In this document: piece by piece, positions 1 through 64,000 of the stretch | Layout of the letters: each line of letters opens with the position of its first letter | Numbering within the stretch: position 1 is the stretch's first letter | Assembly (NCBI RefSeq): GCF_018141545.1 | Contig: NZ_CP064356.1 | Span: forward strand, 2,059,001 to 2,123,000 | Length of the DNA stretch: 64,000 nt | DNA from: Miltoncostaea oceani | GTDB lineage: Bacteria > Actinomycetota > Thermoleophilia > Miltoncostaeales > Miltoncostaeaceae | Direction of reading: 5' to 3' | The notes under the pieces: generated by a model | Told to the model about the DNA's origin: nothing | Seen by the model: only the letters and a program-made list of their open reading frames with translations | Database searches by the model: none | Position numbers and translations under genes: made by a program

Positions 1-216
1 GTGCAGGCCGCGCCGTGCGGCCTCGGGCGCCACCTCCCCCACGGCGTGGCGCTGGCCGTCGATGTGGCCGGCGACGTACGCCTCGGCCACGGCGGCGTAG
101 ATCTCGGCGTGCGGGCACCCGGCATCGCCGGCGTGCAGCACCTCCGCGAGCCCGACGAGTATCGGCTGGAGGCTCCGATGCGCGATCGGGACGAGTGAGA
201 CTCCGTGGTCCGGCAC
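1..216 (-). CDS. hypothetical protein, 5' part only
   Basis: The gene runs off the left edge of the window; only the first 72 codons are visible. I chose the GTG at 216 because a good ribosome-binding site (AAAGGGGGA) lies just upstream and the reading frame then stays open to base 1. The visible part is a mildly hydrophobic, probably helical sequence (HRSLQPILVGLAEVLHAGD, then a segment with EIYAAVAEAYVAGHIDG). I do not recognise the family and see no signal peptide. The plus-strand frame across the same bases lacks a plausible translation start context and is taken as a shadow. Confidence 0.5.
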   Translation of the reverse strand, partial: MPDHGVSLVPIAHRSLQPILVGLAEVLHAGDAGCPHAEIYAAVAEAYVAGHIDGQRHAVGEVAPEAARRGLH

Positions 217-333
217 GGGGTCCCCCTTTCGTTGGTCGTGTGGTTCCGCACGTACCCGGGGGTCCACACGCGCCACCACCATCCGGTCGGCGGGGAACCA
301 CACCCGCCTGCCGTGCCCGCGCCGCCGGGACGG

Positions 334-537
334 TCAGCCGTCGAGCACGCGCTCCGCGTCGTGCTGCGAGAGCCCGGATCGCGCGATGACGTCCTGGCGG
401 TCGAGGCCGGCGAAGTACCCGCCGCGCATCGCCTTCGACAACTCCGGCCGCGCCGCCGGGTCCTCCGCGAACCGCGCCGCGGCGTCCTCGATCAGCGCTC
501 GCAGCTCGCCCCGTCGCCCCTCGGTGAGATCGCTCAT
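334..537 (-). CDS. small hypothetical protein, 67 aa
   Basis: A short protein of 67 residues starting at ATG 537. Its N-terminal half is charged and helical (MSDLTEGRRGELRALIEDAA). The C-terminal end, DRQDVIARSGLSQHDAERVL, looks like a helix-turn-helix-sized unit, which could mean a small DNA-associated protein, but the match is too short to name a family. It lies downstream of the gene at 558-845 on the same strand, with a 20-bp gap, so the two are probably co-transcribed. Codon use matches the neighbours. Function unknown. Confidence 0.55.
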   Translation of the reverse strand: MSDLTEGRRGELRALIEDAAARFAEDPAARPELSKAMRGGYFAGLDRQDVIARSGLSQHDAERVLDG

Positions 538-557
538 GGGCGGGACCCTACCGACGC

Positions 558-845
558 TCAGCGCTCGGCGGCGGCGGGGCCGAGGGCGTCCAGGACGTCC
601 TCCTCGAGGGCCGCGACCATGTCGTCGACGCGGGCCCCGCCGAGGCCGAGCGCCTCGGCCACCTCCGGCCGCGTCCGGGGCCGGGGCGGATCCCGGTCGA
701 GGCCGAGGCGCAGGCGCAGCACGGCGGCGAGGTCGGGTTCGAGGCGGGCGACCACGGGGGCGCGCGCCAGGGCACGCAGGTCGGGGGCGCCGGCGCGCGC
801 GAGCGCCGCGGCGCGGAGGGTGCGGAGGTCGTCGTCGTCGCTCAT
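558..845 (-). CDS. small protein resembling sigma-70 region 4
   Basis: The start is taken at ATG 845 (95 aa, MSDDDD...), since an upstream GTG would run into the promoter of the divergent protease gene. The second half reads VLRLRLGLDRD, then TRPEVAEALGLGGARVDDMV, then ALEEDVLDAL. This pattern parallels sigma-70 region 4 (arginine-rich helix, 'EVA..LGL...RV..M..ALE..L'), the helix-turn-helix that reads the -35 element. Regions 2 and 3 are absent, so it cannot act as a full sigma factor. It could be a stand-alone promoter-binding or sigma-mimic regulator, or a chance HTH. It sits 20 bp upstream of the small gene at 334-537. Confidence 0.5.
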   Translation of the reverse strand: MSDDDDLRTLRAAALARAGAPDLRALARAPVVARLEPDLAAVLRLRLGLDRDPPRPRTRPEVAEALGLGGARVDDMVAALEEDVLDALGPAAAER

Positions 846-908
846 CCGGGGGAGGCTATCCACCCGCACCGGGGTCGGGGAGCCGCCCGCGCCGATACGC
901 TGAAACCT

Positions 909-2588
909 GTGGGAACCTCACGCCTCGTCACCCTCGCGCTGCTCGCCGCCGCCGCTGTCGCGTCCACGGCCACCGCCGGGGCCGCCGCGCCGGCCACGAC
1001 GGCGGAGGCCCTGCGGCCGGTGGGGACCCCGCTGCGGGTCGTGATCCTGCCGGTCCGGCTGCGCGGGGAGCCGGTGCCGAGCGCGCAACGCCTGCGGCGG
1101 CTGCTGGACGACACGCGCACGCTGATGGCGCGGGCGTCGCGGGGGCGCATCGTGCTGAGCGGCGAGGTCGCGCCCACCATCCCCGCGGGACGGTACGAGA
1201 CGTCGCCCCGCTTCCTCGACCCCCGGATCTTCGGCGTGGCGGTCGCCCGGGCGTCCGCACGCGGCGTGACGTTCGCCGGCGCGGTGCCCGTGTTCGTCGC
1301 CGCGTCGCGGCAGCCCTCGTCGAGCTACGGCTCGACGGCGCAGGTGCTGCTGCAGGGGACGGGCTGGCGGGAGGCGGGGACGCTCGCCCACGAGCTCGGT
1401 CACGCCATGGGCCTGGAGCACGCCGTCGCCCCGACGGGGTGCCGCCGGCCGTTCTCCCCCCTCGGCTGCCTTGAGCGCCCCGCCAACGTCTTCGAGTACG
1501 GCGACGCCCTCGACATCATGGGGTACGGCGGCGACCGCTTCGGGGCGTACGCGATGGCCGTCCTCGGGCTCGCGCCCGTCGCGGACGCGCCGGCGGGCAC
1601 GTCGGCGACGCGGGTGCGCCCGGTCGACGGACCGCGGCCGACGCTGCTCCGCCTGCGCACCGCCGACGGCGACTGGTTCGTCGAGTCACGCCGCCGGGCG
1701 GCGTTGCGCTACTCCCGCCCGGTCGTCGCGCCCCGCGGCGTCGCCGTCTCCCGGGTCCCCGGGGCCTACTCCCCCGCCCCCGGCACCGACCTCTACCCGC
1801 GGCCCGTCCGGCTGCCGGCGACCGACCCGCAGGTCACGTGCCGCGCCGACGGGGCGTGCCTGGCGCGCCAGGTGCTCGCCCCGCGGCGGGTGCTCACGGT
1901 CCCCGGGGCGTTCCGCCTCAAGGTCGCCGGGGGGCGCGTCCCCCGCGTCGTGACCACCTGGCTCGACCGGACGCCCCCCGCGGTCGGCGTCGCGTCGACG
2001 CGCGTCGTGGCCCCGGTCGGCGGCGCCCCCGAGCTGCTGCTGGGGGTGACCGCGACGGCGCGGGGCGCCGGGGTGCTGACGCTCGAGATCACCCAGGGCG
2101 ACGTGGTCACGTCGGTGCCCGCCGACGACGTGCCGGGGCTGGTGGTGCGCGGCGCCGGCCAGGTGCGGGTGCCGCGCGGGACGGGCGCCCAGGTGTCGGT
2201 GACGGCGGTCGACGCCGCCGGGCACCGCTCCGCGCCGGCGGTCGCCGACCTGTCGGCCGTCCCCGTCGAGCCGGGGGCGACGACGACCTTCACGCCGGCG
2301 CTCGGCGCCCACCGGGCGGTGCCGACCCCCCTCCCCGCCGGGGGCGCCGTGACCGTCAGCGGCACCACCGACCCCGGCCTCGCCGGGCTGACGGGCCGCG
2401 TCGACGCCGTCAGCACCCGCGCCGGGGCGTCGATCCCGGTCGAGATCGGGGCGGGCGGCGTCTTCTCGGTCACATGGACCCCTCCGGCGCCGGGGGTCTA
2501 CCGCCTCACCACGCTCATCCCCGTGGCCCGCGAGCCGTTCGGCATCGAGCTCGTCTACTCCCGCCGGGTCGGCTACCTGCGGGCCTGA
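909..2588 (+). CDS. secreted metzincin-type zinc metallopeptidase
   Basis: A 559-residue exported protease. Residues 1-27 form a signal peptide ending near ATAGAA. The zinc site HELGHAMGLEH is at about residues 161-171, with the three histidines in the HExxHxxxxxH spacing of metzincins, followed by a Met-turn in DIMGYGGD about 40 residues later. The catalytic part therefore ends near residue 220; the rest is beta-rich, Ig/Big-like sequence that probably binds substrate or the cell wall. Which peptide it cleaves is not visible. The start is GTG 909; a GATACG box a few bases upstream suggests a very short 5' leader. The next gene follows after 62 bp on the same strand. Confidence 0.85.
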   Translation: MGTSRLVTLALLAAAAVASTATAGAAAPATTAEALRPVGTPLRVVILPVRLRGEPVPSAQRLRRLLDDTRTLMARASRGRIVLSGEVAPTIPAGRYETSPRFLDPRIFGVAVARASARGVTFAGAVPVFVAASRQPSSSYGSTAQVLLQGTGWREAGTLAHELGHAMGLEHAVAPTGCRRPFSPLGCLERPANVFEYGDALDIMGYGGDRFGAYAMAVLGLAPVADAPAGTSATRVRPVDGPRPTLLRLRTADGDWFVESRRRAALRYSRPVVAPRGVAVSRVPGAYSPAPGTDLYPRPVRLPATDPQVTCRADGACLARQVLAPRRVLTVPGAFRLKVAGGRVPRVVTTWLDRTPPAVGVASTRVVAPVGGAPELLLGVTATARGAGVLTLEITQGDVVTSVPADDVPGLVVRGAGQVRVPRGTGAQVSVTAVDAAGHRSAPAVADLSAVPVEPGATTTFTPALGAHRAVPTPLPAGGAVTVSGTTDPGLAGLTGRVDAVSTRAGASIPVEIGAGGVFSVTWTPPAPGVYRLTTLIPVAREPFGIELVYSRRVGYLRA

Positions 2589-2650
2589 CCGTCCCCGTCG
2601 CGCCCGGCGGGGCGATGGGTCACACTCCGCTGACCGCGAGAGGAGGCCCC

Positions 2651-3118
2651 ATGTCCGACGAGAACCCCACCGCCGCGTTCCCCGAGGCGCCGGCCGCGTC
2701 CGGCGGCGAGACCTGGATCGCCGACGCGATCGTGGCGAAGGTCGCCGCGACCGCGGCCCGCGAGGTCGACGGCGTCGAGGACCTCCGCGGCGGCGGCGTC
2801 CGCCGGGGATGGGTCCGCGCGTCGGAGCGCCGTCGTGGCGGGGCGTCCGTGAGGATCGACGCCGGCACCGCCACCATCGCGCTGCGCCTCGTGGTGCGCG
2901 ACGGCGTCGCCATACCCGGCGTGGTCGAGTCGGTGCGCGCACGGGTGGTCGAGCGCGTCGAGTTCGCGACCGGCATGACCGTCGCCCGCGTCGACATCGG
3001 CGTCGTCGACGTGGTCCCGCCGCCCGCGGAGGACGCCCCCGCGGAGGCGTCGCCCGCCGCGGCCGGGACCGCGCATGCCGGTCCCGACCCGTCCGCGGCG
3101 GTCCCCGCCGGCGCCTGA
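2651..3118 (+). CDS. Asp23/Gls24 family envelope stress protein
   Basis: A 155-residue protein starting at ATG 2651 behind an AGGAGG site. Residues 20-125 match the Asp23/Gls24 fold: WIADAIVAKVAATAAREVDG at the N-terminus, then IALRLVVRDG and VVERVEFATGMTVARVDI, a segment conserved in actinobacterial members associated with membrane and envelope homeostasis. The tail is Ala/Pro/Asp-rich and probably disordered. No transmembrane segment is seen, so it is likely cytoplasmic and held at the membrane by partners. It ends one base before the convergent methyltransferase gene. Confidence 0.8.
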   Translation: MSDENPTAAFPEAPAASGGETWIADAIVAKVAATAAREVDGVEDLRGGGVRRGWVRASERRRGGASVRIDAGTATIALRLVVRDGVAIPGVVESVRARVVERVEFATGMTVARVDIGVVDVVPPPAEDAPAEASPAAAGTAHAGPDPSAAVPAGA

Positions 3119-3119
3119 C

Positions 3120-4208
3120 TCAGACGCTCAGGAGGTAGAACCGCCAGAAGTCGTTCTCGATCGGCAGCACCCGCGCCCCGTCGAACCCGGCGGCGCGGGC
3201 GTAGCCGTCGACCGTCGACGCGCGCATCACCGTCCCCGTCGCCGCCGAGTGCGCGTCCTCCCGCCCGACGGGGAGGCAGTGCAGCACGCTGAAGCCGTAG
3301 TTCAGGCGCTCGATCTCGTCGCCGACGGCGCCGAACGCGTCGGCGACGCGCTCGTCGGCGATCAGCACCCGGCCCCCGGGACGCAGCAGGCCGCGCGCCG
3401 TGCGGAGCGCCTCCACGGGACGCGCCATGTCGTGCAGGGCCTCGAAGATCGTCACGAGGTCGTAGTCGCCCGACACCGCGTCGCTGACGTCCTGGGCGAA
3501 GAACCGGACCCGGTCCGTCAGGCCGCGGGCCGCGGCGAGCTCCCGCGCCGACGCGATCGACGCCTCGTCGGCGTCGAGCCCGTCGACCCGCGCCCCCGGG
3601 TACCCGGCCGCCAGGCTGACGCTCGACCAGCCGGCGCCGCAGCCCATGTCCGCCACCCGGACGCCCGGTGACCGCAGCAGCGCGTCGAGCTCGGGAACCG
3701 CGGGGATCCAGTCCTGGGCGAGGTGGTTGACGAACATCGGCCGGTTGAACGCCGCGATCCCCTCGCGGCACGCCGGGCCGAACGCCGGGTACGGGACGCC
3801 GTCGCCGGTGCGGAACGCCTCGACGAGGCGGTCGATCGGCTTCATCACGCCCGCGAGGACCCGGGCCATCGACGTCGCGTAGACGAGTGAGTCGGGGGCG
3901 AGCAGCGCGTCGCGGTGCCCGTCGGGGAGCGAGAACCGGCGCTCCCGCGCGGGCCGGGTGGCGTCGTCGACGACGACGATCCCCGCGACCGCCTGCTGCT
4001 CGAGCCACTCCCGGGCGTACCGCTCGTCGATGCCGGCGCGCGCGGCGAGCTCGCCGCTCGTCTGGTCGCCGCCCGCGTCGAGGGCGGCGTAGAGGCCGAG
4101 GCGGTCGCCGACGTCGATGCAGGCCAGCTCCAGCGCCCCCAGCAGGGCGCCGAACATGCGCTCGCCGAGCGCCTCGGAGGTGTGGGTGGGTGCGGCGGTG
4201 GTGCTCAT
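3120..4208 (-). CDS. SAM-dependent class I methyltransferase with N-terminal winged helix
   Basis: The start is ATG 4208 with GGGGAGGA upstream, giving 362 residues. Residues 20-100 form a winged-helix dimerisation domain (LGLYAALDAG...ELAARAGIDERYAREWL), followed by the Rossmann domain with the SAM-binding motif I VADMGCGAGWSS near residue 186, the acidic motif VDGLDAD, and motif post-I FEALHDMARP. This layout is that of small-molecule or O-methyltransferases rather than rRNA enzymes. The substrate is not predictable. It is divergent from the SARP regulator at 4332 across a 123-bp gap, an arrangement that makes regulation by it plausible. Confidence 0.85.
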   Translation of the reverse strand: MSTTAAPTHTSEALGERMFGALLGALELACIDVGDRLGLYAALDAGGDQTSGELAARAGIDERYAREWLEQQAVAGIVVVDDATRPARERRFSLPDGHRDALLAPDSLVYATSMARVLAGVMKPIDRLVEAFRTGDGVPYPAFGPACREGIAAFNRPMFVNHLAQDWIPAVPELDALLRSPGVRVADMGCGAGWSSVSLAAGYPGARVDGLDADEASIASARELAAARGLTDRVRFFAQDVSDAVSGDYDLVTIFEALHDMARPVEALRTARGLLRPGGRVLIADERVADAFGAVGDEIERLNYGFSVLHCLPVGREDAHSAATGTVMRASTVDGYARAAGFDGARVLPIENDFWRFYLLSV

Positions 4209-4331
4209 GGGTCCTCCCCGGGTGCGGTTGTCCGACGGCGACGATGCTGCGGCACGACCGTCCCGGCACCGTCTCGCGCCCCGTCTCGCGCGGGTCGCGC
4301 CCGCGCCGCGTGCCGCACTACGCTTGCGACC

Positions 4332-7300
4332 GTGCTCACCATCCGCGTGGTCGGCGGGATCGCCGCCGAGGTGGACGGGGCGCCCGTCGACCTCGGGACG
4401 GCGACCCGCGCCCGGGCGCTCCTCGCGTGGCTGGCGCTGCACCCCGGGATGCACGCCCGGGGCGACCTCGCCGCGCGCCTGCGCCCCGACGTGTCCGACG
4501 AGAGCGCCCGCAAGAGCCTGCGCCAGGCGGTCTGGGCGCTCCGCGGCGCGCTCGGGGAGGCGGCCGACGCGCTCGTCGCCGACCGCGACCGCGTCGGGTT
4601 GAGCGACGACCCGTCCCGTGTCGCGACCGACATCGCGACCGCCCGCGCCGCCCGGGACGCCGGCGACCTGGCGGGCGCCGTCGCGGTCGCCGGCGCGGGG
4701 GAGCTGCTGGCGGGGCTCGACGAGGAGTGGGTCGAGGCGGAGCGCGCCCGCCATCGCGAGGAGGTGCGGGGGATGCTCGGGGCGCTCGCGTCGGCGGCCG
4801 CCGAGGCCGGGGACGTGCCCGCCGCGATCGCCTGGGCACGACGGCGCGTCGCCGACGACCCCCACAGCGAGATCGCCGCGCGTGCCCTGATCGGCCTGCT
4901 CGCCCGGGCGGGGGACCGGGCCGGCGCCGTCGCGGCGATGGACGACCTGCGGACCCGGCTGCGGCGCGACCTCGGCATCGTGCCGTCGGCCGAGACCCGC
5001 GAGATGGTCGCCGAGGTGCGGGCCGGCGGCCCCGGCGCGACCACCGGGGCGGGGTCGTCGCCGACGCCCCTCCCCGCCCCGCTCGACCGACGTGGGCCGT
5101 TCGTCGGCCGCGCCGATGCGCTCGCCGTCCTGCAGGCGGCCTGGCGGGACGCGGCCTCGGGCGCGACGCGGATCGCGGTCGTCGCGGGCGAGCCCGGGAT
5201 CGGCAAGACCCGGCTGGCGTCGGCCCTCGCGGCGCAGGTGCACGGCAGGGGCGCCGCCGTGCTCTACGGACGGTCCGACGAGGACGCCCCCGTCCCCCAC
5301 CAGCCGTTCGTCGAGGCGCTGGAGCGGCACCTGCGCGCCCTGCCCTCCGCCGAGCGCGACGCGCTGATCGGGCGGCGGCGCCCCGACCTCGCCCGGGTGC
5401 TGCCGGCCGTCGAGCCCGACCCGGCCGCCGTCGCGCCCGACGACGCCGGCACGGGCCGGTACCGCGCCTTCGAGGCCGTCCGCGGGGTGCTGGAGGGGAT
5501 CGCCGCGGGACGGCCGACGCTGCTGGTGCTCGACGACCTCCACTGGATCGACCCCGCCGGGCTCCAGATGCTGCGCCACCTGACCCGCATGACCGGCGGG
5601 GCCCGGCTGCTCGTGGTCGGCACGTACCGCGACACCGAGGTGGGCCGCGCGCACCCCCTGGCGGCGGCGTTGTCGGACATCCGCCGCGACCAGCCCCTGG
5701 TGTCGGTGCCGCTCACGGGCCTCGACGAGGGGGAGGTCGCCGACCTCGTCGGGTCGCACGGCGGGCCCGTCGCCGACGCGGCGCGACTCGGGCGCCGCGC
5801 CCGCGGCAACCCCCTGCTACTCGGCGAGCTGGTGCGCGCGACGGCGGACGGCGGCGACGCGGGAGCGGCGGTCCCCGAGCGCGTCGTCGAGCTGGTCGGG
5901 CAACGCGTCGACCGGCTCGGCGACGACGTCGCGGCGACGCTCGAGACCGCCGCGCTCCTCGGGACCGAGTTCCCCCTGGACCTGCTGGAGGAGCTGCACG
6001 GGCCGGCGGCCCTCGCGGCGGTCGAGCGGGCGCGGGAGGCGGGCCTCGTGGCCGAGGCGGACCCCGCGACGGGGCGGCACGCGTTCGGCCACGCGCTGGT
6101 GGCGGAGGCGCTCGCCGACCGGCTGTCGCCGCCGCTCCGCCGCCGCCGCCACCGGCGGATCGCCGAGGTGGTGGTGCCCCGCGCCGAGCGCGACCCCGAC
6201 ACCCACGCGGCCGAGGCCGCCCGCCACCTGCAGGCGGCACTGCCGGACGCCGACCCCGAGGCGGCGGTCCGGTGGTCGATGGCGGCGGCGGCGCGGGCGC
6301 GGGCGCTGCTCGCCGACAACGAGGCCGCCGCGCACCTCGCGCGGGCGCTCGCCGCCCTGCCGGCCGGCGACCCCCGGCGGGCGGGGATGCTGGTGGCCCT
6401 CGGCGACGCGACCGGCCGCGCCGGCGACCGGGCGGCGTCGCGTGCCGCGTTCGCCGAGGCCGGGGACCTGGCGCGCGCCGCGGGGGACGCGCCGCTCGAG
6501 GCCCGCGCCGCCCTCGGCCGCGGGGGCCTCGGGACCGTGATCGGCCCGTGCGACCCCGGGGTCGCCGGCGCGCTCGAGGGCGCCCTCGCGTCCGTCGGCG
6601 GCACCGACCCGGACCTGCGGGCCCGCCTGCTCGGCCGGCTGGCGATCGAGCTCTACTACGCGGACCGCCCCCGGGCCGACGCCCTCAGCGCCGAGGCGGT
6701 GGCGGTGGCGCGCCGGACCGGCGACCCGGGGGCCCTGGCGGCGGCCCTCAACGCCCGGCGGGTGGCGATCTGGGACATCGACCACGCCGAGGAGCGCCTC
6801 GCGGTCGCCACGGAGATGACCGCGGCCGCGACCCGCGCGGGCGACGCGGCGACGGCGCTGCAGGGCCGGGCCTGGCGCGTGGTGGACCTGATGGAGCTCG
6901 CGCGGCTCGACGAGGTGCGCGCCGAGGTGGAGGCGTACGGCGCCGGCGCGGACGCCCTCGGCCTCCCCCACTACCGCTGGTGGACGCCGCTGTGGCGCGG
7001 GACCCTCGCCCTGCTCGAGGGGGACCGGGACGCCGCCGCCCGGCTCGGCGCGGAGGCCCTCGCCCTCGGGCGTCGCGCCGACGACCCCAACGTCCGGCTC
7101 CACGTGCTGATCCAGGAGGTCCAGGCCCTCATCGACACGGGCCGCTTCGACGGGTTCGACCGCGACTTCGTGGACCGCGGGGTCGCCGACTCCCCCGCGG
7201 CGTGGGCGTGGAAGACCTGGCTGGCGTGGGTCGAGGCGGGCCTCGGACACCGGGCGGAGGCGGAGGCGCTGGTCGACGACCTCGCGCGCGACGACTTCGC

Positions 7301-7631
7301 GGCCGTCCGCCTCGACGCGAACTGGCACGCCGTGGGCGACCTGGCGGAGGCCCTCGCGGTGCTCGGCCCCGCGCAGGCGGCGCGGGCCGCGCGGCTGCGG
7401 CGGATGCTCGCCCCCTACGCCGGCCTGGTCGGCGTCGTCGGCCGCGCCGCCGCCTGCTACGGACCGCTCGACCACCACCTCGGCCTGCTCGCCACCGTCG
7501 AGGGCGACCACGCCGGGGCGGTCTGCCACTTCGAGGAGGCCCTGCGGATCTGCGGGCGGATCGGGGCCGTGCCCCGATCCGCCCAGGTGCGCGCGCGCCT
7601 CGCGGAGGCGCGCGCGGCGCTCAGCCGGTGA
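4332..7631 (+). CDS. SARP-type transcriptional regulator with AAA ATPase and TPR domains
   Basis: A 1099-residue regulator starting at GTG 4332. Residues 1-95 are an OmpR-like winged helix (RVVGGIAAEVDG...DESARKSLRQAVWALRGALG), followed by a BTAD domain to about 240 that includes DLGIVPSAETREM. An AAA_16 ATPase follows, with Walker A GEPGIGKT near residue 288 and Walker B LLVLDDLHWID near 397. TPR-like alanine-rich helices fill residues 620-1090. This is the AfsR/large SARP layout; such proteins activate secondary metabolism or stress genes using ATP-dependent switching. Its likely local target is the divergent methyltransferase gene, but no operator is evident. The 3' end overlaps the convergent thioester-domain gene by 11 bp. 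Confidence 0.85.
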   Translation: MLTIRVVGGIAAEVDGAPVDLGTATRARALLAWLALHPGMHARGDLAARLRPDVSDESARKSLRQAVWALRGALGEAADALVADRDRVGLSDDPSRVATDIATARAARDAGDLAGAVAVAGAGELLAGLDEEWVEAERARHREEVRGMLGALASAAAEAGDVPAAIAWARRRVADDPHSEIAARALIGLLARAGDRAGAVAAMDDLRTRLRRDLGIVPSAETREMVAEVRAGGPGATTGAGSSPTPLPAPLDRRGPFVGRADALAVLQAAWRDAASGATRIAVVAGEPGIGKTRLASALAAQVHGRGAAVLYGRSDEDAPVPHQPFVEALERHLRALPSAERDALIGRRRPDLARVLPAVEPDPAAVAPDDAGTGRYRAFEAVRGVLEGIAAGRPTLLVLDDLHWIDPAGLQMLRHLTRMTGGARLLVVGTYRDTEVGRAHPLAAALSDIRRDQPLVSVPLTGLDEGEVADLVGSHGGPVADAARLGRRARGNPLLLGELVRATADGGDAGAAVPERVVELVGQRVDRLGDDVAATLETAALLGTEFPLDLLEELHGPAALAAVERAREAGLVAEADPATGRHAFGHALVAEALADRLSPPLRRRRHRRIAEVVVPRAERDPDTHAAEAARHLQAALPDADPEAAVRWSMAAAARARALLADNEAAAHLARALAALPAGDPRRAGMLVALGDATGRAGDRAASRAAFAEAGDLARAAGDAPLEARAALGRGGLGTVIGPCDPGVAGALEGALASVGGTDPDLRARLLGRLAIELYYADRPRADALSAEAVAVARRTGDPGALAAALNARRVAIWDIDHAEERLAVATEMTAAATRAGDAATALQGRAWRVVDLMELARLDEVRAEVEAYGAGADALGLPHYRWWTPLWRGTLALLEGDRDAAARLGAEALALGRRADDPNVRLHVLIQEVQALIDTGRFDGFDRDFVDRGVADSPAAWAWKTWLAWVEAGLGHRAEAEALVDDLARDDFAAVRLDANWHAVGDLAEALAVLGPAQAARAARLRRMLAPYAGLVGVVGRAAACYGPLDHHLGLLATVEGDHAGAVCHFEEALRICGRIGAVPRSAQVRARLAEARAALSR

Positions 7632-9096
7632 CGGCCGGCAGCAGCGTCCGCGGGATCGCCCGGACCATCGTGCAGGTGGTCGAGGCGGCACGCCGCACGC
7701 CGGGCGTGCTCGCCGTCGCGGTGTTGCAGCGGCGGCCCGTGATGTCGGCGTCGAGGCGCACCTTCAGCGTGAGGGTGCGCGTGGCGCCCGCCGCGAGGGA
7801 CGCGACGGTCCACACGACCCGGCCGCCGCGGAGGCTCGCGCCGGCGGGGACGGCCGCCAGGGACATGCCCGCGGGGAGCTGGTCGGTGACGGTCAGGCCG
7901 CGCGCCACGGTGGCGCCCGTGTTGGTGACGCGGATGGTGTAGCCGATCGTCCGGCCCGCGGTCGCCCGCGCCGGGCCGGTCTTGCGGACGCGCAGCCGGG
8001 GCCCGGTCTGGGTCGGGTGGTGCGGGGTCGTCTCGCTCGGCGTCGCCGGCGTCGGGATGGTCGGGTTCGACGACGGGCTCTCGAACGGCGCGACGGGCGT
8101 GTCGTACGAACCGGTGTCCGGCGTCGTCGGCGTCGTCGGGGTGCCGGGCGTGGTCGGGGTCGTCGGGGTAGTCGGGTTGCCGCCCTCCAGCGGGATCACC
8201 GGGCAGTCCTCGAAGGTGACGGTGGTCGTCGCGACGTACGGCGTCGCCGGGTTCAGCACCATCGTCTCCTGCGGGGTCGTCTGACCCGACGAGGCCCGGA
8301 CGAGGCGGGTGAGGGTGCCGCCGGTGGCGCGGGTCGTGACCGTCACGACGCCCTTCGTCGCGGACGACAGGGAGACGGTGGCGACGCCGTCGGCGGCGAA
8401 CCGCACCTGGGTGGCGCTCAGCACCGCGGACGCGCCGGTCGCGGACACCGTCGCGGAGCTCCCGGGGACGCCGGTGATGCGGAGGCGCACCACGCTCCGG
8501 CCCGCGCAGCCGCGCGGCATGTCCGGGGTCACGGTGAGCGGGCCGCCCACGGCCCGGCCGGCGGCCAGGACGCGGATCGCGGCGACGCGGGCGTTGAGGG
8601 CGGCGTCACCCGTCGGGTTCGTCTCGCGGGCCTCGCCCACCAGCTGCCACACCGCGACCTGGAGCGCACCGGCCTCGAGGGCGCGGGACGCCGCCGGCTG
8701 GGCGGCGATCAGCGCGGGGGCCTGCTCGATGAGCCAGGCGGCCTCGGCGTGCCGGGGCGACGTCAGGGCCGGGAGGTCGGCGGCCGTCGCGATGCGGACG
8801 TCGTAGTCCCGGCCCTCGCCGATGGCGTGCTTCAGGTCGACGCAGAAGCCCGCGCGGTCGACCGCGGTCCCGCCCGAGGGGGTGACGCGGAGCCGCAGCA
8901 GGCCCGGCGACGTCGAGTGCGTGGCGCCGTCGGTCCCGGTGACGGTGATCTTGGAGTAGGACGGGTCGACGTCGACCAGCCGCACCTTCGCGGGGGTCGC
9001 GGCGTTCGCGGCGACGGGCAGCATGGCCAGCGCCGCGACGGCGAGCAGCGCCGCGGTGGCGATCCGGCGGAGGTTCGGGCGGAGCGGGGCGATCAT
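7621..9096 (-). CDS. secreted thioester-domain (TED) surface protein with DUF11 domain
   Basis: A 491-residue secreted protein. Residues 1-33 are a signal peptide. The N-terminal domain has the two hallmarks of bacterial thioester domains: Cys85 in GFCVDLKHAI and Gln146 in ALQVAVWQLV (family pattern [FY]C.D ... Q.A.W), which form an internal Cys-Gln thioester able to bond covalently to host or environmental surfaces. A low-complexity Thr/Pro linker (TPTTPTTPGTPTTPTTPDT) at about 315-365 is followed by a DUF11-type domain (GYTIRVTNTGATVARGLTV). No LPxTG motif or C-terminal membrane anchor is seen, so attachment to the cell is unclear. It converges with the SARP gene. Confidence 0.75.
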   Translation of the reverse strand: MIAPLRPNLRRIATAALLAVAALAMLPVAANAATPAKVRLVDVDPSYSKITVTGTDGATHSTSPGLLRLRVTPSGGTAVDRAGFCVDLKHAIGEGRDYDVRIATAADLPALTSPRHAEAAWLIEQAPALIAAQPAASRALEAGALQVAVWQLVGEARETNPTGDAALNARVAAIRVLAAGRAVGGPLTVTPDMPRGCAGRSVVRLRITGVPGSSATVSATGASAVLSATQVRFAADGVATVSLSSATKGVVTVTTRATGGTLTRLVRASSGQTTPQETMVLNPATPYVATTTVTFEDCPVIPLEGGNPTTPTTPTTPGTPTTPTTPDTGSYDTPVAPFESPSSNPTIPTPATPSETTPHHPTQTGPRLRVRKTGPARATAGRTIGYTIRVTNTGATVARGLTVTDQLPAGMSLAAVPAGASLRGGRVVWTVASLAAGATRTLTLKVRLDADITGRRCNTATASTPGVRRAASTTCTMVRAIPRTLLPAVTG

Positions 9097-9209
9097 GCGG
9101 CGTGCCTCGGGGATCGGGGGGACGCGGGAGCCGGGCGTCCACGTTCCGGCACGGCTCCCATCGGTGACGGGAACCGTCCCTTTAGCGCCGCGCTAGGGTT
9201 TCGTCACAC

Positions 9210-9527
9210 ATGAGCGACGCAAACCTCGTCCACGAGATCGCCCTCCCCCCCGGGGCGGAGCCGCCGATCCGGATCTACGTCAACGGCGAGGAGTGGACGG
9301 AGGGGACCGACTACCGGGTGGAGGGCGGCCGCGTCCTGTTCGCGCGGACGCTGCGGGCCCAGCCGGCGCTCGGGTTCGGCCGCAAGGTGATGCTCGCCAT
9401 GGGCATCGGCGTCTACGGCGACCTACGGGGCGACACCCTCGACCTGCAGTACCAGTCGGGAGGGCGGACGCGGATGACGCCCGTCGCCCTCAGGTCGGGA
9501 GCGGCAGGGAGCCCTCCGCCAGCCTGA
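9210..9527 (+). CDS. small hypothetical protein, 105 aa
   Basis: Starts at ATG 9210, 105 residues. The sequence (RIYVNGEEWTEGTDYRVEGG, then VLFARTLRAQPALGFGRKVM and GVYGDLRGDTLDLQYQ) is beta-rich, with a repeated 'DYRV..G.VLFAR' look that resembles the short stretch in phage tail/baseplate or carbohydrate-binding folds, but I cannot name a family. A TAGGGT box about 18 bp upstream of the start could be its -10 element with a very short leader. Its 3' end overlaps the convergent SDR gene by 38 bp. Confidence 0.7.
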   Translation: MSDANLVHEIALPPGAEPPIRIYVNGEEWTEGTDYRVEGGRVLFARTLRAQPALGFGRKVMLAMGIGVYGDLRGDTLDLQYQSGGRTRMTPVALRSGAAGSPPPA

Positions 9528-10383
9528 CCAGCTCCTCGCGCCAGTCCTGGCGCGGGGCCCATCCGTGGTCGGCGAGCCGGCCGGTCCCGATCGCCAGCGA
9601 CGCCGACAGGGCCTGGCTCATCGCGCCGCCCATCGACATGGCCGCCAGGGCGAGCGGGGTGCGGTCGGGGTGCCGGTGGCCCGGCACGCCGCAGATGACC
9701 CCCACCACGTCGGCCTGCGTCGGGATGTCCGCCTCGGCGGCGCTGTACGCCCCGGGGGGCGCGCCGACCGCCGCGACGAGGGCGGCGGCCGCGTCGTCGG
9801 CCCCCAGCATCGCCCACGCGTTCGTCCCCGTTCCCACGATCCGATAACGGCGGATCCGCAGGCCGACGATCAGATCCCGCATCAGGCCGCCGGGACCGTG
9901 GACCCACGGGACCCGCACCACCCGCAGGTCGGCGCCGGCGAGGGCCTCCTCCGTCGCGGCGGCCGCCCGCGCGAGCGCGATCTCGCCGACGACCGGCGCG
10001 TCGTCCACCGCGGGCTCGGCGCGGCTGCCGTGGACGAGCCCCGTCGAGAGCATCACGACGGGGCGGTCGCCCGCCACCTCGTGCAGCGCGCGGGCGCCGG
10101 CGGCGGCGGCCCGGCCACGACGGCGCGCCGCACCGCGCCGCAGGGGCGGCGTGGTGCGCGGCTGGGCGAGGTGGAAGACGACGTCCGCCCCCTCCGCCTC
10201 GCGCCGCCACTGGCCGATGTTCGCCAGGTCGGTGTGGAGGGGCTCGGCCCCCATCTCACGCAGGGCCCGCTCCGCGTCGTACGTGCGGGCGGTGGCGAGC
10301 ACGCGCACGCCCTCCGCCCGCAGCCGGGCGACGAGGGCACCGCCGACGAGGCCGGTCGCCCCGGTGACCAGGGCGACGTCGAT
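9490..10383 (-). CDS. NAD(P)-dependent epimerase/dehydratase (extended SDR family), apparent ATC start
   Basis: Rossmann-fold protein of about 297 residues. The nucleotide-binding motif VALVTGATGLVGGALVARL begins only two codons after an ATC at 10383 (ATC GAC GTC GCC CTG GTC). The first standard start in frame, GTG at 10308, would delete this motif, and there is no ATG/GTG/TTG between it and the upstream end of the frame. So either the gene starts at ATC, or a base is wrong. Later parts include VVMLSTGLVHGSR and VRVPWVHGPGG. The usual YxxxK pair is not obvious, so it may be a non-catalytic or NmrA-like member. It is the third gene of the riboswitch operon, 10 bp after the sulfur carrier gene. 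Confidence 0.7.
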   Translation of the reverse strand: MDVALVTGATGLVGGALVARLRAEGVRVLATARTYDAERALREMGAEPLHTDLANIGQWRREAEGADVVFHLAQPRTTPPLRRGAARRRGRAAAAGARALHEVAGDRPVVMLSTGLVHGSRAEPAVDDAPVVGEIALARAAAATEEALAGADLRVVRVPWVHGPGGLMRDLIVGLRIRRYRIVGTGTNAWAMLGADDAAAALVAAVGAPPGAYSAAEADIPTQADVVGVICGVPGHRHPDRTPLALAAMSMGGAMSQALSASLAIGTGRLADHGWAPRQDWREELVRLAEGSLPLPT

Positions 10384-10393
10384 GCGCCCCAGC

Positions 10394-10666
10394 TCAGCCC
10401 CCCGCCACGGCCGGGAGGATGGTGACCTCCTGGCCGTCGCCGACGGCGGTCTCGATGCCGTCGCCGAAGCGGACGTCCTCGCCGGCGACGAAGACGTTGA
10501 CGAACCGGCGCAGGGAGCCGTTCTCCATGATCCGGTCGCGGAAGCCGGCGTGCTGGGCCTCGAGCTGGTCGATCAGCTCGCGCACGGTCCCGGGGGTGCA
10601 CTCCACCGCCGACGACCCGCCGACGACGGGGCGCAGCGGGGCCGGGATGCGGACGGTCACGGGCAT
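10394..10666 (-). CDS. cysO: CysO-like MoaD/ThiS-family sulfur carrier protein
   Basis: A 90-residue beta-grasp protein that ends in Gly-Gly (AVAGG), the tail that is adenylated and turned into a thiocarboxylate in MoaD, ThiS and CysO. It matches mycobacterial CysO as I remember it: start VTVRIPAPLRPVVGG, middle LRRFVNVFVAGEDVRFGDG, end QEVTILPAVAGG. CysO gives its sulfur to a PLP enzyme (CysM) acting on O-phosphoserine. Here the neighbour upstream by 25 bp is a threonine synthase-type PLP enzyme instead, and no Mec-type metallopeptidase or CysM is in the window. The start is ATG 10666. Whether it makes cysteine, homocysteine or serves another partner is inferred from context. Confidence 0.85.
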   Translation of the reverse strand: MPVTVRIPAPLRPVVGGSSAVECTPGTVRELIDQLEAQHAGFRDRIMENGSLRRFVNVFVAGEDVRFGDGIETAVGDGQEVTILPAVAGG

Positions 10667-10691
10667 GTGGTCTCCTCGCGGACGGGAACGG

Positions 10692-11951
10692 TCAGGCGAT
10701 CAGGCGGGCGGGCTCGCCGATCGCGGCCTCGAAGCTCGCGACGGTGGGCGCGATGGGGTGGCGCACGACACGGGACGCGACGGCGTCGAGCGTCTTCAGG
10801 CCGTCGCCGGTGATGTAGACGACGACGCGCTCGTCGGGGTCGATCTCCCCGGCCGCGGCCAGCTTGGCGAGGACGGCGGTGGTCACCCCGCCGGCGGTCT
10901 CGGTGAAGATGCCGGTGGTCCGGGCGAGCAGCTCGATGCCCTGGAGGATCTCCTCCTCGGTGACCGACGAGATCGACCCGCCGGTCCGGCGGGCGACGTC
11001 GAGCGCGAAGACGCCGTCGGCGGGGTTGCCGATGGCGAGGCTCTTGGCGATCGTGTCGGGCCGGACGGGCGACACGAAGTCGAGGTCCTTCTCCCAGGCG
11101 GTCGCGACGGGGCCGCAGCCGGCGGACTGGGCGCCGTTCATGACGGGCAGGCGGCCGGTGTCCTCCACCAGGCCCGTCTCGATCAGGTCGCGGAACCCGC
11201 GGTTGACCTTGGTGTAGAGCGAGCCGGAGGCGATCGGGACGATGCACCGGTCGGGGAGCCGCCACCCGAGCTGCTCGGCGACCTCGTAGGCGAGCGTCTT
11301 CGAGCCCTCGCTGTAGTACGGGCGGACGTTCACGTTGACGAACGCCCAGGGGCGGTCGCTCGCGATCTCCATGCAGAGGCGGTTGACGTCGTCGTAGTTC
11401 CCGTCGACCGCGAGGAGGGTGGTGCCGTAGATCGCCGTCGCGACGATCTTCTGCTCCTCCAGGTCGGCCGGCACGAAGACGTAGCTCTCGAGGCCGTGGG
11501 CCGAGGCGTGGGCAGCGACGGAGTTCGCGAGGTTGCCGGTCGACGCGCACGCGACGACCTCGAACCCGAGCTGCTTCGCCTTCTCCAGCGCGACCGAGAC
11601 GACGCGGTCCTTGAAGCTGTGCGTCGGGTTGGCGGTGTCGTTCTTGACCCACACGTCGCGCAGGCCGAGCGCGGCGGCGAGGCGGGGGGCGCGCACCAGC
11701 GGGGTCATCCCGCTGGGGAGGCCGGCGGTCGGGTCGTCCGGCGAGCACGGCAGGAAGTCGCGGTACCGCCACAACGACGGGGGCCCCGCGGCGATGCTCT
11801 CGCGGGTGACGCGCGCCGCGATCCGCTCCATGTCGTAGACCACCTCGAGCGGTCCGAAGCAGTACTCGCAGACGTAGGCGGCCGTCAGCTCGCCCGTGCG
11901 CTCGCACTCCTTACATCGGAGCGCCGTCGCCGCCGTCCCGTGATCCGTCAC
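10692..11951 (-). CDS. thrC: threonine synthase (PLP-dependent), SAM-riboswitch controlled
   Basis: A 419-residue fold-type II PLP enzyme. The start is GTG 11951, with GGGAGGA upstream and downstream of the riboswitch; a longer frame reaching 12041 would lie inside the aptamer. The N-terminus has a zinc ribbon (C13, C16, C28, C31 in LRCKECERTG and YVCEYCFGP) as in archaeal-type threonine synthases. The PLP lysine is K114 in NPTHSFKDR, and the phosphate-binding region follows (ACASTGNLANSVAAHA). The family converts O-phosphohomoserine to threonine. A SAM riboswitch on this gene and a sulfur carrier 25 bp downstream suggest that the sulfur amino-acid branch at phosphohomoserine is being controlled, or that this enzyme makes homocysteine. 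Confidence 0.85.
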   Translation of the reverse strand: MTDHGTAATALRCKECERTGELTAAYVCEYCFGPLEVVYDMERIAARVTRESIAAGPPSLWRYRDFLPCSPDDPTAGLPSGMTPLVRAPRLAAALGLRDVWVKNDTANPTHSFKDRVVSVALEKAKQLGFEVVACASTGNLANSVAAHASAHGLESYVFVPADLEEQKIVATAIYGTTLLAVDGNYDDVNRLCMEIASDRPWAFVNVNVRPYYSEGSKTLAYEVAEQLGWRLPDRCIVPIASGSLYTKVNRGFRDLIETGLVEDTGRLPVMNGAQSAGCGPVATAWEKDLDFVSPVRPDTIAKSLAIGNPADGVFALDVARRTGGSISSVTEEEILQGIELLARTTGIFTETAGGVTTAVLAKLAAAGEIDPDERVVVYITGDGLKTLDAVASRVVRHPIAPTVASFEAAIGEPARLIA

Positions 11952-11978
11952 CGGTCCTCCCGATCTCCGAACGCCATG

Positions 11979-12009
11979 AAAAAGCCCCTCCGCCGGGAGG
12001 GCGAGGGGC
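11979..12009 (-). terminator. intrinsic terminator of the SAM riboswitch
   Basis: On the minus strand, GCCCCTC (12009-12003) pairs with GAGGGGC (11990-11984), followed directly by TTTTT (11983-11979). This is a strong factor-independent terminator between the aptamer and the thrC start, and forms the expression platform: SAM binding would favour it and switch the operon off. Confidence 0.85.
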
Positions 12010-12021
12010 GACGGGTGCTCA

Positions 12022-12138
12022 GACCGATCGGACTCTCGCATCTCCCAGGTTCACACCTGGTGGAATTGGCACCTGGCGCTCTTGCGCTGGTTGCCGCGGT
12101 TTCACAGGGCCAGTCCCTCCACCGCTCTCGATGCGGTC
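12022..12138 (-). promoter_or_regulatory. SAM-I (S-box) riboswitch aptamer
   Basis: Read on the minus strand, the segment carries the S-box consensus blocks in order: ATCGAGAGCGGTGGAGGGA, CTGGCCCTGTGAAACC, GCGGCAACC, then GGTGCCAATTCC, and the closing GATGCGAGAG. The P1 stem forms between GACCG (12138-12134) and CGGTC (12026-12022) with the adjoining ATCG/CGAT pairs. The conserved kink-turn and SAM-binding core residues are all present. It lies 71 bp upstream of the thrC GTG and is followed by a terminator, so it should repress the thrC-cysO-SDR operon when SAM is abundant. Confidence 0.95.
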
Positions 12139-12167
12139 GGGATAATAGCGACGCCCCGCAACGGACG

Positions 12168-12503
12168 TCAATCCGGTGGACGCCAGTCGGCGAGGCGGCC
12201 CTCGGCCACCCGCCGCGACAGCTCGAGCTCCAGGGCGGGGACCTCGCGGAGCGCCTCGACGAGCCGCCGCTCCCTCCACTCGCGGAAGTGGTCGGGACCG
12301 ACCCCGAGACCCTCCGCGATGCGGGCCATCAGGTCGTCGCCGGGGACGCCCCGGACGCCGCTCGCGTGCCCGTGGAGGTTGCCCACCGGCACGAGGGTCC
12401 GGCTCTCGAGGTCGCGGAAGCTCATGCCCCGGGCCTCGAGCGCGGCACGGAGGGCGGCGCCGAACGGCGCGGACGACCACGGCAGCGCGGGCGGGGCGCT
12501 CAC
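12168..12503 (-). CDS. small helix-turn-helix (XRE-like) protein
   Basis: A 111-residue protein starting at ATG 12503. Residues 14-65 fit an XRE-type DNA-binding domain: FGAALRAALEARGMSFRDLE, a recognition-helix stretch NLHGHASGVRGVPGDDLM, and ARIAEGLGVGPDHFREW, which resembles the 'lakIAeaLgvspdyf' end of the family. The C-terminal 45 residues are charged helix (RRLVEALREVPALELELSR) and may form the dimer interface. It lies just upstream of the SAM riboswitch on the same strand, separated by 29 bp, and could be transcribed through it, but I see no direct regulatory link. Confidence 0.7.
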   Translation of the reverse strand: MSAPPALPWSSAPFGAALRAALEARGMSFRDLESRTLVPVGNLHGHASGVRGVPGDDLMARIAEGLGVGPDHFREWRERRLVEALREVPALELELSRRVAEGRLADWRPPD

Positions 12504-12578
12504 GCGGCGAGCCTAGACCACCGGCGTGACGATGTGACGGGCGCGGGCCGAGGCGGCCGTTACGATGCCCGGAGCGCG

Positions 12579-13217
12579 ATGACCGACACCCCTCCCCCCG
12601 CCGATCAGCCCGCCGAGCACCCCGTGCCGGCCGAGGCCCCGACGGCCGCGGAGGCGACGCCCCCCGTCGCACGGCGGCGGTGGATGCCGCGCCGCCGGGC
12701 GGACGCGCCGGCGGACGCCCCCGCCGAGGCGGCGCCGCCCGCCGCCACGCCCCCTCCCACCGCCCCGCCGTCCGGGGACGCATCCGACGACGCGCCGGTC
12801 GTCGACGCGACGGGCGACGTCCCCCTGCGCGGCGCCGCCCCCCGCCGCCTCCGCCGCGAGCGCCGGCGCCTGATCACCCGGCGCGAGGAGGCGGTCTACC
12901 ACCTCGGCGGACTCGCCTTCGAGCTCTACCGCCGCGACATGCTCGGCGAGGACGTCATGCGGCGGCGCGCGGGCGAGGTCGCCGAGATCGACGACACCGT
13001 CCGCGACATCGACGTGCGCCTCGGCGAGCTCGACCGCGAGCGCCGCGACCGGCGGCGGGTCGCCGAGCCCGACCCCGCCGCCGGGTGCTGCCTCACGTGC
13101 CGCACGCCGTTCCGCGCCGAGGCCCGCTTCTGCTGGCAGTGCGGCACCCAGGTGGTCCCGCCGTCGATGGGCGACGAGCAGGTCACCGCCGTCATCAGCG
13201 TCCGGCCGCCCGCGTGA
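12579..13217 (+). CDS. zinc-ribbon protein with disordered N-terminus
   Basis: 212 residues from ATG 12579. Residues 1-85 are Pro/Ala/Asp-rich and probably disordered. Residues 88-160 are charged helix, likely coiled coil (RRLRRERRRLITRREEAVYH ... AEIDDTVRDIDVRLGELDRE). The C-terminal zinc ribbon has C171, C174, C185 and C188 (CLTCRTPF...FCWQCGTQV). A TACGAT box 10-15 bp upstream could be the -10 element. It is the first gene of a tight three-gene operon (GTGA and ATGA overlaps) with the next two genes. Its function is unknown; the pairing of two zinc-ribbon proteins suggests a shared partner. Confidence 0.75.
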   Translation: MTDTPPPADQPAEHPVPAEAPTAAEATPPVARRRWMPRRRADAPADAPAEAAPPAATPPPTAPPSGDASDDAPVVDATGDVPLRGAAPRRLRRERRRLITRREEAVYHLGGLAFELYRRDMLGEDVMRRRAGEVAEIDDTVRDIDVRLGELDRERRDRRRVAEPDPAAGCCLTCRTPFRAEARFCWQCGTQVVPPSMGDEQVTAVISVRPPA

Positions 13218-14071
13218 GCGACCGCCCCACCGGCTGGGAGGGGGCCGACCGCTGGTTCGCGGGCGGCGCGACCCCGCCGCCGGAGGGCCCGCCCCCCGAG
13301 GACGGGACGCCCCCCGCCCCCGAGCCGGTCTGCGACGTCTGCGGCGCCCGGCTCGAGGCCGACCAGACCTACTGCCTCGAGTGCGGCTCCCCCACCCCCC
13401 TCGCGCCGCGCCTGCGGCGCGGCGGTCGGAACCTGGCGGTGCTGGCGGGCGCGGTCGCGATCCTCGGCCTCGGCGCGGGCGCGCTGGCCTACGCGGTGGT
13501 GGACGACGACGACGGCGGCGGGACCACCGCGACGGTCTCCACCGCCGGCACGGGGCCGTTCGTGCCGCTGCCCCCCGAAACCGCGGCGACCACGGGGCCG
13601 CTGCCGCCCGACACGTCGTTCACGACGCCGACGGCGCCGGTCCTGACGGTGCCGACCGGGCCCTCGACCGGCTTCGACACGGTCACCGGACCCGGGACCG
13701 TCACCGCACCGCCCGCCGTCACGGACCCGCCGACCTCGATCCCCGACCCGGGCACCACCACCGTCGAGGCGCCCGAGCCCGTGGACCCCGACCCGGACAC
13801 CGGGTCGGGCGACTGGCCCGCGGGCGCGACGGCATGGACGGCGATCCTGTCGTCGGTGCGCGACGAGGCGGACGCCCGGGCCGCGAAGACGCGGGTCTCC
13901 GGGGCCGGCGAGCCGGCGGGGGTCCTGTTCTCCTCGGACTTCGCCGACCTGCGTCCGGGGTACTGGGTGCTCTTCTCGGGCAGGTACTCGGATCGGGGCG
14001 ACGCGATCGCCCAGGCGACGAGGATGCGCCCGGAGTTCCCGGGCGCCTACGCACGGAGGCTGAGCGGATGA
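13214..14071 (+). CDS. zinc-ribbon, single-pass membrane protein with SPOR-like C-terminus
   Basis: 285 residues starting at the GTG of a GTGA overlap. A short cytoplasmic N-terminus holds a zinc ribbon (C40, C43, C54, C57), then a transmembrane helix near residues 75-97 (LAVLAGAVAILGLGAGALAY). A Thr/Pro-rich linker spans roughly 105-200, and the C-terminal 75 residues (WTAILSSVRDEADA ... GYWVLFSGRYSDRGDAIAQA) look like a SPOR domain, which binds denuded peptidoglycan in other bacteria. So it probably links a cytoplasmic zinc-ribbon module to the cell wall. The organisation zinc ribbon-TM-SPOR is unusual. It overlaps the downstream SDR by ATGA. Confidence 0.75.
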   Translation: MSDRPTGWEGADRWFAGGATPPPEGPPPEDGTPPAPEPVCDVCGARLEADQTYCLECGSPTPLAPRLRRGGRNLAVLAGAVAILGLGAGALAYAVVDDDDGGGTTATVSTAGTGPFVPLPPETAATTGPLPPDTSFTTPTAPVLTVPTGPSTGFDTVTGPGTVTAPPAVTDPPTSIPDPGTTTVEAPEPVDPDPDTGSGDWPAGATAWTAILSSVRDEADARAAKTRVSGAGEPAGVLFSSDFADLRPGYWVLFSGRYSDRGDAIAQATRMRPEFPGAYARRLSG

Positions 14072-14760
14072 GCGACGACCGGGTGGTCCTGATCACGGGC
14101 GCGTCGAGCGGCATCGGGGCCGCCACGGCCCGGCGCGCGGCGGCGGGCGGCGACCGCGTCGTGCTCGCGGCGCGCTCCACGGAGAAGCTGGCGGAGCTGG
14201 CGGCGGAGCTCGGGGGCCCCGAGCGCGCCCTGGCGGTCACGTGCGACGTGACCGAGTGGGAGGAGCAGCAGGCGCTGGTGGCCGCGGCCCTCGACGCCTT
14301 CGGCCGCATCGACGTGGCCTTCGCGAACGCCGGCTTCGGCGCGTCCCGCGGCTTCCAGGAGGAGACCCCCGGGCACTGGCGTGCGATGGTGCTGACCAAC
14401 GTCTACGCCGCGGCCCTGACGGTGCGCGCGACGATGGACGAGCTGAAGGCGCGCCGCGGCCACCTGCTCCTGACGGGGTCGGTGGCGGGCCGCAAGGTCC
14501 CGCCGGGGTCGCTCTACGGCGCCACGAAGTGGGCGGTCACGGCGATGGCCGAGGCCGCGCGCCAGGAGCTCGACGGCACCGGTGTGCGCGTCACCCTGAT
14601 CTCGCCGGGGACGGTGGAGACGCCCTTCTACGACGAGCCGGTCGGCGGGGAGCAGCTCACCGCCGACGACGTGGCGCGGTCGGTGATGTTCGCCATCGAC
14701 CAGCCGCCCCACATCGACGTCAACGAGATCCTGATCCGCCCGACCGTCCAGGGGTTCTGA
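14068..14760 (+). CDS. short-chain dehydrogenase/reductase (classical SDR)
   Basis: 230 residues from ATG 14068. The classical SDR motifs are complete: cofactor site TGASSGIG (residues 10-17), structural NAG (FANAGFGA), catalytic Ser in LLTGSVAGRK, and Tyr150/Lys154 in SLYGATKWAV. It is therefore likely to be an active NAD(P)-dependent oxidoreductase of an alcohol or ketone; the substrate is not predictable. It is translationally coupled to the SPOR-like gene and its end overlaps the convergent secreted-protein gene by 41 bp. Confidence 0.85.
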   Translation: MSDDRVVLITGASSGIGAATARRAAAGGDRVVLAARSTEKLAELAAELGGPERALAVTCDVTEWEEQQALVAAALDAFGRIDVAFANAGFGASRGFQEETPGHWRAMVLTNVYAAALTVRATMDELKARRGHLLLTGSVAGRKVPPGSLYGATKWAVTAMAEAARQELDGTGVRVTLISPGTVETPFYDEPVGGEQLTADDVARSVMFAIDQPPHIDVNEILIRPTVQGF

Positions 14761-15589
14761 GGACCACCCCGAGGAGGCGCAGCTCGAGCCCCCCGGGGCC
14801 GGGGACGGCCTCGACGCGCAGCACGGCCGCCCGCGTGCGGGGGCGGAGCGGGACGCGCAGGGTGCGCCAGGCCGGCGACGCCCGGAGCGCGGTGGCGCGC
14901 GCACCGGCCCCGGCGCGGACGAGGCCCTCGCCCCGGACGTCGACGAGCAGCGCCCGCGCGCCGGCGGGCGGCCGCAGGACGGGGGCGCGCACGACGAGGG
15001 GCTCGCCGACGACGCGCAGGGTCCGCCGTCCCCGTGCACCGGCGACCTCGGGGGTGCCGCGGTCGACGCGCCACCGTGGCATCGGCGCCGTCACGGGACC
15101 GACCCGGTGCAGCTCCACCGACGTCCCGAGGGCGGGGACGGGGTCGATCACGATCCGCACCTGCGTCCCGGCGACCGCGGCGACGCCGACCGGTTGCGAC
15201 GTGCGCCGCGGTCCGGGTTCGAGGGTCGCGAGCGGGATGTCGGCCCCGCCGGCAACGGGGCGGGCGGCGACGAGGACCAGCCCCTCCCCTCCCGCGGCCC
15301 GCAACGCCACGCGCAGCACCTGCGCGCCGGCGGGGACGGTCAGCGGCGGCGACACGAGGGTGACGTTGCCCGCGATGCGCACCCCGCGCCCGCCGGGCAG
15401 CGGCGCGGGGGCGTCGCGCCCCAGCACGTCCCAGCCGGCGGTCCCGGCGGCGAGGTCCCCGTTCGGCGGCCCCGGCGACAGCTCCCGCGGCGGGACGAGG
15501 AGCAGGCCCCCGGGCACGGCGGCGGGGGCGGCGACGGCGGGGGACGCGGCGAGCGTGAGGACCCCGAGGGCGATGGCGAGCGGGCGGAC
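14720..15589 (-). CDS. secreted hypothetical protein, apparent GTC start
   Basis: About 289 residues with no recognised family. Upstream of the first standard start (GTG 15517) the frame continues as RPLAIALGVLTLAASPAVAA, a textbook signal peptide, and the only plausible initiator ahead of it is a GTC at 15589, five bases after GGGGAG. Using GTG 15517 would cut the signal peptide. The mature part is all-beta, with repeated 'VPAGAQVLRVALRAAGGEGL' style strands, and is probably a jelly-roll/adhesive or carbohydrate-binding fold. It is divergent from hyuA with 26 bp between them. Confidence 0.65.
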   Translation of the reverse strand, partial: VRPLAIALGVLTLAASPAVAAPAAVPGGLLLVPPRELSPGPPNGDLAAGTAGWDVLGRDAPAPLPGGRGVRIAGNVTLVSPPLTVPAGAQVLRVALRAAGGEGLVLVAARPVAGGADIPLATLEPGPRRTSQPVGVAAVAGTQVRIVIDPVPALGTSVELHRVGPVTAPMPRWRVDRGTPEVAGARGRRTLRVVGEPLVVRAPVLRPPAGARALLVDVRGEGLVRAGAGARATALRASPAWRTLRVPLRPRTRAAVLRVEAVPGPGGLELRLLGVVLRTPGRSGGSGSR

Positions 15590-15615
15590 GGGGTCTCCCC
15601 GGTAGAGTCGCGGCG

Positions 15616-17538
15616 ATGATAGAGGCGACCGTCGCGGCCGTGGAAGGCGCCCTGGTGGGCGTCGACGTCGGGGGCACCTTCACCGACGCGGTCGTCGTGT
15701 CGGGGGGCCGCCTCGTGACCGCGAAGGTCCCGACGACGCCCGACGACCAGAGCGAGGGCGTCATCGCCGCCGTCCACGCCGTCCTCGGGCGTGCAGGCCT
15801 CACCGCGGCGGACGTCGGGCGGTTCTGCCACGGCATGACCGTCGGCACGAACGCGCTCCTCGAGGGGGCGGGCGCCCGGACGTCGCTGGTGGCGACGGAG
15901 GGCTTCGGCGACGTGCTGGAGCTGCGGCGCCAGACCCGCGCCCACCTCTACCGCCTCGACGCCCACCACCCCCCGCCGCTCGTGCCGCACGCCCGCACCC
16001 ACGAGGTGCGGGAGCGCTGCGGCCCCGACGGCGTCGTCACGCCGCTCGACCCGGACGTGCTGGCCGACGTCGTCGCCGCCGTCCGCGCCGACGGCTCGGA
16101 GGCCGTCGCGGTGGGGCTGCTCTTCGCCTTCGCCCACCCCGCCCACGAGGCCGCCGTGTCGGCGGCCCTGCGCGCCGCCCTGCCGGGTGTCCACGTCAGC
16201 GCGTCGAGCGAGGTGCTGCCGGAGTTCCGCGAGTACGAGCGCATCTCGACGACCGTCGTCGACGCCTACCTGACGCCGGTGCTGCGGACCTACCTCGACC
16301 GCCTCGGGCGGCGGGCCGCGGACGCCGGCCTGCCGGCCCCCGCGATCATGCAGTCGAGCGGCGGCGTGCTGCCGATCGCCGCGTCCGCCGAGCACGCGGC
16401 GTGGACGGTGCTGAGCGGGCCCGCCGGCGGGGTGATCGGCGCGGCGCGGCTCGCGGCCCGCGACGACCGCCTCCTCGCCCTCACGTTCGACATGGGCGGG
16501 ACCTCCTGCGACGTCGCCCTCGTCCGCGACGGGGAACCGGCGCGGGCGAGCGGGACCGTCATCGCGGGACACCCCATCCACCTGCCGATGCTCGACGTCG
16601 CGACGGTGTCGGCGGGCGGCGGCAGCGTGGCGTGGGCCGACTCGGGCGGCGCGCTGCGGGTCGGCCCCCAGTCCGCCGGGGCGCGCCCCGGGCCGGCCGC
16701 CTACGCGCTGGGAGGCACCCGCCCCACCGTCACCGACGCCGACGTCGTCCTCGGGCGCCTGCCCGCCGACGCGCCGCTCGGCGGGCGCATCCACCTCGAC
16801 GTGGACGCGGCGCGCACCGCCGTCGGCGGGCTGGCGGACGAGCTCGGCCTCGGCCTGGAGGAGTGCGCGGAGGGCATCCTCACCGTCGCCGTGCAGGAGA
16901 TGGTGCGGGCGCTGCGGCGTGTGAGCGTCGAGCGCGGCGAGGACCCCCGCGAGGCGACGTTGATCGCGTTCGGCGGGGCCGGGCCCCTGCACGCCTGTCC
17001 CGTCGCCGACGAGCTCGGCGTGCGGCGGGTCATCGCCCCGCCCGCCGCCGGGGTGCTGGCGGCCCTCGGCCTGGTGATGGCGGGCGAGCGCCGCGACTAC
17101 GTCCAGACGGTCCTCGCCCCGGTCGACGGCGGCGCGGGCCTGGCCGGGCTGCTCGAGCCCCTCGCCGCCCACGCCCGCGCCGACCTGCCGGGCGCCCCCC
17201 ACACGGCGGCGGCCGACTGCCGGTACGCCGGGCAGAGCCACTCCCTGACGGTGCCGTTCGACCCCGCCGCCCCCGAGGCCGCCCTGGCGGACGCCTTCCA
17301 CGCCGCCCACCGGGAGCGGTACGGCGACGCCGACGCCGGCCGGGCCGTGGAGGCCGTCAGCCTGCGCCTCGCCGCCGAGTGGCCGGGGGCCGACCCCGAG
17401 CTGCCCGTGGCCGCGCAGGGCCCTCCGGTGGCGGGACCGGCGGTGCTGCCGATGGAGGGCGCGACATGCTGGGTCGCGCCCGGCTGGACGGCCCGCCGCG
17501 ACGGCATCGGCGCGATCGTGATGGAGCGGGACGCGTGA
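15616..17538 (+). CDS. hyuA: hydantoinase/oxoprolinase family protein, subunit A
   Basis: 640 residues from ATG 15616. The N-terminal nucleotide-binding fold contains GVDVGGTFTDAVVV (residues 15-28), typical of ATP-dependent hydantoinase/5-oxoprolinase/acetone-carboxylase beta-type subunits. Conserved blocks follow: HGMTVGTNALLEG, DMGGTSCDVALV, and FGGAGPLHACPVADELGV. Length and order match the HyuA half of the two-subunit enzyme that opens cyclic amides (5-oxoproline or hydantoins) using ATP. It overlaps hyuB by 4 bp (GTGA), consistent with a complex made in fixed ratio. The actual substrate is not known. Confidence 0.85.
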   Translation: MIEATVAAVEGALVGVDVGGTFTDAVVVSGGRLVTAKVPTTPDDQSEGVIAAVHAVLGRAGLTAADVGRFCHGMTVGTNALLEGAGARTSLVATEGFGDVLELRRQTRAHLYRLDAHHPPPLVPHARTHEVRERCGPDGVVTPLDPDVLADVVAAVRADGSEAVAVGLLFAFAHPAHEAAVSAALRAALPGVHVSASSEVLPEFREYERISTTVVDAYLTPVLRTYLDRLGRRAADAGLPAPAIMQSSGGVLPIAASAEHAAWTVLSGPAGGVIGAARLAARDDRLLALTFDMGGTSCDVALVRDGEPARASGTVIAGHPIHLPMLDVATVSAGGGSVAWADSGGALRVGPQSAGARPGPAAYALGGTRPTVTDADVVLGRLPADAPLGGRIHLDVDAARTAVGGLADELGLGLEECAEGILTVAVQEMVRALRRVSVERGEDPREATLIAFGGAGPLHACPVADELGVRRVIAPPAAGVLAALGLVMAGERRDYVQTVLAPVDGGAGLAGLLEPLAAHARADLPGAPHTAAADCRYAGQSHSLTVPFDPAAPEAALADAFHAAHRERYGDADAGRAVEAVSLRLAAEWPGADPELPVAAQGPPVAGPAVLPMEGATCWVAPGWTARRDGIGAIVMERDA

Positions 17539-19064
17539 CCCTCGACCCCGTGACCCTCCAGGTGATGGCCAACGCCCTGCGGACCGTGGCGGAGGAGATG
17601 GAGGCCGCCCTGGTGCGGAGCGCCTTCAGCCCCAACATCAAGGAGCGCCGCGACTGCAGCACCGCGATCTTCGACGGCGCCGGCCGCATGGTGGTGCAGT
17701 CGGCGTCGATCCCCGTGCACCTCGGGGCGATGCCGGAGGCCGTCGCCGCGGTCCGCGCCCGCGGCGCCGTGGCCGGCGAGGTGTGGGTCGTGAACGACCC
17801 GTACCGGGGCGGCACGCACCTGCCCGACCTCACCATGATCGCGCCGGTCGCGCTGGACGGCGTCGTGACCGCGTACTCGGTGACGCGCGCCCACCACGCC
17901 GACATCGGCGGCATGGCCCCCGGCAGCATGCCCGCCGGTTCGCGGGAGCTGCTGCAGGAGGGCCTCGTCATCCCGCCGGTACGGCTCGTGTCCGGCGGGG
18001 AGCCGGTGCGGGACGTCCTCGACCTGCTGCTGGCCAACACCCGCACCCCGGTGGAGCGCGAGGGCGACGTGCGGGCCCAGCTCGCCGCCCACCGGCTGGC
18101 GGAGAGGCGCCTCGGGGAGGTCGCGGAGCGGCACGGCGCGGAGCGCGTGCGCACGGCGTTCGACGACCTGCTCGACTACGCGGAGCGGCGGACGCGCGCC
18201 GCCATCGCGGCGATGCCGGACGGACGCCACACCGCAGAGGAGGCGCTGGAGGGCGACGGCGTGGAGCCGGGGGACCTCTGGATCCGCGTGGCCGTGACGA
18301 TCGCGGGCGACGACCTGACGGTCGACTTCACCGGCACCGACCCGACGGGGCCCGGCAACTGCAACTGCCCCCCGGCCGTCACGCGCTCCGCCGTCTACTT
18401 CGTGGTGCGGTGCCTCACCGACCCGGACATCCCGGCGTCGGCGGGGACGTTCGCGCCGGTCCACGTGATCGCGCCGGAGGGCACCCTCGTCAACGCCACC
18501 GCCCCCGCCGCGGTGGCGGGCGGCAACGTCGAGACCTCCAGCCGCATCGTCGACGCGGTGTTCGCCGCGATGGGCGGGGCGGTGCCGGTCCCCGCGCAGG
18601 GCCAGGGGACGATGAACAACCTCACGATCGGCGGGCCGGGGTTCACCTACTACGAGACGCTCGGCGGCGGGCAGGGCGCCTCCCCCGGCGCCGACGGCCC
18701 GTCGGGGGTCCACGTGGCGATGAGCAACACCCTCAACACCCCCGTCGAGGCGCTCGAGACGGCCTATCCCCTGCGGGTCGAGGCGTACCGCCTGCGGCGC
18801 GGGTCGGGCGGCGCGGGCGCGCACCGCGGCGGCGACGGGGTGGAGCGGCGGGTGCGGGCGCTGGTGGACGTCGACGCGTCGGTCATCGCGGAGCGGCGCC
18901 GGCGCGCCCCCGCGGGCCGCGACGGCGGCGGCGACGGGGCACGTGGCCGCACGACCCTCGACGGCGAGGAGCTGCCGTCGAAGTGGCGTGGCACGGTGCG
19001 CGCCGGCCAGGTGCTCGGCATCGAGACGCCGGGCGGCGGAGGGCACGGGACGCCGGGGGCCTGA
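17535..19064 (+). CDS. hyuB: hydantoinase B/oxoprolinase family protein, subunit B
   Basis: 509 residues starting at GTG 17535. Signature blocks of the HyuB family are present: SAFSPNIKERRDCSTAIFD, VNDPYRGGTHLPDLTM, HHADIGGMAPGSMP, and NCNCPPAVTRSAVYFVVR. It ends with GGGGHGTP, the usual glycine-rich tail. Together with HyuA it should form the ATP-dependent cyclic-amide hydrolase. There is no transporter or racemase of the pathway in the surrounding genes, so its role (salvage of 5-oxoproline or catabolism of a cyclic imide) cannot be decided. Confidence 0.85.
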   Translation: MTLDPVTLQVMANALRTVAEEMEAALVRSAFSPNIKERRDCSTAIFDGAGRMVVQSASIPVHLGAMPEAVAAVRARGAVAGEVWVVNDPYRGGTHLPDLTMIAPVALDGVVTAYSVTRAHHADIGGMAPGSMPAGSRELLQEGLVIPPVRLVSGGEPVRDVLDLLLANTRTPVEREGDVRAQLAAHRLAERRLGEVAERHGAERVRTAFDDLLDYAERRTRAAIAAMPDGRHTAEEALEGDGVEPGDLWIRVAVTIAGDDLTVDFTGTDPTGPGNCNCPPAVTRSAVYFVVRCLTDPDIPASAGTFAPVHVIAPEGTLVNATAPAAVAGGNVETSSRIVDAVFAAMGGAVPVPAQGQGTMNNLTIGGPGFTYYETLGGGQGASPGADGPSGVHVAMSNTLNTPVEALETAYPLRVEAYRLRRGSGGAGAHRGGDGVERRVRALVDVDASVIAERRRRAPAGRDGGGDGARGRTTLDGEELPSKWRGTVRAGQVLGIETPGGGGHGTPGA

Positions 19065-19085
19065 GGGCCCGCCCCGCGCCGGGGG

Positions 19086-19832
19086 TCAGGGCGCGGGCGC
19101 CGCTCCGTCGTTCGCGAGGTCGAGCCCGACGAGCACGACGACGTCGGCGTCGCCGATGTCCTCGGACGAGAGGCCGTCGATCGGCGGGGTGCGCGTGATG
19201 CCGAGGTCCTCGGCGACGTTCCACGCCACCTTCTTCTTGCCCCGCGTGAACATGACGACGGACTCCTCGCGGGTGCTCGGCGCGTTCGCGATCGTCCCCG
19301 TCGTCCAGCCCTCGTTCTGCAGGCGGGGGGCGATCACGTCGCCGGCCGCGCCCTGGATGCCGCTCGCGTTGAAGACGGCGACGGTGTAGATCGACTGGTC
19401 GGGGATCGGCGGGACCTCGTCGGGGACGATGGTCGTGTCGACCGGCTCCGGCGGGTTCGCCGCGGTCTGCGCCGTGGTCGTCGCAGCGGGGGTGTCCGCC
19501 GTCGTGGCGGTGCCGCCGTCGTCGCGGACGAAGAGGTACCAGATGCCGCCGATGCCGGCGACGAGCGCGAGCGCGACGAGGGCGATGACGCCGAGGGTCC
19601 GCATCTGCCGCTCCCGGGAGGGACCGGCCGTCCCCTCCGACACGGCGGCGCGGGCCTGGAGCTCGGCGATGCGCTGCAGCGGCGCCTCGACGGCGGCGTC
19701 ACCGGTGCGCGAGAGCCGGTCCTCGAGGCGCCGGATGTGGCGGCCCTGGCGGATCGCCACGACGATGAGCGCGACGACGCCGAAGACCGACAGGATGGAC
19801 GCCGAGGGCGCGACGAGATCGAGCCATTCCAC
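19086..19832 (-). CDS. membrane-anchored LytR C-terminal-domain protein
   Basis: 248 residues from ATG 19832. It has two hydrophobic segments: residues 9-27 (SASILSVFGVVALIVVAIR) and about 78-102 (MRTLGVIALVALALVAGIGG), separated by a charged coiled stretch. After a Thr/Ala-rich linker, residues 150-235 match the LytR_C domain: YTVAVFNASGIQGAAGDVIA, VVMFTRGKKKVAWNVAEDLG, DADVVVLVGLDL. LytR_C occurs in actinobacterial envelope proteins related to wall-polymer attachment, but the catalytic LCP domain is missing here, so it probably acts as a wall-associated accessory protein. It lies 64 bp downstream of rel. Confidence 0.75.
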   Translation of the reverse strand: MEWLDLVAPSASILSVFGVVALIVVAIRQGRHIRRLEDRLSRTGDAAVEAPLQRIAELQARAAVSEGTAGPSRERQMRTLGVIALVALALVAGIGGIWYLFVRDDGGTATTADTPAATTTAQTAANPPEPVDTTIVPDEVPPIPDQSIYTVAVFNASGIQGAAGDVIAPRLQNEGWTTGTIANAPSTREESVVMFTRGKKKVAWNVAEDLGITRTPPIDGLSSEDIGDADVVVLVGLDLANDGAAPAP

Positions 19833-19895
19833 GGCGCGGGACGGTAGCAGGTGGCCGGGCCGGACCCCGGCCCGGCGGGCCCCCCGGGAGGGGTC

Positions 19896-22097
19896 CTAGG
19901 AGCCCGGCGTGACCCGGTAGGCGTCGAAGACGGACTCCACCTGGCGCAGCCCGCTGATGCACGACTTGAGGGTCTCGATGTCGCCGACGTCCACGGTGAA
20001 GCGGTCGTGGACCATCTGGTCCTCCATCGAGCAGTTCGCCGACACGATGTTCACCCCGGCCTCGGCGAACGCCCGGGAGAGGTCCTCGAGGAGTCGGGAA
20101 CGGTCCCAGGCGTCGATGGCGATCTCGACGCGAAAGCTCTTCTGGTTCGCGCCGCCCCAGCTGACCGGGGTGAACCGCTCGGGGCTCTTCAGCAGGGCCT
20201 TGGCGTTGGGGCAGTCCTCGCGGTGGATGGTGATGCCGCGGCCGAGGGAGATGTAGCCGAGGATCGGGTCGCCCGGCACCGGCTTGCAGCACTTCGCGAG
20301 GCGCACGAGGACGTCGGCGAGGCCGTCGATCTCGATGCCGAGGTCGCTCGACTGGGCCGACGTGTGCGGCCGCCGCCCGCGGGGGGCGACGGGCGTGGCG
20401 TCGTCGGCGACCCCCTGCCCCGCCTTCAGGCGCTGGAGGATCTTGTTGACGACGACCTGGACCGACGTCTTGCCGAGGCCGAGGGAGATGTAGAACTCGT
20501 CGGCCTTCCGGAAGCCCATCTCCTGCATCACCTCGACGAGCAGGGGCGACCCCGCCAGGCGCTGGCTCGGCAGGCCCGACTTGCGGAGCTGGTCCTGCAG
20601 GGCCTCGCGGCCCCGGTGCTCGGCGTCCTCGCGGCGCTCGCGCCGGAAGAACTGGCTGATCTTGGAGCGGGCCTTCGTGGTGGTCACGAGCTGCAACCAG
20701 TCGCGGGACGGGCCGCGCGGCGCCTTCGACGTGAGGATCTCGACGAAGTCGCCGGACTGCAGCGTGTAGGTGAGCGGCACGATGCGCCCGTTGATCTTCG
20801 CGCCGACGCAGCGGTGGCCGACGTCGGTGTGGACGTCGTAGGCGAAGTCGAGCGGGGTGGCGCCGACGGGCAGGTCGCGGACCTCGCCCTTCGGCGTGAA
20901 GACGTAGACCTCGTCGGAGTAGAGGTCGGAGCGCAGGGCCTCCATGAACTCGCCGGGGTCCTGCGTCTCGCGCTGCCAGTCCATCATCCGCGAGACCCAC
21001 GCCGGCTGGTCGCCCTTGCCCGCCTTGTAGAGCCAGTGCGCGGCGACGCCGTACTCGGCGGTGGCGTGCATCGCGTACGTGCGGATCTGGATCTCGAGGG
21101 GCTTGCCGCCGGGCCCGATCACCGTGGTGTGCAGGCTCTGGTACATGTTGAGCTTGGGCATCGCGATGTAGTCCTTGAAGCGCCCGGGCAGGGGCTTCCA
21201 GAGCGAGTGGATGATGCCCACCGCCCCGTAGCAGTCCTTCACCGAGTCGACCAGCACCCGCATCGCGGTGAGGTCGTAGATCTCGTTGAACTCCTTGCCC
21301 TTGCGGGTCATCTTCTCGTAGATCGAGTAGAAGTGCTTCGCCCGCCCGGTGATCTCGACCCCGTCGATGCCGACGACGCCGAGCTCGGCGTCGAGGATGC
21401 GGCCGGCCTCGGCGATGAACGCCTCGCGGTCGGGCCGGCGCTGGTTGACCATCTGCTGGATCTCGCTGTACCGCCGGGGGTGCAGCGTCGCGAACGCGAG
21501 GTCCTCCAGCTCCCACTTGAGGGACTGGATGCCGAGGCGGTGGGCCAGCGGGGCGTAGACCTCGAGGGTCTCCTTCGCCTTCTGGATCTGCTTCGGCTTG
21601 GTCATGTACGCCAGCGTCCGCATGTTGTGGAGGCGGTCGGCGAGCTTCACGACCAGCACGCGGATGTCGCTCGACATCGAGACGATCAGCTTGCGGTAGT
21701 TCTCGGCCTGGTGCTCCTCCTGGCTCTCGAAGTGGATCTTCGAGAGCTTGGTGACGCCGTCGACGAGCAGGGCGATGTCGGCGCCGAAGGTCCGCTCGAT
21801 CTCCTCGAGGGTGGCGGTGGTGTCCTCGACGGTGTCGTGGAGCAGGGCGGCGACGATCGACGTGCCGTCGAGGCCGAGGCCCGCGCAGATGCGCGCGCAC
21901 CCGAGGGGATGCGTGATGAACGGCTCGCCCGAGTTGCGGACCTGGGTCCGGTGGTGCTGCTCGGCGTACGCGTAGGCGCGGCGGATGAGGTCGCGGTCGA
22001 CGTCGGGGTGGTGCTCGGCGACCTCCGAGATCACCTGCTCGAGCTCCGGGACCTCCGGAGCGAGGGCAAGATCGAGGTCTGCGAGGTCCTTCGCCAT
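19896..22097 (-). CDS. rel: bifunctional (p)ppGpp synthetase/hydrolase Rel
   Basis: 733 residues starting at ATG 22097. The HD hydrolase domain is at the N-terminus (AALLHDTVEDT, with VVKLADRLHNMRTL), then the synthetase domain (YSIYEKMTRKGKEFNEIYD, and KDCYGAVGIIHSLWKPLPGR). A TGS domain (VYVFTPKGEVRDLPVGATPL) and a C-terminal ACT domain (RLLEDLSRAFAEAGVNIVSA) complete the long RelA/SpoT homologue. It makes the stringent alarmone from GTP/ATP and degrades it, in response to uncharged tRNA on ribosomes. Length and domain order are standard. The first in-frame upstream bases (ATAAAAGAACGATACC on the plus strand) are AT-rich and probably part of its promoter. Confidence 0.95.
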   Translation of the reverse strand: MAKDLADLDLALAPEVPELEQVISEVAEHHPDVDRDLIRRAYAYAEQHHRTQVRNSGEPFITHPLGCARICAGLGLDGTSIVAALLHDTVEDTTATLEEIERTFGADIALLVDGVTKLSKIHFESQEEHQAENYRKLIVSMSSDIRVLVVKLADRLHNMRTLAYMTKPKQIQKAKETLEVYAPLAHRLGIQSLKWELEDLAFATLHPRRYSEIQQMVNQRRPDREAFIAEAGRILDAELGVVGIDGVEITGRAKHFYSIYEKMTRKGKEFNEIYDLTAMRVLVDSVKDCYGAVGIIHSLWKPLPGRFKDYIAMPKLNMYQSLHTTVIGPGGKPLEIQIRTYAMHATAEYGVAAHWLYKAGKGDQPAWVSRMMDWQRETQDPGEFMEALRSDLYSDEVYVFTPKGEVRDLPVGATPLDFAYDVHTDVGHRCVGAKINGRIVPLTYTLQSGDFVEILTSKAPRGPSRDWLQLVTTTKARSKISQFFRRERREDAEHRGREALQDQLRKSGLPSQRLAGSPLLVEVMQEMGFRKADEFYISLGLGKTSVQVVVNKILQRLKAGQGVADDATPVAPRGRRPHTSAQSSDLGIEIDGLADVLVRLAKCCKPVPGDPILGYISLGRGITIHREDCPNAKALLKSPERFTPVSWGGANQKSFRVEIAIDAWDRSRLLEDLSRAFAEAGVNIVSANCSMEDQMVHDRFTVDVGDIETLKSCISGLRQVESVFDAYRVTPGS

Positions 22098-22189
22098 AAA
22101 AGAACGATACCGCCCCCGTCCACGGACGCCCTCGGCCCCGCGGCCGGACCGTCCCCCTCGGCCCTCCTGCCCCCGCGGGGCCCGCCCGC

Positions 22190-24793
22190 TCAGGCGACGG
22201 CCGCGCCCTCCCGCTCCGCCACCGGGGCGTGGGTCAGGTCGAGGGTCGGGGCGAGGGCGAGGTAGGCGCGGGCCTCGTCGAGCCGGGCGCGGGCCGCCCG
22301 GTAGCGCGGCGAGTCGTCCAGGTCGCGGCGCTCCGGGGCCACGGCGGCGCGGACGCCCTCCTCCCCCACCTCGACCAGCCCGATCTCCCGCAGCACCGCC
22401 AGGGCGCGCGCCGCGACCCGCGGCGGGCGCATCGCGGGGAGGTCACCGAGGAGCACCCGCTCCAGGTCGGGGCCCCAGGGCCGCAGGGCGCCGTCGCGCA
22501 GGCCGGTCCAGAGGTCCGTCACCGCGGGGCGGAGCTCCCATTCCTCCTCGGCGACGCGCAGGGCGAGCTCGCTCTCCGGCTCCCCCCACACGAGGTGCAG
22601 CCACCGGCCCGCCGCGCGGTGGAGTGCCCATGCGGCCTCCGCGGGGCCCGCCGGGGGGTCGACGAGGACGACGTGGGCGCCCTCCGGCAGGTCGACCTCG
22701 GCGAGGCGGGCGTAGTCGATCATCGCGAGGGCGGGGACGCCGCGCGCCTGGGCGAGGCGCATCGCCATCGCGCCCGGGTCGCAGCGTGCACCCGCGAGGA
22801 CGGCCACCTCGACGCCGAGGCGCCCCGGCTCCAGGGCGGTCTCGAGCGCGCCGCGCCGGCGCGCGACGTCGGACACGACGGCGACGACGCCCCGGTCGGC
22901 GCCGGCGAGGGCGGCGAGCACCGCGAGGGACGCGCCCTCGCCGCGGCGGTCGCGGACACCCGCGGGGGGCGGGGCGTCGCCCGGCGGGTGCGGCGTCACG
23001 GGGTCGTCGTCGACCATCGCCCGCAGATCGGCGAGCGGCAGGCGCTGGGGGCAGGCCACGTCGCACGCCTGGGCGCACTGGGCGGGCAGGACGCCCGCGG
23101 GCGCGGCCAGCGGCTCCAGGGCCTCGAGCGTGACCCGCGGGCCGACGAGCCCCTGCCAGCGCTCGATCTCGAGCGAGACGACGGCGTCGTGGCGCTCCTC
23201 GACGTCGATCGAGGGCAGCCGCTCGCCCATGCGGAAGCCGATCGCCCGGGCGTGGACCCCGCCCGAGCGCAGACGCACCTGCAGGTGCTTGCCCTGGCCG
23301 ACCCGCGACGGCGACTCGACGAGCGCCCCCGGCACCACGAGGCGGATCGCGGGGTTGCCGCGGCCGAACGGCGCGAGCGTGTCGAGGGCCTCCGCGGTCC
23401 CGAGCGTCAGGTCCCGCCCGCCGACGACGGCGTCGACGGCCCGCACCCGCGCCCGGGCGATCGCGGCGCGGGACCCCTCGGCGGAGGCGATCAGCTCGTC
23501 GCGGAACCGCGCGACGGCCGCGGCGGGCAGCTCCAGCCCGACGGCCCCCGGGTGGCCGCCCCAGCGCGTCAGGGTCCCCGCGGCGGCGCCGACGAGGGCG
23601 TGGAGGTCGACGCCCGGCATGCTGCGGCCCGACCCCTTCGCGGTCTCGCCCTGGCGCGACAGCACGATGGCGGGGCGCTCGAAGCGCTCCACGAGGCGCG
23701 ACGCGACGATGCCGACGACGCCCTCGTGCCAGCCGTCGCCCACCGCCAGCACCACGCCCGCGCGGCGGATGGCGTCGGGCTCCGCCTCGACCATGGCGAT
23801 CGCCTGCTCCACGATCTCGCGCTCCACCTCGCGCCGCTCCGCGTTCAGCGCCCACAGCTCGTCGCCGATCGGCCCGGCCGTCCCGGCGTCGGTCGCCAGC
23901 AGCAGCTCGAGGGCGCGGTCGGGGTGCGCCAGGCGGCCCGCGGCGTTGATGCACGGCGCCAGCGTGAAGCCGAGCCCGCGTGCGCTCACCACGCGCGGCT
24001 CCAGGGACGCCGCGGCGCACAACGCCGCGATGCCGGGCCGGGGGTGGTCCCGCATGGCCCGCAGGCCCTGCGCGACGCGTCGCCGGTTGTCGCCGACGAG
24101 CGGCACCGCGTCGGCGACGGTGGCGAGCGCGACGAGGTCGATGCCCTCGTCGGGGTCGGGTGCCAGGCCGTCGCCGTCGAGGCGGACGGCGAGCGCGCGC
24201 ACGAGCATGTGGACCACGCCCGCGGCGGCCGGCAGGTCGTCGGGCGGACGGCCGAGGGCGGGGTTCGCGAGGATGCCGGGCGGACGCCGCCCACCCGCCA
24301 GGTGGTGGTCGATCACGACGGGGTCCATGCCCAGGTCGACCGCGCGCGTCAGGGCCTCCAGCGCCGACGTGCCGCAGTCGACGCACACCAGCACCCGGGT
24401 GCCGCGGGCCGCGAGCGCCTCGACCGTCGACGCCGCGACGCCGTAGCCCTCCACGAAGCGGCTCGGCAGGAACGCGATCACGTCGGCGCCCCGGCCGCGC
24501 AGGGCGCGGACGAGGATGGCGGTGGAGCAGACGCCGTCGCAGTCGTAGTCGCCGTGGACGGCGATCCGCTCGCCGCCGCGCACCGCCCGCGCGAGGCGGT
24601 CGGCGGCCTCGGCGATGCCGGCGAGGTCCTCCGCCGGGGCGAGCGGGCCGTCGGAGCGCATGAACTCGCGGGCGGCCTCCGGATCGCCGAGGCCGCGGCG
24701 CACGAGCGCCCAGGCCACGGGCTCCGGCACCCCGAGGGCGTCCTGCACCGCGACGACGTCGGCGTACGCGACGCGTGAGGTGCGCCAGCTCAC
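22190..24793 (-). CDS. recJ: single-stranded-DNA exonuclease RecJ with C-terminal extension
   Basis: 867 residues from GTG 24793, overlapping the UbiB-type gene (GTGA). Motifs I-III of the DHH phosphoesterase are clear: HGDYDCDGVCSTAIL near residue 80, VLVCVDCGTSA, and DPVVIDHHLAGG. DHHA1 follows (VGIVASRLVERFERPAIVLS, and GWGGHPGA-like GGHPGAVGLELP), then the OB domain. RecJ normally ends near 570-600 residues; here about 290 more follow after a Cys-rich stretch (QCAQACDVACPQ). This tail (VAVVSDVARRRG, HVVLVDPPAGPAEAAWALH, TDLWTGLRDGALR) resembles the helicase-like C-terminal domain found in some longer RecJ proteins. It acts in 5'-3' degradation during recombination and repair. Confidence 0.9.
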   Translation of the reverse strand: MSWRTSRVAYADVVAVQDALGVPEPVAWALVRRGLGDPEAAREFMRSDGPLAPAEDLAGIAEAADRLARAVRGGERIAVHGDYDCDGVCSTAILVRALRGRGADVIAFLPSRFVEGYGVAASTVEALAARGTRVLVCVDCGTSALEALTRAVDLGMDPVVIDHHLAGGRRPPGILANPALGRPPDDLPAAAGVVHMLVRALAVRLDGDGLAPDPDEGIDLVALATVADAVPLVGDNRRRVAQGLRAMRDHPRPGIAALCAAASLEPRVVSARGLGFTLAPCINAAGRLAHPDRALELLLATDAGTAGPIGDELWALNAERREVEREIVEQAIAMVEAEPDAIRRAGVVLAVGDGWHEGVVGIVASRLVERFERPAIVLSRQGETAKGSGRSMPGVDLHALVGAAAGTLTRWGGHPGAVGLELPAAAVARFRDELIASAEGSRAAIARARVRAVDAVVGGRDLTLGTAEALDTLAPFGRGNPAIRLVVPGALVESPSRVGQGKHLQVRLRSGGVHARAIGFRMGERLPSIDVEERHDAVVSLEIERWQGLVGPRVTLEALEPLAAPAGVLPAQCAQACDVACPQRLPLADLRAMVDDDPVTPHPPGDAPPPAGVRDRRGEGASLAVLAALAGADRGVVAVVSDVARRRGALETALEPGRLGVEVAVLAGARCDPGAMAMRLAQARGVPALAMIDYARLAEVDLPEGAHVVLVDPPAGPAEAAWALHRAAGRWLHLVWGEPESELALRVAEEEWELRPAVTDLWTGLRDGALRPWGPDLERVLLGDLPAMRPPRVAARALAVLREIGLVEVGEEGVRAAVAPERRDLDDSPRYRAARARLDEARAYLALAPTLDLTHAPVAEREGAAVA

Positions 24794-26433
24794 CAGCGGC
24801 CCGAGCGGAAGATCCCCACGCACAGCCACGCCACCATGGCGAAGCCCATCAGCGCCCCCGGCACGGCGATCAGCGCGAGGCCCGCCAGGTCGGTCGACCG
24901 CGCGAACACGGCGATGATCGCCGACGACAGGATCAGCGCCGCGGCGACCATCGCCAGCACCAGCCGGTTCGCGCTCGCCTGGACCTTGTCGACGGCCTCG
25001 GCGAAGCCCTCGGGCCGCACCGTGATCTCGATCTCGCCGTCCTTGAACTCGTCCAGCAGCTCCGAGACCTGGAACGGGTACTCGAGGAACGCCTCGGCGT
25101 AGCGGCCGACGTCGGTCGCGGCGCGGTCGACCATGTGGTCGGGCCGGAAGCGCGACGCCGCCATCCGCACCGCGTAGGGGCGCGCGACCTCGAAGACGTT
25201 GAAGTCGGGGTAGATCTCGAGCGCCACGCCCGCGAGCGTCGCGAGGGTCTTGTCGAGCATCACCCACCGCGCGGGCAGCGTGATGTCGAGCCGGTAGATC
25301 GTCTGGAAGATCTCGCGGAGCACCTCCCGCGCGTCGATCTCCCCGATGGCGCTCGCCGAGTACCGCTGCAGGATCACCCCGAGGCGGTCGGCGAGCTCCT
25401 CCTCCATCGCCCGGGGGTAGCGGATCCCGAGCGCACGGAGCCGGCGCGGCAGGCGCTCGGCGTTCTGGTCGAGGATGTCCATCAGCAGCCGCACCGCCGC
25501 CTGGCGGTCACGGGGCGTGAGCTGCTCCGTCATGCCGAAGTCGACGAGGCTGAGCCGGTCGGGGTCGCGCACCAGCACGTTCGCCGGGTGTGGGTCGGCG
25601 TGGAAGAACCCGTGGACGAACAGCATCCGCATCCACGTCTCGGTGAGCCGGTTCGCGAGCCGGCGCCGGTCGTCGGGCGACCAGGTGCTCAGGTCGACGT
25701 GGCTGAGCACGGTGCCCTCGACGCGCTCCATCGTGAGCACCCGGGAGGTGGTGTACCGCCAGTAGATCTTCGGCACCGCGACGGTGTCGTCGCCGGCGAA
25801 GTCGCGGCGGAAGACCTCGGCGTTGCGCGCCTCGACGCCGTAGTCGAGCTCCCGGCGGACCGTGCGCGCGAACTCGTCGACCGTCCCGACCAGGTCGATG
25901 AACTGGAGCTTGCGGATGCGCTCGCGGGCGACGCGGGCGGCCTGGTAGAGCAGCTGGATGTCGGCGGCGATCTGCCGCTCGGCGTCGGGCCGCTGGACCT
26001 TCACGACGACCTCCTGCCCGCCCGGCAGGGTCGCCCGGTGCACCTGGCCGATCGACGCCGCGGCGATCGGCTCCTCGTCGAACTCGACGAAGACCTGCTC
26101 GATCGTCAGGCCGAGCTCGGCCTCGACGACGCCGCGGATGCGGGCGAACGGCTCGGGACGGGCGTCGTCCTGGAGGCTGCGGAGCTCCTGGAGGATGTCG
26201 GGCGGCACGATGTCCGGCCGCGTCGAGAGCAGCTGCCCGAACTTGACGAACGTCGGGCCGAGCTCGTCGAGCATGTCCCGGACCCGCCGGCCGCGGTTGC
26301 GGCCCGCGACGGCCCCCTCGAGGGCCTCGTCGGACTCCTTGCGCCCGAACGCGTAGCCGAAGCCATGGCGGGCCGCCACCTGGGCGATCTCGCCGAGACG
26401 CGCCAGGTTCTGCCGCCGTTCGCCACGCGCCAT
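24790..26433 (-). CDS. ABC1/AarF/UbiB-family atypical kinase
   Basis: 547 residues using ATG 26433; a TTG 9 bp upstream is a weaker alternative. It begins MARGERRQNL and has the KxGQ-type motif KFGQLLSTRPDIVP, the alanine-rich loop in EEPIAAASIGQVHRATL, the lysine in VVVKVQRPDAE, the acidic catalytic segment FFHADPHPANVLV and LVDFGM. These are the marks of ABC1 proteins, membrane-associated atypical kinases/ATPases needed for quinone or lipid metabolism. Two hydrophobic helices at the C-terminus (about 490-540, ALILSSAIIAVFARSTDLAG) should anchor it. There are no quinone genes nearby. The stop overlaps the recJ start. Confidence 0.85.
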   Translation of the reverse strand: MARGERRQNLARLGEIAQVAARHGFGYAFGRKESDEALEGAVAGRNRGRRVRDMLDELGPTFVKFGQLLSTRPDIVPPDILQELRSLQDDARPEPFARIRGVVEAELGLTIEQVFVEFDEEPIAAASIGQVHRATLPGGQEVVVKVQRPDAERQIAADIQLLYQAARVARERIRKLQFIDLVGTVDEFARTVRRELDYGVEARNAEVFRRDFAGDDTVAVPKIYWRYTTSRVLTMERVEGTVLSHVDLSTWSPDDRRRLANRLTETWMRMLFVHGFFHADPHPANVLVRDPDRLSLVDFGMTEQLTPRDRQAAVRLLMDILDQNAERLPRRLRALGIRYPRAMEEELADRLGVILQRYSASAIGEIDAREVLREIFQTIYRLDITLPARWVMLDKTLATLAGVALEIYPDFNVFEVARPYAVRMAASRFRPDHMVDRAATDVGRYAEAFLEYPFQVSELLDEFKDGEIEITVRPEGFAEAVDKVQASANRLVLAMVAAALILSSAIIAVFARSTDLAGLALIAVPGALMGFAMVAWLCVGIFRSGRW

Positions 26434-26475
26434 ATGGGCCAACGTAGCAGCACGCGCGGACGGGGCGGTCCGCCG

Positions 26476-26504
26476 CCGGAGCCCGCCGCGGGGGCGGGCT
26501 CCGG
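26476..26504 (-). terminator. GC-rich hairpin downstream of the repeat-protein gene
   Basis: A perfect 12-bp stem (CCGGAGCCCGCC with GGCGGGCTCCGG) with a 5-base loop lies 9 bp past the stop of the gene ending at 26513. It has no T run, so it may act as a Rho-type or bidirectional stop between this gene and the UbiB-type gene. Confidence 0.5.
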
Positions 26505-26512
26505 CCGGGGGG

Positions 26513-28273
26513 TCAGCGGACCCGGAAGGTGCCGCTCGCCGCGAAGGGCCCGGCGGCGGACGCCGCGACCCGCACGGTGAAGCCCTCGGGCGTCGGGGCG
26601 AACCCGGGGTCCATCACGACCTCGAGGTCGCCGGGGGCGCAGTTGATGGCCCCGTCGAGCGCCAGCTCGATGGTGCCGCGGCCGGCGCCGGGCTCCGGTC
26701 CGACGCTCCAGGCCACGGGGGCCTCGTCGAGCGCGGCGCGGAACGAGACGCCGCTCAGCGCCTGCTGGCCGGGCTGCAGCGCCAGGCCGCCGAGGGCGAA
26801 CCGGCCCGTGCGGGACGGGTCGTCGGCCGGGGCCTCCGGCGCGTGCTCCGCGGCCTCGGGCTCGTCGTCCCACCACGCGGTGGGGGCGGCGACCGGGACG
26901 GCCTCGACGACGGCGACCGGCTCCACGTAGGCCACCGGCTCCTCGTAGGCGACCGGCTCCTCGTAGGCCACCGGCTCCTCGTAGGCCACCGGCTCCACGT
27001 AGGGCGCGGGCTCCTCGAAGGCCACCGGCTCGTCGTAGGCCACCGGCTCGTCGTAGGCCACCGGCTCCTGGTACGGGGCGGGCTCCTCGTAGGCCACCGG
27101 CTCCTCGTAGGCCACCGGCTCCTCGTCGGCGACCGGCTCCTCGTAGGCCACCGGCTCGTCGTAGGCCACCGGCTCCTGGTACGGGGCGGGCTCCTCGTAG
27201 GCCACCGGCTCCTGGTACGGGGCGGGCTCCTCGTAGGCCACCGGCTCCTGGTACGGGGCGGGCTCCTCGTAGGCCACCGGCTCCTCGTACGGGGCGGGCT
27301 CCTCGTCGGCCACCGGCTCCTCGTACGGGGCGGGCTCCTCGTCGGCCACCGGCTCGTCGTGGGGAGCGGGCTCCTCGGCCGCGGGGGCGTCGTACCCCGC
27401 CGCCTCCGCGCCGAAGCTGATCTCGGGGATGACCTCGTCCACCGCGGGGTCGCCGAAGGTCACGTCGGCCTCGGCGAGCGAGGGGATCTCACCCGTCGCG
27501 CCGGCCTCGTCCGCGACCTCGTGCGCCGGGGACCACACCGGGGCGTCGGCGACGGGGGCCGCCGCGGGCGGCTCCCACGTCGGCATCGCGTCGGGCGACG
27601 CCGGGGGGGTCCACTGCGGGATCTCACCGGAGTCCGTGGGCTCCTCGGCCTTCCACTCCAGGCCCGGCGAGGGCGCGGTCGTGGCGGCCTCCTCCGACCA
27701 GGCGCCGACGGGCGTCGCCTGGGCGGGCGGGCTCCACGCCATGTCGACCTCGCCCGGCATCGGCCACCCGGGGGCGGTCACGAGCTCGTCGTCGGGCCAG
27801 GCGGGCGCGTCCTCGTCGTCGACATCGCCGGCCGGCGCGTCGTCGGCGTACGCGGTGGGGGCCATGATCGGGTGGTCCTCGGGACCGGCCGCGGGCGGCC
27901 ACTCGGCGGGCGCCTCCTCCTCGGCGGGCGGCCACGCGGCCGGCGCCTCGTCGGCGGGCGGCCACTCGGCGGGCGCGGGCTCGTCGGCGGCGGCGTCGTC
28001 GCCGTCCGGGGCGGTCGCCAGGGGGCCGAGGGGCCAGTTGTCGTCGTCGGGGACGGCGGCGGCGCCACCGGCCGCGGCGGCCAGCGGCATCGGCTCGGGC
28101 GGCGCCGGCGGCGCGCCCTTGCGGCCGCGGCGACGGCCGCGCTTCTCCCGCTTCTCGCCCTTCGCCTTCGGCGCGCCCTTCGCGCCGCCGGCCTTCTTGT
28201 CGCGCTGCATCTTGACCAGCAAGAGCAGGAGCAGAACGACTCCACCGATGATGGCGAGGTTGTTCATGGTCAC
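26513..28273 (-). CDS. membrane-anchored acidic EP-repeat protein with a novel C-terminal domain
   Basis: 586 residues from GTG 28273, placed 9 bp after GAGGAGG; an internal ATG at 28267 is also possible. A single N-terminal transmembrane helix (NLAIIGGVVLLLLLLVKMQ) is followed by a highly basic stretch (RRGRRRGRKGAP), then a long acidic, Pro/Glu/Ala/Trp-rich region. Residues 300-450 are short tandem repeats built from EPVAYEEPAPY-type units. The last 100 residues (about 488-586) form a folded domain starting GRFALGGLALQPGQQALSGV and ending FTVRVAASAAGPFAASGTF. The same domain ends the neighbouring protein (28398-29387). The topology suggests either a cytoplasmic or an outward-facing stalk; function unknown. 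Confidence 0.75.
   Translation of the reverse strand: MTMNNLAIIGGVVLLLLLLVKMQRDKKAGGAKGAPKAKGEKREKRGRRRGRKGAPPAPPEPMPLAAAAGGAAAVPDDDNWPLGPLATAPDGDDAAADEPAPAEWPPADEAPAAWPPAEEEAPAEWPPAAGPEDHPIMAPTAYADDAPAGDVDDEDAPAWPDDELVTAPGWPMPGEVDMAWSPPAQATPVGAWSEEAATTAPSPGLEWKAEEPTDSGEIPQWTPPASPDAMPTWEPPAAAPVADAPVWSPAHEVADEAGATGEIPSLAEADVTFGDPAVDEVIPEISFGAEAAGYDAPAAEEPAPHDEPVADEEPAPYEEPVADEEPAPYEEPVAYEEPAPYQEPVAYEEPAPYQEPVAYEEPAPYQEPVAYDEPVAYEEPVADEEPVAYEEPVAYEEPAPYQEPVAYDEPVAYDEPVAFEEPAPYVEPVAYEEPVAYEEPVAYEEPVAYVEPVAVVEAVPVAAPTAWWDDEPEAAEHAPEAPADDPSRTGRFALGGLALQPGQQALSGVSFRAALDEAPVAWSVGPEPGAGRGTIELALDGAINCAPGDLEVVMDPGFAPTPEGFTVRVAASAAGPFAASGTFRVR
26920..27365. repeat. in-frame tandem repeat encoding EPVAYEEPAPY-like units
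   Basis: Around 446 bp inside the gene ending at 26513 consist of short units of 24 to 48 bp that read 'ctcctcgtaggccaccgg' with variants (ctcctggtacggggcggg). They encode alternating EPVAYEEP and EPAPY(Q/E)EP blocks. Unit length varies in multiples of 3, so the frame is kept, and copies are close enough in sequence for slippage or recombination. It is a coding repeat, not a CRISPR array, because there are no unique spacers. Confidence 0.85.
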
Positions 28274-28397
28274 GTCCCGCGTCCTCCTCGATGTGCGGCG
28301 GCATGCCGCGTCCGGGCGTCCGGGCCGCGCGTGGAACGGCGGCCCCCTCCTGTCATCGGCCGCGGCGCCGGATGGTTGAGCGACCGCGGACCGGGCG

Positions 28398-29387
28398 TCA
28401 CCCCCCGACGACCTCGTAGCGGCCGGTCGCGGCGAACGCGCCGGGACCCGCGGCCGCGACGAGCAGCGTGAAGCCCTCGACGTCCGGCGCGAACCCGGCG
28501 TCGCCGAGCACGACGAGCCCGCCCTCCGCGACGTTCACGGTGCCGTCCGGCACCAGGCGGATCGCGGCGGCGTCGACGGGGGCGGCGCGGCGGTCGCGGA
28601 ACGTCACCCCGCACAGCGCCATGTGGCCGGCCTGGGCCGCCCAGCCGCCGAGCGAGAAGCGACCGGACTCGTCGATGAGCACCTCGACGCCGGCGGGGGC
28701 GTCGGCGGGGACGCCGGCGAGCGTCCCGGCGACCACGTGGGTCGCCCACTCGCTGAGCGTCTCGACGGCGACCTCGGCGGCGGGCGCCTCCACCGGGACC
28801 GCGGGCGCCGGCGCGGGGCGCGGCGCGGACGGCGCCGGGAGGGCGCTCCACTCGGCGACGGTCGCCAGGTCGGGTCCGGCGGGGACCGCGACGGGCTCCG
28901 CTGCCGGGGCGACGTCGGCGACGGGCGCCGCGGGGACGGGCGCCGGCGCCGCGGCGGGGACCACGACGACGGGGGCCGGGGGCCGCGGCCGTCGCGCACG
29001 CGCCGCGAGGGGGAACTCGGGGACCACCCAGGGGTCGAACACCTCGGTGCCGCGCGGCGCGGGCGGGCTCGCGACGGCGGCCACCTCGGCCTCGGCGCGC
29101 GCGACGACGCCGGCGGGCGTCACCGGGTCGACGGGCGGGACGGGCTCCACCGGCACGAGGGCGCGCACGACGCCGGCGAGGTCGCCGGGGGTGCGTACCG
29201 GCGTCGCGGGGGCGCGCTCGCCGAGGATCTCCATCGCGTCGGCGGCCTCGGCCTCGGCACGCAGGCGGATCTCGTCGGACAGCTCGCAGGCGGGCGGGCT
29301 GAAGGGCCGCCCCCCCTCGTCCCGGCGTCCCTTCATGTACGCGGCGGCGACCAGCAGGGCCGCGGGGATGACCAGACGGGTGCGCAA
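28398..29387 (-). CDS. membrane-anchored protein sharing the C-terminal domain of its neighbour
   Basis: 329 residues starting at TTG 29387, with CGGAGACC just upstream. The N-terminus (TRLVIPAALLVAAAYMKGRR) is a short hydrophobic anchor or signal-like helix; the middle is Ala/Pro/Val-rich and low complexity. The last 90 residues (GRFSLGGWAAQAGHMALCGV ... GFAPDVEGFTLLVAAA) can be aligned across their length with the end of the protein at 26513-28273: GRF.LGG, a 'DG..N...G.L.V..D.GFAP..EGFT..VAA' core and a closing 'F.A.G....V'. The two genes lie 124 bp apart on the same strand, and look like duplicates that kept the domain and changed the linker. The role is unknown. Confidence 0.7.
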   Translation of the reverse strand: MRTRLVIPAALLVAAAYMKGRRDEGGRPFSPPACELSDEIRLRAEAEAADAMEILGERAPATPVRTPGDLAGVVRALVPVEPVPPVDPVTPAGVVARAEAEVAAVASPPAPRGTEVFDPWVVPEFPLAARARRPRPPAPVVVVPAAAPAPVPAAPVADVAPAAEPVAVPAGPDLATVAEWSALPAPSAPRPAPAPAVPVEAPAAEVAVETLSEWATHVVAGTLAGVPADAPAGVEVLIDESGRFSLGGWAAQAGHMALCGVTFRDRRAAPVDAAAIRLVPDGTVNVAEGGLVVLGDAGFAPDVEGFTLLVAAAGPGAFAATGRYEVVGG

Positions 29388-29496
29388 GGGGTCTCCGTTC
29401 CGCCCGACGCGTGGGCACTCGACGGCCCCCGGGATGGGGGCCCTCGCAGTGGGTATCGGGACGGCGCGGCGGAGCTTTAGCCGCGCGCGGAGGCCG

Positions 29497-29841
29497 TCAG
29501 GCGGGCGGGGTCCCCGCGGGGCGCTCGAGCAGGCCGATGCGGTGCTCCAGCTCCATCAGCCGCAGCTGGACGTCCTCGAGCTCGGCGCGGGTGACGACGC
29601 CGAACTCGCGCAGCACCCCCTGCACCCCACCCTCGAGCCGTCCGACGAGGCCCTCGCCGGGCGACCCCTCGCCCCGCACGCGGGCGAGCAGCCGCTCCAC
29701 GATGGCGGCGCCCTCGTCACCGCCGACCTGGCCCTTGCGGACCAGTTCGGCCACGGCGGCCTCGGCGCGCTCACGGGTCAGCGACGCCGCCCCGATCGAC
29801 AACAGCACCGCCTGCTCGATCCCGTCGCGCACGCTGGTCAT
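29497..29841 (-). CDS. phasin-like (PhaF/polyhydroxyalkanoate-regulator) helical protein
   Basis: 114 residues from ATG 29841, whose start codon overlaps the secDF stop (ATGA). Sequence SVRDGIEQAVLLSIGAASLT, RERAEAAVAELVRKGQVGGD and the ending ELEDVQLRLMELEHRIGLLE give a long amphipathic helix with a C-terminal coiled coil, the pattern of the small phasin-like family annotated as polyhydroxyalkanoate synthesis regulators. Such proteins are often found without PHA genes, and none are seen here. Translational coupling to secDF suggests a membrane-linked function, possibly with the translocon. Confidence 0.65.
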   Translation of the reverse strand: MTSVRDGIEQAVLLSIGAASLTRERAEAAVAELVRKGQVGGDEGAAIVERLLARVRGEGSPGEGLVGRLEGGVQGVLREFGVVTRAELEDVQLRLMELEHRIGLLERPAGTPPA

Positions 29842-32759
29842 CGCCTCTTCCTCTTCTGCACGTTGCGGTGGCGCCGCACGCGGTCGGGGTCGGTCCGGGG
29901 ACGGCGGCCGGGTGTGGCCGCGGGGGTCCCGTCGCCGGGCGGCGTGGTCCGATCGGTGTCGCCGGCGCCGTCGTCCGCGCCGGCGCCGTCGCCCGCGGCG
30001 GCGCCGGGGGCCCCGTTGGGGGGCGCCGCGGCGGCCGGTGCGGGCTCCGCGCCGTCGTCGCCGGTGCCGTCGGGCGCGAGGCCCGCGTCGGCGCCGTCGC
30101 CGGTCGACGCGGGGAGCTCGCGCACCTCGTCCTCCGGGGCGGGCTCCTCGTCGTACTCGTCCTCGTCGGGCTCGTCGTCGCGGCCCTCCTCCAGGCGCAG
30201 CTCCGCGTCGAGGGCGGCCTCGGCGCGCGCCATGGCCTCGAGGTCCACCACGTCGGCGTCGCCCGCGATCACCGCGGCGCGGCGCTCGGCCTTCACCGAA
30301 CGGCGCTTCTGCTCGGGCTCGCGCTCCTTCCAGAGCGCGGCGAGCGGCGCGGCGATGGCGATCGACGACAGGCCACCGGCGAGGATGCCGACGAGCAGGG
30401 CGAACGCGAAGTCCTTGAGGGTCTCACCCCCGAAGAACAGCAGGGCGAGGATCGGGACCAGCGTCGTGATCTGGGTGATGATCGTCCGGTTCAGCACCTC
30501 GTGGACCGAGGTGTTGACGACCTCGCGGTACGTCGACTTGCGCAGGATCGGCACGTTCTCGCGGATGCGGTCGAAGACGATCACCACGTCGTACAACGAG
30601 TACCCGAGGATCGTCAGCAACGCGGCCACGGTCGCGCTCGTGACCTCCCGCCCGGTGACCGAGTAGATCGCGATCGACAGCCACACGTCGTGGATGACCG
30701 ACAGGAGCGCCGGCAGGGCGAGCTTGTACTCGAACCGGATCGACAGGTAGATGATGATCACGGCGAAGCTGAGCAGGATCGCCCAGATCGCGTTCCGGAT
30801 GATCTGCTCGCCGAAGGTGGCGCCGACCACCTCGATCTGGAGCGTCTCCTCGTTGATGCCGAACTCGGCGTCGAGGGCGCGGCGCAGCTCCGTCTGCTGG
30901 GGCTGCGTCAGCGTCTCGGTCTGCATCTGGAAGCCGAGGACCTCCCGGCCGTCGACCGTCTCGCTCGTGGTCTGGATCTTCGCGTTGCCGTACCCGAGGT
31001 CCTCGAACAGCTGCCGGACGTCGCCCTCGGTGGGCTGACGGTCGAACGAGGTGGTGATGCGGGTGCCGCTCTCGAAGTCGAGGCCGAGGTTCAGGCCGTT
31101 GACGCCGATCCACACGGAACCGATCGCGATCGGGATGAACGAGATCGCCATCCACAGCTTCCACTTGCCGACGATGTCGAACGTCCACCGCGGCTCGCGC
31201 TGGTTGAGCGCCATGTAGCGGTCGTCGCGGAGGAACCGCGTCTCGGCGAGGGCGTTGAACGCCGCCCGGGTCGCGACGACGGCGGTGAACAGCGACAGCA
31301 CCACGCCGATGCCGAGGGTGAAGGCGAAGCCCTTCACGCCCGAGGTCGAGAACAGGAACAGGATGACGGCCGTCGCGAAGGTGACGACGTTCGCGTCGAT
31401 GATCGCCGAGATGCCCTTGCGGTAACCGGCGAGGATGGCGGCGCGGGGCGTCTTGCCGCCCCTCGCCTCCTCTCTCACGCGTTCGAAGATGACGATGTTG
31501 GCGTCGGACGCCACGCCGATCGTGAGGATGATGCCGGCGATGCCCGGGAGGGTCAGCGTGATCGGCACGAGCACGACGACCGCGTACGCCAGGATCGCGT
31601 AGACCAGCAGGCCGGCCGCGGCGATGATCCCGAGGAACCGGTAGTAGACGATCAGGAACAGGATCACGAGCACGAGGCCCGCGATGCCGGCGATCAGGCC
31701 CTCGCGGAGCGACTCCTTGCCCAGCGTGGCGCCGACCTGCTTCTGGCTGACCACGTCGAGCTGGATCGGCAGGGCGCCGGAGTTGATCTGCTTGGCGAGG
31801 GTCTCGGCCTCGTCCTGGCTGAACTCGCCCTCGATGACGGCGCCGTTGCGGCCGTCGATGCCGGTCGGGAGCCGTTCGTAGTCGATCGTGGGGTTCGAGA
31901 CGATCCGGCCGTCGAGGATGATCGCGAAGCGCTGCAGCTCGTTCTTGAGGGCGCCGTCCTGGGCGAGCTGGCGCGTGATGTCCGCGAACTTCTGGCGGCC
32001 GTCGTCGGTGAACTGCAGGGTGACGACCCGCTCGCGGGACCCGAGCGCGCCCGTCTGGATGGTCGTGCTCGCCTCGGTGACGTCGCGACCGGTCAGGCCG
32101 GGCTGGTTCTGGAAGACGTAGTACGTGCGGGTGGTGCCGGCCTCGGGGCGCGTCGCGAGCGTCGGCTGCTCGTCGAAGGCGATGAAGAACCCTCGCGGGA
32201 CGCGCTCGATGCTGTAGCCGGCGGGCAGCTCGTTGCCGGGGAAGCTCTCCAGGAGCGTCGCGCGGTCCGTCGCCGGGCCCACGTTCGGCACCGGCTTGCC
32301 GTCGGCGTCGAAGGCGTAGAACGTCGGCAGGCCGCGGTTGCCCTCGGGCGTGGAGCGCTGGGCCAGCCGCACCGCCTCGAGCAGGTCGGTCGTGCCGCCC
32401 TCGTCGAGCACGTTGCGCTCGAAGTTGATGAAGACGAGCTGCGCCGGCTGGATCAGGTCGCGGACGACCTGGTCGGGGTTCTCGGCGCCCGGCAGCGACA
32501 CCACGATCTGGTCGTCGCCCTGGGTCTGGATCTCGGGCTCGGCGACGCCGAACGAGTCGACGCGGCTCCGGATGATCTCGACGGAGCGCTCGATCGCCTC
32601 GGGGGTGACCTGGCTCTCGTCGGTCGGCTGGCCCTGCAGCACGACCTCGACGCCGCCCTGCAGGTCGAGGCCGAGGACGGCGGGCTTGAACGCGATCGCC
32701 ACGAGCGACCCGGCCACGAGGCCGAGCACGAGCAGCAGCAGCAGGAGCGGGCGCCTCAT
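29838..32759 (-). CDS. secDF: SecD-SecF fusion, preprotein translocase accessory subunit
   Basis: 973 residues from ATG 32759. The SecD half begins with an uncleaved transmembrane helix, the family motif GLDLQGGVEV, a P1 periplasmic head (VEIIRSRVDSFGV ... SGALPIQLDVVSQKQVGATL), and six membrane spans including GIAGIILTIGVASDANIVIF. The SecF half starts near residue 530 (LGLDFESGTRI, SVIHDVWLSIAIYSVTGREV, SLYDVVIVFDRIREN). The tail past residue 820 is charged and disordered. The fused form is found in several bacterial groups. Together with YajC, 18 bp upstream, it uses the proton motive force to pull exported proteins through SecYEG. Confidence 0.95.
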   Translation of the reverse strand: MRRPLLLLLLVLGLVAGSLVAIAFKPAVLGLDLQGGVEVVLQGQPTDESQVTPEAIERSVEIIRSRVDSFGVAEPEIQTQGDDQIVVSLPGAENPDQVVRDLIQPAQLVFINFERNVLDEGGTTDLLEAVRLAQRSTPEGNRGLPTFYAFDADGKPVPNVGPATDRATLLESFPGNELPAGYSIERVPRGFFIAFDEQPTLATRPEAGTTRTYYVFQNQPGLTGRDVTEASTTIQTGALGSRERVVTLQFTDDGRQKFADITRQLAQDGALKNELQRFAIILDGRIVSNPTIDYERLPTGIDGRNGAVIEGEFSQDEAETLAKQINSGALPIQLDVVSQKQVGATLGKESLREGLIAGIAGLVLVILFLIVYYRFLGIIAAAGLLVYAILAYAVVVLVPITLTLPGIAGIILTIGVASDANIVIFERVREEARGGKTPRAAILAGYRKGISAIIDANVVTFATAVILFLFSTSGVKGFAFTLGIGVVLSLFTAVVATRAAFNALAETRFLRDDRYMALNQREPRWTFDIVGKWKLWMAISFIPIAIGSVWIGVNGLNLGLDFESGTRITTSFDRQPTEGDVRQLFEDLGYGNAKIQTTSETVDGREVLGFQMQTETLTQPQQTELRRALDAEFGINEETLQIEVVGATFGEQIIRNAIWAILLSFAVIIIYLSIRFEYKLALPALLSVIHDVWLSIAIYSVTGREVTSATVAALLTILGYSLYDVVIVFDRIRENVPILRKSTYREVVNTSVHEVLNRTIITQITTLVPILALLFFGGETLKDFAFALLVGILAGGLSSIAIAAPLAALWKEREPEQKRRSVKAERRAAVIAGDADVVDLEAMARAEAALDAELRLEEGRDDEPDEDEYDEEPAPEDEVRELPASTGDGADAGLAPDGTGDDGAEPAPAAAAPPNGAPGAAAGDGAGADDGAGDTDRTTPPGDGTPAATPGRRPRTDPDRVRRHRNVQKRKRR

Positions 32760-32777
32760 GGGCGGTCGGCTCCCGGC

Positions 32778-33080
32778 CTAGGCGACGACATCGCCGGGTG
32801 CAGGGGCCTCCTCGGCCTCGCTCCCGGTGATGACGCGCGCGATGGCGGCCTTGGCGATCCGGATGTCGGTGTCCTCGGCGACCTCGAGCAGGATCGTCTC
32901 ACCGTCCTCGACCTCCGTGACCGTGCCGTAGATCCCCGAGACGGTCACGACCTCGTCGCCCGGGGCGAGGGAGGACATGATCCGGTCGAGCTCCGCACGG
33001 CGCCGCTTCTGCGGGCGCACGCCGAACACGTAGATGAGCCCGATGAAGATCAGGATGTAGATCGGGAGGAGGAGAGCCAT
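32778..33080 (-). CDS. yajC: preprotein translocase subunit YajC
   Basis: 100 residues starting at ATG 33080; a longer frame starting at 33152 would add an uncharacteristic arginine-rich leader. One N-terminal membrane helix (LLPIYILIFIGLIYVFGVRP) is followed by the family motif RPQKRRRAELDRIMSSLAPG and then GDEVVTVSGIYGTVTEVEDG. It partners SecDF in the Sec translocase. Its gene leads the operon yajC-secDF-phasin-like and lies 18 bp upstream of secDF. Confidence 0.95.
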   Translation of the reverse strand: MALLLPIYILIFIGLIYVFGVRPQKRRRAELDRIMSSLAPGDEVVTVSGIYGTVTEVEDGETILLEVAEDTDIRIAKAAIARVITGSEAEEAPAPGDVVA

Positions 33081-33223
33081 GGGCTCGGAGCACCTTCTGG
33101 AGGCGGCGGTCGGCGGCCGGTGACGCGCGTCCGGCGCGGGCGACGATAGCAAAGGGCACGGTCACTCCAGGGACGGAAAGGTCGCCCCGGGATCGGCGCG
33201 GTCACCTGCTAGCTTGAGCCGCC

Positions 33224-33979
33224 GTGACGGTCGCCGCCCGCCCCTCGCCACTCGCGCGCGCATGGTCGGCCCGGTGGCCCATCGGCGCCGAGGTGCTCCT
33301 CTTCCTCGCGCTGACCGTGGTCTACGAGTTCCTCCGCGACCTCGTCGGCGTCGACGACATCTCCCGCCCGCTGGTGCATGCGGAGCAGATCGTCGACATC
33401 GAGCGCTCCCTCGGCCTGTTCATCGAGGTGGACCTCCACGAGTGGGTCCAGTCGATCGGCGCGCTCGAGTGGACGACGACGTGGCTGTACACGCTGGGGC
33501 ACACGACCGGGTTCGTGATCATGTTCGTCTGGGTCTGGTTCCGGCGCCGCGACCAGTACCCGATGTTCCGCAACTGGTTCTGGATCTCCCACGCGATCGC
33601 GGTGCTCGGGTACTGGGTGTACCCCCTCGCCCCGCCGCGGCTGACGGACCTCGGCCTCGCCGACCCGACGAAGGAGAGCCTGGAGCTCGGCGGCGCGCTG
33701 TCGTGGTTCCAGCCGTTCCGCAACGAGTTCGCCGCGATGCCGTCGATGCACGTCGGCTACACGTTCCTCTTCGCGCTCGCGTTGTTCTGGATGCTCCGCC
33801 CGTCGCCGTGGCGGTGGCTGGCCTTCCTCTGGCCGGCCGGGATGCTCTTCGTGGTGATGGCGACGGCGAACCACTGGTGGCTCGACGGCGTCGGCGGCGC
33901 GGCGACGGTGCTGCTCGGGCTGCTCGTCGCGGACCGCCTCGGCGGCGACCTCCCCCGCCCCTGGGCGCGCCGCCCGTGA
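33224..33979 (+). CDS. PAP2-type membrane phosphatase/inositolphosphotransferase-like protein
   Basis: 251 residues from GTG 33224. It has about five membrane segments, an early acidic loop (DIERSLGLFIEVDLHEWVQS), and the conserved PAP2 core: MPSMHVGY with the histidine, and ATANHWWLDGVGG with the second histidine and aspartate. This is the PAP2_3 (AUR1/IPC-synthase-like) subtype, whose members move phosphate-containing head groups between lipids or inositol. It overlaps the downstream GT4 gene by GTGA, so the two probably make one glycolipid. Exact substrate unknown. Confidence 0.8.
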   Translation: MTVAARPSPLARAWSARWPIGAEVLLFLALTVVYEFLRDLVGVDDISRPLVHAEQIVDIERSLGLFIEVDLHEWVQSIGALEWTTTWLYTLGHTTGFVIMFVWVWFRRRDQYPMFRNWFWISHAIAVLGYWVYPLAPPRLTDLGLADPTKESLELGGALSWFQPFRNEFAAMPSMHVGYTFLFALALFWMLRPSPWRWLAFLWPAGMLFVVMATANHWWLDGVGGAATVLLGLLVADRLGGDLPRPWARRP

Positions 33980-35262
33980 GGATCGCCATGGTGACCGAGT
34001 ACGCCTACCCGGTGCTCGGGGGCGTGCCGGAGCACGTCCACAACCTGAGCCGCGAGCTCGCCGCCCGGGGTCACGAGGTCACCGTCGTCACGAGCAACGC
34101 CCCGCGCGGCAGCCGCGTGCGGGCCCGGGCGATCGACGCCGAGAACCGGACGGTGCACGGGTACCGGACGATCCGGATCGGCACGTCGATGCCGGTGGTG
34201 TCGAACGGGTCGATCGCCCGGGTCAGCGTCGGCATCGGGGTGAAGGCGCGCGTCGCCCGCGCCCTGCGCGGCATGGACGTCGTCCACGCCCAGGGCCTCG
34301 CCTCCCCCATGGTCTGCCTGTGGGCGCTGCGCACCTCGACGGCGCCGGTGAACGTCGGCACGTTCCACACCTACTTCGAGGACGGCCACTGGGGGTACCG
34401 GTGGTTCTTCGCGTACGTCCGGAGCACGATGGCCCGGACCGACCGGCTGATCGCGGTGTCCGACGTCTGCGTCGACGCGCTCCGCCCCTACTTCGGCGAC
34501 GCGCGGTTCGACATCGTCCCGAACGGCGTCGACACGGAGCTCTACCGGCCCCTCGGCCCCGGCGAGACCCGCCCGCCCGGCCCGCCGCGCATCCTGTTCA
34601 TGGGGCGCTTCGACCCCCGCAACGGCCTCGACACCCTGCTGGAGGCGACGCGGCTGCTGGCCGACGAGGGCCGCGACTTCACGGTGCAGGTCGTCGGCGA
34701 CGGCCCCCTGCGGCGGAAGTACCACCACCAGGCGAAGGCCCTCGGCATCTGGGACCGCATCGAGTGGCTCGGCCTGCTCGACAAGGAGCGCCCCCGCCTC
34801 TACCGCGAGGCGACGGTGTTCGCGTCGCCGTGCGTCCTGGCGTCGTTCGGCGTCGTCCTGCTGGAGGCGATGGCGAGCGGCACCCCCGTCGTCTGCGCCG
34901 ACAACGTGGGGTTCCGCCAGGTGATCCGCGACGGCGTCCCCGGGCGGTTCGTGCGCCCTCGCGACCCCCGCGACCTCGCCGACGGCATCGGCGAGTTGCT
35001 CGACGACGCGGAGCGGCGCCGGGAGTGGGGCGAGGCGGGCCGACGGATCGTGGTCGACCGCTACTCGTGGCCGCGGGTCACGGCGGAGGTGGAGGCGCTG
35101 TACCGGGAGGTCCTCGCCGAGGGCGGCCGCGCGCTCGCCAGCCCGCCGATGGGCCTGCGCTACAACCTGCGGCGCAACCCGGTGGAGCTGATGCGCAACA
35201 TCCCCCGCGCCCTGCGCGCGGGGCACCCCCGCGACGCCGACCGCGCCGGGGACCGGGGCTAG
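33976..35262 (+). CDS. GT4-family glycosyltransferase
   Basis: 428 residues using GTG 33976. Both Rossmann domains of GT-B enzymes are visible: the N-terminal one with LGGVPEHVHNLSRELAARGH, and the C-terminal one with ILFMGRFDPRNGLDTLLEA, VVGDGPLRRKY and the E-x7-E type nucleotide-sugar site in ASFGVVLLEAMASGTPVVCA. This resembles PimA/PimB-type mannosyltransferases that act on phosphoinositol lipids at the membrane face. Coupling to the PAP2-type gene supports a role in glycolipid or lipoglycan synthesis. It overlaps the convergent CBS gene by 4 bp. Confidence 0.85.
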   Translation: MRIAMVTEYAYPVLGGVPEHVHNLSRELAARGHEVTVVTSNAPRGSRVRARAIDAENRTVHGYRTIRIGTSMPVVSNGSIARVSVGIGVKARVARALRGMDVVHAQGLASPMVCLWALRTSTAPVNVGTFHTYFEDGHWGYRWFFAYVRSTMARTDRLIAVSDVCVDALRPYFGDARFDIVPNGVDTELYRPLGPGETRPPGPPRILFMGRFDPRNGLDTLLEATRLLADEGRDFTVQVVGDGPLRRKYHHQAKALGIWDRIEWLGLLDKERPRLYREATVFASPCVLASFGVVLLEAMASGTPVVCADNVGFRQVIRDGVPGRFVRPRDPRDLADGIGELLDDAERRREWGEAGRRIVVDRYSWPRVTAEVEALYREVLAEGGRALASPPMGLRYNLRRNPVELMRNIPRALRAGHPRDADRAGDRG

Positions 35263-35666
35263 CCCTCCCGGGCGGGCGGGACGGCGCCGAAGGTCGCGGC
35301 GCCGGACAGCACGCCCACCACGTCGCGCATGTTCAGCACGCCGACGAGCGCGTCGCCGTCGGCGACCAGCAGGTGGCGGACGCCGCGGGAGATCATCAGG
35401 TCGCAGGCCTCGGCCAGCGGGGTCCCCGGGGGGACGGACACGGGGCGGGGCGTCATGTGGTCGGCGACCCGCGCCACGTCGAGGTCGTCGCCGGCCGCGA
35501 TCGCCCGCAGCACGTCGCGCTCGGTGATCACGCCGCCGCCCTCCGCCTCGACGATCCCGAGGCCCGTGCGGGCCGCGGCGAGGTCCACCGCGGCGGACCG
35601 CAGCGTCGCCTCCGGAGAGAGCCGGACCTTCACGTCGGCCATCACGTCCCTGACGGTTCCCTGCAT
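35259..35666 (-). CDS. CBS-domain pair protein
   Basis: 135 residues from ATG 35666. It consists only of two CBS motifs: the first runs MQGTVRDVMADVKVRLSPEA to GGGVITERDVLRAIAAG, the second VADHMTPRPVSVPPGTPLAE to DALVGVLNMRDVVGVLSGAA. CBS pairs bind adenosine nucleotides or SAM and act as energy or signal sensors; when alone, they regulate a partner protein. No partner is evident next to it, and its end overlaps the GT4 gene. Confidence 0.85.
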   Translation of the reverse strand: MQGTVRDVMADVKVRLSPEATLRSAAVDLAAARTGLGIVEAEGGGVITERDVLRAIAAGDDLDVARVADHMTPRPVSVPPGTPLAEACDLMISRGVRHLLVADGDALVGVLNMRDVVGVLSGAATFGAVPPAREG

Positions 35667-35688
35667 GGGGCGACCATACCCGACGGGC

Positions 35689-37596
35689 TCAGCCCAGGCG
35701 GACCGCCGCCACCGCCACCACGGTGCGCCCGTACGACAGGACCGCCCGGTAGCGGCCGGGAGGCAGGCCCCCGGTGCGGCTGCGCAGCGGGCTGACCGCG
35801 AGGCCGCGCACGGGTCGCACCCGGCTGCGGGCGACGACCCCGTCGCGTCCGCTCCACGACCAGGCGACCCGCAGCCTCCGCGCGTCGCGCGGGGTGGCCG
35901 AGAAGCGAAAGTTCGCGAACAGGAAGTTCGGGGCCCGTCCGCGGATTCGCGCGACGCCCCGCCCGCCGACGCCGCGGCTGACGAAGGCCCGCGCCACGAC
36001 GCCCTCGGGCGGGGCGGGCAGGCGCACGCGCAGGGACGCCGGCGCCAGCCGGTCGGCCGGCGGGACGCCGATCTCGCGGACCCGCAGCGTGTGCCGCCCG
36101 GGCGCGGTGCCCGGCGGCAGGGCGAGCACGACGGTGAAGCGCCCGGCGCGCGGCAGCCGCGCCGTGCGCCCGGCCAGGCGGGTGCGGGCCGCCGCCCCGG
36201 CGAGCAGGTCGAGGCGGATCCGGGCCGCGCGGGGCGTCGCGACGGCGACGCGGACCCGCCCGCTCACGCGACTGCGCCTCCAGGTCGCCGTGACGCGCGG
36301 CGCCGACAGGCCCAGCGCGGGGGCCGCGACCGCCGCGACGGGCGCGGCGGCGACCGTCACGGCGGCCGTGGCGGCGTCGTCGGTGACGTCGGCGTCGAAG
36401 GTCGGGCTGGTGGCGGTCCCCGCCACCGGGAGGGTCCCCGCCCCCGTCGCCCGGACGGTGAACACGGCGGCGGCGGCCCCGCCGGCCGGGATCGTCCCGA
36501 GGGCGCAGGACGTCGGCGCGGCACCGGGGCACCCGCCCTGGGTGGCGACGGCCGACACGGCGACCGCGGAGCCGGGGAGTGTCAGGCGCGCCCCGACGAG
36601 GCGTGCCGGGTCGGGGCCGGCGTTCGCCACCCGCACGGTGAACGCGACCTCCTCCCCCGCCGTCATCGCGCCGCGCGACGCCGCGACGGTCGCGCTGAGG
36701 GCGGCCCGGTCACCGAAGCGCACCACGCGGGTGTTGCCCACGTCGGCGACGTAGACGTTGCCGGCCGCGTCGACGCCGAGCCCCTGGGGTGAGCTGAGCT
36801 GCCCCGGCCCGCCCCCGAGGCTCCCGAACTTCGCGAGGAAGGTCCCGCCGCGGGTGATCCGCTGGATCCGGTTGTTGCCCCGGTCGCTGACCCAGAGGTC
36901 GCCGGAGGGGTCGAACGCCACGTCCCAGGGCGTCGCGAACTGCCCGTCGCCGGAGCCGGGGCCCCCCATGACGTTGAACGTGCCGCCCGGGTCCACGCGC
37001 ACGATCCGGTCGTTGCCCGTGTCGGCGACCCATGCCGAGCCGCCACCCGCGGGGTCGGCGGCCACGCCGAAGGGTGACGAGAGGAGGCCGTCGCCCATCG
37101 ACCGGACGAAGGCGCCGTCGCGGGTGGTGACGACGATCCGGCCGTTGATCGAGTCGGCGACGTAGACGAGGCCGTCGCCGCCCACGTCGATGCCCCAGGG
37201 CTCGCGGTACCGCGGCTGCGGGTCGGCGGGGCCGCCGAGGGTGCCCCAGCGGGTCTGGAAGGCGCCCCCGGTGGCGTAGCGGCTCACGCCGTCGCCGCCG
37301 AACTCCGAGAGGACGACCGCGTCGCCGGCGACGTCGACGCCGAACGACTCCGGCGTCCCCCACACCCGCCGGACGGCGCCGAGCGGCGAGAACACCTGGA
37401 TGCGGTCGTTGAACCGGTCCGCGACGTAGACGTCGAAGTCGCCGCCGACGGCGACGTCGGACGCCTCGCCGAACCGGCCCGGCCCGGCGCCCGGACCGCC
37501 CCAGGCGGTGATGAAGCCGAACGCGGCCGCCGGGGCGGGGGCGGCCGCCGCCAGCAGCGCCGCCACGACGAGCCATGCCCGCCACCTTCGGACCAT
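35689..37596 (-). CDS. secreted NHL-repeat beta-propeller protein with DUF11-type domain
   Basis: 635 residues from ATG 37596 with a signal peptide (RRWRAWLVVAALLAAAAPAP). Residues 35-320 contain six or so NHL repeats (GRFGEASDVAVGGDFDVYVA, FATPWDVAFDPSGDLWVSDR, LSSPQGLGVDAAGNVYVADV) forming a beta-propeller. Residues 325-430 match a DUF11-like domain (GEEVAFTVRVANAGPDPARL), and the C-terminal 200 residues are beta-rich Arg/Ala repeats. Extracellular propellers of this kind bind proteins or carbohydrates. No enzymatic residues are apparent. It lies 22 bp upstream of the CBS gene on the same strand. Confidence 0.8.
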   Translation of the reverse strand: MVRRWRAWLVVAALLAAAAPAPAAAFGFITAWGGPGAGPGRFGEASDVAVGGDFDVYVADRFNDRIQVFSPLGAVRRVWGTPESFGVDVAGDAVVLSEFGGDGVSRYATGGAFQTRWGTLGGPADPQPRYREPWGIDVGGDGLVYVADSINGRIVVTTRDGAFVRSMGDGLLSSPFGVAADPAGGGSAWVADTGNDRIVRVDPGGTFNVMGGPGSGDGQFATPWDVAFDPSGDLWVSDRGNNRIQRITRGGTFLAKFGSLGGGPGQLSSPQGLGVDAAGNVYVADVGNTRVVRFGDRAALSATVAASRGAMTAGEEVAFTVRVANAGPDPARLVGARLTLPGSAVAVSAVATQGGCPGAAPTSCALGTIPAGGAAAAVFTVRATGAGTLPVAGTATSPTFDADVTDDAATAAVTVAAAPVAAVAAPALGLSAPRVTATWRRSRVSGRVRVAVATPRAARIRLDLLAGAAARTRLAGRTARLPRAGRFTVVLALPPGTAPGRHTLRVREIGVPPADRLAPASLRVRLPAPPEGVVARAFVSRGVGGRGVARIRGRAPNFLFANFRFSATPRDARRLRVAWSWSGRDGVVARSRVRPVRGLAVSPLRSRTGGLPPGRYRAVLSYGRTVVAVAAVRLG

Positions 37597-37655
37597 GCGT
37601 CATTCGACGCCCGTCCGCGCGCCCTGTCAATGGCGACGCCCGCGTGGGCGCGCCC

Positions 37656-38732
37656 CTAGAAGAGCCCGGGCTGCCCCACCTCGGCGGGCGGCGCGAGGCC
37701 GAGGTGCCGGTAGGCGCGGGCCGTCGCGACGCGCCCGCGGGGCGTGCGCTTCAGCAGCCCCTCCTGCAGCAGGAAGGGCTCGTAGACGTCCTCGATGGTG
37801 TCGGCGGCCTCGCCGACGCTGTCGGCGAGCGTGCCGAGCCCGACGGGCCGGCCCTCGAACGTCTCGGCCAGGCGGCGGAGGATCTGCCGGTCGAGCTCCT
37901 CCAGGCCGAGGGCGTCGACCTCCAGCAGCTCCAGGGCCTCCTCGGCGACGGCGCGGTCGACGCGGGGGCGTCCCCGCACCTGCGCGACGTCGCGGACGCG
38001 GCGCAGCAGCCGGTTGGCGATGCGCGGCGTCCCGCGGGAGCGGGCGGCCAGCGCGCCGGCGCCGTCGTCGTCGATCTCGACGTCCAGCAGGCGGGCGGAG
38101 CGCCGCACGATGCGCGCCAGGTCGGCGGGGGCGTAGTAGTCGAGGCGGTGGAAGACCCCGAACCGGGCCCGCAGCGGCGTCGTCAGCAGACCGGTCCGGG
38201 TCGTCGCCCCGATCAGGGTGAACGTGGGGAGGTCGAGGCGCAGCGTGCGGGCCGACGGGCCCTGCCCGAGGACCACGTCGAGCTGGAAGTCCTCCATCGC
38301 CGGGTAGAGGACCTCCTCGATGGAACGGTTGAGGCGGTGGATCTCGTCGATGAACAGCACGTCGTGCGGCTCGAGCGCCGTGAGGACCGCGGCGAGGTCG
38401 CCCTTGCGCTCCAGCACCGGGCCGCTGGTCACGTGGAATCCGACGCCGAGCTCGCCGGCGACGATGCCGGCGAGCGAGGTCTTGCCGAGCCCCGGCGGAC
38501 CGGCGAGGAGGACGTGGTCGAGGGCCTCGGAGCGCTGCTTCGCGGCCTCGAGGAAGATCGCGAGCTGGGCCTTCACGCCGTCCTGGCCGATGAAGTCGTC
38601 GAGCCGCTTCGGCCGCAGCGACCGGTCGAGCTCGTCCTCCGCGCCGATCGGCGCGCCCGTCTGGAGGCGCTCCTCGGGTGCGGGGAGGTCGGCCGGGTCG
38701 GTGCCCCAGGCGCCGTGCTCCTCGTCGCTCAC
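37656..38732 (-). CDS. ruvB: Holliday junction branch-migration ATPase RuvB
   Basis: 358 residues using GTG 38732, overlapping the ruvA stop (GTGA). The RuvB signature [18 protein letters not shown] is followed by Walker [15 protein letters not shown], Walker [10 protein letters not shown], sensor 1 [11 protein letters not shown] and the C-terminal winged helix ending in [13 protein letters not shown]. It is the motor that drives branch migration with RuvA; the gene order ruvC-ruvA-ruvB is the usual one. Confidence 0.97.
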
Positions 38733-39313
38733 CGGCGCCTCAGGCGGGCGAGGCCGTGCCGCACGAGGCCCTCGGCGTCGAGCGCGTCCGGGGCGTCGGT
38801 GAGGGCGGCGTCGGCCTCCTCGGGCCGGAAGCCGAGGGCGACGAGCCCGTCGCGTGCGGCGATGTGGGCGTCGGCGGCCGAGCCGGGCGTGGTGACGGCC
38901 CCGCCGTCGAGCGAGCCGAGCCGGTCGCGCAGCTCCAGCACGATGCGCTCCGCGGTGCGCTTGCCGACGCCCGAGGCCGTCTGCAGGCGGGCGCTGTCGC
39001 CCCGCGCGACCGCCAGGTGCAGCTCGTCGGCGGTGCCGACCCCGCACAGGGCGAGCGCGAGCCGCGGCCCGACGCCGCTGACCGACGTGAACGCCTCGAA
39101 CAGGGTGCGCTCCGCGGGGTTCGCGAAGCCGTACAGGTCGAGCGACTCCTCGCGGACGACGAGGACGGTCGACAACGCGGCCTCGCCCCCGGCGGCGGGC
39201 AGGGCGCCGGCGGTCGTCGCCGAGACGCGCACCAGCAGACCGACCCCGCCGACCTCGATCACGGGGCCGTCGGACTCGTGCGCCAGCACGCGCCCCCTGA
39301 TGGAGCGGATCAT
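38729..39313 (-). CDS. ruvA: Holliday junction DNA-binding protein RuvA
   Basis: 194 residues from ATG 39313, the normal length. The OB domain starts [20 protein letters not shown], the helix-hairpin-helix region includes [20 protein letters not shown] and [20 protein letters not shown], and the C-terminal domain III ([20 protein letters not shown]) is the RuvB contact. It binds four-way junctions as a tetramer. Ten bases separate it from ruvC upstream. Confidence 0.95.
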
Positions 39314-39323
39314 CCCGAGGAAA

Positions 39324-39821
39324 CTAGCGCGCCCGGCGGATGGCCCCCCGCAGCGGGGCGGAGCTCATGTGGCAGATCGCGGCGGCGAGGGCGTCGGCCG
39401 CGTGGTCGGTCCCGGGCCGCGCGCCGGTGAGGCGCGTCACCATCGACCGCACCTGCGCCTTGTCGGCGCTCCCCGACCCGGTGACCGACTGCTTGATGGT
39501 GTTCGGCGAGTACTCGACCACCTCGACGCCGGCGAGGGCCAGGGCGACGATGATCGCCCCGCGCGCCTCCGCCATGGCCATGGCGGAGCGGCTCATCGGG
39601 TGGATGAACCACGACTCGATGGCGCAGGCCTCGACCTCGTGACCGGCGACGAGGTCGGCGATCGCCGTGTGGATCGCCATGAGGCGCTCCGCGTGGGCGG
39701 TGCGCGGCGACGTCGTCACGGTGCCGACGGCGATCGGGCGGGGACGCGACGGGGGGCCGCCGACGAGGGCGTAGCCGGTGGACGCGAGGCCGGGATCGAC
39801 GCCGAGGATCGTGGTCGTCAC
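39324..39821 (-). CDS. ruvC: crossover junction endodeoxyribonuclease RuvC
   Basis: 165 residues with the start at GTG 39821, chosen because the catalytic ILGVDPG motif normally lies within the first ten residues; the frame upstream is Pro/Arg-rich and not RuvC-like. The catalytic acids are D9 (GVDPG), E69 (CAIESWF), and D139/D143 (GTDHAADALAAAICH). The enzyme resolves Holliday junctions after RuvAB migration. No strong ribosome-binding site is seen before the GTG, so translation may begin from a short leader. Confidence 0.93.
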   Translation of the reverse strand: MTTTILGVDPGLASTGYALVGGPPSRPRPIAVGTVTTSPRTAHAERLMAIHTAIADLVAGHEVEACAIESWFIHPMSRSAMAMAEARGAIIVALALAGVEVVEYSPNTIKQSVTGSGSADKAQVRSMVTRLTGARPGTDHAADALAAAICHMSSAPLRGAIRRAR

Positions 39822-40057
39822 GGTCCAGGGGGTTCGGGGCGGGCGCCGGGGCTCCTGCGCGGCGGGGGGTCCCGGCATGCCCGCAGTCAACCGGGCGCCT
39901 CGGACGGCTGTGCCGGCAGCGGGTGGTGCGGACGGGCCTCGTCACGCCGCGGCGTGGCGGCGTCCCGGAGATCGAGACGGAGCGGGCCAGGACGATGACG
40001 GCCGCGCGAGAGCGGGCTTATCGTCGCATTCCCTGACATCTCAGTGGAGGAAAGGCC

Positions 40058-40651
40058 ATGAACCGTGCCCGCCTGCTCCATCCCGCGACGATCCTCGGGG
40101 CGATCGTGCTCGCCGCGGTCGTCGCCGCCTCCGTCCACGGCGCGGGCGACTCCGGCCCCGCCCGGATCGGCTCCGCGCAGATCAAGGATGGCTCCATCAC
40201 GCTCGCCGATCTCTCGCCCAAGGCTCGCCGGGCGCTCAAGGGCGCCCGGGGTCCGGCGGGCCGTCCCGCCCCCGTCGTGGCCGGGCCCGCCGGGCCCGTG
40301 GGACCGGCAGGACCCCCCGGGTCCGTGCGCGCGTACGGCTTCGTCGCGTCCACGGGAACGGTGCTGAGCGCCCAGTCGAGGAACATCGCCGTCACCAAGC
40401 TCTCACCCGGCACCGGGGCCTACTGCCTGACCGTGACCGCGGCCTCCGGCATCGACCCGCTGACGACCGCCCCGGTGGTCACACCCGACCTCCCCGACAG
40501 CGCGGGGCTCTACAACATCGCCCAGATCTCGAACGGCGCCTCCGGGCTCCCCGACTGCCCCCGTGCGAGCGGCTGGGTCGTCTTCACGCACAACTTCGGG
40601 GCGGGGGGCTTCGCCCCCGCCGACACGGGCTTCTCCGTGCTCATCCCCTGA
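40058..40651 (+). CDS. secreted collagen-like hypothetical protein
   Basis: 197 residues from ATG 40058 behind GGAGGAAAGG. A signal peptide or N-terminal anchor (ILGAIVLAAVVAASVHG) precedes a short GxP-type collagen-like stretch (GPAGPVGPAGPPGS near residue 80) and a beta-rich C-terminal domain with two cysteines (AYCLTV and LPDCPRA) that may form a disulphide. It lies on the opposite strand between yebC and ruvC, which are normally adjacent, so it looks like an insertion into a conserved cluster. The 236 bp upstream hold its promoter (TTATCGT) and no other gene. Confidence 0.8.
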   Translation: MNRARLLHPATILGAIVLAAVVAASVHGAGDSGPARIGSAQIKDGSITLADLSPKARRALKGARGPAGRPAPVVAGPAGPVGPAGPPGSVRAYGFVASTGTVLSAQSRNIAVTKLSPGTGAYCLTVTAASGIDPLTTAPVVTPDLPDSAGLYNIAQISNGASGLPDCPRASGWVVFTHNFGAGGFAPADTGFSVLIP

Positions 40652-40703
40652 CGGCAGCGGCCCGCCCCGCGGGACCGGTGCCCGCCGGCCGGCACGGCGC
40701 TCC

Positions 40704-40732
40704 GGCGCCGGGCCCGAAATGGTCCCGGCGCC
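40704..40732. terminator. bidirectional terminator between the collagen-like gene and yebC
   Basis: GGCGCCGGG pairs with CCCGGCGCC across an 11-base loop, and it sits between two convergent stops (40651 on plus, 40738 on minus). The stem is GC-only and lacks T runs. Its position and perfect symmetry make a bidirectional stop the most likely role. Confidence 0.6.
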
Positions 40733-40737
40733 CGGCG

Positions 40738-41487
40738 TCAGCCGGCGACGGCCTCCAGCACCTCGTCGGAGATGTCGAAGTTCGCGTAGACGTCCTGGAC
40801 GTCGTCGTTGTCCTCGAGCTGGTCGACCATCCGCAGGATCTGGCGCGCCTCGTTCTCGGTCGGCGCCACCGTCGTCTTCGGGACCATGGTCAGCTCGGCG
40901 GTCGCGAAGGCGATGCCGGCCTCCTCGAGCGCCCCGCGCACGGCCATGAAGTCGGACGGGTCGGTCGTGATGTGCCAGGTGCCGCCGTCGTCGGACACGT
41001 CCTCCGCGCCGCCCTCGAGCGCCGCCTCCATCAGGGCGTCCTCGTCGACGCCCTCGCGCTCGACCACGATCAGGCCCTTGCGGTCGAACTGCCACGCGAC
41101 GCTGCCCGGGGTGCCCAGGGAGCCGCCGTTCTTCGTGAAGATGAAGCGCAGGTCGCTGGCGGTGCGGTTGCGGTTGTCGGTGAGGATGGTGCAGATGACG
41201 GCCACGCCGCCCGCCGCGTAGCCCTCGTAGAGCATCGACTCGTACGAGTCTCCCTCACCGGCGCCGGCGCCCCGCTGGATCGCGCGCTCGATGTTGTCCT
41301 TCGGCATCGAGTTGTCGCGCGCCTTCTGGATGGCGTTCGCGAGCGCGGCGTTCGCGTCGGGGTCGCCCCCGCCCTCCTTCGCGGCCACGATGATGGCCCG
41401 CGAGAGCTTGGAGAAGAGCTGCCCCCTCTTGGCGTCCGCCGCGCCCTTCTTGCGCTTGATCGTCGCCCACTTACTGTGCCCGGACAT
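40738..41487 (-). CDS. yebC: YebC/PmpR family transcriptional/translational regulator
   Basis: 249 residues from ATG 41487. It begins [20 protein letters not shown], the hallmark of the family, followed by LFSKLSRAIIVAAKEGGGDP, YEGYAAGGVAVICTILTDNR and TDPSDFMAVRGALEEAGI. YebC proteins were long called transcriptional regulators; more recent work links some to translation of difficult proline stretches. In this window it is downstream of pdxT, whose end overlaps its start by 17 bp. Confidence 0.95.
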   Translation of the reverse strand: MSGHSKWATIKRKKGAADAKRGQLFSKLSRAIIVAAKEGGGDPDANAALANAIQKARDNSMPKDNIERAIQRGAGAGEGDSYESMLYEGYAAGGVAVICTILTDNRNRTASDLRFIFTKNGGSLGTPGSVAWQFDRKGLIVVEREGVDEDALMEAALEGGAEDVSDDGGTWHITTDPSDFMAVRGALEEAGIAFATAELTMVPKTTVAPTENEARQILRMVDQLEDNDDVQDVYANFDISDEVLEAVAG

Positions 41488-42121
41488 GCTCCTGCCTCCT
41501 CTCTGTGGCGCCCTCGCGGCGCGCGCGCGCCCGGGTCACCAGCCACTCGTGGAACCGGTGCTCCCCCGAGAGCTCGGGGTGGAACGCCGTGACCAACAGA
41601 TCGCCCTGCCGTGCGGCCACCGCGTGACCGGCGCAGGTCGCGAGCACCTCGACGCCCGGGCCCGCCTCCTCGATCCACGGCGCGCGGATGAACACGGCGT
41701 CGACCGGGCCCTCCCCCATCGCCAGGACGTCGAGGGTCGTCTCGAACGAGCTCCGCTGCCGCCCGAAGGCGTTGCGGCGCACGACGATGTCCATGCCGCC
41801 GACGAGCGGCTGCGCGCCGCCGGTGGTCGCCCGCGCCAGCACGATCATGCCGGCGCAGGTGCCGAGGGCCGGGAGGCCGTCGGCGAGGCGCGTCCGGAGG
41901 ACGTCGAGCAGGCCCGACCCCTCGGCGACGAGGCCGAGCGTGGTGCTCTCCCCGCCCGGCAGGACGATCGCGTCGACGTCGTCGAGGTCCCCGGGGGACC
42001 GCACGTCCACCGGCTCCGCGCCCACGCGGGATAGGACGTCCGCGTGCTCCGCGAACGCGCCCTGCACCGAGAGGACCCCGACCCGGGGGCGCCCGAACCC
42101 CGTCGCGGCGGCCTCGCTCAC
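41471..42121 (-). CDS. pdxT: pyridoxal 5'-phosphate synthase glutaminase subunit PdxT
   Basis: 216 residues with the start at GTG 42121, which overlaps the pdxS stop (GTGA); a second GTG at 42124 is possible. Glutamine amidotransferase type I motifs are present: [12 protein letters not shown], the nucleophile in [11 protein letters not shown], and the His-Glu pair in [16 protein letters not shown]. It supplies ammonia from glutamine to PdxS for PLP synthesis. The 17-bp overlap with yebC fits a continuous operon. Confidence 0.95.
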
Positions 42122-43014
42122 CACCCCCGGCCCTGGAGCAGGTCGCCCTGGGCGAGCGCGGACATCTCGATGCCCGGCATCGCCTCCTTCAGGCCGCGCG
42201 ACACGCGCGCCAGCACCTCGGGGTCGCGGTAGTGCGTCGCGGCCTCGACGATCGCGCGCGCCCGGCTCGCCGGGTCGGCGCTCTTGTAGATGCCGGAGCC
42301 GACGAAGACCCCCTCGGCGCCGAGCTGCAGCATGAGGGCCGCGTCCGCGGGGGTGGCGATGCCGCCCGCGCAGAACAGCACGACGGGGAGGGCCCCGTCG
42401 GCGGCGACCCGGGCCACCAGGTCGTAGGGTGCGCGCAGGTCCTTCGCGGCGGCGTGCAGCTCCTCGGGCGGGAGACCCGCCAGGCGGGCGATGCCGCCGC
42501 GGATCGACCGCATGTGGCGGACGGCCTCGACGACGTTGCCGGTGCCGGCCTCGCCCTTGCTCCGGATCATGGCGGCACCCTCGGAGATGCGCCGGAGCGC
42601 CTCGCCGAGGTCGGTGGCACCGCACACGAAGGGGATGGTGAAGGAGTGCTTGTCGATGTGGTGGGCCTCGTCGGCCGGGGTGAGGACCTCGGACTCGTCG
42701 ATGAAGTCCACGTCGAGCGCCTGCAGCACCTGGGCCTCGACGAAGTGGCCGATGCGGCACTTCGCCATGACCGGGATGGAGACGGCCTCCTGGATCCCGG
42801 CGATCATCTCGGGGTCGCTCATGCGGGCCACGCCGCCGTCCACGCGGATGTCGGCGGGGATGCGCTCGAGCGCCATGACGGCGCAGGCCCCCGCGTCCTC
42901 GGCGATGCGCGCCTGCTCCGGGGTCGTCACGTCCATGATGACCCCGCCCTTGAGCATCTGGGCGAGTCCGGTCTTGACGCGCGTCGTCCCGGTGCGACCG
43001 TTTGCGTCTGCCAC
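42118..43014 (-). CDS. pdxS: pyridoxal 5'-phosphate synthase subunit PdxS
   Basis: 298 residues from ATG 43014. The barrel begins [20 protein letters not shown], where K22 and D28 correspond to the active-site region, and later has [20 protein letters not shown] and [19 protein letters not shown]. PdxS assembles PLP from ribose 5-phosphate, glyceraldehyde 3-phosphate and ammonia delivered by PdxT. It leads the pdxS-pdxT-yebC block; a GATAGACTTT box in the 135-bp upstream gap could be its -10 element. Confidence 0.97.
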
Positions 43015-43149
43015 GCGATCCCCTCATCCGTCGTTGGGCCCGGCCGGAAAGTCTATCGGACGGGCCACCGGTCACCCGTCCCCGCCGCCGCGCCGCTTTG
43101 GCCGCGTGGCCGAAGAGGAGCCCCCCGCGTGTCCCTACCGTCCTCATAG

Positions 43150-44901
43150 ATGGCACGTGATCCCGAGATCGCCTTCCTGCAGCGCCTCGCGCTGACGGCG
43201 GCGTCCGCGTCCAGCATGGGCGAGCTCGTGCGGCTCGTCATCTCCGAGACCGCGGAGGCCCTCGAGACGGACGTCTGCTCCGTCTACCTGCTGGACCCCG
43301 ACGACGGCCTGCTGGTGCTGACGGCGACGAACGGCCTGTCGCACGAGGGCGTCGGGCGCGTCCGCCTCGCCCTGGGCGAGGGCGTCACCGGCGCCGCCGC
43401 CGCGGACCGCCGCCCCGTGGTGGTGGCCGACGTCCGGCGCGAGCCGCGCTTCCGCTGGCTCGACGGCGTCGACCAGGCCCGCTTCGTGTCGATGTGCTCC
43501 GTCCCGATCCTCGCCGGCGACCGCCTGGTGGGCGTCCTCAACGTCCAGACGGACCGCACCCGGATCTTCTCCGAGGGCGACGTCGCGTTCCTGACGGCGA
43601 TCGCGGCGCAGGTCGCGGGGGTCCTCGCCCGCGTGGAGCTGCAGGAGCGCCTCGAGCGACGCGTCGCCGACCTCGGGCGGTCGGAGGAGGTCCACCGCCG
43701 CCTCAGCGGCCTCGTCCTCGCGGGCGCCGGCCTGCGGGCCGTCTGCGACGAGATCGCGGGCCTGACGGGCGCCGCGGTCGCCGTCTACGACCTCGACGGC
43801 GTCCCCGTCGCGACGAGCGGCACCGGCCTCCCCGGCCGCCTGCCCGGCGGCGGCGCGGAGGGCGGGCTGGAGGTCGCGACCCTCAGCGCCGGGCGGGAGA
43901 CGCTCGGCTGGCTCGCGGTGGGGCCGTCGCGACGACCCGGGGACATCGGGCGCCGCCAGGCGCTGGAGCACGGGGCGACGGTGCTGGCCCTGGAGCTCGT
44001 GCGGGAGCGGGCGGCGGACGAGGCCCGCCACCGCGCGAGCGGCGATCTGATCGACGAGCTCCTGTCGGCGGGCCTGGCGCCCGACGACGCCGACCGGCTC
44101 GCCGAGCGGGCGGCGCGGCTCGGCCACCGGCTGCAGGGCCCCGCGTGGGTCATCGCCATCGAGGGCGACGACGCCCGCTCCGGCCACGCCCTCACGGCCC
44201 CCGCCGCACGGGTCCGCGCCGCGCGGGAGCTGTCGGGGCTGGCGATGGCGCGCGACGCCGACGCGATCGTGGTGGAGCGGCTCGGCGGGATCGCGCTGAT
44301 CGTCTCCGGCCTCGTCGACGGCGACGCCGCCGAGGTGCTCGCCGGCGGGGCGCGGGCCGTCGCGGCGGCGCTCGCCCCCGGCGGTTCCGTCTCGTGCGGG
44401 CTGAGCGGCGAGGCGGGGGGCCCCGCCGCCCTGCACCGCCTGTCGCTCCAGGCGCGCCAGGCGCTTCGGGTCGCCCGGCGCCTCGGGGAGCGGGGCGTCG
44501 TCGCGTCGTACCGGCGCCTCGGCATCGAGCGGCTGCTCCTCGCGATCGACGACCCCGAGCCGATCGACGGCTTCGTGGAGGACTGGATCGGCCCGCTCGT
44601 GCGGCACGACGAGGCGGGGCGCGGAGGGGCGGCCCCGCTGCTGGAGTCCCTCGACGCCCTCGTCCGCGAGGGCTGGAACATGCGGGCGACCGCGCGGCGG
44701 CTCGGCGTCCACGTCAACACCCTGCTCTACCGGATGCGCCGCATCGAGACGCTCGTCAGGCGCCGCCTGGACGACCCCGACACCCGCCTCGCGCTCGCGC
44801 TGGCGCTGCGCGCCCGGGTCGTGGCGGCGGGCTCGCCCGGCCCGGCCGTCTCGGTGCTGGAGGGCGAGCCGCCCGTCCGGGCGCCCCGCGCGGACCCCTG
44901 A
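43150..44901 (+). CDS. GAF-domain PucR/CdaR-type transcriptional regulator
   Basis: 583 residues from ATG 43150. Residues 20-165 form a GAF sensor (VCSVYLLDPDDGLLVLTATN, VSMCSVPILAGDRLVGVLNV). The middle is a GGDEF-like/CdaR domain without a signature, and residues 505-555 are the PucR-type helix-turn-helix (LVREGWNMRATARRLGVHVN, TLLYRMRRIETLV). This type of regulator senses small molecules and controls purine, sugar-acid or amino-acid catabolism. Its neighbours do not show the target, but divergence from pdxS makes that operon a candidate. Confidence 0.85.
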   Translation: MARDPEIAFLQRLALTAASASSMGELVRLVISETAEALETDVCSVYLLDPDDGLLVLTATNGLSHEGVGRVRLALGEGVTGAAAADRRPVVVADVRREPRFRWLDGVDQARFVSMCSVPILAGDRLVGVLNVQTDRTRIFSEGDVAFLTAIAAQVAGVLARVELQERLERRVADLGRSEEVHRRLSGLVLAGAGLRAVCDEIAGLTGAAVAVYDLDGVPVATSGTGLPGRLPGGGAEGGLEVATLSAGRETLGWLAVGPSRRPGDIGRRQALEHGATVLALELVRERAADEARHRASGDLIDELLSAGLAPDDADRLAERAARLGHRLQGPAWVIAIEGDDARSGHALTAPAARVRAARELSGLAMARDADAIVVERLGGIALIVSGLVDGDAAEVLAGGARAVAAALAPGGSVSCGLSGEAGGPAALHRLSLQARQALRVARRLGERGVVASYRRLGIERLLLAIDDPEPIDGFVEDWIGPLVRHDEAGRGGAAPLLESLDALVREGWNMRATARRLGVHVNTLLYRMRRIETLVRRRLDDPDTRLALALALRARVVAAGSPGPAVSVLEGEPPVRAPRADP

Positions 44902-44923
44902 CGCCCGGGGGGCGCCGCGGGGC

Positions 44924-45739
44924 TCAGGCCCCGACGGCCGCCAGGTCGGCGCGGGCGCGGGAGGGCGCGAGGGCGCCGGCGAGCGCCTGCGCGACGGCGA
45001 CCATCGCCACCAGCGTCGGCGAGCCGTCGCGGGTGTCGGCGGGCACGACCCGCGCGAGGGGCGAGCGGGCGAGGGGGCTGAGGCTCGAGTCGACGAGCGC
45101 GGCGGCCGGGACCCCGGCGGCGCGCGCCGCGGACACGGCGGCCTGCGCGACCCGGCTCTCGCGGCCGATCGCGATGGCGAGGACCGCGCCCTCGGGCCCG
45201 AGGGCGTCGAGCCAGGCGCGGGCGGCGGGGTCGAGCGAGGTGACCGCGGAGACCGGGCGGCCGGCCCGGGCGAGGCGCTCCTCGATGAGCGTGACGATCG
45301 AGCGGGCGTGGCCCTCCCCGGCGATGATCAGCGGGGCGCGCGGGCCGAGTGCCGCGACGATCGAGCCGAGGCCGGAGGAGGTCAGGCGCTCCGCGGCGTC
45401 GTCCAGGGCGAGGCGCTCCGCGGCCATCGCCGCGTCGAGGCCCTCCGCCGAGAACGGCAGGCCGAGCTGGCGGTCGCCCGGGCGGGGCGGCAGGCCGGGG
45501 CGCTGGGCGCGCCGCACGATGCGCTGCATCTCCGGGTAGCCGGCGTACCCGAGGGCCTGGGCGAAGCGCACGACGGTCGCGGGGCTGCAGTGCGACGCGC
45601 GGGCCACCTCGTGGGCCGACAGGAGCGGCACGTCGGCCAGGTGGTCGGCGAGGTACCGGGCGAGGGACTGCTGGGCGGGGCTGAAGCGCTCGTAGTCGCG
45701 CTTGAGGCGCTCGGCGAGGGCGTGGACGTCGGGGGGCAC
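44924..45739 (-). CDS. MurR/RpiR-family transcriptional regulator
   Basis: 271 residues with the start at GTG 45739, with AAAGGA upstream. The RpiR helix-turn-helix is at residues 10-80: FSPAQQSLARYLADHLADVP and ASHCSPATVVRFAQALGYAG. A SIS sugar-phosphate isomerase domain follows (LIIAGEGHARSIVTLIEERL; AIAIGRESRVAQAAVSAARA), which binds sugar phosphates as effector. Its SIS domain lacks no obvious key residue. The lipoprotein and LigD genes lie upstream on the same strand, but a shared function is not evident. Confidence 0.85.
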   Translation of the reverse strand: MPPDVHALAERLKRDYERFSPAQQSLARYLADHLADVPLLSAHEVARASHCSPATVVRFAQALGYAGYPEMQRIVRRAQRPGLPPRPGDRQLGLPFSAEGLDAAMAAERLALDDAAERLTSSGLGSIVAALGPRAPLIIAGEGHARSIVTLIEERLARAGRPVSAVTSLDPAARAWLDALGPEGAVLAIAIGRESRVAQAAVSAARAAGVPAAALVDSSLSPLARSPLARVVPADTRDGSPTLVAMVAVAQALAGALAPSRARADLAAVGA

Positions 45740-45771
45740 GCGGCATCCTTTCGCCGTCGGGCCCCGGTCCC

Positions 45772-46326
45772 CTACCGGGGTCGTGCCTGCAGCATCACGA
45801 TCCGCCCGGGGCCGACCACCATCCGCACCGCGTCGACCTCCCCGGGGGCGGCCCCGCGCAGCACCACGTAGATCGTGTCCGCCCCGCCGGCGGGCACCAG
45901 CACGGACGGGCGGCCGAGCAGGCGGAGGGCCCGCCGCGCCGCCGGGCCGCCGGACTCGGCGACGACGGCGCGGGCGTCCTCGAGGGCGAGGGCGCCGCCG
46001 CCCTCGAACTGGGCGATGAAGGTCGGCGCCGGGACGACGCCCGGGCCCTCGTTGACGACGGAGGCGACGCCGACGACCGGTCCCTCGCCCACCGCGCCGT
46101 CGCGGGCGCGCAGGGCCGCGTCGACCGCCTCGGTCACAGGGTCCTGTCCCTCCAGGTCGAGGGTCGCCCCCACCCCGTCCTCGCCCGTCCCGACGAAGTA
46201 GGCCGAGCCCGGCCGGGCCGGCGGGGGGTGCTCCGGCGGGGGCGGCGGCCCGTCGTCGCCGCACCCGTGGAGGGCGAGCAGGGCCGCGCAGCACGCGAGG
46301 ACCGCCCGGCGGCGGACCCCCGTCAC
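45772..46326 (-). CDS. putative lipoprotein
   Basis: 184 residues from GTG 46326, overlapping the ligD stop by 4 bp (GTGA). The N-terminus has a lipobox (ACCAALLALHGCGDD), so the mature form starts at that Cys and is lipid-anchored outside the membrane. The rest (GVGATLDLEGQDPVTEAVDA, FIAQFEGGGALALEDARAVV, ADTIYVVLRGAAPGEVDAV) is beta-rich with no recognised family. Translational coupling to ligD is probably accidental. Confidence 0.7.
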   Translation of the reverse strand: MTGVRRRAVLACCAALLALHGCGDDGPPPPPEHPPPARPGSAYFVGTGEDGVGATLDLEGQDPVTEAVDAALRARDGAVGEGPVVGVASVVNEGPGVVPAPTFIAQFEGGGALALEDARAVVAESGGPAARRALRLLGRPSVLVPAGGADTIYVVLRGAAPGEVDAVRMVVGPGRIVMLQARPR

Positions 46327-48662
46327 GCGTCCCCCGCCAGCGCCGCCACGGCCGCGTCGAGCGACTGGCGGTCGTCGCGCAGGCCCGCCGCGAGGTCGCC
46401 CTCCCGCTCGATCCGCCGGGCGACCACGCCCATCGTGAAGTCGCGCGGGCTGAGGCCGGGCAGCACCTCGTCCCACCGCAGGGGGGTCGCGACGGGGGCG
46501 CCCGGCCGCGGGCGCACCGAGTAGACGCTGCTGATGCTGCGGCCCCGGCCGTTCTGGTTGTGGTCGAGGTACACCCGCGGGCCGCGGTCGCGGACCGACG
46601 TGACCGTCGTGGCCAGGTCGGGGCGGGCGCGGACGATGCCCTCGCAGACGACGCGGGCGAACAGCCTCACCGTGTCGAACGTGTGGCCGGGCTCGACCGG
46701 GACGAGGATGTGCATCCCCGTCGCGCCGGAGGTGCGCGGGTAGCCGCGCAGGCCGAGGCCCTCCAGCGCGTCGCGCACCAGCAGCGCCGCCTCGACGACG
46801 CGGTCGAACGACAGGCCGTCGGCGGGGTCGAGATCGAACAGCACGTGGGTCGGCTCGTCGGGGGCCGCCGCGAGGCTCTGCCACGGGTTGAGGTCGATGC
46901 AGCCGAGGTTCACGAGCCACAGCAGGGCCATGGCGTCGTCCACGATCACGTACCGGCTCGTCTTCTCGTCGGGGCGCCCGCTGCGCGAGAGGTCGGCCCG
47001 CGTCAGCCAGTCGGGCCCGTCGTTGACGGTGTGCTGGAAGAAGAAGTCCCCGTCGATCCCGTCGGGGTAGCGCTTCAGGATCATCGGGCGGCCGGCGAGG
47101 TGCGGCACGAGCACCGGGGCGGTCCGCAGGTAGTGGTCGATCAGGTGGCCCTTCGTGATCCCCTCGCGCGGCCAGAAGACCTTGTCGAGGTTGGTGAGCA
47201 GCACGCGGCGGTCGCCCTCCTGGACCGCGTGGTCGCCGCGGGCGCCGCCGAAGGGGCCGTCGGGGACGTCGGGCACGGGGTCCTCCTCGGGATCGGCGAG
47301 GCCGTGGAAGACCGGTGCGCGGAGGCGGTTGTCGGGGGTCCGCTCGCTGAAGACGACCTCGCAGCGCAGCTCGGGCCGCACCCACCGGGGGCGCGCCGGG
47401 GCCGCCGGGACCGCGTTCGCGAACGGCGACGCGTCGACCTCGATCGCGCGGAGGCGGTCCCAGAGGGAGCGCGCGAGGGCGTCGGAGAACCCCGACCCGA
47501 CGTGGGACAGGTACGTCAGTCCGCCGTCGGCGTCCCGCTCGCCGACGAGCAGCGCCCCGACGCGCCCGCGGCGCGACCCGCCGCCCTCCGTGAAGCCGCC
47601 GATGACCGCGGTCATCTCCCGGCGCGCCTTCACCTTCAGCCACTCGGGGACGCGGCGGCCGGGCCGGTAGGGCGCGTCCATGCGCTTGGCGATCACGCCC
47701 TCCAGCCCCTGCTCGGCCGCGAGGGCGAAGAGGCCGGTGCCCTGCCCCTCGACGTGGTCGCTCACCACCAGCACCGGCGGCGCCTCGGGGGCGACGACCC
47801 CCGCCAGGAGCTCCCGCCGCGCGGTCCACGGCAGGTCCTCGATCCAGCGGCCCTCCAGGTGCAGGAGGTCGAACGCGACGAACGTGAACGGGCCCCGGCC
47901 GTTCTGCAGGGCGTTGAAGTCGGGCGCGCCGCCCGGGCCGAGCACCACGATCTCGCCGTCGAGCACGGCCTCCTGGCACAGGAGGCGCCGCCGCAGGTCG
48001 GTGAGCCCGGGGTAGGAGGCGCTCAGGTCGCGGCCGGTGCGGCTGCGCAGCTCGGTGCCGTCGGACGTGACGAGCGCGAGCGCGCGGTAGCCGTCCCACT
48101 TCAGCTCGAACGCCCACGCCGGGTCGTCGAACGGCTCGTCCCGGATCCCGGCGAGCATGGGGCGCATCGCGCGGAACCGCGGAACCGGGTCGTACGGCCC
48201 CGGCGGCCCCTTCGCCGAGCGGAAGACCAGCCACTCGTCCTTGCCGCCGCGCCGGCCGGTGCGCACCAGGTGGTAGTGGCCGCGCAGGATGCCGCCGTCG
48301 AGCACGACCTTCCACTCGTCGTCGGTCCGCAGCTCCTCCGTCCAGGTGCCGTGGTCCCACACCGTCATGCGCCCCGCGCCGTACTGGCCCTCGGGGATGA
48401 CGGCGGCGAAGTCGAGGTACTCGAGCGGGTGGTCCTCGGTGCGCACGGCGAGGCGCTTCACGCCCTCGCGCAGCGGCGGCCCCTTCGGCACGGCCCACGA
48501 CGCGAGGACGCCGTCGACCTCGAGGCGCAGGTCGAAGTGGAGGGCGCGGGCGTCGTGACGCTGCACGACGAACCGGGGGGCGTCGCCCGGGGCGTCGCCG
48601 CGCGCCGCGGGCGCCGGCTCGGGGGTCGCGCCGAAGTCGCGGCGGTCCCGGTACTCGCGCAG
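46323..48662 (-). CDS. ligD: ATP-dependent DNA ligase LigD (PE-LIG-POL), apparent CTG start
   Basis: About 779 residues. Domain order is 3'-phosphoesterase first (DLRLEVDGVLASWAVPKGPP, RMTVWDHGTW), then the ligase with nucleotidyl lysine in FELKWDGYRALAL, then the AEP polymerase (VFWPREGITKGHLIDHYLRT, HVLFDLDPADGLSFD). The first standard start in frame, GTG 48566, drops the conserved opening LREYRDRRDFGATPEPAP and RFVV; a CTG at 48662, one base past the stop of the gene upstream, restores exactly the family N-terminus. The enzyme repairs double-strand breaks by non-homologous end joining with Ku; no ku gene is in the window. Confidence 0.85.
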   Translation of the reverse strand: MREYRDRRDFGATPEPAPAARGDAPGDAPRFVVQRHDARALHFDLRLEVDGVLASWAVPKGPPLREGVKRLAVRTEDHPLEYLDFAAVIPEGQYGAGRMTVWDHGTWTEELRTDDEWKVVLDGGILRGHYHLVRTGRRGGKDEWLVFRSAKGPPGPYDPVPRFRAMRPMLAGIRDEPFDDPAWAFELKWDGYRALALVTSDGTELRSRTGRDLSASYPGLTDLRRRLLCQEAVLDGEIVVLGPGGAPDFNALQNGRGPFTFVAFDLLHLEGRWIEDLPWTARRELLAGVVAPEAPPVLVVSDHVEGQGTGLFALAAEQGLEGVIAKRMDAPYRPGRRVPEWLKVKARREMTAVIGGFTEGGGSRRGRVGALLVGERDADGGLTYLSHVGSGFSDALARSLWDRLRAIEVDASPFANAVPAAPARPRWVRPELRCEVVFSERTPDNRLRAPVFHGLADPEEDPVPDVPDGPFGGARGDHAVQEGDRRVLLTNLDKVFWPREGITKGHLIDHYLRTAPVLVPHLAGRPMILKRYPDGIDGDFFFQHTVNDGPDWLTRADLSRSGRPDEKTSRYVIVDDAMALLWLVNLGCIDLNPWQSLAAAPDEPTHVLFDLDPADGLSFDRVVEAALLVRDALEGLGLRGYPRTSGATGMHILVPVEPGHTFDTVRLFARVVCEGIVRARPDLATTVTSVRDRGPRVYLDHNQNGRGRSISSVYSVRPRPGAPVATPLRWDEVLPGLSPRDFTMGVVARRIEREGDLAAGLRDDRQSLDAAVAALAGDA

Positions 48663-48663
48663 G

Positions 48664-49692
48664 TCAGGGGGCGCCGAAGGCCCCCAGTATCCCGTCCTGC
48701 CAGTGGCGCACGGCGTCGGCGTCCTGCAGGTGGTGCGGCGGCGTCACCCACAGGCGGTCGCAGAGCCCCTCGTGCTCACGCGCCCGCGCCACCACGTCGG
48801 CCCGCGTCCCGGCCGCGGCGAAGGCCGCCGTCATGTCGGGCCCGACGGCGTCGGCCATCCGCGCGCCGTCGCCGGCGAGGAACGCCTCCCGGATCGCGGG
48901 GAGCCGGTCCGCGAAGCCGTGCTCGGAGAACATGCCGGCGTAGGTCCGCACCGTCGCGTAGAAGCCCACCGTCGCGGCGGCCGCCCGGACCGCCCGGCCC
49001 GGGTCGGCGTCGTCGACCGCGCAGATCAGCGCCCCCGCCACCTCGGGCACGGGCCGCCCCGCCCGCGCGGCCCCCGCGCGCAGCGGCGGCAGCAGCCGGT
49101 CGCGCAGCCAGGCGGGGCTCGTGACCGGGTGGTCGAGGAAGCCGTCGGCGACGCGGCCCGCGAGGCGGGTCATGCCGGGGAGCACCGCCGCCAGCCACAC
49201 GGGGATCCGCGTCCGCGGCGCGGCGTGCCCGCGGCGCAGGCCCCGCACGTCGACGGCGACCAGCTCGCCGGGCGACCGGGCGTCGCGGCCCTCGGCGAGG
49301 GCCGAGGTGATCTCCCGGAACGCGGCGACGGTCTCCCGCATGCGCGCCACCGGCGGGTCGTAGGGGGCGGCGTGCCAGTCGGCGTTCAGGCGCCGCACGC
49401 CGGCGCCGAGCCCCACCACCATCCGCCCGCCCGAGAGCTCGTCGAGGTCGAGGGCCTCGAGCGCCAGCGTCATCGGGCTCCGGGTGAACGCGAGGGCGAT
49501 CCCGGTGGCGACGCCGATGCGCTCCGTCGCCGCCGCGGCCACGGCGAGAGCGATCGTCGACGAGCGGTGCAGCTCGGGCGCCCACAGGCGGGAGAACCCG
49601 GCCCGCTCGGCGGCGCGGGCGAACGCCGCCAGGTCGGCGGGGCCGGCCCCCGTGAGCTGCGCGTCGACCGGGATGGCGAGCGGGGGTGTCAC
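48664..49692 (-). CDS. LLM-class (luciferase-like) flavin/F420-dependent oxidoreductase
   Basis: 342 residues with the start at GTG 49692. The TIM barrel begins PLAIPVDAQLTGAGPADLAA and has family blocks RLWAPELHRSSTIALAVAAA, TERIGVATGIALAFTRSPMT and LDELSGGRMVVGLGAGVRRL. Actinobacterial members mostly use coenzyme F420; the sequence alone does not decide between FMN and F420. A GATACT box ends 8 bases before the GTG, so translation may be leaderless. Substrate unknown. It is divergent from the small membrane protein at 49713. Confidence 0.8.
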   Translation of the reverse strand: MTPPLAIPVDAQLTGAGPADLAAFARAAERAGFSRLWAPELHRSSTIALAVAAAATERIGVATGIALAFTRSPMTLALEALDLDELSGGRMVVGLGAGVRRLNADWHAAPYDPPVARMRETVAAFREITSALAEGRDARSPGELVAVDVRGLRRGHAAPRTRIPVWLAAVLPGMTRLAGRVADGFLDHPVTSPAWLRDRLLPPLRAGAARAGRPVPEVAGALICAVDDADPGRAVRAAAATVGFYATVRTYAGMFSEHGFADRLPAIREAFLAGDGARMADAVGPDMTAAFAAAGTRADVVARAREHEGLCDRLWVTPPHHLQDADAVRHWQDGILGAFGAP

Positions 49693-49712
49693 GTCTGTCA
49701 GTATCCCAGCCC

Positions 49713-50240
49713 GTGCCGCCGATCCCGACCGCACGGCCCGTCGCGAGGCTGGCCACCGAGCTCCGCCTGTCGGGCAGCGGGCAGGCGGCCATCGGCTTCG
49801 CCGGTCTGCTCGTCGCGGTGTTCGCGGGGGACGTCAGCCCCGCCCGGGCGTTCGTGCCCTTCGCGGTCGTGATGCTCCTCATCGGCGGGCTGAGCTGGTG
49901 GAGCACCCGGTGGATGCGCGACGGGCGCCCCGTCCCGGCGAAGGACCCCGCGGCCCGCATCGAGGGCCCGCGCGACACGTTGCGCCGGTGCCTCGTCGGC
50001 CTGGTGCTCGCCGTCGTCGCGGTCGGCCTGGTCGGCGCCGCCGGCGCCGGGCTGGCCGCCGTCCTCGGGGGGGTGGTCGCCGCCGTCGGGGCCGTCGACC
50101 TCATCAACCACCGCCACGTGCGCGCCCGCGAGGAGGCCACGGGCGAGGCGATCTACCGCGAGCTCGGGAGCTCCCCGTTCGCGGCGGGCCGCCGGCCGCT
50201 CTACACGCTGCCCCTGAACGAGAGCACGCTGGCGATGTAG
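49713..50240 (+). CDS. small integral membrane protein
   Basis: 175 residues from GTG 49713; an in-frame GTG at 49686 would overlap the divergent promoter. Four hydrophobic segments are seen (AAIGFAGLLVAVFAGDVS, FVPFAVVMLLIGGLSWW, CLVGLVLAVVAVGLVGAAGA, GLAAVLGGVVAAVGAVDLI), followed by a charged C-terminus (NHRHVRAREEATGEAIYREL). No family is recognised. The gene's end overlaps the convergent lytic transglycosylase by 40 bp. Confidence 0.7.
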   Translation: MPPIPTARPVARLATELRLSGSGQAAIGFAGLLVAVFAGDVSPARAFVPFAVVMLLIGGLSWWSTRWMRDGRPVPAKDPAARIEGPRDTLRRCLVGLVLAVVAVGLVGAAGAGLAAVLGGVVAAVGAVDLINHRHVRAREEATGEAIYRELGSSPFAAGRRPLYTLPLNESTLAM

Positions 50241-51232
50241 TCGCGGGTGTCGTCGTACGGGCCGCGGGCCCGCATGGCGGCGAGGCCCTGGTAGTAGGCG
50301 CCGATCGTGACGCGGGTGTCCCCGGACTGGCGCTGCAGCCACGCGAGGTAGGCGACGCCGCCCTCGATGTTGTCCTCCAGGCGCGTCGGGTCGAGCCGGC
50401 GCCCGAGCACCGCGGGGCCGAACCAGCGCGCCGTCGCCGGCATGAGCTGCATGACGCCGATGGCGCCGGCGTGGGACCGGGCGCTCTGGATCCAGCGGCT
50501 CTCCTGCCACGCGATGGCGCGGGCGAGCGACGGGTCGACGCCGTGGCGACCCGAGTAGAGGTCGAGCAGCGCCCGCACCTGCGTCGGTGACGTCGACGAC
50601 GCGCCGGAGGCGGGGGCCCCGCCCGGCACGCTGAGGCGGCGGCCGACGGCGAGCACGTTCGGGTCGGAGATGCCGTTGAGCGCCGCCAGTGCCGCGACCG
50701 TGGTGCCGTGGCGCGCCGCGATGCCGGCGAGGGTGTCGCCGGACCGCACCGTGTAGCCGCCGGCGCTCCCACCGGATCCGACGGGGACCATGCCCGCGGG
50801 GACGCCGCCGCCACCGGGGACGGTGAGGCGGCGGCCGACGGCCAGGACGTTCGGGTCCGAGATGCCGTTCGCGCGGGCGAGCGCCCCGACGGAGGTGCCG
50901 TGCCGTGCCGCGATCGCGCCGAGGGTGTCGCCGGACCGGACGGTGTAGGAGCCCCCGCCGGACGACGTGCCGGTGACCGCGACCGACGTGCCGGAGCCCG
51001 GCAGGCGCAGGCGGGTGCCGGCGCGGACGACGTCGGGGTCGGCGATGCCGTTCGCCGCCGCGAGGGCGGTGGCCGTGGTCCCGTTGCGGGCCGCGATGGC
51101 GCCGAGGGTGTCGCCGGACCGGACGGTGACGGTGGCCGCGGAGGCGGTCCCGAGGCCGACGATCAGCAGCAGCACGATGCCCGCGGCGAGGAGCAGCAGG
51201 CCCTGGAGGGGGGTGGGTCGGAGAGCGCTCAT
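50201..51232 (-). CDS. LysM-repeat lytic transglycosylase
   Basis: 343 residues from ATG 51232. An N-terminal membrane/signal helix (GLLLLAAGIVLLLIVGLGTA) is followed by three LysM motifs (VTVRSGDTLGAIAARNG, SYTVRSGDTLGAIAARHGTS, GYTVRSGDTLAGIAARHGTT), each about 44 residues with G/S-rich linkers. The C-terminal 120 residues are a lysozyme-like SLT domain: ARAIAWQESRWIQSARSHAG with the catalytic glutamate, and IGVMQLMPATARWF. It cleaves peptidoglycan glycan strands at the cell surface, held there by the LysM motifs. Confidence 0.9.
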   Translation of the reverse strand: MSALRPTPLQGLLLLAAGIVLLLIVGLGTASAATVTVRSGDTLGAIAARNGTTATALAAANGIADPDVVRAGTRLRLPGSGTSVAVTGTSSGGGSYTVRSGDTLGAIAARHGTSVGALARANGISDPNVLAVGRRLTVPGGGGVPAGMVPVGSGGSAGGYTVRSGDTLAGIAARHGTTVAALAALNGISDPNVLAVGRRLSVPGGAPASGASSTSPTQVRALLDLYSGRHGVDPSLARAIAWQESRWIQSARSHAGAIGVMQLMPATARWFGPAVLGRRLDPTRLEDNIEGGVAYLAWLQRQSGDTRVTIGAYYQGLAAMRARGPYDDTRDYIASVLSFRGSV

Positions 51233-51269
51233 GCGCGGACTATCGGGCTTCGCGCGCAGGTTTCCAGTC

Positions 51270-51358
51270 CTCCCACCCCCTCCCCGCCTCCCTCTTTTTC
51301 CGGGGCCCCCCTCCCCCGGGGCGCCCCCGCCCCTCCCCCGCCCCCCCGCGCCGCCCTT
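51270..51358 (-). other. G-rich tract upstream of the lytic transglycosylase gene (G-quadruplex potential)
   Basis: On the minus strand this stretch has more than eight runs of three or more G separated by short loops (for example GGGGGCGCCCCGGGGGAGGG), on the non-template strand upstream of the transglycosylase gene. The plus strand is a corresponding pyrimidine tract. It contains no gene and could fold as a G-quadruplex or i-motif, or simply be an unstable spacer. Confidence 0.5.
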
Positions 51359-51397
51359 TTCGGCTAAGGATGGCCGGGACAGCGGGAAGGAGGCCGG

Positions 51398-52609
51398 GTG
51401 GTGGACCCCGTCGCGGGGACGCTGGTCGTGGGTGCGGGGCTCGCCGGCAGCGCGGTGGCGATGCACCTCGCCGAGATGGGCGAGGACGGCGTCGTGGTCG
51501 TCGACCCCGACCTCGCGGGCGTCCGCTCCTCGTCCGAGCTGAACGCCGGGGGCGTGCGTGCCACGTGGTGGCGGCCGGTCAACGTCGACCTGTGCGCCGC
51601 GACGATCGCGGAGCTCGCCGGCCACGGCGACGCCGTCGGGTTCCGCGAGCGCGGCTACCTGTGGCTCCACCGGCCCGGCCGGTGGGAGGAGGCCGTCGCC
51701 CACGTCGCGATGCAGAACGACCGGGGCCGCGAGGTGGAGCTGCTGACGCCCGCCGAGGTGCGGCGGCGGTTCCCGTTCATCGACCGCGTCGACGACCTCG
51801 CCGGCGCGACGTTCTCGCCCCACGACGGGCTGGTCGACCCCCACGCCGTCCGCGAGCTCTACCGGGCGCGGGCACGGGCGGCGGGGGCCCGGTTCGCCGA
51901 CCGGTCGATGGTGACGGCGGTCCACGTCCGGGACGGGCGGGTCACCGGCGCCGACGTGACGGAGGTCGACGCCCCCGGGGCGGACGCCGCCCTGCAGGGC
52001 GCCCCGGCGCGGGGCGCCACGACCCGCGTCGCCTGCGCGCGCCTCGTCAACGCCGCCGGTCCGTGGGCGGCACCGCTCGCCGACCTGATGGGCGCCCCCG
52101 TGCCCTGCCGGGCGGTGCCGCGGCAGGTGTGCCTGGTCGGCACCCGCGACGTCGACCTCTCCCCCTACGGGATGATCGTCGACGCCACCGACGTCTACCT
52201 GCACCACGAGGCGGAGGGGTTGTTCCTGGCGGGCTACTCGCCCCCCGGCGACCCCCCGGCGTACCGCTTCGACTACGAGGGCGCCGCGTTCTTCGAGCGC
52301 GAGATCTGGCCGCGCCTCGCCCACCGCGCGAGCGCGTTCGACCGGCTCGAGCACGTCCGCGGCTGGACGGGCCTGTACGAGCTGTCGCCCGACAACTCCG
52401 CCCTGCTCGGCGCCGTCGGCGGCCTGCGGGGGGCGTTCGAGATCCACTCCTTCTCGGGCCGAGGGGTGATGCAGTCGTGGGCCGCGGCGCTCGCCCTGGC
52501 CGAGCTGATGGTCCACGGCGAGCACCGCACCTTCCCGTCCGCCGCCGCCCTGTCGGGGGCGAGATTCGCGGGCAACGGGGAGCGGCAACCGGAGGAGCTG
52601 CACATATGA
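51398..52609 (+). CDS. FAD-dependent oxidoreductase (DAO family)
   Basis: 403 residues from GTG 51398, 4 bases after a GGAAGGAGG site; the next codon is also GTG. The dinucleotide motif TLVVGAGLAGSAVAMHLAE is near the N-terminus and VVVDPD follows at the ribose acid. Later parts (LVNAAGPWAAPLADLMGAPV, WTGLYELSPDNSALLGAVGG, IHSFSGRGVMQSWAAALALA) match the DAO superfamily of sarcosine, glycine or D-amino acid oxidases. It probably oxidises a secondary amine or N-methyl amino acid. The stop codon overlaps the start of the palindromic element by one base. Confidence 0.85.
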   Translation: MVDPVAGTLVVGAGLAGSAVAMHLAEMGEDGVVVVDPDLAGVRSSSELNAGGVRATWWRPVNVDLCAATIAELAGHGDAVGFRERGYLWLHRPGRWEEAVAHVAMQNDRGREVELLTPAEVRRRFPFIDRVDDLAGATFSPHDGLVDPHAVRELYRARARAAGARFADRSMVTAVHVRDGRVTGADVTEVDAPGADAALQGAPARGATTRVACARLVNAAGPWAAPLADLMGAPVPCRAVPRQVCLVGTRDVDLSPYGMIVDATDVYLHHEAEGLFLAGYSPPGDPPAYRFDYEGAAFFEREIWPRLAHRASAFDRLEHVRGWTGLYELSPDNSALLGAVGGLRGAFEIHSFSGRGVMQSWAAALALAELMVHGEHRTFPSAAALSGARFAGNGERQPEELHI

Positions 52610-52768
52610 GCCTGGATCCGGCGGAGATCGTGGATGCGGGGCGCGAAAGCGCCGCGTCAGGCGGGATTCGGCGTCGCACCGGGAGGGTGACCCCTGCGGT
52701 CGCGCCGAATCCCGTATGGCGCGAGCGATCTCGCGCATCCGCGCCGCGAGATACGGCGGATCCAGGCT
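52609..52768. repeat. 160-bp branched palindromic element
   Basis: Nested perfect inverted repeats form a multi-arm structure. Outer stem: AGCCTGGATCCG (52609-52620) with CGGATCCAGGCT (52757-52768), 12 bp. Inside: GGATGCG (52632-52638) with CGCATCC (52734-52740). First arm: GGCGC-GAAA-GCGCC (52640-52653). Central stem: CGGGATTCGGCG (52662-52673) with CGCCGAATCCCG (52703-52714), 12 bp, capped by an ACCG/CGGT hairpin. Last arm: GCGCGAG-CGAT-CTCGCGC (52719-52736). It starts at the stop codon of the FAD gene and ends at the first codons of a broken DUF429 gene. It could be a small structured RNA, a MITE-like insertion or a strong terminator; it has no T run. Confidence 0.7.
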
Positions 52769-53058
52769 GAGGACGCTCGGCATCGACCTGGCGGCGTCGC
52801 CGGAGGGCACCGGCACCTGCGTGATCGAGTGGGAGCCGGGCCGCGGGCGCGCGGTGGCTGCGCCTCGGACGCGGGGGTCGGGCCGCGTGCGCCGGCCGTC
52901 ACGACGTGCTCGACGCCCTCGTCAGCGCCCTCGTCGCGCGGGCCGTCGACCGCGGGGCGACGGCCACCCCGCCCCCGGAGCTCGCGGCCCCGGCCCTCCG
53001 GGAGGGGTGGATCCACGTCCCCGCGGCTGGCTCGCTCGGGGGCCTCGCGACCGCGTGA
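52767..53058 (+). pseudogene. internally deleted and frameshifted DUF429-family gene
   Basis: The first part reads LRTLGIDLAASPEGTGTCVIEW (N-terminus of DUF429, an RNase H-like family of 230-280 residues). The last part, in a frame shifted by two bases, reads RHDVLDALVSALVARAVDRG ... REGWIHVP, the DUF429 C-terminus. Between them only about 90 bp remain, so roughly 150 codons are missing. No start codon is seen before the first part because the palindromic element runs directly into it. It is a remnant, probably damaged by the same event that brought the element. Confidence 0.7.
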
Positions 53059-53108
53059 GAGCAGTCTCACGCCCGGCTCACGGGGGTCTCACGCAGCGCT
53101 CCTAGGTT
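53056..53108 (+). promoter_or_regulatory. promoter of basic-protein gene 1, phased repeats plus -10
   Basis: Three hexamers spaced 11 bp apart, TCTCAC (53065), GCTCAC (53076) and TCTCAC (53087), are followed at 10 bp by TAGGTT (53103-53108), a plausible -10. The palindrome TGAGA-GCAG-TCTCA (53056-53069) overlaps the first. An 11-bp phased direct repeat next to a -10 is the usual target of OmpR/PhoB-type response regulators. The same layout occurs before gene 2. Confidence 0.6.
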
Positions 53109-53145
53109 CCTCCTCGACAGCAACCGACCACTGAGGAGGAACACC

Positions 53146-53301
53146 ATGGCCGCCAAGTTCACCGCGATGATCCCCGCCTCGCGAGGCCATTCCGCCGACT
53201 CGAACAGCAACTCGGACTCGGACGCCCCCAAGCGCCGGCGCCGCCGCAGGCCGAAGCCGCGCCGCCGCATCCGCCGGCGCCGCCGGAACACCAGCTCGTA
53301 G
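53146..53301 (+). CDS. 51-aa arginine-rich basic protein, copy 1
   Basis: Starts at ATG 53146 with GAGGAGGAACACC upstream. The N-terminus MAAKFTAMIPASRGHS is followed by a Ser/Asn/Asp linker (ADSNSNSDSD) and a very basic C-terminus with 16 arginines and 3 lysines in 24 residues (PKRRRRRRPKPRRRIRRRR), ending NTSS. It should bind DNA, RNA or membranes; protamine- or histone-tail-like. No family known to me matches. It is almost identical to the second copy 110 bp downstream and has its own promoter, so it is a real expressed gene rather than an accidental frame. The reverse-strand frame over these bases has no supporting signals. Confidence 0.8.
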   Translation: MAAKFTAMIPASRGHSADSNSNSDSDAPKRRRRRRPKPRRRIRRRRRNTSS

Positions 53302-53310
53302 CTCCGCCGG

Positions 53311-53370
53311 GCGGGGATGAGAGCACTCTCATCCCCGCCTCACGGAGGGCTCACGACCCGTTCCTACATT
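53311..53370 (+). promoter_or_regulatory. promoter of basic-protein gene 2, with palindrome and phased repeats
   Basis: A perfect 13-bp inverted repeat with a 2-bp centre spans 53311-53338 (arms GCGGGGATGAGAG and CTCTCATCCCCGC). It overlaps the first of three 11-bp spaced repeats: TCTCAT (53327), CCTCAC (53338), GCTCAC (53349). TACATT (53365-53370) is the -10, at the same 10-bp distance as in the first copy. The palindrome may also end transcription of gene 1. Confidence 0.6.
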
Positions 53371-53411
53371 GCCCTCCGTCACCCCGACGACCCACGACGA
53401 AGGAGAGCGTC

Positions 53412-53564
53412 ATGGCCGCCAAGTTCACCGCGATGATCCCCGCCTCGCGAGGCTATTCCGCCGACTCGAACAGCAACTCGGACTCGGACGCCCCCAAGCG
53501 CCGGCGCCGCCGCAGGCCGAAGCCGCGCCGCCGCATCCGCCGGCGCCGGAACACCAGCTCCTGA
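53412..53564 (+). CDS. 50-aa arginine-rich basic protein, copy 2
   Basis: Starts at ATG 53412 after GAAGGAGAGCGTC. It differs from copy 1 only by His15 to Tyr, loss of one Arg codon near the end, a synonymous change in the last Ser codon and the stop (TGA for TAG). The nearly identical nucleotide sequence, including synonymous sites, means recent duplication or gene conversion, while flanking sequences have diverged outside the promoter motifs. Function is unknown; the sequence suggests nucleic-acid binding. Confidence 0.8.
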   Translation: MAAKFTAMIPASRGYSADSNSNSDSDAPKRRRRRRPKPRRRIRRRRNTSS

Positions 53565-53588
53565 CCCGACCCGCCCCGACGCGCGACC

Positions 53589-53615
53589 GGAGGCCCCGCC
53601 CACGGCGGGGCCTCC
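53589..53615 (+). terminator. hairpin downstream of basic-protein gene 2
   Basis: GGAGGCCCCGCC pairs perfectly with GGCGGGGCCTCC across the 3-base loop CAC, 24 bp after the stop of gene 2. No T run follows, but the 12-bp stem is strong. It separates the basic-protein genes from the ABC transporter gene, which begins 13 bp later, so it could also attenuate that gene. Confidence 0.7.
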
Positions 53616-53628
53616 TCGTGCTGCCGTG

Positions 53629-55467
53629 ATGCGATTCCGCCTGTGGCTGCGCCGGATGCTGATGCCCGAGGCCTCGGGCCCGCAGCTCGTGGACGCGGCC
53701 CCCCGGGTTCCGGTCCGCACCATCTTCCGGCGCTTCTGGCCGGACGCGCGCCCGTACCGGAAGTGGATCGCGATCGGGATGGTCTTCGCGGTCGTCGTCC
53801 CCGCCATCGAGACCGCCGAGATCTGGCTGTTCAAGCTCGTCGTCGACGAGGTCCTCGTGCCGGGCGACCTCGGTCCCCTCGGCTGGATCGCCCTCGCGTA
53901 CGTCAGCCTCACGCTGATCGGGGCGGTCATCAACTTCGGTGACAGCTACCTGGCCGCGTGGGTCGGGGAGCGCTTCGTGCTGAACCTGCGCACCCGCGTG
54001 TTCGCCCACATCCAGCGGCTCTCGGCGGGCGACGTCGACAAGCGGCGCGTCGGCGACCTGGTCAGCCGGATGAGCGGCGACGTCGCCGCCATCGAGACCG
54101 TCGCCCTCGCCGGCATCGCCGACCTGCTGTCGGCCGTCTTCCGGATCCTCTTCTTCGGCGGCGCCCTCCTCTACCTCGAGTGGAGCCTCGCCACCGTCGC
54201 GCTCGTCATCGCGCCGCTCTTCTGGCTGACGGCGCGCAGCTTCTCGCGCCTCACGAAGAACGCCGCCCGCGAGAAGCGGCGGCGCAGCGGCTCCCTGAGC
54301 GCCGTCACCGAGGAGAGCCTCGCGAACGCGTCGCTCGTGCAGGCGTACAACCGCCAGGACGCCGAGGTCGCGCGGTTCCGCCGCGAGGGCGAGGGGATCA
54401 TGGAGGCCGAGCTGGCCTCGACCCGCATCAAGGCGCTGTTCACGCCCGTCATCGACATGCTCGAGCTGGCGGCCGCGCTGCTCGTGATCGGGCTCGGCAC
54501 CTGGGCGGTCACGGAGGGGCGCCTCACGATCGGCGGCCTGCTGGTGTTCCTCGCCTACCTCACCCAGCTCCTCGGCCCCGTCCGCGACCTCAGCTCCCTC
54601 GCGAACTCGGTGTTCGCCGCGGCCGCCGGCGCCGAGCGGGTCATCGAGCTGCTCGACGAGGAGCCCCGGGTCGCCGACCGCCCCGGCGCCCACGTCCTGA
54701 CGGGGGCCCGGGGCGTCGTCGAGATCGACGACGTCTCCTTCACCTACCCGGGGGCCGACGCGCCGGCCCTGCGGAACGTGTCGTTGAGAGCCGAGCCCGG
54801 CGAGACCGTCGCGCTCGTCGGGCCGAGCGGCGCCGGCAAGTCGACGCTCGCCCGCATGATCCTGCGCCTCCACGACCCCGACGCGGGCGTCGTGCGGCTC
54901 GACGGCCACGACGTGCGCGACGTGACCCTGGCCTCGTTGCGGGACTCCATGGCCGTCCTGATGCAGGAGACGCTGGTGCTGCAGGCCTCGGCGCGGGAGA
55001 ACATCGCCGTCGGGCGGCCGGACGCCACCGACGACGAGATCGCCGCGGCGGCGCGGGCGGCGGGCGCCGACGGGTTCCTGCGCGCGCTGCCCGAGGGCTA
55101 CGACACGATGCTCGACGCCCGCGGGCGCAACCTGTCGGGCGGCCAGCGCCAGCGGGTCGCGATCGCACGGGCCCTGGTGCGCGACGCCCCGCTGCTGATC
55201 CTCGACGAGCCCTCCACCGGGCTCGACGAGCTCACGCGGCGCCGCCTCGTGGAGCCGCTGCGCGAGCTGATGCGCGGCCGCACCTCGATCGTCATCTCCC
55301 ACGACCTGCTGACGGTGCGCGACGCCGACCGGATCGTGGTCCTCGACGCCGGGCGGGTCGCCGAGGAGGGCACCCACAGCGAGCTGCTGGCCCGCGACGG
55401 CCTCTACGCCCGCCTCTTCCACGAGCGCGAGACCGCCGCCGACGCCGCCGGGGCGGTCCCGGCGTGA
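53629..55467 (+). CDS. ABC transporter, fused membrane and ATPase domains (exporter type)
   Basis: 612 residues from ATG 53629 (a GTG directly upstream is possible). Residues 40-340 hold the six-helix exporter membrane domain (WIAIGMVFAVVVPAIETAEI, ETVALAGIADLLSAVFRILF). The ATPase has Walker A GPSGAGKST near residue 400, the signature LSGGQRQRVAIARAL, Walker B LLILDEPSTGLDE and a switch histidine in VISHDLLT. This half-transporter would work as a dimer, exporting a lipid, peptide or drug. It overlaps the kinase-like gene by GTGA, so the two are co-translated. Confidence 0.9.
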   Translation: MRFRLWLRRMLMPEASGPQLVDAAPRVPVRTIFRRFWPDARPYRKWIAIGMVFAVVVPAIETAEIWLFKLVVDEVLVPGDLGPLGWIALAYVSLTLIGAVINFGDSYLAAWVGERFVLNLRTRVFAHIQRLSAGDVDKRRVGDLVSRMSGDVAAIETVALAGIADLLSAVFRILFFGGALLYLEWSLATVALVIAPLFWLTARSFSRLTKNAAREKRRRSGSLSAVTEESLANASLVQAYNRQDAEVARFRREGEGIMEAELASTRIKALFTPVIDMLELAAALLVIGLGTWAVTEGRLTIGGLLVFLAYLTQLLGPVRDLSSLANSVFAAAAGAERVIELLDEEPRVADRPGAHVLTGARGVVEIDDVSFTYPGADAPALRNVSLRAEPGETVALVGPSGAGKSTLARMILRLHDPDAGVVRLDGHDVRDVTLASLRDSMAVLMQETLVLQASARENIAVGRPDATDDEIAAAARAAGADGFLRALPEGYDTMLDARGRNLSGGQRQRVAIARALVRDAPLLILDEPSTGLDELTRRRLVEPLRELMRGRTSIVISHDLLTVRDADRIVVLDAGRVAEEGTHSELLARDGLYARLFHERETAADAAGAVPA

Positions 55468-56357
55468 GCGCCCCCGGCCCGCCGCCCCTCGGCCCCGGCG
55501 CGGAGATCGCCCCCGGGTACCGCGTCATCGCGCACCTCAGCCGGGGGAGGACGCTCGACGTCTACGACGCGTGGAGCGACGTGCGGGCGACCCGCTGCAT
55601 CGCGAAGGCGCTGCGCCCCGACCGGCGCGACGACCGCGCCGCCGCCCGGCGGCTCGTGACGGAGGGGCGCCTCATCCGCCGCCTCGCCCACCCCCACATC
55701 GTCCGCGGCTACGAGGTCGTGACGGAGCCCCGCATCGTGGTGGTGATGGAGACCCTGACCGGGGCGACCCTCGCCCACCTGATCGACGAGGCCGACCCGC
55801 GCCTGCCGGTCACCGACGTCGCCCACCTCGGCCTGCACCTCGCCGCGGCGATCCGCTACCTGCACGGCGCGGGCTGGCTCCACCTCGACCTGAAGCCGTC
55901 CAACGTCGTGGCGGAGGCCGGCCGCGCGAAGCTGATCGACATGAGCCTCGCCCGGCGGCCGGGGCGGTGCCCCGCCGGGGTCGGGACGTGGTGCTACATG
56001 GCGCCGGAGCAGGCCCGCGGCGGGATCGTCGGACCGGCGGCCGACGTCTGGGGGCTCGGGGCGGTCCTCTACGAGGCGACGACCGGGCAGGCGGCGTTCG
56101 ACCCCGACCCGCCCCCGGGCTCCCCGCCGCCGCCGCCGTCGGCCTCGTCGGGCGACGACGACCGCCCCCGGACGTACCCCCAGCTCGACGGACCGCCGGC
56201 GCCGGTGCGCCGGCTGCGGCGCACGCCGCGCCCCCTCGTCGACCTGATCGACGCGTGCCTCGACCCCGACCCGTCGCGGCGCCCGGCCGTCGGGGCGGTC
56301 ATCGGCGCCCTCGAGCCCCTCGCGGGCCTGCCCCCCGCGGAGCGCCGCTTCTCCTGA
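55464..56357 (+). CDS. atypical serine/threonine protein kinase-like protein
   Basis: 297 residues from GTG 55464. It has the eukaryotic-like kinase fold: lysine in RCIAKALRPDR, HLDLKPSN as catalytic loop, APE in CYMAPEQARGG and the late helix ADVWGLGAVLYEATTG. However, the glycine loop is poor (LSRGRTLDVYDAW), the catalytic loop reads HLD rather than HRD, and the DFG motif is IDMS (DMS). The aspartates are kept, so weak activity is possible, or it may be a pseudokinase. There is a Pro-rich stretch before the last helices and no transmembrane anchor. Its coupling to an ABC exporter suggests control of that transporter. Confidence 0.8.
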   Translation: MSAPGPPPLGPGAEIAPGYRVIAHLSRGRTLDVYDAWSDVRATRCIAKALRPDRRDDRAAARRLVTEGRLIRRLAHPHIVRGYEVVTEPRIVVVMETLTGATLAHLIDEADPRLPVTDVAHLGLHLAAAIRYLHGAGWLHLDLKPSNVVAEAGRAKLIDMSLARRPGRCPAGVGTWCYMAPEQARGGIVGPAADVWGLGAVLYEATTGQAAFDPDPPPGSPPPPPSASSGDDDRPRTYPQLDGPPAPVRRLRRTPRPLVDLIDACLDPDPSRRPAVGAVIGALEPLAGLPPAERRFS

Positions 56358-56425
56358 TCCGCCCCCGCCGGCGCCGGGCGTGAGAACATCGCCGGCTCGG
56401 GACGAGCCGACCGGACGGGGCGACG

Positions 56426-57363
56426 GTGCACGAGGGCAGCAAGCGGGCCATCCTCGCCGCGTTCCTGGCCAACCTCGGGATCGCGATCGCCAAGTTCGCC
56501 GGCTTCCTCGTCACGGGGGCGTCGTCGATGCTCGCCGAGTCGATCCACTCGCTGGCCGACACCGCCAACCAGGGGCTCCTGTTCCTCGGCGGCCGCCAGG
56601 CGGCCCGCCCCGCCACCCCCGAGCACCCGTTCGGGTTCGGGCGCGACCGCTACTTCTGGTCGTTCGTCGTCGCCCTCGTGCTGTTCTCCGTCGGCGGGAT
56701 CTTCGCGATGTACGAGGGCGTCGAGAAGATCCGCCACCCCCACGAGATCGACTCCCCGATCGTGGCGTTCGTGATCCTCGGCGTCGCCGTCGTCCTGGAG
56801 TCGTTCTCGCTGCGCACCGCGGCGCGGGAGTCGAACCACGTCCGCGGGGGGCTCGGCTGGGTCGCGTTCGTGCGACGCTCCAAGTCGCCGGAGCTGCCGG
56901 TGGTGCTCCTCGAGGACCTCGGCGCGCTCCTCGGGCTGATGTTCGCCCTCGGCGGCCTGACGCTGGCGGTCACGACCGACGAGCCGCGGTGGGACGGGTC
57001 GGCACCCTCGCCATCGGCGTCCTGCTCGTCACGATCGCCGTGATCCTGGTGATCGAGATGAAGAGCCTGCTGATCGGCGAGTCGGCGACCCCCGAGCTGC
57101 AGCGGCGGATCGCCGCGGAGATCGCCGCGGGCGACGACGTCCGGCGCCTCATCCACATGCGGACCCTGCACCTCGGCCCCGACGAGCTGCTGGTGGCCGC
57201 GAAGATCGAGCTGGGCCCGTCGCTGTCGGCCGCCGGGATCGCGGCGGCGATCAACGCCACCGAGGCGCGCATCCGCGCGGCGGTGCCGATCGCCCGCGTC
57301 ATCTACCTGGAGCCCGACCTCTTCGCCGAGGCCGGGCCCCCCGCACCCCCCGCCGCCGGCTAG
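56426..57363 (+). pseudogene. cation diffusion facilitator transporter, single-base frameshift
   Basis: The first 570 bases from GTG 56426 encode the CDF membrane domain (LAESIHSLADTANQGLLFLG, with the SxxD metal-site helix, and HPFGFGRDRYFW). After TTDEPRWDG the frame is lost at the GGG run 56996-56998; adding one G restores VGTLAIGVLLVTIAVILV and the C-terminal domain (IHMRTLHLGPDELLVAAKIE) to 57363. The repaired protein has 312 residues, the family's normal length. The defect is either a sequencing or assembly error in a G run or a real recent inactivation. Its substrate would be Zn, Fe, Mn or Co ions. Confidence 0.75.
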
Positions 57364-58807
57364 GCCTCGGCGCGGGCCTCCTCGAGCGCCTCCTGCGGCC
57401 GGCGGTCCCGGTCGAGGAACACGAGCGTCGCGATCAGGCCGATGACGGCCATCAGGGCGCCCACCGCGAAGGCGTACTGGAAGCCCTCGGTGAGGGCCCC
57501 GGCACGGCCGACTGCGCGCCGCCCGCGTCCTCGATCAGCGACTCGGTGTGGGTCGTCGCGATCGTGGAGAGGATCGCGATGCCGAGCGCGCCACCCACCT
57601 GCTGCGACGTGTTGATCAGCCCGGACGCGATCCCCGCCTCGTGGGGGCGGACCCCCTGGAGGGCGGCGATCGAGACGGGCACGAACGAGAAGCCGAGGCC
57701 GATGCCGGCGAGCACGAAGCCCGGCACGAGGTCGACGAGGTACCCGCCCTGCACGTCGATCTGGGTGAACCAGAGCAGGCCGAGCGTCAGCAGCGACATG
57801 CCGATCGTGAGGATCGTCTTGACCCCGAAGCGGGTCACGAGCGCCTGCGACGCGGCCGCCGCGAAGATGATCACGACCGCGACGAGCAGGTACGCGAAGC
57901 CCGACTTCAGCGCCGAGTAGCCGAGGACCTGCTGCATGTAGAGCGACAGGAAGAAGAACATCGAGAAGATCGCGGCCCCGAGCAGCAGGCCCACGATGTT
58001 CGCGCCGGTGAGGCTCCTCAGCTTGAAGATGCCGAGCGGCATCAGCGGCGCCGTCGCGCGCAGCTCGATCACGACGAACGCGACGAGCAGGGCCGCGGAG
58101 ACGGCGAACAGGCCGATCGTCTCCGCCGACGCCCATCCCGCGCTGTCGGTGTTGACGAGCGCGTAGACGAGCAGCGCGAGCCCGGCGGTGACCGACACGG
58201 CGCCCGCCACGTCGAAGTTCCGGGTCTCGGCCTCGGCGTGGCTCTCGTCGATGAAGCGCGGCACCAGCGCCAGGACGGCGAGGCCGACGGGAACGTTGAC
58301 GAAGAAGATCCACTCCCAGCCGAGCGTGTCGGTGAGGATGCCGCCGACGAGCACGCCGGCCGCCCCGCCGATGCCGGCGATGGCGCCCCAGATCCCGAGC
58401 GCCTTGTTGCGCTCCGCGCCCTCCTGGAAGGTCGTCACCAGGATCGAGAGGGCCGCCGGGGAGATGACGGCGGCGCCGATGCCCTGCACCGCACGGGCGG
58501 CGATCAGGAACGTGTCGCTCGTGGCGAAGCCGCAGGCGAGCGACGCGACCGAGAAGACCACGAGGCCGACCATGAAGACGCGGCGGCGGCCGAGCAGGTC
58601 GGCCATGCGCCCCCCGAGCAGCAGCAGGCCCCCGAAGGTGAGGGTGTAGGCGCTGACCACCCACTGCAGGTTCTCCTGCGAGAAGTCGAGGGCGGTCTGG
58701 ATCGACGGGAGGGCGACGTTCACGATCGCCACGTCCAGGACCACCAGGAACTGGGTCGCGCACAGGAGGACGAGCGCGATCCACTTGCGGGTGCTCTGCG
58801 AGCCCAT
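57360..58807 (-). pseudogene. MFS (DHA2-type) drug exporter, single-base frameshift
   Basis: Starts at ATG 58807 with GGAAGG upstream. It has the 14-helix exporter organisation: FLVVLDVAIVNVALPSIQTA at the start (motif D1), GGRMADLLGRRRVFM (motif A) and AVQGIGAAVISPAALSILVT (motif C-like). Reading frame is lost after GGAQSAV at the C run 57497-57500; inserting one base there restores ALTEGFQYAFAVGALMAVIG to the stop at 57360, giving 482 residues. As with the CDF gene 500 bp away, the missing base lies in a homopolymer, so an assembly error is likely. Its regulator is the divergent TetR at 58947. Confidence 0.75.
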
Positions 58808-58842
58808 TTCCAGCCTTCCGAGGGGCGTTGCTGGACGTGCGC

Positions 58843-58895
58843 TACGCTGGCGTAGCGGACCTGCGAGGGGCGCTACGATACGCTCGCGTAGCGGA
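58843..58895 (+). promoter_or_regulatory. tandem operator sites for the TetR regulator
   Basis: The 17-mer TACGCTGGCGTAGCGGA (58843-58859) recurs as TACGCTCGCGTAGCGGA (58879-58895), 36 bp later. Each contains the near-palindrome TACGCnnGCGTA. They lie in the 139-bp divergent gap between the MFS exporter and tetR, so binding there would repress both. Confidence 0.75.
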
Positions 58896-58946
58896 GTGCG
58901 CAAGCCCCTCGGAGAGACCGGCGGGCGGCGATCGGAGGGGGTCGGG

Positions 58947-59549
58947 ATGCGAACGGATCCGCGGGTGGCGCGATCGAGAGCGTCGATCCTGGACGCCTGC
59001 GCCGAGGTGCTCGCCGAGGAGGGTTTCTCGGGCGTCACCATCGAGGCCGTCGCGGCCCGGTCGGGGGCGGCGAAGACGACGATCTACCGCCACTGGGACA
59101 GCCGCGAGGCCCTCATGATCGAGGCGTTCGGCGCCTGCTCGGGCCCCCCGGGGCCCCCGCCGGCGACGGGGTCGGTCCGCGAGGACGTCCGCGCGGTGCT
59201 CACCGGCCTCGCCGCGAAGCTCAACGAGAGCGACTGGCGGGCGACGATGTGCTCGCTGCTCGACGCCGCCAGCCGCGACGAGGGCCTCGCGCGCCTGCAC
59301 GTCGCCACCGTCGCGGAGCGCCGCCGCCCCCTCACCGACGCCCTGGAGCGGGGGATCGCGTCGGGTGAGCTGCCGGCCGACCTCGACGTCGAGCAGGCCG
59401 TGGCGATGATCGCCGGCCCCCTCTTCTACCGGGCGATGGTGTCCCGGGAGCCGCTCGACGCGGAGTTCATCGACGCCGTCGTCACCGGCACCCTCCCGGC
59501 CCCCCGCGCGGCGGGGGACCGGGGGACGTCCTCCCCGGACGGGGGCTAG
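58947..59549 (+). CDS. TetR/AcrR-family transcriptional repressor
   Basis: 200 residues with ATG 58947 chosen because GGAGGGGG precedes it; a longer frame from 58785 would run through the operators. The DNA-binding domain ILDACAEVLAEEGFSGVTIE, AVAARSGAAKTTIYRHWDSR is typical, and the C-terminal ligand domain (LADALERGIASGELPADLDV-like) matches the family. It presumably senses a toxic compound and controls the divergent exporter through the sites at 58843-58895. Confidence 0.9.
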   Translation: MRTDPRVARSRASILDACAEVLAEEGFSGVTIEAVAARSGAAKTTIYRHWDSREALMIEAFGACSGPPGPPPATGSVREDVRAVLTGLAAKLNESDWRATMCSLLDAASRDEGLARLHVATVAERRRPLTDALERGIASGELPADLDVEQAVAMIAGPLFYRAMVSREPLDAEFIDAVVTGTLPAPRAAGDRGTSSPDGG

Positions 59550-60271
59550 GCGCCGAAGCGGTCGCCCGGCGAGAGGTCGGGCACGTCCACGCCCGCCCCG
59601 ACCAGTTCCCGCACGGCGGCGGGGGTGCCCACCAGCGCGGGGAACGTGCCGAAGTGGCCGCACAGCACCTGCGTCGCGCCCAGCAGGCGGATCGCGTGCG
59701 CCGCCCCGACGGGACCCATGGTGTAGAAGTCGCCGACCGGCAGGACGCTGACGTGCGGCGAGAAGCGCTCCGCGATCAGGGTCATGTCGGCGAAGACGTC
59801 GGTGTCGCCCGCCTGGTAGACGACGAGGCCGTCCGGGAACTCGAGCACGAACCCGGCCGCGACGCCGCCGTAGACCATCGATCCGTCGTCGTCGGTGATG
59901 CCGGCGCTGTGGGCGGCCGTCACCATCGTGGCCTTCACCCCGGCGACCTCGACGGTGCCGCCGATGTTGAAGCCGGTCACCTCGGCCCCCTTCGCCCCGA
60001 GGTACGCGGCGACCTCGAACTGCGCGAAGGCGGCGGCCCCGCTGCCCTGGATGCAGCGCAGGGCCTCGGTGCCGCCCTGGCCGATGTGGTCGAAGTGGCC
60101 GTGCGTGATGAGGATGCCGTCGAGGCCGAGGGCCGCCGGGTCCTTGTACTCGTCCGGCGTCGACGGGTTCCCCTCGAGCCAGCAGTCGATGAGGATCTTC
60201 TTCCCCTCGGAGCTCTGCCACAGCCAGGTGCCGTGACCGAGCCAGGTCACCGTGTTGCCTCGCAGGTCCAT
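59546..60271 (-). CDS. metallo-beta-lactamase-fold hydrolase (UPF0173-like)
   Basis: 241 residues from ATG 60271. The metal-binding motif THGHFDHIGQG is at about residues 56-66, with further histidine and aspartate ligands in TAAHSAG, YQAGDTDVF and CGHFGTFP. This is the short L-ascorbate-6-phosphate-lactonase-like/UPF0173 type of the fold. It hydrolyses an unknown ester, lactone or phosphodiester. Its stop overlaps the tetR end by 4 bp; the upstream 242 bp hold no convincing gene, only a GTG frame at 60371-60517 with Ser/Arg-rich content. Confidence 0.85.
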   Translation of the reverse strand: MDLRGNTVTWLGHGTWLWQSSEGKKILIDCWLEGNPSTPDEYKDPAALGLDGILITHGHFDHIGQGGTEALRCIQGSGAAAFAQFEVAAYLGAKGAEVTGFNIGGTVEVAGVKATMVTAAHSAGITDDDGSMVYGGVAAGFVLEFPDGLVVYQAGDTDVFADMTLIAERFSPHVSVLPVGDFYTMGPVGAAHAIRLLGATQVLCGHFGTFPALVGTPAAVRELVGAGVDVPDLSPGDRFGA

Positions 60272-60513
60272 CGTGTCCCCCTTGTCGCGGTGGCCACGAA
60301 CCTATCCCAGCGCCCGCCGCGGGGCCTGCCCCCGCGGCCCGGCGCCGCCCCCCGTGGGAGGATCGGCCCCGTGACCTGGATCGTCGCACCGTCGTCGTCG
60401 TCGTGGTGCTCGCGCTCTGCGGGTGGGCGAGCCGGGGTCGCGGCGCGTCCGATGCGGAGCGGTCCTCGTGGTGGGCGCGCGGGGCGGCGGGGGCGGCCTC
60501 TGACGGCGTCGGG

Positions 60514-61635
60514 CTAACGCCCCGTGGTGACCTGCGCGTCCACCCGGAGGCGCGCCGGCAACTCACCCGCCGCGAACAGCGCCACGGTCCGCGCGCGGAT
60601 CTCCTCGGGGACGGCGAACACGACGGAGCGCGCCCCTGTCAGAGGGCGGTCCGGGTAGAGGGTGCCGGTGAGCTCGGGGGTCCGACGCGCCCCGCCCTCG
60701 ACCAGCAGCACCAACTCCGGACCGGGCCGTCGGTGACCCGCGCGCCCGACCCGGCGTGGCAGCGGGCGGGTCAGCACCGCCCGGACACCGCCGACGGCGG
60801 GCTCGAGGCGGGCGATGTCCGCGCGCCTGACCGCCGGGCCGTCGCCGATCGCCATCCATCCGCCCTCGGGCCTGGCGACGACGGCCCCGCCGACCTGGTC
60901 GAGGGACCCGCGAACGAGCAGTACACCCGGCGGCAGGGCCAGCACCTCACGAGGCCGCCCCGGTCCCGCATCGGCCTCGGCCTCGCGACGGGTCGGCGCC
61001 GGTCCTCCGAGAAGGGCCCCGGTGAGGGGATCGACCACGTGGAACGTCGCCCCGGGGAGCCCTTCCCCGTTCGTGCTGGACGAGCGGAGCATCGCACGCG
61101 GGGTGGCGAAGCCTCCCGCCACCGACACCGTCGTGAGGTTCACCACGGACAGCCGCGCCGGGTCGAGCAGCGTGTCCAGCGCGCCCTCCGCAGCGGACTC
61201 GGGCACCCACACCTGCACGGTGCCCCCTGCGCCCGGCACGGCCTCGAGGCCGCTGACGCCGAGCGCCGCGGCACGGGCCCGGACGACCGCCACCGACCGC
61301 TCCGCAGCCTGCGCGGCGGTCAGGCCGGGATGGACCGGTTCCACCGTCAGCCGAAGGGCCGTACCCGGGTCGGGCCGCCCCGCGAACCGCAGACCGGCCG
61401 GTTCCTCGGCACCCTTGGGCCCCGCCACCAGCAGCACGGCGACCAGGCCGACCGCGGCGACGAGGCCGAGGACACCGAGCGCCGGCCGGAGCAGGCCCCA
61501 GCCGCCCCAACGCCTCGAGCGGCCCGTTGCCCGCTCCTCGAGCACGACACGACGCGCCGCCAGGCGACGCGCCTCCGCCGACGCGGGTGGGGACGGCCGG
61601 GCGTCCCTCAGTCGGCGCTCAAGCGCGTCCGGCAT
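60514..61635 (-). CDS. anti-sigma-like membrane protein with SecD-type head domain
   Basis: 373 residues from ATG 61635, overlapping the sigma-factor gene by 17 bp. A charged N-terminal part (residues 1-45) could bind the sigma factor; a membrane helix follows (LLRPALGVLGLVAAVGLVAV). The extracytoplasmic part resembles the P1 head of SecD: AERSVAVVRARAAALGVSGL parallels the SecD segment IERSVEIIRSRVDSFGV of this same window, DPARLSVVNLT matches its QPAQLVFINFE, and the end PEEIRARTVALFAAGELPAR matches its AETLAKQINSGALPIQL. So a protein-export-related head domain seems to be used as a sensor. No classical zinc anti-sigma motif (HxxxCxxC) is present. Confidence 0.7.
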   Translation of the reverse strand: MPDALERRLRDARPSPPASAEARRLAARRVVLEERATGRSRRWGGWGLLRPALGVLGLVAAVGLVAVLLVAGPKGAEEPAGLRFAGRPDPGTALRLTVEPVHPGLTAAQAAERSVAVVRARAAALGVSGLEAVPGAGGTVQVWVPESAAEGALDTLLDPARLSVVNLTTVSVAGGFATPRAMLRSSSTNGEGLPGATFHVVDPLTGALLGGPAPTRREAEADAGPGRPREVLALPPGVLLVRGSLDQVGGAVVARPEGGWMAIGDGPAVRRADIARLEPAVGGVRAVLTRPLPRRVGRAGHRRPGPELVLLVEGGARRTPELTGTLYPDRPLTGARSVVFAVPEEIRARTVALFAAGELPARLRVDAQVTTGR

Positions 61636-62137
61636 CGGGCACCTCCAGCTCGGCCCGCAGGTCGCCCAGCGCGCGGGCGAGACGGGAGTTGACGGTCCCC
61701 AGACGCACCTGGAGCACCTCGGCGATCTCGGGCGGCGACATGTCCAGCCAGTAGCGCAGCACCACCACGGTCCGCCGCTCCGGCGAGAGGGCGCGCACGC
61801 CGTCGCGCAGCGCGGCGTCGGGCATCTCCACCTCGTCCCAGAGGCCGGCGTCGGCGACGTGGTCGAGGGACACGAGGCGGCGGTCGCCCCGCATCAGGGT
61901 GAGGGTGCGGTTGACGGCGATGCGCCGCAGCCACGCCGCGAGGTCGGGGCCGCGAAACTGCCCGAGGCGGCGCATCGCGGTGACCAGGGGGTCCTGGGCG
62001 GCGTCCTCCGCCAGCTCCCGCCGGCCGCAGACGGCATACGCGACGCGGAGGCACCCGTCCCAGTGGCGGTCGAAGATCTCGGTGGCGGCGTCACCCGACC
62101 CCGCCAGCGCGCTCCGGACCAGCTCCTCGTCGGTCAC
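61619..62137 (-). CDS. ECF-type RNA polymerase sigma factor
   Basis: 172 residues from GTG 62137. Region 2 is at residues 8-70 (SGDAATEIFDRHWDGCLRVA, LAEDAAQDPLVTAMRRLGQF, AAWLRRIAVNRTL) and region 4 at about 115-165 (LSPERRTVVVLRYWLDMSPP, EIAEVLQVRLGTVNSRLARA). These are typical of stress-responsive ECF sigma factors. It is coupled to the SecD-head membrane protein, most likely its anti-sigma factor, so the pair may sense export or envelope stress. No autoregulated promoter was recognised. Confidence 0.92.
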   Translation of the reverse strand: MTDEELVRSALAGSGDAATEIFDRHWDGCLRVAYAVCGRRELAEDAAQDPLVTAMRRLGQFRGPDLAAWLRRIAVNRTLTLMRGDRRLVSLDHVADAGLWDEVEMPDAALRDGVRALSPERRTVVVLRYWLDMSPPEIAEVLQVRLGTVNSRLARALGDLRAELEVPDAGRA

Positions 62138-62210
62138 GTCGTCACCATCTCGCGGACATGACTCCGCACGGCCTCCACATCGTCCCGGCGCCGGAGCCCG
62201 GGTCGCGACG

Positions 62211-64000
62211 TCACCGCTCGTCCGGCAGGCCCCCCTCGACCAGCACGCGCTCCAGTGCCGCCACCGCCGCCGGCCAGAACTGCCCGCCGGAGCACCGGCG
62301 GCACTCCGCGATGGCGTCCTCGCGGGACAGCGGCACGCCGTAGGGGCGCGCCGAGGTCATGACGTCCCAGGCGTCGGCGAGGGTGAGGATGCGGGCGCCG
62401 ACGGGGATCCCCTCCCCCGCCAGGCCGTCGGGGTAGCCGGCGCCGTCCCAGCGCTCGTGGTGTCCCCGCACCCACGCCACCTGGGCGTTCGACAGCACGT
62501 CCGCGACGATCTCGGCGCCGAGGGCCGCGTGGGCGCGGACCCGCTGGAACTCCTCCTCCGTGAGGCGGTCCGGCTTGAAGAGGATCGCGTCGGGGACGGC
62601 GATCTTGCCGACGTCGTGGACCAGGCCGGCGTCGCGCAGGGCGGAGGCGTCGTCCGGCGACCACCCGAGGGCGGTCGCGAGGACCTTCGCGACCTCCGAG
62701 ACGCGCTCGGAGTGCTGGCGGGTGGAGGGGTCCTTCGCGTCCACCGCGCGGGCGAGGACCCGGATGCTCTGGAGCGCCTGGAGCCGCGTGAGGCGCTCCG
62801 CGTGCTCGGCGTCGGACAGCACCTCCACCACCTCGGGCGAGTAGAGGAACGCGACGTCGCGGCCGTGCTGCTTCGCCCAGTAGAGGGCGCCGTCGGCGAG
62901 CCGGAAGAGCTCGCTGTGCTGGGGCGCCTGGTCGAGGTCGCAGACCCCCGCCGAGATCGTGAGCTGCCCGACGCCCGTGAACGGCTCCGCCGAGATCGCC
63001 TCGCGGGCGCGGTCCGCGGCCCGCCACGCCTCCATGCCGCCGGTCTCCGGCATCAGCCACGCGAACTCGTCGCCGCCGACGCGGGCCATCAGGTCGCCGG
63101 CGCGGGCGAGCGCCCCCAGGCGCCGCGCCGCCTCGCGGATGACGGCGTCCCCCATCTGGTGGCCGAGGTCGTCGTTGACGCGCTTGAAGTGGTCGAGGTC
63201 GAGCAGCACGAGCGAGAACCGCCGCCCGTGTCGCGCGGCGCGGACGACCTCCTGGGCGAGGCGCTCCTGGAAGGTGCGGTGGTTCGCGAGGCCCGTCAGG
63301 TGGTCGGTCGCCGCCAGGTCGGCGAGGCGCGCGCGGGCCTCGGCGTTGCTGACCGCGATGCCGACGAGCTCCGCGAAGCGGCCGAGGCGCTCCGCGGCGT
63401 CGGGGGCGGCGCGCTCGTGGGCGATGCCGGTCACGCCGATCGCCCCCCACAGCCGCTCCCCGGCCCGCACGGGGGCGGCGACGGCGACGTCGTGGTGGGC
63501 GCCCTCCCCGGACCGGGTGTCGATGCGCGCCGCCCGGGCGGTCCGGGCGACGAGCGCGGCGAGCCCCTCGCCGTCGAGCGACTCCCCGTCGCCGAAGGCG
63601 GGCGGGGCCCCCGCGACCGACCAGGCGCCGACGGCGGAGGCCGTCCGGTTGTCCTCGAAGCGCACGAGCCCGCCGCCGGACGCGCCGATCAGCCGCACCG
63701 CCTCCTCGCACACGAGGTCGAACACCGACTGGGGGTCGTCCTCGAGGGCGACGGCCGTCGCGACCCGCCGCAGCGCGCCCTGCTCGTGGGCGAGGCGGCG
63801 GTTCTCGGCCTCCCGCCCGCGCAGCTCGACCTCGGCGGCGTGACGGGCGGTGATGTCGAGGACGACCGCGGCGATCACCGGCGGCGACTCCGATCCGACG
63901 AGCTGCATGCGCACCTCGACGGGGTAGGTAGTGCCGTCGCGGCGGCGGTGGACGGTCTCGAACTGGACCCGCTCGACGTCGCCGGTGCGGAGCGGCTCGA
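62211..64000 (-). CDS. PAS-GAF-GGDEF-HD-GYP signalling protein, C-terminal part
   Basis: Runs off the right edge of the window; 596 codons are visible. The first bases complete a PAS domain (FETVHRRRDGTTYPVEVRMQ, VIAAVVLDITAR). A GAF domain follows (AAPVRAGERLWGAIGVTG), then a GGDEF domain with an intact active site in ARVGGDEFAWLM and the substrate helix LDHFKRVNDDLGH, and finally an HD-GYP domain (LVHDVGKIAVPDAILFKPDR, HHERWDGAGYPDGLAGEG). It can both make and degrade cyclic di-GMP, under control of sensory domains. It stops 74 bp from the sigma-factor gene. Confidence 0.93.
   Translation of the reverse strand, partial: EPLRTGDVERVQFETVHRRRDGTTYPVEVRMQLVGSESPPVIAAVVLDITARHAAEVELRGREAENRRLAHEQGALRRVATAVALEDDPQSVFDLVCEEAVRLIGASGGGLVRFEDNRTASAVGAWSVAGAPPAFGDGESLDGEGLAALVARTARAARIDTRSGEGAHHDVAVAAPVRAGERLWGAIGVTGIAHERAAPDAAERLGRFAELVGIAVSNAEARARLADLAATDHLTGLANHRTFQERLAQEVVRAARHGRRFSLVLLDLDHFKRVNDDLGHQMGDAVIREAARRLGALARAGDLMARVGGDEFAWLMPETGGMEAWRAADRAREAISAEPFTGVGQLTISAGVCDLDQAPQHSELFRLADGALYWAKQHGRDVAFLYSPEVVEVLSDAEHAERLTRLQALQSIRVLARAVDAKDPSTRQHSERVSEVAKVLATALGWSPDDASALRDAGLVHDVGKIAVPDAILFKPDRLTEEEFQRVRAHAALGAEIVADVLSNAQVAWVRGHHERWDGAGYPDGLAGEGIPVGARILTLADAWDVMTSARPYGVPLSREDAIAECRRCSGGQFWPAAVAALERVLVEGGLPDER

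Follow-up and report, generated by a model that had tools for sequence, protein, structure and literature searches.

Tandem genes for arginine-rich low-complexity peptides and their linkage to an ABC exporter and a Ser/Thr kinase in Miltoncostaea oceani and other Thermoleophilia

Results

Two tandem peptide genes with separate promoters

We analyzed a window of 64,000 nucleotides (the whole stretch of DNA considered here, positions 2,059,001 to 2,123,000 of contig NZ_CP064356.1) from the genome of Miltoncostaea oceani. It carries two small tandem genes, each with an operator, a -10 element and a good Shine-Dalgarno sequence, followed by genes for an ABC exporter and a Ser/Thr protein kinase (Table 1). 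The full translation of the first gene is MAAKFTAMIPASRGHSADSNSNSDSDAPKRRRRRRPKPRRRIRRRRRNTSS, and the second protein differs from it by the change H15Y and by one Arg fewer. A preliminary description of this DNA had reported two near-identical genes with few differences, some of them synonymous, and this is what we found: 149 of 153 coding bases are identical, the rest comprising one amino-acid change, silent changes and the loss of one Arg codon. Two of its details need correction. The C-terminus is not almost pure Arg/Lys, since a conserved patch of Asn/Ser/Thr closes the tail, and genes of 150 nt are not strictly below the common limit of gene callers, so that they need not be too short for these programs.

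Table 1. Features of the peptide-exporter-kinase locus in the window
Feature	Position	Strand	Description	Evidence
Operator 1	53056..53091	+	TGAGA-N4-TCTCA-N7-CTCA-N7-CTCA	exact match
-10 element, copy 1	53103..53108	+	TAGGTT, 11 nt past last CTCA	
Shine-Dalgarno, copy 1	53133..53139	+	GAGGAGG	sequence
Peptide copy 1	53146..53301	+	51 aa, MAAKFTAMIPASRGHS...RRRRRNTSS, net +15	ORF, homologues, dN<dS
Operator 2	53318..53353	+	architecture as operator 1	
-10 element, copy 2	53365..53370	+	TACATT	
Shine-Dalgarno, copy 2	53400..53405	+	AAGGAG	sequence
Peptide copy 2	53412..53564	+	50 aa, net +14	ORF; 97% identical coding DNA to copy 1
G+C-rich hairpin, peptide-exporter gap	53589..53615	+	attenuator or terminator-like	
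ABC exporter	53629..55467	+	TMD+NBD, MsbA-like, 612-613 aa; GTG at 53626 or ATG at 53629	
Soluble Ser/Thr protein kinase	55464..56357	+	297 aa; start overlaps exporter stop (GTGA)	PF00069 5e-33

Over the 160 bases flanking the copies, identity falls to 68% on the upstream side, where most of it comes from the common operator and -10 element, and to 57% on the downstream side. Since the coding DNA is near-identical and the flanks have diverged beyond the promoter, the recent duplication or gene conversion already proposed would be limited to the coding part. The pattern agrees with two promoters that had been distinct beforehand, the coding DNA having been duplicated into them recently or exchanged between them by gene conversion.

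The gap between the second peptide gene and the exporter (53565-53625) folds at -38.3 kcal/mol (z -4.4), and hairpins resembling its G+C-rich stem were seen by eye at L015-L017. Given this stable hairpin, cotranscription of peptide and exporter genes may be absent. Separately, the window contains at 52607-52770 a long imperfect palindrome whose arms measure 44 nt (outer) and 21 nt (inner) and which folds at -95 kcal/mol (z -6.1). It lies just past the stop region of a gene ending at 52609 and is possibly a small mobile or regulatory element.

A peptide family under purifying selection

No Pfam, NCBIfam or PHROGs profile matched the peptide above its cut-off, in line with the earlier statement that no described family with this layout is known. 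The genome encodes a third paralogue on its 816-kb second replicon (C2), with the same promoter, unlinked and without an exporter. The C2 region around it had no close counterpart in the plasmid collection. This copy is 84% identical to copy 1 in coding DNA (dN 0.13, dS 0.48), and the peptide of the congener G001 gives dN 0.13 and dS 0.63. As dN lies below dS in both, the protein sequence is what is kept, and these comparisons establish, at the sequence level, the purifying selection that the preliminary description had suspected.

The homologues that it had proposed to look for exist in other genera and in a second family, with best E-values of 1e-20. Profile searches found full-length members in G001 (same genus), G017 and G018 (same family), and G267, G169, G129, G132 and G327 (second family, f7); the peptide of G045 was found through its operator. 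Overall, at least three families of the class have homologues. What these share is an N-terminus with M-x(0-3)-F-[ST]-x-x-x-PA close to the start; repeats of Asn/Ser/Asp or Asn/Thr come next, then a block of poly-Arg and finally a stretch of Asn/Ser/Thr. The peptide sequences are of low complexity (Arg/Ser/Asn/Thr), without Cys and with Trp in a single member of family f3. Ser and Thr make up 15-37% of residues in all members and Arg and Lys 14 to 42%; the poly-Arg members have a net charge of +14 to +20 and 31-42% Arg/Lys. No recognisable cleavage or secretion signal was found in the peptide sequence.

Scans of the named genome collection, with a single peptide and with an alignment, gave no confirmed relative because the complexity of the peptide is too low, and exporter-anchored mining was used instead. 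Weak partial Arg-rich matches inside long frames were set aside as composition noise, and L021 proved on inspection not to be a homologue. In G003, a complete single-contig genome of the same genus, neither peptide, exporter subfamily nor operator was matched. Hence, the module is accessory within the genus.

An operator with activator geometry and a small surface regulon

Each operator combines one inverted and three direct half-sites with an 11-bp period. The inverted half-sites of operator 2 form a perfect palindrome of 30 nt, which could also end the first transcript. The whole genome has exactly 6 perfect matches to the operator, and a reversed-pattern control has 0. They precede the three peptide genes and the genes for a secreted CotH-family protein (PF08757, 2e-38), a secreted beta-helix-like protein with a weak Bactofilin match below the cut-off, and a membrane-anchored acidic protein. 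We considered a Pho regulon, and none of the six sites lies at pst or pho genes. The operator recurs before homologous genes in other genomes, where secreted CAP-domain proteins (named by eye) and, in one genome, a kinase join the set.

Across 37 operator sites, the motif [GTC]A[G]NNT stands 11 nt past the last CTCA, with A at position 2 in 36 and T at position 6 in 33; this -10 feature was not part of the operator search pattern. Direct repeats spaced by 11 bp before a fixed -10 element are the class II activation geometry of OmpR/PhoB-type regulators. A two-mismatch site before a kinase-like gene (L049) lacks the -10 element and was not counted, and no operator was seen at the peptide-exporter-kinase triads of family f3. 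Among known operators, those of the PhoB/OmpR class (M. tuberculosis PhoP, PMC3413638) are alike in having direct repeats upstream of a fixed -10 and an OmpR-type regulator near the targets, but here the half-sites are CTCA and one of them is inverted. The operators of CutR (TAWATAAA, PMC12802291) and of C. glutamicum MprA (TKTTAAGAAM, PMC12113857) do not match.

Two secreted families under the operator deserve mention in their own right. The beta-helix-like proteins (L024 1570-2094; L061, L063, L067, L109), which have only a weak Bactofilin match, start with ADERxCRGxIGAxxVDxDVxVPxGAxC. Secreted CotH-kinase-family proteins (L023 190-1476, minus strand; L051) lie under it in two genera, a non-Bacillus setting.

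An exporter subfamily preceded by low-complexity peptides

The exporter of the window has the domains ABC_membrane (PF00664, 4e-49) and ABC_tran (PF00005, 1e-34), and reached no NCBIfam equivalog cut-off. Except for the extra copy on C2, each of the peptide genes described above directly precedes an ABC exporter gene. With an alignment of the transmembrane half only, we searched 399 genomes of the class and obtained 22 members of the subfamily, spread over 21 genomes, with an E-value cut-off of 1e-45; ten of them reached E<=1e-118 and the other twelve fell in the range 1e-102 to 1e-76. One exporter is truncated by the end of its contig. The other 21, whose upstream DNA is readable, all have a low-complexity Arg/Ser/Thr ORF of 39-55 aa just upstream; eight of the 22 had seeded the search alignment, and 13 of the 21 are non-seed. 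A strict automatic rule (Shine-Dalgarno, ATG, 35-60 aa, net charge of at least +10) holds for 17 of the 21 (18 with G045, whose region was seen in L138), and for about 1 in 137 other genes of the same contigs (5/141 in the raw control, before removal of four exporters missed by the filter). The link between peptide and exporter could be partly inherited synteny.

This mining revealed peptide types beyond the reach of sequence searching: G354 has an RS-domain-like peptide, G009 and G010 have poly-Arg with RT repeats after it, and family f3 (G278, G230) has peptides rich in Ser or Gly. A distinct type, in the same gene order, was noted at L123 and L125 of f3, where the peptide has RRKxxMTGFRRHETAK at its N-terminus and a tail of poly-Ser (S11-12). 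Like the window, G118 carries two peptide genes in tandem, which indicates that tandem duplication arose more than once. Its second exporter locus (L133 / L149) encodes a pure (RT)n/G peptide, MFKALKPASRGGRGGRTRTRTRGRTRTRTRGRTRTRTRG. Acidic residues in the first transmembrane helix of the exporter were considered as a marker of poly-Arg cargo. They are present in most such members, but we did not use them since the first aligns, by eye, with a common acidic position of MsbA.

A kinase that travels with peptide and exporter

A kinase gene follows the exporter at all 18 other loci checked (19/19 with the window), f3 included; the kinase of G233 was recognised by reading the frame. The catalytic motifs HLDLKPxN and DLS are intact in the window. 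The order peptide-exporter-kinase is invariant at the loci checked, in at least four families. The constant company of kinase, exporter and Ser/Thr-rich peptide suggests that the peptide is the kinase substrate. PADLOC matches of kinase and exporter were generic kinase and ATPase matches and are no evidence for phage defence.

These neighborhoods bear on two readings in which the peptide is not exported. One might imagine a small regulatory subunit, or a plug of the exporter controlled by the kinase, with the exporter moving a lipid or polymer: the linkage with exporter and kinase is one-to-one, the exporter is MsbA-like, and the kinase could switch the charge of the peptide. We find this improbable, as the tandem copies and the unlinked C2 copy without an exporter suggest a product whose dose matters, and the peptide promoters are separate from the exporter. 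The peptide might also bind nucleic acids in the cytoplasm, as a protamine-like or ribosome-associated protein whose gene lies beside that of the exporter by coincidence. It is small, without a signal peptide, and its poly-Arg members combine 31-42% Arg/Lys with Ser-rich flanks; protamines and other arginine-rich DNA-binding peptides likewise have Arg clusters, abundant Ser and possible phosphorylation. The context, in contrast, is one of membrane export and surface proteins: the exporter and kinase neighborhood is invariant in at least four families, the peptide is co-regulated with secreted and surface proteins, and orthologous positions hold poly-Ser or Gly-rich peptides, which makes this reading quite improbable.

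A divergent operon with a poly-Asp protein and a two-component system

In most lineages the peptide is also associated with a sensor system and with a surface protein whose poly-Asp tail is opposite in charge. In families f7 and f5, the peptide gene adjoins a divergent operon for a poly-Asp protein, a histidine kinase (HAMP, HisKA and HATPase domains) and an OmpR-type response regulator. The poly-Asp protein is membrane-anchored, with a charged or Pro/Ala spacer and a tail holding 12-22 acidic residues in the last 30. At L134-L137, in the second family, the divergent operons share operators, and G018 (L141) has six contiguous genes: peptide, exporter, kinase, poly-Asp protein, histidine kinase and response regulator. 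In M. oceani itself, the corresponding operon (C1:2155567-2158155, L184) is unlinked, 33 kb beyond the window, and its promoter keeps inverted half-sites only. Therefore, the role of the response regulator as operator-binding regulator is one that we infer, from proximity and the shared operator.

The same arrangement could be read as a three-component autoinducing system, in which an exported pheromone or antimicrobial is sensed by the neighboring histidine kinase and the poly-Asp protein acts as capture co-receptor or immunity sponge. The peptide is leaderless, highly cationic and of about 50 aa; its gene is duplicated in tandem both in the window and, as an independent event, in G118; and peptide, dedicated exporter, histidine kinase and response regulator stand under one common operator, which implies autoregulation. 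The four are linked in this way at L141 and L134-L137, and unlinked in the genome of the window. However, the hydrophobic or amphipathic segment of leaderless bacteriocins (PMC6131525) is absent, simple poly-Arg sequence gives little pheromone specificity, and in some families (f3) the triad has no histidine kinase or response regulator nearby. We thus regard such a system as unlikely, if still worth considering.

Discussion

The peptide family, its gene order, the operator with its geometry, the poly-Asp/histidine kinase/response regulator operon and the members of the regulon can be read directly from the genomes. From these sequences, synteny and operator geometry give good support to a six-gene module and a peptide family that are both new, and a limited literature search found no description of the module. 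The exporter, the kinase, the two-component system, the poly-Asp partner, the regulon and the third peptide copy go beyond the preliminary description. Among the functions it had offered, that of a secreted cationic peptide is now strongly supported on genetic grounds, through the invariant link to one ABC-exporter subfamily and the co-regulation with secreted and surface proteins; the protamine-like and ribosome-binding functions had composition in their favor and have become less likely, some relatives being poly-Ser rather than poly-Arg.

We propose an export module that is directed at the envelope, regulates itself and has the peptides as its cargo, a reading to which we give a rough probability of 0.55. 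The OmpR-type regulator would bind the CTCA direct-repeat operators and turn on the peptide genes together with a small surface regulon. The peptide, a presumably disordered low-complexity polycation with the short conserved N-terminus F-x-x-x-x-PA, would probably be phosphorylated on Ser/Thr by the kinase of the operon and then taken across the membrane by the adjacent ABC exporter. Outside, it may pair electrostatically with the poly-Asp tail of the Pro/Ala-spaced, membrane-anchored surface protein, and the pair may serve as a surface matrix or shield, or feed back as a signal. We infer export, phosphorylation, pairing and final role from gene content and composition. The resemblance of the exporter to MsbA and to lipid or drug exporters, which have hydrophobic substrates, counts against this reading, as do the lack of a recognisable secretion or cleavage signal, the hairpin between peptide and exporter genes, and the unlinked histidine kinase/response regulator operon of M. 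oceani with its reduced promoter. In addition, the Ser- or Gly-rich peptides of f3 have little net charge, so polycation and poly-Asp pairing are not a universal function. Export and kinase coupling would then be what characterizes the module in general, with poly-Arg as a variant specific to certain lineages.

Two known systems offer partial parallels. Judged by genes alone, the loci are similar to those of leaderless bacteriocins (enterocin L50/7, lacticin Q type), with cationic leaderless peptides of about 40-55 aa, tandem paralogues and a dedicated ABC transporter (here at 21/21 readable loci); they differ in that the peptide is of poly-Arg/Ser low complexity, without a hydrophobic or saposin-like core, and in having a kinase and a poly-Asp partner. 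The phosphorylation of spore-coat proteins by CotH in Bacillus (CotH-CotB/CotG, PMC7821199) also pairs a Ser-rich basic low-complexity protein with a Ser/Thr kinase in a surface layer, and the regulon of M. oceani has a CotH-family protein. Unlike in Bacillus, there is no spore coat, the kinase of the operon is a Hanks-type Pkinase (PF00069), export by an ABC transporter is proposed, and the CotH protein under the operator (in G000 and G009) is unlinked to the peptide.

Taken to its full extent, the proposal would describe an as yet undescribed secretion system with kinase-modified polyelectrolyte peptides, an ABC exporter, a surface complex of polycation and poly-aspartate and a dedicated two-component system; we advance this only tentatively. 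The module yields exact gene pairs open to test as well as an operator, and it gives a simple rule for finding peptides missed by sequence comparison, namely to inspect the DNA upstream of this exporter. If the proposal is correct, a little-studied class of actinobacteria would export tiny disordered polycations by means of an ABC exporter that is dedicated to them and coupled to a kinase. This would represent a new class of cargo for such exporters and an envelope strategy based on polymers of opposite charge.
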